Shown here piece by piece: positions 1 through 23,351 of a stretch of DNA of 23,351 nt. The position numbers were made by a program, and so were the translations under genes. The notes below the pieces were generated by a model. That model was not told the origin of the DNA. It was given only the letters and a program-made list of their open reading frames with translations, and did no database searches. The stretch lies in the IMG/VR virus record IMGVR_UViG_3300030099_001378, positions 1 to 23,351 of that record; one strand, 5' to 3'. Within the stretch, counting starts at the first letter, position 1. Each line of letters begins with the position of its first letter. The stretch is from a virus.

Positions 1-894
1 ACTGCAGAACTTAACATACTAGACGGAGTTACTTCTACAGCCACAGAGTTAAACATAGTTGATGGCAACACTTCTGCCACTTCTACTACACTAGCAGATG
101 CTGATAGAGTTGTAGTGAATGACAATGGCACTATGGTTCAAGTGGCTCTCACAGACTTTGAGACATACTTTGAAAGTGCATTAGATACATTATCTAACGT
201 AACAACTGTTGGTGCTTTAGACAGTGGGTCTATAACAAGTGGTTTTGGTAACATTGACACTGGCTCTTCTACAATTACTACAACAGGAGCTATCTCAGGT
301 GGCTCACTTACAGCTAACGGTGGTGTTACTGTAGACAACATCACAATAGATGGCACAGAGATTGATTTGTCTTCTGGTGATTTGACTGTTGATGTTGCAG
401 GTGAAATTAACCTTGATAGTGGCAGTGGCGTAATAAGGGTTAAAGATGGTGGCACTCAGTTTGGTTCGTTTGTAGAATCTAGCAACAACTTTATCATTAA
501 ATCTCAAGTCAGTGATGGTGATTTAGTTCTAATGGGTGTCGATGGTGGTTCTGAAATAACTGCCCTTACACTTGATATGTCAGCAGCAGGAGCAGCCACA
601 TTTAATGACAACGTAACAGCGTTCTCAGATGAAAGGCTAAAGTCAAACATAGAAACGCTAACTGGTGGCTTAGAGAAGGTAGAACAGCTAAGAGGTGTAA
701 CATACACAAGGGACGAGAGAGACAGCATTGGTGTAATAGCACAGGAGATTGAGAAAGTTTTGCCTGAAATTGTCCTTACAGCAGACGATGAGATGGGAAC
801 AAAGTCAGTAGACTACAGCAGAATAACAGCAGTGCTGATTGAAGCTGTAAAAGAGTTATCAGCAAAAGTAAAATACTTAGAGGAAAATAGCTAG
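1..894 (+). CDS. Tail fibre C-terminal part with S74 chaperone (5' truncated)
   Basis: The reading frame is open from base 1, so the gene begins upstream of the window. The visible part starts with two copies of a TELNI-L/V-DG repeat (TAELNILDG, then ATELNIVDG), a pattern common in marine phage tail fibres, followed by Ser/Thr/Gly-rich beta-type sequence. The last ~90 residues match a peptidase S74 intramolecular chaperone: the dyad motif FSDERLK lies at 622-642, followed by IGVIAQE and VDYSRI. In this family the chaperone drives fibre trimerisation and cuts itself off at the Ser of the SD motif, leaving the mature fibre. It would act on the virion tail in host recognition. The stop codon shares its G with the GTG start of the next gene. 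The family call is firm; the receptor is unknown. Confidence 0.88.
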   Translation, partial: TAELNILDGVTSTATELNIVDGNTSATSTTLADADRVVVNDNGTMVQVALTDFETYFESALDTLSNVTTVGALDSGSITSGFGNIDTGSSTITTTGAISGGSLTANGGVTVDNITIDGTEIDLSSGDLTVDVAGEINLDSGSGVIRVKDGGTQFGSFVESSNNFIIKSQVSDGDLVLMGVDGGSEITALTLDMSAAGAATFNDNVTAFSDERLKSNIETLTGGLEKVEQLRGVTYTRDERDSIGVIAQEIEKVLPEIVLTADDEMGTKSVDYSRITAVLIEAVKELSAKVKYLEENS

Positions 895-1979
895 TGGCAC
901 TACAATCAAGTGGAGCAATAAGTCTTGACGATATACATGTCGAGGTTGATGGCACATCTGGAACAACTTGTTCTATAAATGATAGTGATATTAGGGGTCT
1001 TATTGATAAAAGCTCTGGTGCTACAATGTCATTCAATGAGTGGTATGGTGCATCAAACATAGTATACATGAACGCTAGCGGTGGTTCGACCTCTACAAGT
1101 GGCAATAACAGAACTCATACATTCACAAGCTCTGGTACATTCAATGTGTCACAAGTTGCTTCTGGTGGAGCGTCAACAACTGTTACCTATTTCATTCTTG
1201 CTGGTGGAGGTGGGGGTGGAGCCGCCATCTCAAACGGTGAAGGTGCTGGCGGTGGAGGTGCTGGTGGATATAGAACTGGCACAGTCAATGTTACTTCAGG
1301 TGGGAACTATAACATTACAATCGGTGCTGGCGCTCCCTCGATAGGAGGACCAAACACCAATAATCAATACTTTAATGTAGCTTCAACTGGTGGGAACAGT
1401 TCTGCTCTAGGCGTAACATCAACTGGTGGTGGACGTGGTGGTGCCGCCTCATTTTATTCTGGCTCTGACACAAATAGCAGTAAACTTACTGGTGGACAGA
1501 ATGGCGGTTCTGGTGGAGGTGGTCACGGAAAAAATAATCAGAATCATCCTTCAGATGCCGCTGGTGGTAGCGGCACAAGTGGGCAAGGAAACAACGGAGG
1601 AACTGGTCATAATGATGCTGGTGCTGGTGGAGGTGGAGCTGGCGGTTCTGGAGGTAATGGTATCAAAGATGGCAATGGTGGTAATGGGGGCAGTGGCTCC
1701 AGCTCTGGAATAAATGACACCACAAGAGGTGGTGGGGGTGGTGGCGGATGCCGAACTGGTGATGTTGCTGGCTCTGCTGGCTCTGGTGGTGGAGGTCAGG
1801 GTGGTTCTGGCTCACACTCTTCTCAATCAAATTATCAAGAGGCATCTTCTGGTGCCGCTAATAAAGGCGGTGGCGGAGGTGGTGGAGGTGGTGGCACTTC
1901 TGGTGCCGCTGGTCGAAGAGCTGGAGCGGCTGGAGGTTCAGGCATTGTAATGTTAAGGTATCAATATCAAGGAAGCTAA
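894..1979 (+). CDS. Glycine-rich tail protein, candidate receptor-binding adhesin
   Basis: This 361-aa protein starts at a GTG that overlaps the previous stop (TAGTG), with a GAGG ribosome site about ten bases upstream. Residues 1-54 form a non-repetitive N-terminal domain (SSGAISLDDIHVEV, then FNEWYGAS) that may attach to the fibre. From about residue 104 to 351 the protein is dominated by runs of glycine broken by Ser, Asn, Thr and Ala. This resembles phage glycine-rich adhesins, such as the gp38 tip of T4-like phages, where polyglycine helices pack into a sandwich displaying variable loops. Its place directly after an S74 fibre gene supports a tip-adhesin role. The role is inferred; the glycine-rich structure is seen directly. 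Confidence 0.65.
   Translation: MALQSSGAISLDDIHVEVDGTSGTTCSINDSDIRGLIDKSSGATMSFNEWYGASNIVYMNASGGSTSTSGNNRTHTFTSSGTFNVSQVASGGASTTVTYFILAGGGGGGAAISNGEGAGGGGAGGYRTGTVNVTSGGNYNITIGAGAPSIGGPNTNNQYFNVASTGGNSSALGVTSTGGGRGGAASFYSGSDTNSSKLTGGQNGGSGGGGHGKNNQNHPSDAAGGSGTSGQGNNGGTGHNDAGAGGGGAGGSGGNGIKDGNGGNGGSGSSSGINDTTRGGGGGGGCRTGDVAGSAGSGGGGQGGSGSHSSQSNYQEASSGAANKGGGGGGGGGGTSGAAGRRAGAAGGSGIVMLRYQYQGS
1203..1945 (+). repeat. GGT/GGA/GGC glycine-codon low-complexity tract
   Basis: The tract is built from irregular blocks of glycine codons, with the longest runs near 1203-1220, 1728-1746 and 1864-1896. It is visibly richer in G than its AT-rich surroundings. Such a tract could recombine or slip to vary the number and length of glycine helices in the encoded protein. 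Confidence 0.7.
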
Positions 1980-2408
1980 ATGGGTCATTGGGCAAAAATA
2001 GATGAAAATAATATTGTGACCGAAGTTATTGTTATCAAAGAAGCAGAGCTTGATACTGGTCACTGGGGAGATAAAGCTAACTGGATAAAAACGAGTTACA
2101 ATACTTTTGAAGGTAAGCATTATAAACCCAAAGAACATCAGGATTTTACTGAGGAAAGTGCAGACCAAAGTAAAGCATTACGTTTTAGATATGCTGGTAT
2201 TGGTATGTATTATGATGCAACAAATGATGTTTTTTATGACCCAAAACCTTTTGCAAGTTGGACATTGAATAATACAACATGGGTATGGCAAGCTCCTATT
2301 GCTACTCCAACTCTAACTGAAGAACAAATGGATGAAGGAAAATACTACACTTGGGATGAAGATGCTTATCAAGCGGATAACACAAAGGGTTGGGTGCTTA
2401 CTCCTTAA
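1980..2408 (+). CDS. Small tail-associated protein of a marine-phage family
   Basis: This 142-aa protein starts directly after the previous stop (TAAATG) with an AAGGAAG ribosome site. It opens with MGHWAKID and NIVTEVIV, then has an SYNTFEGKHY segment and a Trp/Tyr-rich C-terminal half (YAGIGMYYD, then ASWTLNN, then YYTWDEDAY). This layout is familiar to me from uncharacterised virion proteins of cyanophages and pelagiphages, usually found next to tail fibre genes. No enzymatic motif, signal peptide or membrane segment is visible. From its position it may be a fibre accessory or assembly protein, but that is inference. The stop overlaps the next start by one base (TAATG). Confidence 0.6.
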   Translation: MGHWAKIDENNIVTEVIVIKEAELDTGHWGDKANWIKTSYNTFEGKHYKPKEHQDFTEESADQSKALRFRYAGIGMYYDATNDVFYDPKPFASWTLNNTTWVWQAPIATPTLTEEQMDEGKYYTWDEDAYQADNTKGWVLTP

Positions 2409-2902
2409 TGTTTGACCCAATCACCATATCAGCAAGTCTTAGCGTAGCATCTGCAGCATTTAGTAACATCAAGCGTATGTTTCAGGCAGGTAGAGACTTA
2501 GAAGCAATGTCGCAGGACTTGTCACGGTGGATGGGAGCAGTCAGTGATGTAGATAACGCACACAAGTCAGCCAAGAACCCATCAATGCTACGTAAGGTTT
2601 TTAGTGGTGGCAGTATAGAACAAGAAGCCATCGAAGCATATACTGCTAAGAAAAAGCTAGAAGAACAACGCTATGAGCTGAAGCAGTTTTTGATGTTCAC
2701 ATATGGCAGTAAGTCATGGGACGATTTACTGGCAATGGAAGGGCAGATACGCAAGAGAAGACAGAAAGAAGTATATGACAAACAAGTGTTCAGAGAGAAA
2801 GTTATAACATATGTCGTATTGGCAGTGGTTCTTGCTATTGGTACTAGTGTTCTGGGTGGGTTTGTATACGGTCTTATGGGGTTCGACAGAGGATGGTGGT
2901 AA
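2408..2902 (+). CDS. Helical protein with C-terminal membrane segment
   Basis: This 164-aa protein of unknown function starts at the ATG overlapping the previous stop (TAATG). The first ~130 residues are charged and helical, including FSGGSIEQEA and a Lys/Glu/Arg-rich stretch around residues 80-125. Residues ~132-157 (VITYVVLAVVLAIGTSV and onward) form one clear transmembrane helix, leaving a seven-residue tail ending GWW. I recall similar sequences in marine podoviruses next to tail genes, without a known role. Its last 92 bases also code in another frame for the start of the next gene, so both membrane segments come from the same DNA. Candidate roles are an inner-membrane late protein or an infection-complex anchor. 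Confidence 0.6.
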   Translation: MFDPITISASLSVASAAFSNIKRMFQAGRDLEAMSQDLSRWMGAVSDVDNAHKSAKNPSMLRKVFSGGSIEQEAIEAYTAKKKLEEQRYELKQFLMFTYGSKSWDDLLAMEGQIRKRRQKEVYDKQVFREKVITYVVLAVVLAIGTSVLGGFVYGLMGFDRGWW

Positions 2903-3281
2903 CTGCGTAAGAAAAGATGGTGGACAGTACACATTTGAGTGGCTTTGTGCAGACAATTATGGTATAATAACTTTAGCACAATCTGATAACATTAAACAAT
3001 GTTACACCTGCTTCCTCAAAAAGTTTAGTGACTGGACATGGGAACAAGAAAAACGTCTTGGCATAAGAGAAGACCCAAAGTATATCACATGCCGTAGATA
3101 CAAAAGAGTGCAAGCCAAGAACGGACAACAGGTCTGTTTATACAAAGGAGCAAACGATACATATACGCTAGTGGTTGAAGGAAACTGCCCCTCAGAGTAT
3201 CGTTGCAAGTATGATCCTTTCGGTAAAGAGCCTAATATAGACAGCGTAGTTGACTCACTCAACGATAAGTTTAAGAGGTAA
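2811..3281 (+). CDS. Eight-cysteine protein with N-terminal membrane anchor
   Basis: This 156-aa protein begins inside the previous gene in another reading frame, with a 92-base overlap. Residues 5-23 form a hydrophobic signal-anchor (WQWFLLLVLVFWVGLY), with no obvious signal-peptidase or lipoprotein site. The remainder is hydrophilic with eight cysteines (32, 46, 64, 67, 94, 109, 126, 132), an even number that suits disulfide bonding outside the cytoplasm. No strong ribosome site precedes the ATG at 2811, so translation may depend on the overlapping gene. I do not recognise the family. It could belong to lysis, superinfection exclusion or the envelope-spanning entry path. The coding frame looks real because it stays open to a tight junction with the next gene. 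Confidence 0.6.
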   Translation: MSYWQWFLLLVLVFWVGLYTVLWGSTEDGGNCVRKDGGQYTFEWLCADNYGIITLAQSDNIKQCYTCFLKKFSDWTWEQEKRLGIREDPKYITCRRYKRVQAKNGQQVCLYKGANDTYTLVVEGNCPSEYRCKYDPFGKEPNIDSVVDSLNDKFKR

Positions 3282-3282
3282 C

Positions 3283-3519
3283 ATGGAAATAGATCCAGTA
3301 ATATTTTGGAATGTAGTGCTAACCCTTATCATAGCTCCTGCTGTGTGGGCATTTAGGAACATGATGGCAGAGCTAAAGCGTATCGACATCCTGTTAAATA
3401 GAACAAGAGAGGACTACGCATCTAGGGCAGAAGTCAAAGACGAGATGCAACATGTTATGGACGCACTGCACAGATTAGAGGATAAATTAGATAGAGTGTT
3501 GAGTAGGGATATTAAATGA
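3283..3519 (+). CDS. Short membrane-anchored coiled-coil protein
   Basis: This 78-aa protein starts at the ATG with a GAGGT ribosome site just upstream (AAGAGGTAACATG), which I prefer to an upstream in-frame start. Residues 6-24 are a transmembrane helix (VIFWNVVLTLIIAPAVWAF). The rest is a charged helix with heptad-like spacing (RIDILLNRTREDY, then MDALHRLEDKLDRVL). One anchor plus a coiled coil fits an inner-membrane spanin-like or holin-associated protein, but also a small virion or entry protein. I recall near-identical short proteins in marine phages with no known function. The stop overlaps the next start (AATGATG). Confidence 0.6.
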   Translation: MEIDPVIFWNVVLTLIIAPAVWAFRNMMAELKRIDILLNRTREDYASRAEVKDEMQHVMDALHRLEDKLDRVLSRDIK

Positions 3520-6020
3520 TGGAACAACAGAACATACCAACCGTTGAAAAGAAAACAAACATGAGGCGGTTTGCAGGATTTACACCTCAACAGGTAGAAA
3601 AACTTTTGAGGTCAAGAGGGCTGAAACCAAACAGTCGTGAAGCCGCAGAATATCTTAGCGCAATGTCTGACAAGGCAGAGCAGATGTTAATGCAATCTCA
3701 ATCTAATGCTTTTACTCAAGGACAAGGTTTTCAGTATGGAGGCTCTGTAGGTTCTGTAGGAGGCTTTGACGATAGATCCCGAAAACTATTTGATGCTGCA
3801 GTTAAGAGAACAGCAAGCACAGATCCTAAGACACCTGATGTACAACGCTATCTAGACAACGTAATAGAAACTCGTGGTAGACCAACAATGGTTTATCCGG
3901 GAAGTGCTGATCCATTACAAGGGTATCAGGAAGGGGGAGCAGTTAATCAAGCAAACTTAGCACAAGCGAGACTTAGAAATCAGGCAGATTTAAGTGACCA
4001 ATCAAAGAAAGCTATACCACCACTAACATCAACTACTCCGAAATTTGTATCACTTAGCTCACCAAAGTTACCAGAGGAGCTTGGTTTAGAGGGCTTTATG
4101 AAACAACGAAGCACCAGAAGAGATCCACTGCCCACACCACCCACCACTATACAACCGATAGTAGCAGACGTTAAGTCAAAGCTAAATCAAGCACAAGCAC
4201 AGCTATCAACAGAGCAAGGTAAAGTATCAGCCCTACAGCAACAACTAGCAGAAACACCTATAGAAGATGAAGATGCTAGAAATAAAATAATAAATCAGAT
4301 TAATCAGGCTATGCCTCAGATAACACGAGCAGAGGCTGCCGTAGCTAACGCTTCTCAGGCATTTCAATCATCTGCTGTGCCGACTGCAGCAGAAGCGGTG
4401 GGAGCTACTGTATCTGCTCCTGCTGATTTAATAACACGACAGCCTGTAGACAAAATGACTGCGACTACAGGGCAAACCATAGATCCAACAACAGGACAAC
4501 TCACAGGCACTGTGACAGCAGAGGGTACAACTGCACAGACTACACAAGCAGAAGCTCCTACACCAATAGTCTCTTCAAGAGCAGACGTAGCCACCACTGC
4601 ACAAGACGTACAAGCGTTTACTCCCCAAGAGCGTTTTGGTGAAATATCTAAGAACGCGGTTATAAATGCACAACAGCAAGCCACACAAGAACTTAACGTC
4701 AGAGATGTTGTAGCAGCTCAAGGAACAGGACAACAAATAACATCTCCTGCTATGAGAGCTTTACAGCAAGGGGAACTTGTATCAGGGGCAGCCAACGCAG
4801 AGCAGTCAGCACAGTTCTTAGAAGGTGTTGAGGCAGCCACTGGTTCGCCCTCTTCTGCCGCGACAGTTCAAGGACAGTTGACAAACTTAATGACGCAGTT
4901 CGAGGGTGGCACACCGCCAACTTGGGCTGCAGGAGCTATGCGACAAGCCACAGCTATAATGGCACAAAGAGGTATGGCGGCAAGTTCTATGGCAGGACAA
5001 GCCATCGTGCAAGCTGCAATGGAAAGTGCTTTACCAATAGCTTTACAGGACGCTCAGACAGTAGCACAGTTTGAAGCACAAAATCTTAGTAACAGACAGC
5101 AACGTGCGATGTTGGCAGCCCAACAAAGAGCCACATTCCTTGGCATGGAGTTTGACCAAACATTCCAAGCAAGAGTGCAAAACGCTTCTGCTATCTCAGA
5201 TATAGCGAATATAAACTTTTCCTCAGAGCAACAGATAGCCCTTGAAAACGCTAGGCTAGCACAGACAGTTGACTTATCAAACCTTAGCAATAGGCAAGCT
5301 GTAATAATGGCTCAGGCTTCTGCCATAGCGCAAGCAGATATGTCTAATCTAGATAATAGACAGCAAGCTGCAGTGCAGAACGCACAAAACTTTTTACAAA
5401 TGGACTTCCGTAACCTAGACATATCACAACAAGCAGATATGTTTAAGAACCAGTCCGTAATACAAAGTCTATTTACAGATGCTTCAGCACAAAATGCCGC
5501 ATCGCAGTTCAACGCAACAAGCGATAATCAAACAAATCAATTCTTTGCTAACTTGAGAAATCAAGTACAGCAATTTAATTCTGCTCAATCTAATGCTATG
5601 AATCAGTTTAACGCTAAAGAAGAAAACGCATTAGAGATCTTTCAAGAGCAACTAAACAATCAACGTGACCAGTTTAACGCTCAAAATCAGCTTATTATAG
5701 CACAAGCTAACGCACAATGGCGACAGCAGTTAGCCACAATAAACAATGCTGCCCTAAACGAAGCAAACAGACAGAACGCACTGCAAGCCAACAACCTTAC
5801 ACAAAAAGGTCTTGATGAGTTGTGGCAGAAAGAGCGTGACCTAATGGCTTACGCATTTGCTTCTGCAGAAAGTGCGGCAGGTAGAAGACAAGAGTTAATC
5901 ATAGCAGATATGTCAGCAGAAGTATCGGGTGACAACGCTTTTGGTGCAGCCTTAGGTGGCTTTGCTAGTGCAGTTGTTGGCGGTATATTTGAAAACCCAC
6001 AATACTTTTTCGGAGGTTAG
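3516..6020 (+). CDS. Large Gln/Asn/Ala-rich virion protein with hendecad repeats
   Basis: This 834-aa protein of unknown function is probably an internal or tail-associated virion protein given its size and position. Residues 16-60 are a charged helical N-terminus (RRFAGFTPQQVEKLL). Two YGGSVG/YQEGGAV-type Gly segments lie near 74 and 138, and a first coiled coil is at ~217-275. A Thr/Ala-rich stretch follows. From 520 to 740 the protein keeps an 11-residue period, broken once by a 12-residue step, with motifs such as NLSNRQQ and QFNAKEENALE. The C-terminus ends in a small-residue hydrophobic segment (ALGGFASAVVGGIF). Such a chain could form a long right-handed coiled coil, as in ejection proteins or tail rods. 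There is no lytic transglycosylase motif. Confidence 0.65.
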   Translation: MMEQQNIPTVEKKTNMRRFAGFTPQQVEKLLRSRGLKPNSREAAEYLSAMSDKAEQMLMQSQSNAFTQGQGFQYGGSVGSVGGFDDRSRKLFDAAVKRTASTDPKTPDVQRYLDNVIETRGRPTMVYPGSADPLQGYQEGGAVNQANLAQARLRNQADLSDQSKKAIPPLTSTTPKFVSLSSPKLPEELGLEGFMKQRSTRRDPLPTPPTTIQPIVADVKSKLNQAQAQLSTEQGKVSALQQQLAETPIEDEDARNKIINQINQAMPQITRAEAAVANASQAFQSSAVPTAAEAVGATVSAPADLITRQPVDKMTATTGQTIDPTTGQLTGTVTAEGTTAQTTQAEAPTPIVSSRADVATTAQDVQAFTPQERFGEISKNAVINAQQQATQELNVRDVVAAQGTGQQITSPAMRALQQGELVSGAANAEQSAQFLEGVEAATGSPSSAATVQGQLTNLMTQFEGGTPPTWAAGAMRQATAIMAQRGMAASSMAGQAIVQAAMESALPIALQDAQTVAQFEAQNLSNRQQRAMLAAQQRATFLGMEFDQTFQARVQNASAISDIANINFSSEQQIALENARLAQTVDLSNLSNRQAVIMAQASAIAQADMSNLDNRQQAAVQNAQNFLQMDFRNLDISQQADMFKNQSVIQSLFTDASAQNAASQFNATSDNQTNQFFANLRNQVQQFNSAQSNAMNQFNAKEENALEIFQEQLNNQRDQFNAQNQLIIAQANAQWRQQLATINNAALNEANRQNALQANNLTQKGLDELWQKERDLMAYAFASAESAAGRRQELIIADMSAEVSGDNAFGAALGGFASAVVGGIFENPQYFFGG
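5073..5735 (+). repeat. Degenerate 33/66-bp coding repeat (11-residue hendecads)
   Basis: Codons 520-740 of the 834-aa gene fall into 11-residue units: twelve from 520 to 651, a 12-residue step at 652-663, then seven from 664 to 740. Paired units give a 22-residue motif (DLSNLSNRQAV, DMSNLDNRQQA and DFRNLDISQQA at 586, 608 and 630). The later units begin QF (QFNATSDNQTN, QFFANLRNQVQ, QFNSAQSNAMN, QFNAKEENALE). Confidence 0.75.
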
Positions 6021-6023
6021 TAG

Positions 6024-6536
6024 ATGGATTATGGTATGGATATGTATAATAATGGCTACAGAAGCATAGTAGATAAAGCCATTAAAGTAACTAAAGACGG
6101 TTTGATAACAGCAGACACAGCAGAAAAGGTACAGCTTTCTGACACTTTAGCACCCACTCCACTAGGAGGCAGAGCAAAAACACCTGAGGCTAAGGGAGTG
6201 GACGTTAGCACTGTTTTAAGTAAAGACAGGACATTAGATCAAATGTTTGGAGGTGTCGTAGCCAGTTTAGCACAACAACTACGTGTAGACAAAACTAAGT
6301 TAGTTGAAGCAACAGTCCCTGTAGGCACAGATTTAAGCACAATACTAGATATGTCAGGTTTACATGCTACCTTTTTATATAAAGCAAACATGGATAATCC
6401 AGAGGTAGAAAACGGTAAATATCTTGTTACACCAGAAGCAAAAGAAAAACTAGAAGCAGCAGGATTAATAGAAGACGAAGCAGACAGAAGATTTGATTTT
6501 GACTCTGTTGGCTTAGACTTCCCAGAAAGAGAGTAA
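6024..6536 (+). CDS. Hypothetical phage protein, 170 aa
   Basis: I do not recognise this protein. It follows a strong GGAGGT ribosome site three codons after the previous gene, inside the virion operon. It is soluble and acidic, with no membrane segment. The N-terminus is Tyr/Met/Asn-rich (MDYGMDMYNNGY), the middle has TLAPTPLGGRAKTPE, and the C-terminal half looks helical, ending in acidic residues (LIEDEADRRFDFD). With its neighbours it sits between two large candidate virion proteins, so it is likely a minor structural or assembly protein. No catalytic motif is visible. Confidence 0.55.
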   Translation: MDYGMDMYNNGYRSIVDKAIKVTKDGLITADTAEKVQLSDTLAPTPLGGRAKTPEAKGVDVSTVLSKDRTLDQMFGGVVASLAQQLRVDKTKLVEATVPVGTDLSTILDMSGLHATFLYKANMDNPEVENGKYLVTPEAKEKLEAAGLIEDEADRRFDFDSVGLDFPERE

Positions 6537-6538
6537 CG

Positions 6539-7093
6539 ATGGAAAGAGAAGTAAATCTTACAGCACCTATTCCCGGACAGTCACTAACGACTGAGCCTAA
6601 AGGTTTTCCTTGGGAAAGACCACCAGAGATAGACAAGCCTGAGGACGCTCTCAAGTTCTACGCTAATAATATGTCCAAACAAAGTGTGATGGACGATGTG
6701 TTTACAGCATTAGATGAGGGCTTCCCTCTGGATCTTCTTGTTAAATCTATCTTAACAACAGGTGTTATGGAAGGTGTACACTCTATAGATGTAAGCTTAC
6801 TGATACATCCGCTTCTAGTTGAGTTCGTGCATACACAAGCTGTGGCTGCAGGTGTTAAGAACATTGTGAAACACGCTAAGAATATGCAGGAAGAAATGAG
6901 CAAGAAGGAAAAGCAAATGCTTGCATCTCGTCTTCAAAGAGCTATTGATAAGATGGAGAAGAAAGACGAAGGTACAGACATACTAGAGGAAACACAAGAA
7001 TTTTTAGAAGAGAATAGGGCTGAAGAGCCTGTAGAAGAAGAGGCTATGGTGGAGGAAGAGCCGAAAGGTTTAATGGCAAGGAGAGGTAACTGA
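6539..7093 (+). CDS. Conserved marine-phage protein with acidic coiled C-terminus
   Basis: This 184-aa protein starts two bases after the previous stop. Its N-terminus (MEREVNLTAPIPGQSLTTEP, then GFPWERPPEI) is a pattern I recall from cyanophage and pelagiphage hypothetical proteins in virion gene clusters. Residues ~45-105 are mixed and partly hydrophobic (FPLDLLVKSILTTGVMEGVHSIDVSL). Residues ~115-175 form a highly charged helix that becomes very acidic (EEPVEEEAMVEEEP) before a basic tail (LMARRGN). No enzyme motif is visible. It may be a scaffolding-like or minor virion protein; the role is inferred from context only. The TGA stop overlaps the next ATG (TGATG). Confidence 0.6.
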   Translation: MEREVNLTAPIPGQSLTTEPKGFPWERPPEIDKPEDALKFYANNMSKQSVMDDVFTALDEGFPLDLLVKSILTTGVMEGVHSIDVSLLIHPLLVEFVHTQAVAAGVKNIVKHAKNMQEEMSKKEKQMLASRLQRAIDKMEKKDEGTDILEETQEFLEENRAEEPVEEEAMVEEEPKGLMARRGN

Positions 7094-8517
7094 TGTCGTT
7101 TGGTCAAGCATTTGCTACAGCATTTCTCAATGGTCTGACAGGTCAGATACAAGAGAGTAGAAAAGAAGCAAGAGAAGAAACTAGAAGAAGAAAGCGCATT
7201 GCTGAACAGGCTGGGCTTCCTCAATATTTAAAGAGACAAAAAAACTACAATAGCTACATGAGCATAGCCAACACGTTGATACAGGACTATGGTGCAGATA
7301 AGGACTTAGTTAAGGTTTTAGCAACAGATCCTGAGAAACTTCTTGGAGCAAGCGCATATATAGAAAAGTTTAAGCAAAAATACGATGGAAGAAATATAAC
7401 ACCTGCTAGAATAAATGGGTTCTTAGGGTCTTTACGTATGGCAGTGCCTGATAAAGAACTAACACTGGAGCAAGCTGCTAAAATGGCTGCAGGACTTGCT
7501 GTTGATAATACAGACCTAGATTCAGAAAAGACTAATCCGGGACTTATGGAAGACAATTTCTTGTTCTCCGTGTTTGGTCTTAACAAGGACGCTAGAGTTA
7601 AGAGAAAGCTTGCAGAGCAAAAAGTGGGTGGTGACTTTAACTACCAAGACCTATACAGGATGGGTTTAGAAGGTGATCCTACCGCAGATAAGATACTTGG
7701 TGCATTTGACTATTCATTCCTACCTCAAGAGATAACAGCTACACAAGCTAGAAATATAGAGGATGGCTTTGAATCACAGGTTGTGTCTGCGCTAACTATG
7801 AGGAAGCAAGCATTAAGTGGTAAAAGTTTAGAGGGTATGTCAGACGAACAAAGATTAGCCCACTCTAAGGAGCTTAACAAGTACACAAACATGTTAGACA
7901 ATTACAATAGAGATCCTAGAGAAAAGAACAAAGCTGTAGCTGAGTTTGGAGGAAAGTATATAGCAAACAAGATGCTACAATTAGGGCAGATAGAGCCTGT
8001 TATAAGAGGTGTTGGTTCTGTGACAGACGCTGTGGCAGCCAGTGCTATAAGAGAGCTATTAGATAATCCAAGAGCAGTAGAACTATTTGGGGAACAAGAG
8101 TTACAAAAAATATTAAATACATATAGTCCTGCTTCAACCAAAGGTAAAAGAACCAAACAGCCACCTAGTGTAGACAATAACAACAAAGGTTTAGGAGATG
8201 ATGCAGACGCTGGTAAGGACACAAACCTACCACAATCTGCTACGGAAAAAGCAAGGAAGATGTTACTGCAAAGCTTTACTCCTGAAAACCTAGAGAAGTT
8301 TGTAGATAAGATTGGTGCGGATAACTTACCTCCAAACCTCCCTGCAGAATATCTACCACCTAGAGGGAGCTTTTATAACCAAGAGCTATACAACAACTGG
8401 AAGAAAACTTTTGGTAAATACTACACAATAGATGGAGTGCGAAAGCCCTACGTAGCCCCGACCAGTGGTGTTGATGTTAGTGGTGGTATAGCTGATACAG
8501 ATTTCGGAGTAGCCTAA
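7093..8517 (+). CDS. Putative virion/ejection protein, 474 aa
   Basis: I cannot assign a function. The first ~20 residues are mildly hydrophobic and small (FGQAFATAFLNGLTG), followed by a strongly basic helix (RKEAREETRRRKRI). The body is soluble and mostly helical. A low-complexity linker lies at ~353-382 (KGKRTKQPPSVDNNN), and a final domain ends GVDVSGGIADTDFGVA. Translational coupling is tight on both sides (TGATG upstream, TAATG downstream into the 1237-aa gene). The pair of a mid-sized and a very large helical protein resembles the internal core or ejection protein order of T7-like phages, but no sequence similarity to those proteins is evident by eye. Confidence 0.55.
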   Translation: MSFGQAFATAFLNGLTGQIQESRKEAREETRRRKRIAEQAGLPQYLKRQKNYNSYMSIANTLIQDYGADKDLVKVLATDPEKLLGASAYIEKFKQKYDGRNITPARINGFLGSLRMAVPDKELTLEQAAKMAAGLAVDNTDLDSEKTNPGLMEDNFLFSVFGLNKDARVKRKLAEQKVGGDFNYQDLYRMGLEGDPTADKILGAFDYSFLPQEITATQARNIEDGFESQVVSALTMRKQALSGKSLEGMSDEQRLAHSKELNKYTNMLDNYNRDPREKNKAVAEFGGKYIANKMLQLGQIEPVIRGVGSVTDAVAASAIRELLDNPRAVELFGEQELQKILNTYSPASTKGKRTKQPPSVDNNNKGLGDDADAGKDTNLPQSATEKARKMLLQSFTPENLEKFVDKIGADNLPPNLPAEYLPPRGSFYNQELYNNWKKTFGKYYTIDGVRKPYVAPTSGVDVSGGIADTDFGVA

Positions 8518-11500
8518 TGGTAGAGTTAAACTTTGACGAGGTTCTGTCTCAAGCCGCAAAGGAACAGGACAGAAACCGTAAAGAAGCACTTATTGTAAAA
8601 CCGATAAAAGAGGATCTCCCTAAACTTACGCAAAGCGATCTTGTAGAAGACGCTGAATCATTAGAAACTATAAAGCAGTATATGAATGATAGGTTTGGTA
8701 TTGATGAATTGTCAGACTACACAGACGAAGAACTTGTTACTGCTTATGTAAACAACATGCGTAGGTTTTCTGCAGGACAATCTGTTGCAACACTAGGTGA
8801 AGTATCTTGGTTGCACAAAGCAGATCCTGACGTAAAGTCCTCTGCAGGAGAGGCATACAAACTCTTTGACCGTATGGAAAATATCTTTACTGGTAAAAGA
8901 AGCACCTTCCTCGAAAGATTAGATGGCGTATATGACTATGCTAGAGCCGCTATATTTGACCCGACTAACTTAGTTGGTTTTGGGGCTGGACGTTTAGTGG
9001 CTTCTATGGGTGCAAAGTCTGCTGGCATAGCGGCTAAAAAAGCAGCCATTGATGCTATGCAAAAAGGGTTGTTAGAGAAAGCAGCCAAGCGCGGTAGCAC
9101 ACTTTCAGCAGAGAAAGCACTAGAGCAAGCTACAAAAAAAGTTACTGCCAAAACTACAGAGCGAGAGTTCTACAAGCAAGGTATGAAGCAGTTTGCTGAA
9201 TCAGAAGCTAAGAGAAAGATAATTAGTAAAGAAGTTGGTGCTACCTTAGGCACAGATATGGCATTTGCTATGGGTATGGACTATGCGTATCAGCAAGGTA
9301 TGATAACAGCAAATGTACAGAAAGACTATAGCACGTTTCAAACAGGTTTAACTGCTGTTGGAGGCTTGATAGCTCCAGCGTTTACGTTAATAAACAAAGC
9401 TACAAGGGGTCAGAAAGCCCTTGGTGTTGAAGCTCCTGAAGTGGGAGCAGGGACAAAACTTAGAGAGAGACAAAAAAGAAATCTCAGAAAGGCTACACAA
9501 GGTGTCACTAAAACATTAGATAGCTTCTGGGAACTATACGCTAGTGATGGTGTCCCAAGTCTTACCATGAAAGAAGCGTCTAAAGTAGGAGAGGGCATAG
9601 CCAAAGCTACAGACTTTAAAACTATATCTGCGGATGAGACATCTTTCTGGAAAGTTTTTGTAAATGGTAACGATGATATTGGTGTCAGAGGCTTATCTCA
9701 GGCTCTGTATGAAAACGGAGCTAGATGGTATGGTCCAAGATTTGACGGTGATAGCTTTACTAACTGGATGGCAGACGTTATACGGAACATGCCTAGAGAA
9801 GAAATGGGTGAGTTCATAGCCAAGACTAAGACCGTCACTAAAAATATACCAGAGTATGACATAGCTCTCAAAAAGTATAAGGATGAAGTGTTAGGTGTAG
9901 CACAGGACAAGAGTTTAACAGAAGAAGAAACTATGGATTTCTTTGCTAACATGTTTGTCCAACACTACAGTGACGCTGGTAGAAGATCTCAGGTAATGTC
10001 TTCTGCATCACAAAAACTCTCTGCTAATCAAAGAATAGCCACTACCACGAAGGGTCTTTTAGAAGCAGACCTTGATCCACTAAGTAGTGGTACTAAGAAA
10101 GCTATAGAAACCACTAACTACGTACAACGTGCAGTCATACGTAACTTGGTTACTAATCCGGGAACAACCGCTTTGAACGTGATAGGTTGGTTCGGATACT
10201 CCTCTATGCAAAGTGTAACAGATTTTACTAAATCAGTTTTATACAGTGGAGAGGGCTTTCTTAAAAGTTTAGCTAATAATAAACAAGGGTCTAAAGAAGC
10301 ATTTAGACAGGCAAGAGCTTTGAGAGGTCTACAATTAAAGAAGCTCAGGAACATTGTGGATTCTACGACAACAATGGAATCTTTTTTGGACTACCTAGAC
10401 GCTAGACCTGAGGTGGGCAGGAAGATGATGCAGTATATGGCAGGTGGTATAGAAACAGAAAAAGCACTAAAAGAGATAGGATTTGACCCATCACAGGACG
10501 TATTTAAGGGAAGTCTTGAGAGTTATACAGGCTTTTTTCAAACTTTGTACGGCACAAAGGCTCAAGATGTTGTCACAAAGTCTATAGAATTTATGTATAA
10601 TATTGAAAAAGGTTTACAACAAAAGTACGGCATGGGTTACAACGATCTCATTCGTTCTGGTAATATGGACGAGATTATGTCTAAAAGTGACTACATAAAG
10701 GTAGAAGCTAAGGCAATAGATGAAACGCTAAAGTCTGTGTTCGGTAAAAAGTATGGTAAATTAGACTTTGAAAACCCACTAAAGTTAGTAGCGTATGGTA
10801 TAGAAGAGTTTAGAAAAATACCTGTAATTGGTTTGTCCTTACCCTTTGGTCAGTTCTTTAACAATACTATAGCTTTTATGTCTAGTTACACTGGAATAAA
10901 TGTTGCGTCTAGTGTGTGGAATAGAAAAAACTACTTTCAAGCAAACAAACAGTTACGTAAGCAGTTCCTAGAAAAAACAGAACTAGAAGCAGAAAGAATG
11001 AAAAATAGGGCTATTAGAAAAGGGGAGAGAACAGACCCTGACTCTAACACAGGTAAAGCTATAACAGAGCTTACATCAGAAAAAAGGATACAACAATACA
11101 TAGATGACCACAATACAGTGCAGTATACAGAGGGTGACATAAGAGAGTCGCTAATAAAAGGAGCGATAGGTTGGTCTTATATGTGGATGAAGTCTACAGG
11201 AGAGATGAAGAACATAGACGAGGGACTAGCTTGGGATCAAGAAAGAGATGCAGACTTTCTTACAGGACAAAAAGGTGCAGCTCTTACAACAAAACAATAC
11301 GACTTTCCTGAATCTCTTTTTAAATATGGCGCAAGAATAATGGCACACAAAAGACGCGGAGAAGACGTACCTGCAGAAACATCAAAGGTTTTTTGGGATG
11401 TGTTTGGTCTAGGACAGTTTGACAGAAGTCTTGGCACATATGAGAGAGGCTTGGGTAATATCATACTGGGCATAACCACTGGAGAGCTAGATAGTTTTAT

Positions 11501-12230
11501 AAAAGACTCTGCACCTGCTATATTCGGAGATGCAGGAGCAACAGTTGCAGCAGGTATGACAAGACCACTAGATCCGATAAATCAGATGGTGGCATTGGCG
11601 CAGGGAGAGAACTACGTTGATGCAGACAGAAGACAAGGTAATAAATACTTTAACAGATCTATACGCTACATAGACAATATCTTTTCGGGTATGCTTCCTG
11701 CTAAAGAAGAAAAGAAAATGGCTACATCTGCAACACCTAGAGGCGCAGGTACAGCCAAGATATTAGGATACAGAGAAGTGCCTAAACAGAGTTATACGGA
11801 GAGGATGTTTAATAGTATAGGTAGACCAAACTGGAGAGTAGGTTTCTTTGGGGATATACCTGAGGCAGACGCTAAGTTAAACCAACGACTATTTTATCAC
11901 CTAGAAGATGCGGCAAGAACAGCGTTTTTAGTAAAAGGGTTTAAAGATATGTCCACCTCAGATAAGGAGAAGGTGGTGAAGGGTCTACTGGAGAGGGCAA
12001 AGAGGAGAACTAAAGATAGTTTTAAGAACTCTTTGCTTGTGAGTGATAGAGAATTAGAGATGCAGTATAGCTTAGATAAGACCTATAAAGATAGTGTTAT
12101 ACGAAAAGCTATAACGGATATTGGTTTAGATGAAGACTTAGATGACTTGAACGAAGAACAACTACAGATGCTAAGAACATATCTAAAGAATAATGATGAA
12201 TATCCTAAGAGGGTTGTAGGAGAGTTGTAA
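8517..12230 (+). CDS. Giant internal virion / DNA-ejection candidate, 1237 aa
   Basis: This is the last and largest gene of the virion arm. The protein is mainly charged helix with scattered moderately hydrophobic segments: DPTNLVGFGAGRLVASMG near 145, TGLTAVGGLIAPAFTLI near 280, NLVTNPGTTALNVIGWFGY from 543, and PVIGLSLPFGQFFNNTIAF from 769. Such amphipathic segments in a >1000-aa late protein suit an ejection protein that inserts into the host envelope, like T7 gp16 by analogy. I see no transglycosylase or protease motif at the N-terminus. I recall the TNPGTTALN region in other marine podovirus proteins of this size. The TAA stop is immediately followed by the intergenic hairpin. The large size and late position are firm; the function is inferred. 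Confidence 0.6.
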   Translation: MVELNFDEVLSQAAKEQDRNRKEALIVKPIKEDLPKLTQSDLVEDAESLETIKQYMNDRFGIDELSDYTDEELVTAYVNNMRRFSAGQSVATLGEVSWLHKADPDVKSSAGEAYKLFDRMENIFTGKRSTFLERLDGVYDYARAAIFDPTNLVGFGAGRLVASMGAKSAGIAAKKAAIDAMQKGLLEKAAKRGSTLSAEKALEQATKKVTAKTTEREFYKQGMKQFAESEAKRKIISKEVGATLGTDMAFAMGMDYAYQQGMITANVQKDYSTFQTGLTAVGGLIAPAFTLINKATRGQKALGVEAPEVGAGTKLRERQKRNLRKATQGVTKTLDSFWELYASDGVPSLTMKEASKVGEGIAKATDFKTISADETSFWKVFVNGNDDIGVRGLSQALYENGARWYGPRFDGDSFTNWMADVIRNMPREEMGEFIAKTKTVTKNIPEYDIALKKYKDEVLGVAQDKSLTEEETMDFFANMFVQHYSDAGRRSQVMSSASQKLSANQRIATTTKGLLEADLDPLSSGTKKAIETTNYVQRAVIRNLVTNPGTTALNVIGWFGYSSMQSVTDFTKSVLYSGEGFLKSLANNKQGSKEAFRQARALRGLQLKKLRNIVDSTTTMESFLDYLDARPEVGRKMMQYMAGGIETEKALKEIGFDPSQDVFKGSLESYTGFFQTLYGTKAQDVVTKSIEFMYNIEKGLQQKYGMGYNDLIRSGNMDEIMSKSDYIKVEAKAIDETLKSVFGKKYGKLDFENPLKLVAYGIEEFRKIPVIGLSLPFGQFFNNTIAFMSSYTGINVASSVWNRKNYFQANKQLRKQFLEKTELEAERMKNRAIRKGERTDPDSNTGKAITELTSEKRIQQYIDDHNTVQYTEGDIRESLIKGAIGWSYMWMKSTGEMKNIDEGLAWDQERDADFLTGQKGAALTTKQYDFPESLFKYGARIMAHKRRGEDVPAETSKVFWDVFGLGQFDRSLGTYERGLGNIILGITTGELDSFIKDSAPAIFGDAGATVAAGMTRPLDPINQMVALAQGENYVDADRRQGNKYFNRSIRYIDNIFSGMLPAKEEKKMATSATPRGAGTAKILGYREVPKQSYTERMFNSIGRPNWRVGFFGDIPEADAKLNQRLFYHLEDAARTAFLVKGFKDMSTSDKEKVVKGLLERAKRRTKDSFKNSLLVSDRELEMQYSLDKTYKDSVIRKAITDIGLDEDLDDLNEEQLQMLRTYLKNNDEYPKRVVGEL

Positions 12231-12255
12231 AAAGAAAGGGGCTTTCGCCCCTCTC
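12231..12255 (-). terminator. Intrinsic terminator at the meeting point of both arms
   Basis: Read on the - strand, AGGGGC pairs with GCCCCT around a GAAA (GNRA) tetraloop and is followed by TTCTTTTT. It starts three bases after the TAA of the last - strand gene. This is a classic rho-independent terminator for the replication arm. Read on the + strand the same stem exists, but it is followed by CTCTCAATTA rather than a T-run, so it should work poorly for the virion arm. The T-tract reaches into the stop codon of the 1237-aa gene. Confidence 0.85.
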
Positions 12256-12257
12256 AA

Positions 12258-12497
12258 TTAATACCATTTGGTATAAAGTTTAAGTGGATCTAAACTAGAC
12301 CATGAGGACGAATAGCCTGATACACCAAGAGCTTTTAGCTCCTCGCGTACAGCTTCATCGGCAGACTTACGTGCTTCCATAGCAGATTTAAGACCTGCCA
12401 TCTTTTTTTCACGATAAGCTTTTTTCATATCTCTAAGTTGGGTATCCAACTCATTGATTTCTTTTGCCATATCCTCAAGACTGATTTCACTTTCCAT
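12258..12497 (-). CDS. Small charged coiled-coil protein, 79 aa
   Basis: I choose the ATG at 12497 because GGAGGTGAAG lies directly before it. A longer frame exists upstream but would overlap the preceding gene by about 100 bases. Residues 1-55 are a highly charged helix (MAKEINELDTQLRDMKKAY, then AMEARKSADEAVREELKAL), ending in a Ser/Trp/Tyr tail (YSSSWSSLD). The function is unknown. The helix-plus-tail layout could suit an oligomeric host-factor-binding or nucleoid-type protein, but there is no diagnostic motif. It is the promoter-distal gene of the right arm, overlapping its upstream neighbour by 11 bases, and is followed by the terminator. Confidence 0.6.
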   Translation of the reverse strand: MESEISLEDMAKEINELDTQLRDMKKAYREKKMAGLKSAMEARKSADEAVREELKALGVSGYSSSWSSLDPLKLYTKWY

Positions 12498-12732
12498 CTT
12501 CACCTCCGATTTTTTGAAAGCTTTTTCTGCTTCTTGCCTCGCTTTGTTCATCCAACCTCTCCAAGTTTCGATAATATGCGACATTGAAGCCACGCTCCCA
12601 TTCTTTGAACGAAACAGTGTTCGGGTAAAATGGGTTGCCCATCATCATCTTTGAATTAGTTTGCAGTAAACCTTTTCTAAAGACTTTGAATCCTAATGTA
12701 AATGGTCTGGGTTTTTTATGTTGAGTATTCAT
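12487..12732 (-). CDS. RMF-like small basic protein, 81 aa
   Basis: I favour the ATG at 12732 (MNTQHKKPRPF), which overlaps the upstream gene by 17 bases. No clear ribosome site is seen, so coupling is likely. The core matches the pattern of ribosome modulation factor-like proteins: a helix with a Gly (FRKGLL), then GNPFYP, then KEWERGFNVAY. Compare the Gly, CPY and W-GGW-A pattern of E. coli RMF, which dimerises 70S ribosomes in stationary phase. A phage copy might act on host ribosomes, but this is pattern recognition only. The C-terminal part (RLDEQSEARSRKSF) is charged. The alternative is an unrelated small phage protein. Confidence 0.5.
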   Translation of the reverse strand: MNTQHKKPRPFTLGFKVFRKGLLQTNSKMMMGNPFYPNTVSFKEWERGFNVAYYRNLERLDEQSEARSRKSFQKIGGEDGK

Positions 12733-12955
12733 TACTATTATAAAACTTATCTCTTTCTGAACATCCGATAAATAAAACAACAGAGTTAGGCTCGTTTTTT
12801 TCCAGATGATCTGCTAGTGTTTGATTTATGTGTGTGTTATTTTCATCTAAAAACTCTATACACTCCGCATCACTGTAAAAAGACGTACCCTTATACTCTA
12901 TAGCACTAATCATTCCATTTACCATGATTGTAGCATATATGATAATACTACCCAT
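12716..12955 (-). CDS. Small protein with hydrophobic N-terminus and two cysteines, 79 aa
   Basis: The start is supported by AGGAGC six bases before the ATG, just after the ribonucleotide reductase stop. The first ~20 residues are hydrophobic beta-type (IIIYATIMVNGMISAIEY), possibly a weak signal-like segment or simply a core strand. Residues ~28-79 include DAECIEFLDENN and SVVLFIGCSERD. The two cysteines could pair if the protein is exported. I do not recognise the family. It is the first of three small unknown genes between the reductase and the terminator, a common place for host-takeover or accessory genes. Confidence 0.6.
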   Translation of the reverse strand: MGSIIIYATIMVNGMISAIEYKGTSFYSDAECIEFLDENNTHINQTLADHLEKNEPNSVVLFIGCSERDKFYNSNEYST

Positions 12956-12956
12956 A

Positions 12957-14843
12957 CTATGCTCCTATATCTACGATTTCACAACTGTCACCAGAACACG
13001 CAAATGTTTGTGACGACTTTGTGTTATCTTCTTTTTCATAATTTGTAAAGGACTTCCAATCTATATTTCCGAACTTACCGCGAAAATCATTGTATACCTC
13101 TTCTGTGCAGTCCTGATAGGGTGCTTGTTGATAAGTATGATCTGAGTGTGGTAAGAAAGATACACCAGACATTTCATCAAAATGTTTGAAGACAAACGCA
13201 CCAACTTCCATCCATTCATCATCCCTCACAGAAACGGTCACTGACGGCTTGTGTTCACACCAGTGCCTCTGATATGTGAGCCACGTTTGTAGCTGTTGTA
13301 TGGCTGTCATATCATCTCTCTTGACCGATTTCTTTGGTGACTTCATGGGGAAGCTAAATACTGTCTGAGTATCAGGCTTCATTACGTCTGGTTCGCTAGG
13401 TATACCACTGTCTACCATGAAGTTAGTAAGAGGATCTTTATTATCCCCCCTAACAGTACGGATATAATAACTGCTATGACGAGGGTGGATACCACTGCTT
13501 GAGTCAACAAGCTGTGATACTGTCCCACTTGGTTTGACGCAGGTGATGGCGGTGCTTTGTGGGATTCCAAAGATTGCTGACCATTCTTTGTTCGTTTCCA
13601 CAGCAACTTTCCTAAGTTCTTCAAGTGTTTTATCAAGTCCATGTTTCTTTCCACTGGTTAGTTCGTTATCCATAATGCCAGTGAGACTGACACCAAGGAG
13701 TCTTTCTTCTTCTGTGTTCTTTTGCCATATCTTTCTAAGGTATGGAAATTTAGTTAAAGTAGATTGCGCTGTACCAAGTATAGTAGCAAGCATAACTTTT
13801 CTCTTCAGGTCATCGAACTTATCCTTTTCTCGTATAACAACCTCTGTAAGATTACAGAACTGATAAGGTCTAAGAATAATCTCACTGCAAGGATTAGTTC
13901 CAAACTCATGATTGGCATCTCTTCTACCAAATTTTTGTGCCTGAGCTTTTGCAGAAGTTCTGTTAAATATACCACGCTCCCCTGACTTTGACTCTACAAG
14001 AGATGTCCACTCACGTAGGAATGTTTCTCCATCAGGCTTGTCCGTGTAGCATACAGAGTTATTAGATAGTGCCATCTGTGGTGCTGTTTCCCACCACTGT
14101 CCCGACTTAGCGTGTCTCATGCGTCCGTCCGATAGATTAGACAAGCTTATCATAGCAGAACGTCTAACACCGCCCGACACTACAACCTCTCCAACTTTAC
14201 ACATTAAGTTATGGCAATCGTAGCTAGATAGCTTACGTCCTGCATTGTGTTTAAAAAGTGATGTAGTGAAGGTAAAAAGATCTATCAAAGGTGCAGGACC
14301 ACTTGCTCTACCACCGAACACCTTTAGTCTTGCTCCTGCAGGTCTAACCTTAGATGTGTCCCAACTTGGTGACTCACCCATATACAGATGCCCTATTAGT
14401 TTACGCAGAGCTTTTGCCCAACCTTCTTTGCTATCCTGCACATCAATAACTGTATCTACATCTTCTATAGTTTGTGGTATCTCAGGTAACTGATTTACAT
14501 ACTGTCGTTCTACAGAGAAGCCAACACCAGTGCCACATAACAAGATATACATAGCTTCATCAAAAGCTTTTGGGTCATCTATAGATAGATAACTACAGTT
14601 GTATCCTGCTGTATTATCTCTTTCCAAAGCTGATCCTGCTGTCATCAACGCTCTCATAGACGGCATAACTTCTAAATTATGTATAGCGTCAAATATTTGT
14701 TTTTTAGGTAGGTGTCCTTTTACTTTTTCTGTAATGTAGTCTACATATCTATTGACTGTTTCTTCCCAAGTTTCCCTGCGTCCTGCCTCGTCTATCCATC
14801 TAGCATATCTGGATACTGCTATAAACTTCTGATAATCATCCAT
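12957..14843 (-). CDS. nrdJ: Adenosylcobalamin-dependent (class II) ribonucleotide reductase, monomeric type
   Basis: This enzyme reduces ribonucleotides to deoxyribonucleotides with a radical generated from coenzyme B12, supplying dNTPs for phage DNA synthesis without needing oxygen or iron. In the 628 residues, Cys83 (GYNCSYL) and Cys330 fit the redox pair. Asn317-Pro-Cys319-Ser-Glu321 is the catalytic N-x-C-x-E motif, with Cys319 as the radical cysteine. VKPSGTVSQLVDSSSG is the conserved glycine/serine loop. Cys616 and Cys621 near the end match the shuttle pair that passes electrons from thioredoxin. The spacing of 11 between Cys319 and Cys330 equals that of Lactobacillus leichmannii RTPR, but this protein is about 100 residues shorter than that enzyme. 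There is no split or intein. The start overlaps the 58-aa gene, whose TGA lies inside this gene. Confidence 0.95.
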   Translation of the reverse strand: MDDYQKFIAVSRYARWIDEAGRRETWEETVNRYVDYITEKVKGHLPKKQIFDAIHNLEVMPSMRALMTAGSALERDNTAGYNCSYLSIDDPKAFDEAMYILLCGTGVGFSVERQYVNQLPEIPQTIEDVDTVIDVQDSKEGWAKALRKLIGHLYMGESPSWDTSKVRPAGARLKVFGGRASGPAPLIDLFTFTTSLFKHNAGRKLSSYDCHNLMCKVGEVVVSGGVRRSAMISLSNLSDGRMRHAKSGQWWETAPQMALSNNSVCYTDKPDGETFLREWTSLVESKSGERGIFNRTSAKAQAQKFGRRDANHEFGTNPCSEIILRPYQFCNLTEVVIREKDKFDDLKRKVMLATILGTAQSTLTKFPYLRKIWQKNTEEERLLGVSLTGIMDNELTSGKKHGLDKTLEELRKVAVETNKEWSAIFGIPQSTAITCVKPSGTVSQLVDSSSGIHPRHSSYYIRTVRGDNKDPLTNFMVDSGIPSEPDVMKPDTQTVFSFPMKSPKKSVKRDDMTAIQQLQTWLTYQRHWCEHKPSVTVSVRDDEWMEVGAFVFKHFDEMSGVSFLPHSDHTYQQAPYQDCTEEVYNDFRGKFGNIDWKSFTNYEKEDNTKSSQTFACSGDSCEIVDIGA

Positions 14844-15012
14844 GTTTTTTTACTTTCACTCCCTCTAATAATGTTATTCCGTCAATGTCAAATAAATAGT
14901 CTCTTAATATATCTTTAAGAGCTTGCTCGTCACCTTCTTTACCATCGTAGTTTACAGGAAGTATATTCTCTTCTTCATCTACTTCTATGGTCATGTTCAC
15001 TGTAAATTTCAT
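14836..15012 (-). CDS. Small acidic protein, 58 aa, between DUF3310 and nrdJ genes
   Basis: This short gene fills what would otherwise be a 165-base gap. It starts in an ATGA overlap with the DUF3310 stop (15009-15012) and ends with its TGA inside the reductase start (ATGGATGA). The protein begins MKFTVNMTIEVDEEEN, then has DGKEGDEQALKDILRDYLF, and ends GVKVKKHG, suggesting two strands and an acidic helix. I do not recognise it. Perfect junctions on both sides are the main evidence that it is translated. Being coupled to nrdJ, it may be co-expressed with nucleotide metabolism. Confidence 0.7.
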   Translation of the reverse strand: MKFTVNMTIEVDEEENILPVNYDGKEGDEQALKDILRDYLFDIDGITLLEGVKVKKHG

Positions 15013-15224
15013 TTCTCTAACTCTTCAATTAACCACTCTAAATACTGTTTACCTTTATTAAGATCGCTGATAGGATTATCTTTGTAACTATATCTGTGTA
15101 TGTATTTATGTACATTACCCTCACAGTAGTATCTAAAGTTGTCCCCTAACTGCTGTCTGATGTAGTCTATACACTCCATACCGCCTTTGTTGTAGTGTGC
15201 AGGGTTCTTTACTTCATCTGTCAT
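15009..15224 (-). CDS. DUF3310 family protein
   Basis: This 71-aa protein starts at the ATG at 15224, preceded by GGAG eight bases upstream. A longer in-frame start has no ribosome site. It shows the full DUF3310 pattern: NPAHYNKGGMECIDYI, then FRYYCEGNVHKYIHR, then DLNKGKQYLEWLI. The family is widespread in tailed phages. As I recall, a related domain occurs in the T7 gp1.7 nucleotide kinase, which fits its place beside the ribonucleotide reductase, but no activity is proven for short versions like this one. It overlaps the upstream gene by 11 bases and the downstream gene by four. Confidence 0.85.
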   Translation of the reverse strand: MTDEVKNPAHYNKGGMECIDYIRQQLGDNFRYYCEGNVHKYIHRYSYKDNPISDLNKGKQYLEWLIEELEK

Positions 15225-15534
15225 GTTTATTGCTCCAATCCACTCTGATAACATTGTCTTTGTTTTCTACGACCTCAAGCTTAGGTACTTTTGGTGCATG
15301 CTTTTTTAAGAAAGAAGCCATCATATCTCTAAACTCTGGATCTATTTCCATCATTCTAACAACTTCCATCATAACTGTCAACATATCAATTATACCATCG
15401 TGCGTTACTTTGTCCCACTTATTGTCATCACTAAAAAGCAAACTGAATGTGCTTTCACCAGTTGCTCTACCAAGATGATCGGTATCAATTTTAGCAACTA
15501 GAGCATAGTCATCTTTTTCAATATAATTTGTCAT
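15214..15534 (-). CDS. Hypothetical phage protein, 106 aa
   Basis: I do not recognise this protein. It is acidic and soluble: a beta-type N-terminus (DDYALVAKIDTDHLG, then ESTFSLLFSDDN), a Met-rich amphipathic helix in the middle (GIIDMLTVMMEVVRMMEID), and a charged tail (VPKLEVVENKDNVIRVDW). It lies between endonuclease I and the DUF3310 gene in the replication arm, five bases after the former's stop. The Met-rich helix suggests a protein-protein interface. No catalytic or metal-binding pattern is visible. Confidence 0.6.
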   Translation of the reverse strand: MTNYIEKDDYALVAKIDTDHLGRATGESTFSLLFSDDNKWDKVTHDGIIDMLTVMMEVVRMMEIDPEFRDMMASFLKKHAPKVPKLEVVENKDNVIRVDWSNKHDR

Positions 15535-15538
15535 GAGC

Positions 15539-15928
15539 CTATAGTTTTATCCTCTTTTTTCTTTCTGTCAACCATTGTTTTGGTATTTCTTTGTGTGCGT
15601 AGAGAAAGCCATGTTTGTCACACCAGTCGCAGTATCTAGTCTTAGATCCTTTGCGTAAAAGATTGTTTGCATTTTGAAATAGAAACCGTATGTCTAAGTC
15701 AGGATACTGCTCTTTTATTAACAGATGTTTCGTTCTATCGCTTGGACGTAACCACCCTTTCGCTTCAATAATAATACCATTGTTAAGAATAAAGTCAGGC
15801 TTATAGTATCGGTGTCGAACAACAGCGTATTTAATTCTGATTTCTTCATACCTTACCCTTTGCTTTACTGACCTTAGCCATTTTGCTACATCATACTCGA
15901 ACTTGCTCTTTAACTTCAGTTTCGCCAT
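15539..15928 (-). CDS. T7-type endonuclease I (Holliday-junction resolvase)
   Basis: This 129-aa nuclease has the phage T7 gp3 signature PDFILNNGIIIEAKGWL. Asp45, Glu55 and Lys57 match the D-(10)-E-x-K metal site, and an earlier Glu11 (FEYDVAKWL) fits the first catalytic acid. The family cuts branched DNA and Holliday junctions as a domain-swapped dimer and, in T7, breaks down host DNA to feed dNTP pools. The start is taken as ATG 15928, with AAAGG six bases upstream. A TTG six bases earlier is also possible. It overlaps the 3' end of the Fe-S nuclease gene by 38 bases. A CxxC pair (YCDWCDKHG) near the C-terminus is an extra not needed for the core fold. Confidence 0.92.
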   Translation of the reverse strand: MAKLKLKSKFEYDVAKWLRSVKQRVRYEEIRIKYAVVRHRYYKPDFILNNGIIIEAKGWLRPSDRTKHLLIKEQYPDLDIRFLFQNANNLLRKGSKTRYCDWCDKHGFLYAHKEIPKQWLTERKKRIKL

Positions 15929-16769
15929 TTGCAACCTTTACATAGTTAATCAAAGGAGGGTTTGCAGATCTGGAAACCTTTGAAGGTAGGACTTTTAAGT
16001 CTGACCAACAAGCATCTTTAAAAGAACAAAAGCTACATTCAATACCTAGTTTAAGATTGCCACTAGCTTTGCCGTAGTATGTCTCCTCCACTGGCTCGTA
16101 GCATCTCTCAAAAGGTTCGTCATCCTCTATGTAAGCTATAGTATCGTCTATCTTTTTAAGTTCTTCTTGCATGTTTAAATCGTCTGCCTCAACATACTTG
16201 AAGTTTCCGTTAGCTTTATTAACCGCCCACCAACCGCCTGCTTTTACTCCCCTAGCTTTAGCATACCCTGCTAATTGTGCAACATAACCAAAACTATCCT
16301 TACTCTTTAAAGTGTTAAAGTCTACAAATTTATTGTCATATGCCCAAGGAGATGTAGACTTAACATCATCCACTCTGTCATTAATAACTAAATCATAACT
16401 TCCCTCTATATCTTTCTTCTTAGTTTTTAACACTACCTTCTTACTGTCCTCAAACTTAACCTTAGAAGCTCTAAGAAGACCTTTAAAAACTGCCTCAACA
16501 ATATCCCCCAGTATCATATTAATTAGAAAGTAAGGGGAGTCTGCTTGTTTTTTCTCAGGGTGATTTTTCTCAAACCAAAGCTGACACTTCTTACGTCCAA
16601 TGTTAGACATACGAAGTTTAAACTTCCTCTTATCCCCTGAGAATTGGCGAGACAAAGCGTCCTCTACATCTTTGGCTATGTGGTGGAGGGTAGCCTTGTT
16701 CATCTTGGCTTTACCAAGAGAAACTTTCTGTAGGAACTCGTGTATCGCCAACTCTGCAGGATGGTTCAT
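15891..16769 (-). CDS. Cas4/RecB-like PD-(D/E)XK nuclease with Fe-S cysteines
   Basis: This 292-aa nuclease shows the RecB/Cas4-type order. One N-terminal cysteine (Cys62, RKKCQLW) and three C-terminal ones (Cys245, 248 and 254 in CSFCSFKDAC, a C-x2-C-x5-C pattern) would hold a 4Fe-4S cluster. The metal site is GSYD (Asp126) and DDVKS (Asp135-x-Lys137), followed by the QLAGY motif (Gln165, Tyr169). LGDIVE near 88 fits the first motif. Such enzymes resect DNA ends, often 5'-to-3', and phages use them in recombination or replication. There is no neighbouring Cas gene or CRISPR array, so a phage exonuclease role is more likely than spacer acquisition. It starts directly after the stop of the putative SSB gene. 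Confidence 0.85.
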   Translation of the reverse strand: MNHPAELAIHEFLQKVSLGKAKMNKATLHHIAKDVEDALSRQFSGDKRKFKLRMSNIGRKKCQLWFEKNHPEKKQADSPYFLINMILGDIVEAVFKGLLRASKVKFEDSKKVVLKTKKKDIEGSYDLVINDRVDDVKSTSPWAYDNKFVDFNTLKSKDSFGYVAQLAGYAKARGVKAGGWWAVNKANGNFKYVEADDLNMQEELKKIDDTIAYIEDDEPFERCYEPVEETYYGKASGNLKLGIECSFCSFKDACWSDLKVLPSKVSRSANPPLINYVKVANGETEVKEQVRV

Positions 16770-17651
16770 CTACTCGTCCTCAATCTCAACAATAGAAGAC
16801 ACAATCTCCTCGTCTGCTTCAGACAACTCCTCTGGTCTTCTGTTCTCTTCCCACTTAGAAAGAGTGATTGAGTTCATAGATTCAACCCACTCGACAAAGC
16901 TATTCAGTGTCTCTTGATCGTCAGCAGTAATCTCTACTTCACTACCCAGAGATGCTTTCACTACTGCGTAAGTAGCACCACTAGGGATACTCTTTAATTC
17001 GCTAGACAAAACAAGATTGTGCTGTATAGGAAGTCGGTTCTTCCGTTGTATCGCATTGAAGATATCGTTCATAGCCTTGAAGCTATCTCTATTCTTAATA
17101 CGCATAAAGAAAGGGAACTCTTTAACATCAACAGATTTACCGTTAGCATCCTTAGCGTTGTCAAGTGTACACAGTCCAAACACAATCTTGTACCGCTTGG
17201 TACTTTTCATGATGTCCTGCGTTTCTTGTGGCAAAGACGAAAAGTCTTTGACATAACCAGAAGGTCTACCGCAGTTGAAACCTCCATAGTTATCCTTTAA
17301 GTCCACACTGAGAGACTTGCCCATGACAGATCGGAGCATCCTTCCAGAGCCACCGTCAGGTCTGGTAAAGTTGTCGTCCCATCTTTCCCACTGAAACCTT
17401 TGCATGAAGGTTCTGATGGTGATCTTGTCACTGTAATACACAGTCTCGTCAGGGAACACTACTGAATAAGAACCTGCTTTTATCACAGCTACTTCCATCT
17501 TCTCTCCATCAACTTCCTTAGTACCCATGATGTTCTGGTGTACCTGCTTGATCTCTGCAAGAGCAGAGCGAGATGATGGAACAGTGTTGGACATACCCAT
17601 GATGTCTGCTAGGTTTTCTTTTGTTCCGATAATAGCTAAATTGTTTTCCAT
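16770..17651 (-). CDS. Putative single-stranded DNA-binding protein
   Basis: This 293-aa protein lies directly downstream of the DNA polymerase and upstream of the recombination nucleases, where many T7-like phages keep their SSB. A ribosome site (AAGGAG) sits ten bases before the ATG. The body has mixed strands with aromatic and basic residues (TFMQRFQWERWDDNF, then RYKIVFGLC), and the protein ends in an acidic tail (DEEIVSSIVEIEDE). Acidic tails in phage SSBs such as T7 gp2.5 contact polymerase and helicase. No OB-fold signature can be confirmed by eye, so the call rests on tail, size and context. Some marine phage proteins of this type are annotated as SSB, as I recall. Confidence 0.55.
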   Translation of the reverse strand: MENNLAIIGTKENLADIMGMSNTVPSSRSALAEIKQVHQNIMGTKEVDGEKMEVAVIKAGSYSVVFPDETVYYSDKITIRTFMQRFQWERWDDNFTRPDGGSGRMLRSVMGKSLSVDLKDNYGGFNCGRPSGYVKDFSSLPQETQDIMKSTKRYKIVFGLCTLDNAKDANGKSVDVKEFPFFMRIKNRDSFKAMNDIFNAIQRKNRLPIQHNLVLSSELKSIPSGATYAVVKASLGSEVEITADDQETLNSFVEWVESMNSITLSKWEENRRPEELSEADEEIVSSIVEIEDE

Positions 17652-17688
17652 ATATATTAAACTCCTTAAAACGAATCAGTTGACTATA

Positions 17689-19761
17689 CTACATAACGTC
17701 CTTGGTGTCAAGCCAATTATTTCCTATCTTAGCTTCAAGCACCATTGGTACATTTATGGTAACATCATAGTAGTCTTTTATGATGTCAATTAGGTTGTCA
17801 TTTACATCTTTTATGATGCGAATAACTTGCTCTTCTTCTGCAGGGTGTACGTCAATAACAACGGAGTCATGCACCGTATTGACAAGACAAGACTGCATAC
17901 TCTCTAACTTCTTGTCTATCTCCAGAAATACTATGGGGACAATATCCCCAGTAGCAAATCCCTGCACTGGATAATTCTTTATCATGGTAAAGTGTGTGGG
18001 CGAGCCACTAGCTCTACGCTCTACGTCTGGAAAAGCGTACTGTCGCCCCGATGGTATCATGATGTAGCCATCGTTCAACGCTTGATCTCCTAGACGCTTG
18101 TGCCACTTTGCAATACCTCTGTACTTGTCCATAAAATGTGTATAATACTCTGCCTCAGCTTTTGTCCTGCCAAAGCCAGTAGCACCGTACAGAGGAGCAA
18201 AGGTGTGTGCCTTAGCATCTTGTCGTGTTGTTGGCTGTCCTGCGTCAGATATAATATTTGCAGTGTAAGAGTGAACATCAAAGCCAGTGCTGACCTCTTC
18301 CATCGCAACTTTGTCCTGCGATAAAAATGCTGCAACTCTAAACTCTAGCTGTGCAAAGTCTGCTTCTATTATCTTACCACCATCCCAACGTGACACAAAT
18401 ACTTTCTTAACTGGAAACGTACCGCCCCTTGGCATATTTTGCATATTAGGATTGCGTCCACTGAAACGTCCAGTAGCTGTGACATGCTGAGTGAGAGACA
18501 CATGTAGCTTTCCGTCTGGCTTTGTGTATGCCTCTATACCCTCAACAAAAGAAGATAGATAACTAGACACAGCACTTTGTCTCTTGAGGTCACTGAGAAA
18601 GTTCTCTGCATCTGTCATACCCTTTGACTTAGATAGGTTTATCAGTGTCTCCAGATTGCCTTTGCTTGTGGAGAAACCATTAGCACTGACCCAATCCTTT
18701 GACAAAGGGAAGAACCCAAGACCTGCCATCTGATTTGACTTGGCAAGTTTGTACCCTCTGGTGTCACATTCGGGGCAACGATTGGGTTTGAGAAACGGTG
18801 TCCCATCCTTCTTGGTCTTGAAAACTTTACCCTTACCATTACAAGCATCACATATACTTGCTTTAGTTTTCACCATTAAGCTACTGTTTTCTTTGACTGT
18901 TTTGCGAAAGTCGTCCTTGTCAACAACATTCTCGAAAGCTAATGCCCACTCTTTTTTGTTCTTGACAATCCTAGAAAAGATAACCTGACTGACCTGTTCT
19001 GGTGAGTTGAGGTTGATAGGTGTGTCCCCCATTAGTCTCTTCACATGCTCCTGCAACCGCCCCTCTATCTCGTTTAGTTCCTGAACAAAGTCTTTCTTCA
19101 CTTGAGCCAGAGCATCTCTGTCTATGGCAATACCTTTCATGTACATCTTAGTCAGTGCTTTACACACTTTGTTGGTCACATCACGAACCGTGATGAGAGA
19201 CTTGGACTCATCTTTTCCATACTCGTCTTCTAGTCTCATGTATAACTGCTTAGTAACCGCTAAGTCCTGCCGTAAATACTCTGACAACTCGTCAAGAGGT
19301 ATTTCATCCGTTTGAAACCCTCTCCTGAAGTAATCTTTTAGTGTATCTGACTTCTTTACGTCAAGACCGTACCTCTCAGCGCAGTTTTCAAGGCTGACAG
19401 AGCCTTTTTGCCCTCTCTGTAGTATGTATGCACCCAACATTGTGTCGTATATCTCGCCATCGTATCTAAAACCGCACTCCCAAAGCCACTGTAGATCATA
19501 CTGAAGGTTGTGTCCTATCAATAATGTGGTGTTGTCAAGTATTCTTTGCAATCTTTTGTCTGCATCATCGTCTGTTATAACTCTTTCTTTATGGTCAAAC
19601 ACAAAAACAGTTGACTTATCCGTTCCCCAAAGAGGACTTGTAAAATGGAAACTCTCAACACCCACGAGCGTCAAAGAATTGTCAGGCTCAAAAGGGTCAA
19701 GATGTAACTTACCATCTCGTTTAGTCGTTGTGTTTTCTACGTCTAATATAATCTTATTCAT
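17689..19761 (-). CDS. polA: Family A DNA polymerase with proofreading domain and DnaJ-like zinc finger
   Basis: This 690-aa replicative polymerase has an intact 3'-5' exonuclease (Asp7-Val-Glu9, Asn85 with Asp89, Tyr162 with Asp166). The polymerase motifs are A, EADFAQLEFR (Asp468, Glu473); B, Arg513/Lys517/Phe521/Tyr525-Gly; and C, VHDSV (Asp632). Between the thumb helix (NLNSPEQVSQVIF, ~250-262) and the palm-side sequences lies CDACNGKGKV (Cys304, 307) and CPECDTRGYK (Cys329, 332), a DnaJ-style CxxCxGxG zinc centre. I recall this insertion from the SAR116 phage HMO-2011 polymerase. Position 521 equals E. coli Phe762. The start overlaps the helicase stop (ATGA), so both are made together. 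The enzyme class is certain; the role of the zinc finger is unknown. Confidence 0.96.
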   Translation of the reverse strand: MNKIILDVENTTTKRDGKLHLDPFEPDNSLTLVGVESFHFTSPLWGTDKSTVFVFDHKERVITDDDADKRLQRILDNTTLLIGHNLQYDLQWLWECGFRYDGEIYDTMLGAYILQRGQKGSVSLENCAERYGLDVKKSDTLKDYFRRGFQTDEIPLDELSEYLRQDLAVTKQLYMRLEDEYGKDESKSLITVRDVTNKVCKALTKMYMKGIAIDRDALAQVKKDFVQELNEIEGRLQEHVKRLMGDTPINLNSPEQVSQVIFSRIVKNKKEWALAFENVVDKDDFRKTVKENSSLMVKTKASICDACNGKGKVFKTKKDGTPFLKPNRCPECDTRGYKLAKSNQMAGLGFFPLSKDWVSANGFSTSKGNLETLINLSKSKGMTDAENFLSDLKRQSAVSSYLSSFVEGIEAYTKPDGKLHVSLTQHVTATGRFSGRNPNMQNMPRGGTFPVKKVFVSRWDGGKIIEADFAQLEFRVAAFLSQDKVAMEEVSTGFDVHSYTANIISDAGQPTTRQDAKAHTFAPLYGATGFGRTKAEAEYYTHFMDKYRGIAKWHKRLGDQALNDGYIMIPSGRQYAFPDVERRASGSPTHFTMIKNYPVQGFATGDIVPIVFLEIDKKLESMQSCLVNTVHDSVVIDVHPAEEEQVIRIIKDVNDNLIDIIKDYYDVTINVPMVLEAKIGNNWLDTKDVM

Positions 19762-20993
19762 GCAGTATATCTACCTCTCTCTACATCTAACTCAACATGG
19801 ATCTTTCCATGCCATCCGTTTATCTTGTTTTTTGCTATGATAATGTGTCGCTGTGTATCATTATCTTCTTGCCCCTCAATAGTTGGGTTCTTACTGAGTA
19901 ACAACATCAAATCTGCTTCTGCTGCCTTACCAGTCTTACTACCCTCAAGCATAGATTGATCTACATTGACCTTACCTTCTGCCTCAGCAGATAGCTGAGA
20001 CATCCAGATTATAGCACAATCATACTCTTTTGCGATGTTTCTCGCGTGAATTGCCGCCTCTTTCAAGTATAAGTCCATCCTTTCTCCAGTTCTGTTGGCA
20101 AACTTGTCGCCCATATCTAGCACAACAATGTCGGGTCTTTCAACCTTTATCATGTTCTCTACCCAATCCATCTTCTTGCCAGTAACATCCTTAATCTTGA
20201 CGCTCTGTCTAATCTTGTTGTACCTATCCATAGCTAGTGCATGATTAGCTCTACCGCTACCTATCTCTGCCAACGACAACTCTGCTCTATTACAAAGGTA
20301 ACGAGATGCGACTCTATAGTACGGCTCTTCATTACACAAGACTCGACACTTAGCACCTTGATCTATAAAGCCACCTCTTGATGCGATGATACTAGCGTGA
20401 AAACTTGTCTTACCAGTGTTGGGTCTTGCACCCACTATGATAAGCTGACCACCGCTTATGCCCTGAAGTCGCCTAGCGAGAGAGGGTATATTAAACTTCC
20501 ACTTTGACTTTTGATTAGCTTGCTCTAATATGCTGTCAAAACTTATGTCATCCCACTCTATCTTGAAGTTGGGTAGGAAGTTATCTTGATGATCGCTGAT
20601 AATCTTGCGTAACGGCTCTAACGTAGAACCCTCACCATTAACATAATCAAACCCTATGTTGGCTACCTTCTCTCCCACATGCTGTTGAAATAACTTAGAG
20701 AGTACATCTTTAGCTATTTCTTTGTCCATAGCTTGCTCTCTTTCTAATTTAGAAAACAACTCTTTGAACATCTGCTTAGATGATGTGGTGAGGGTGCTAT
20801 TGTGAGCAAAGAACAAACCTTCTAACTCACGCACAGTGATACTGTCCTTACCATAGTTCTGCATGGCAAAGTCTACAGTTTTCTTTATCTTACGTACATC
20901 TTTACTAAATAATTCATCAGGGCATCTAGTACCCTTATGATCTCCGTAGAAGTCTTTATCTAGCAGACTTCTTATTAGTGCTAACTCCACCAT
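19758..20993 (-). CDS. DnaB-type replicative helicase (unfused)
   Basis: This 411-aa ring helicase of the DnaB/T7 gp4 superfamily unwinds DNA ahead of the polymerase. Residues ~1-135 resemble a DnaB-like helical N-terminal domain. The RecA-type core follows: Walker A GARPNTGKTS (Lys195, Thr196), a catalytic-Glu strand near CNEEP (222-223), Walker B DIVVLD (Asp293), and IIWMSQL (Gln333), the H3 sensor. IIIAKNKINGWHGKI is the C-terminal H4-like segment. AGGAG lies seven bases before the ATG. The first 38 bases overlap the GIY-YIG gene. Unlike T7 gp4, the primase is a separate gene two positions upstream. Confidence 0.93.
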   Translation of the reverse strand: MVELALIRSLLDKDFYGDHKGTRCPDELFSKDVRKIKKTVDFAMQNYGKDSITVRELEGLFFAHNSTLTTSSKQMFKELFSKLEREQAMDKEIAKDVLSKLFQQHVGEKVANIGFDYVNGEGSTLEPLRKIISDHQDNFLPNFKIEWDDISFDSILEQANQKSKWKFNIPSLARRLQGISGGQLIIVGARPNTGKTSFHASIIASRGGFIDQGAKCRVLCNEEPYYRVASRYLCNRAELSLAEIGSGRANHALAMDRYNKIRQSVKIKDVTGKKMDWVENMIKVERPDIVVLDMGDKFANRTGERMDLYLKEAAIHARNIAKEYDCAIIWMSQLSAEAEGKVNVDQSMLEGSKTGKAAEADLMLLLSKNPTIEGQEDNDTQRHIIIAKNKINGWHGKIHVELDVERGRYTA

Positions 20994-21552
20994 TCATCTT
21001 CTCCTCTGTAAGTGTCTTTACCAAACTCAAGAACTTATCAAAGTCCTCACTGTCTAAGTTCTCTATACGAAACCACTCGTTACTTCTTTCTCTACTCATG
21101 CCCTCTGCTAAAGTGTGTGCTATTTTCTCTCCTATACCTCTATTAGACACGCTGATCTTTGATACTATACTGTAGTCTCTGTGAGGACTGCTTGTTTGAT
21201 AGCCATTACATCTGTCCTCTGCGTCTACCGCTTTACCTATCTTGTACCAACTTTTCCAAGCAGGGTTGCTAATAATATACACCTCTCCTTTAACACATTT
21301 CACATAATTAATCAAGGAAGAAAAAGCAGCATCACTAAATGTTTTGAATCTTCCCGGTTTGTACAAAGGGTGTTTACTCGATATGTACTTGCCGTTTACG
21401 TACATTCTTAGTTTATTGTTTTTCTCATTTATTTCTTCTTGATTGACGCAAGAACACTTCTTACACCTATAGTGACGACCACGCTCAGACGATTCATACC
21501 AATTTTTAGTAACGTCTAACTCCACTCCACAGTCCATGCAATGTTTAGCCAT
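20956..21552 (-). CDS. Zinc-finger plus GIY-YIG (T5orf172-like) endonuclease
   Basis: This 198-aa protein combines an N-terminal zinc-binding unit (Cys5-x2-Cys8, then Cys30-x2-Cys33) with a C-terminal GIY-YIG-like domain of the T5orf172/MUG113 type. The latter shows VYIIS (90-95), WYKIGKA (102-108), Arg114 as the likely catalytic Arg, GEKIAHTLAE with Glu142, and the closing NEWF at 159-161. The fold cuts DNA in homing and repair enzymes. The gene overlaps the primase by 8 bases and the helicase by 38, and has its own GAGGAG ribosome site, so it is a built-in operon member rather than an intron-borne guest. The substrate is unknown: a repair nuclease, homing remnant or host-DNA attack enzyme are all possible. 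Confidence 0.75.
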   Translation of the reverse strand: MAKHCMDCGVELDVTKNWYESSERGRHYRCKKCSCVNQEEINEKNNKLRMYVNGKYISSKHPLYKPGRFKTFSDAAFSSLINYVKCVKGEVYIISNPAWKSWYKIGKAVDAEDRCNGYQTSSPHRDYSIVSKISVSNRGIGEKIAHTLAEGMSRERSNEWFRIENLDSEDFDKFLSLVKTLTEEKMNGGVSTNKKSAR

Positions 21553-22312
21553 TCAAAATCTCCTCTAGTTTTTTAAAATCTTCTAAATTTTTATATTTTA
21601 AGTCGTCTGTTAGTTTTAACACCTTAACGTCTGACACATAATTAGATAACTCTTTCGCGTGTTCTAAAGACTTTTTAGATGCGTCAGGGTCAAGAGCGAC
21701 TACGACCCTATCAAAATTAGAAAGAACGTATAGATGCTCCTGCTGTAGTGCTGTGCCTAGCAAACTAAACCCTATGACTGGGAAGTAGCTACCCACGGCT
21801 ATAGCTGATATAACATCTTCTACCACCACTGCCACATTTCTGTCCACACCATCTCCTCTGTACGCATAATACGACATACTGTTACCATACTTGTACCATT
21901 TAGGAAAAGAATCAGGGTTTAGAGATCTACCTATAGCATCAATAATTTTTCCTTTAAGCATCATTGGGAATACGACCCTATCGTTTTTAACATCATGAAA
22001 CAACCTTATGCTAAACAAATTCCATCTCATAATAAATTCATCACATTCAGTTAAATCATTAGAAAAATACTCAGGGACTTCAAACTCCACTACCTTTTTC
22101 ACCACAGATTGTCCGTTCATTTTCTTTCTAATACTTTCCACAGTTCTAGCAACTTTCTTCACACCTCTTACAGTGCAACTATTTCTGAAACAATTATATA
22201 ATATAACATCGTCAACCCTAGTCGCTGTAAACTTTTTCTTACCTTTGCATACTGGACAGTCAGTTGTTAAGGTTTTACCCTCTTCTAAATCTAACTCCTC
22301 AAGAAACTTCAT
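21545..22312 (-). CDS. TOPRIM DNA primase with zinc ribbon (unfused)
   Basis: I take the ATG at 22312 (MKFLEELDLEEG), which overlaps the integrase stop by 14 bases. Upstream in-frame codons only mirror integrase sequence. The 255-aa protein has a zinc ribbon (Cys19-x2-Cys22, Cys41-x4-Cys46) for template recognition and a TOPRIM core: VVVEDV (Glu165) and VALDPD (Asp208, Asp210), which bind catalytic metal. It corresponds to the N-terminal primase half of T7 gp4 without the helicase, which is encoded separately downstream. It would make short RNA primers for lagging-strand synthesis. The second zinc half CFRNSC has four residues between its cysteines, wider than the usual two. Confidence 0.88.
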   Translation of the reverse strand: MKFLEELDLEEGKTLTTDCPVCKGKKKFTATRVDDVILYNCFRNSCTVRGVKKVARTVESIRKKMNGQSVVKKVVEFEVPEYFSNDLTECDEFIMRWNLFSIRLFHDVKNDRVVFPMMLKGKIIDAIGRSLNPDSFPKWYKYGNSMSYYAYRGDGVDRNVAVVVEDVISAIAVGSYFPVIGFSLLGTALQQEHLYVLSNFDRVVVALDPDASKKSLEHAKELSNYVSDVKVLKLTDDLKYKNLEDFKKLEEILNG

Positions 22313-23222
22313 CTTTGTATGACTCCCTTCTAGCCAGAGCATTATTAGCTGACCTAAATGTGTGCTTAATGTAGGGACGCATCGACTGTGGTGAGTTGTG
22401 TCCAGATACCGACATGATCTGAGTAGTGTCCACACCTGCCTCAACCATCTCTGTAATCGCTGTCCTACGCATATCCATAGCGGTAAGTTCTTTGGGTAGA
22501 TTGGCTTGTGCTTTGACCTCATTGACCAAAATAGATATGTCAAACTCGTTGTACGGCTTGTAGTGTCCATCAATAGGTCTGACATTTGGTGCAACATAGT
22601 CTTGAAACCCAAAGTCCTTGTGCTGTGTCCTTAACATGGACAAAAGCTTAGGGTTAATAGGTATATGCACCTCTGCTCTACGCTTAGACTGTACCAAATC
22701 AAGCCTTGCGCCATCTAAATCAACGCTTTTCCACTCTAAAAGACGCATATCACCGACTCTCTGAGCAAATTCGTAAGCCATATGCACAATAAGACCTATA
22801 CTACGCCACTTGTACTCGTCATATGCCGTGTCAAGGAATAATTTTACTTGATCTCTTGACCACATTACTCTTCTAACGTCTTGCTTTGCCTTTTTTACCC
22901 TTCTCATAGGGTTACTTGCCAGAAGTTCTAGTTCTTCTGCCATGTTGAACACCACAGAGAGTATAGTAGCAATGTTGTTTGCCATTCTTTTACCTCTCAG
23001 CAACCAATCTTGATAGATTACCTTACAATCAGACACCGACACCTTAGATATACGCACACTCTCAAGCGTCTTAGAAAGACCCACAGAGGTCTTTAACGCT
23101 TTTGTGAGGGTGTACTCGTAATCCTTCTGTGAACGCGGTCTGAGAGCCAAAAATTGAGGGCTGTGAAGGTAATACTGCACCATGTCCCCAACTGTCTTTA
23201 TCTGTTTTACATTAGAATACAT
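22299..23222 (-). CDS. int: Tyrosine-family integrase with altered HxxR motif
   Basis: This 307-aa site-specific recombinase has an N-terminal SAM-like core-binding domain (~10-105) and a catalytic domain. Arg155 (QRVGDMRLLEW), Lys180 (QSKRR), Arg252 (MDMRRT), His275 (SVSGHNS) and Tyr284 (MRPYIKHT) match the family set with normal spacing (His275 to Tyr284 is nine). The first His of HxxR is Met249 here. It would join phage and host DNA at an att site, so the phage may be temperate or carry a lapsed integration system. It leads the replication operon, and its stop overlaps the primase start. No attP core or tRNA fragment can be recognised nearby. Confidence 0.92.
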   Translation of the reverse strand: MYSNVKQIKTVGDMVQYYLHSPQFLALRPRSQKDYEYTLTKALKTSVGLSKTLESVRISKVSVSDCKVIYQDWLLRGKRMANNIATILSVVFNMAEELELLASNPMRRVKKAKQDVRRVMWSRDQVKLFLDTAYDEYKWRSIGLIVHMAYEFAQRVGDMRLLEWKSVDLDGARLDLVQSKRRAEVHIPINPKLLSMLRTQHKDFGFQDYVAPNVRPIDGHYKPYNEFDISILVNEVKAQANLPKELTAMDMRRTAITEMVEAGVDTTQIMSVSGHNSPQSMRPYIKHTFRSANNALARRESYKDEVS

Positions 23223-23280
23223 AAAAGCACACCCATACCATAGTTATTACTGCCATTAAATCCCAAATGAATAGTCTCAT
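23212..23280 (-). CDS. 22-aa hydrophobic leader peptide overlapping the integrase start
   Basis: A strong ribosome site (TTTAGGAGATTTTT) precedes an ATG at 23280 that opens a 22-codon frame. The peptide MRLFIWDLMAVITMVWVCFY, plus two last residues, is almost entirely hydrophobic with one Arg at the N-terminus, which suits a single membrane helix. Its TAA lies eleven bases inside the integrase gene in another frame, so ribosomes ending here could re-initiate on the integrase, which has no good ribosome site of its own. It may be a translational leader, a membrane microprotein, or both. There is no homology evidence. Confidence 0.5.
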   Translation of the reverse strand: MRLFIWDLMAVITMVWVCFYVF

Positions 23281-23351
23281 AAAAATCTCCTAAAGTAAAG
23301 TTTTAAATAACAAATCTAGTAAATAACACGCTGTCACTAAAATAATAAATA

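Follow-up and report, generated by a model that had tools for sequence, protein, structure and literature searches.

What does a DnaJ-like zinc module do in the polymerase of a marine phage? The question is raised by a 23,351-nucleotide stretch of viral DNA (hereafter the window; IMG/VR record IMGVR_UViG_3300030099_001378, positions 1 to 23,351), in which a 690-residue ORF matches Pfam DNA_pol_A at 3.2e-53 and the 3′–5′ exonuclease family DNA_pol_A_exo1 at 2e-9. The nearest polymerases from isolates, which span 57–62 % identity, are those of the Roseobacter phages CRP-603 (62 %) and CRP-2 and of the SAR116 phage HMO-2011 (57.5 %), and in a polymerase tree the window enzyme falls inside the HMO-2011-type clade. 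Judged by its sequence, it is an HMO-2011-type marine phage DNA polymerase, homologous to the enzymes of these isolates. The 23-kb record carries the replication module of this group (compare CRP-603), with genes encoding integrase, primase, DnaB-like helicase, polymerase, a protein of unknown function, Cas4-like exonuclease, endonuclease I and ribonucleotide reductase. Between the primase and helicase genes the window also has a T5orf172/MUG113 (GIY-YIG-like) gene (20956–21552, minus strand), the product of which bears an N-terminal cysteine motif, CMDC..CKKC, while a putative HNH endonuclease is encoded at another place in the CRP-603 module.

The presence of the zinc module in such polymerases is already known. 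A 'partial DnaJ central domain' is the published diagnostic feature of the HMO-2011 type, and the statement in the initial annotation that a partial DnaJ domain had been noted in the HMO-2011 polymerase is borne out by the same papers (PMC9038755, PMC6918029, PMC8528129). These polymerases belong to the same family as the window enzyme and share its two-motif zinc insert. The published descriptions place the module between the exonuclease and polymerase domains and give both motifs as CXXCXGXG, whereas the present analysis puts the module in the H1–H2 loop of the thumb tip, and the second motif in the window reads CxxCxxxG. No functional study of the module was found in the literature searched, which covers few subscription papers. 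As far as these papers show, the thumb-tip placement, the quantified conservation and charge, the restriction to one clade and the comparison with inserts that lack zinc cysteines at the same site in other phages are new.

Table 1. Features of the polymerase gene, its thumb and the adjacent gene (window coordinates; residues are those of the polymerase)
Feature	Residues	Position	Strand	Basis
Family A DNA polymerase gene (exonuclease + polymerase), 690 aa		17689-19761	-	Pfam, model
Thumb helix H	215-244	19030..19119	-	AlphaFold model
Thumb helix H1 segment LNSPEQVSQVIFS	251-263 (helix 254-262)	18973..19011	-	model; aligns with E. coli FNLSSTKQLQTILFEK
Thumb-tip insert, between H1 and H2	264-363	18673..18972	-	alignments, model
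Stalk strand 1	297-303	18853..18873	-	model
Zinc module, two CxxC knuckles flanking a basic hairpin	304-336	18754..18852	-	conservation, charge, PF00684 likeness
First knuckle CDACNGKG	304-311	18829..18852	-	translation, alignment
Second knuckle CPECDTRG	329-336	18754..18777	-	translation, alignment
Stalk strand 2	337-345	18727..18753	-	model
Thumb helix H2	367-379	18625..18663	-	model
Next gene downstream of the polymerase; its 293-aa product, a candidate partner, ends in an acidic tail		16770..17651	-	charge count

The stretch to which the initial annotation had drawn attention, 18750–18870, corresponds to residues 298 to 338. The two CxxC half-sites that it described there are present in the translation as C304/C307 and C329/C332, and G309, G311 and G336 do occupy DnaJ-like positions. 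The enzyme thereby shows the two CXXCXGXG-like motifs by which HMO-2011-type polymerases are recognized, the second without glycine at its sixth position, which is threonine 334; glycine is found at this position in 65 of 108 non-redundant sequences and is absent, as in the window, from the other 43. When the protein was shuffled 20,000 times, the pattern CxxCxGxG(10–40)CxxCxxxG did not arise once. None of the 254 full-length sequences (the window polymerase and its relatives from IMG/VR) lacks either cysteine pair, and the 108 non-redundant sequences show no variation at C304, C307, C329, C332, G309 and G336 and almost none at G311. The knuckles are separated by 21 residues in 187 of the 254 sequences and by 33–34 in the remainder, indicating a hairpin of variable length between constant knuckles. 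Four cysteines kept together in two CxxC pairs fit the pattern of a structural zinc knuckle, and their invariance and the predicted fold suggest that the module binds one Zn2+ through all four.

The likeness to DnaJ is recognizable at the level of a single knuckle. The Pfam family DnaJ_CXXCXGXG (PF00684) matches the whole protein with E 6.4e-4 and 20.4 bits, below the gathering cut-off of 32.7 bits, and the insert alone with 24.8 bits, likewise below it; across the group, 84 of 88 inserts are matched at E ≤ 0.01. By profile, the best solved relative is the cysteine-rich domain of E. coli DnaJ, motifs 2–3 (E 0.0047), with the phage antiterminator Q next at E 0.16. Modelled by itself (pLDDT 86), the insert is most similar to DnaJA2, BSD2, the UvrA zinc module, anti-TRAP and DNA-bound lambda Q, with modest Z scores of 3.4–4.7. 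These profile and fold matches make the insert look like a single DnaJ zinc knuckle. It has in common with the DnaJ/Hsp40 domain the glycine-rich CxxC knuckles and a similar predicted fold, but that domain has four CxxCxGxG motifs and two zinc sites, whereas the insert has two motifs, enough for one zinc, and resides in a polymerase. A Pfam scan of the polymerase gave no match to a J-domain family with its HPD motif. The insert is not a DnaJ, as it lacks the J domain and has only two of the four motifs. A lone zinc knuckle of the DnaJ kind, with a comparable fold, is present in lambda Q, UvrA, anti-TRAP and BSD2 (Z 3.4–4.1), although the proteins and their contexts differ; lambda Q and UvrA bind DNA. 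The structural scores against the insert are modest, and a common origin with it would be conjectural.

The placement of the module is given by a full-length AlphaFold model with a mean pLDDT of 91 and blocks of 85–95 across the insert, which matches bacterial Pol I large fragments at Z of about 33. T7 polymerase was absent among the best 50 structural matches listed, which is uninformative about the T7 polymerase fold. The module had initially been placed between the first thumb helix and the palm; according to the model, the insertion instead lies within the thumb, at its tip, since H2 and the long helix I (residues 383–412) follow the insert before the palm is reached. In the alignment, the insert of about 100 residues takes the place of E. 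coli PolA 594–607. It is modelled as two short helices and two strands, the strands forming a stalk that is capped by the zinc module.

The initial statement that T7 polymerase carries its thioredoxin-binding domain (TBD) at another point of the thumb proved correct. The TBD of T7, at about 263–333, ends directly before the T7 H1 sequence FNPSS, so the TBD precedes H1 and the zinc insert follows it, the two flanking the same helix on opposite sides. Both are thumb inserts adjoining H1 in phage family A polymerases and both are lysine-rich, but the TBD of T7 gp5 lies between H and H1 and has no zinc cysteine pairs. The profile of the zinc core scored 13.0 against that of the TBD in hhalign, compared with a mean of 9.5 for column-permuted profiles, 5 of 60 of which scored as high; the two are therefore not clearly related by profile, and for this reason host thioredoxin as a partner of the zinc module appears to be without support.

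The zinc core is strongly basic: its 41 residues have a mean net charge of +7, which 0.8 % of the other stretches of these proteins attain. At least 99 % of sequences have lysine or arginine at positions 269, 298, 315 and 317, and 93 % have one of the two at position 328, and the core is free of any acidic column conserved at 90 % or more. Compared with the rest of the enzyme, the enrichment in conserved Lys/Arg columns is modest (p = 0.046 at the 90 % level and 0.13 at 95 %).

The deletion studied by Minnick and co-workers in the thumb of E. coli Pol I reportedly covered residues 590–613 and thus the H1–H2 loop. According to Minnick et al. (1996, as cited in PMC10061031), a Klenow fragment with a truncated thumb has a lower affinity for DNA and is less processive, which is why the placement of the insert at the thumb tip matters. 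Processivity, contact with the duplex or lesion bypass has been tied to thumb inserts of Pol theta and of plant organellar polymerases (PMC11080051, PMC7699545). Like the zinc insert, Pol theta insert 1 and the plant organellar Pol I inserts are lineage-specific additions to a family A thumb, but they contain no zinc, and the comparison is made at the level of the thumb region. Taken with the basic core and its conserved Lys/Arg positions, these precedents favour a zinc-stiffened DNA grip. The earlier suggestion of an independent processivity or partner-binding device is plausible, and the site, the strict conservation and the basic charge favour DNA gripping.

We are modestly inclined to regard the insert as a zinc-stapled DNA grip that would make the enzyme more processive with no need for a thioredoxin-type cofactor. 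The sequence and its conservation, the predicted fold, the position and the grouping in one clade are observed, whereas we infer that the module binds zinc, touches DNA and affects processivity. A DnaJ-type knuckle holding a single zinc would sit on a two-stranded stalk in place of the short H1–H2 loop, and the four cysteines would hold one Zn2+ and so stiffen the hairpin. The conserved lysine and arginine residues could then touch the backbone of the newly formed primer–template duplex, or the adjacent single strand, which would slow dissociation and provide a built-in grip. Among the closest solved folds are not only chaperones but also nucleic-acid binders that share the knuckle, namely UvrA and lambda Q, the latter bound to its DNA site. 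Against such a grip, the enrichment in conserved Lys/Arg columns is modest, the knuckle fold is also used for protein–protein contacts, as in DnaJ, anti-TRAP and BSD2, and a point mutation in Pol theta insert 1 left DNA binding unaltered (PMC11080051). Thumb-tip placement turns the 'partial DnaJ domain' annotation into a concrete and cheaply testable hypothesis, and if the grip is real, a zinc-based route to a processive family A polymerase would be added.

Contact with a protein rather than with DNA is the chief alternative, in which the basic face of the knuckle would, by analogy with the T7 TBD and SSB, dock the acidic C-terminal tail of a candidate SSB encoded directly downstream, or else the helicase or primase. 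The downstream gene is conserved in the HMO-type phages examined, and the tail of its product is acidic in all five phages checked (net charge −10 in the window and −3 to −10 in four relatives). T7 SSB uses its C-terminal tail to bind the TBD (PMC7699545), which sits across the same helix, and an SSB contact at the thumb tip has been predicted for another family A polymerase (PMC10061031). The downstream protein, however, has no recognizable relative in Pfam, PHROGs or the PDB, so that it is an SSB candidate only; the C-terminus of the helicase is not acidic. Docking is rated less likely than a DNA grip, and the two do not exclude each other.

It is improbable that the zinc site is purely structural, serving to hold a long loop in shape and contributing little to the binding of DNA or a partner. 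Glycine-rich CxxC knuckles are typical of structural zinc sites, many phage polymerases have long non-zinc inserts at the same point and the Stenotrophomonas phage polymerase StenR_269 manages with 23 residues, but polymerases only about 35 % identical still share the four cysteines and the Lys/Arg positions, which would be needless for a spacer. Still harder to credit is a redox switch responsive to thioredoxin or glutaredoxin, or recruitment of the host DnaK chaperone system, to which we attach very little weight. CxxC pairs are capable of redox activity, CRP-603 encodes a glutaredoxin and a published description of these polymerases points to the part played by DnaJ in lambda replication (PMC9038755). 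The CRP-603 glutaredoxin, however, adjoins ribonucleotide reductase, its likelier client, the DnaK-binding J domain is missing and the unclear profile relation to the T7 TBD also speaks against this alternative.

Mapping of the insertion on a polymerase tree of 39 rows, as the initial annotation had proposed, was carried out with the insert removed beforehand, and all zinc-bearing sequences form one group that is explained by one change (support 88/82). Next to this group lie two polymerases that lack the cysteine pairs, StenR_269 (a loop of 23 residues) and L382 (82 residues), although the order of the outgroups is unsure because of long branches. Outside HMO-type polymerases, tblastn gave no convincing match to the module in 50,697 phage records, and a tblastn search with the insert found none in 72,556 plasmid records; lambdoid Q proteins matched the insert at E 1 or worse. 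Scans with the polymerases of Vibrio K437 and Alcaligenes QDWS535 yielded nothing usable. Two divergent zinc-bearing polymerases widen the group, namely L383, from a marine viral contig, which branches near pelagiphage HTVC033P, and L304, from a single-cell alphaproteobacterial assembly.

Many other phage polymerases (Zobellviridae, Percy-like and related) have thumb-tip inserts of 47–140 residues at the same H1–H2 point, but without cysteines. A lysine-rich hairpin, (F/Y)K(S/T)GKxxGExKxK, recurs in them (L305-L384, L086 and L092-L097, thumb region), and the short (47–62 residues) and long (88–145 residues) classes are related to each other by profile (E 1e-7). By eye, KKDGTPRTK in L384 resembles KKDGTPFLK in the window polymerase. 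Derivation of the zinc insert from this hairpin, or from the T7 TBD, by zinc stapling found no support, because column-permuted nulls were not beaten: permuted profiles scored as high or higher in 46 of 60 and 12 of 60 cases for the non-zinc classes, beside the 5 of 60 for the TBD, whereas the positive control, one non-zinc class against the other, gave E 1e-7. The economical reading of these profiles would be one insertion site with several independent inserts, and a common origin of the zinc and non-zinc inserts too ancient for detection is possible.

HMO-2011-type phages are reported to be dominant and widely distributed in the ocean (PMC9038755). With more reserve than for the grip itself, it may be proposed that these abundant phages evolved a zinc-stapled thumb clamp that affords processivity without thioredoxin or sliding clamps, that this clamp arose separately from the T7 TBD and the non-zinc inserts, and that the H1–H2 loop has repeatedly been used for such devices.

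Several further observations were made on the polymerases compared. StenR_269, the nearest polymerase outside the zinc-bearing group, has a thioredoxin-domain gene two genes upstream (L085:1035-1301; polymerase 1501-3345). HMO-type polymerases also occur on GTDB MAG contigs labelled Euryarchaeota, Flavobacteriales or Neomarinimicrobiota (L296-L302); contigs of identical length (62,825 and 55,371 bp) recur in two different MAGs, which suggests that phage contigs were binned wrongly. The polymerase of several phages, and of many viral contigs from the sea, is split into an exonuclease and thumb ORF and a separate palm and fingers ORF, sometimes with a small ORF between them (for example L086:1501-3612, L096:483-2398 and L093:459-2552, and ORFs of about 390 residues in L360-L381).
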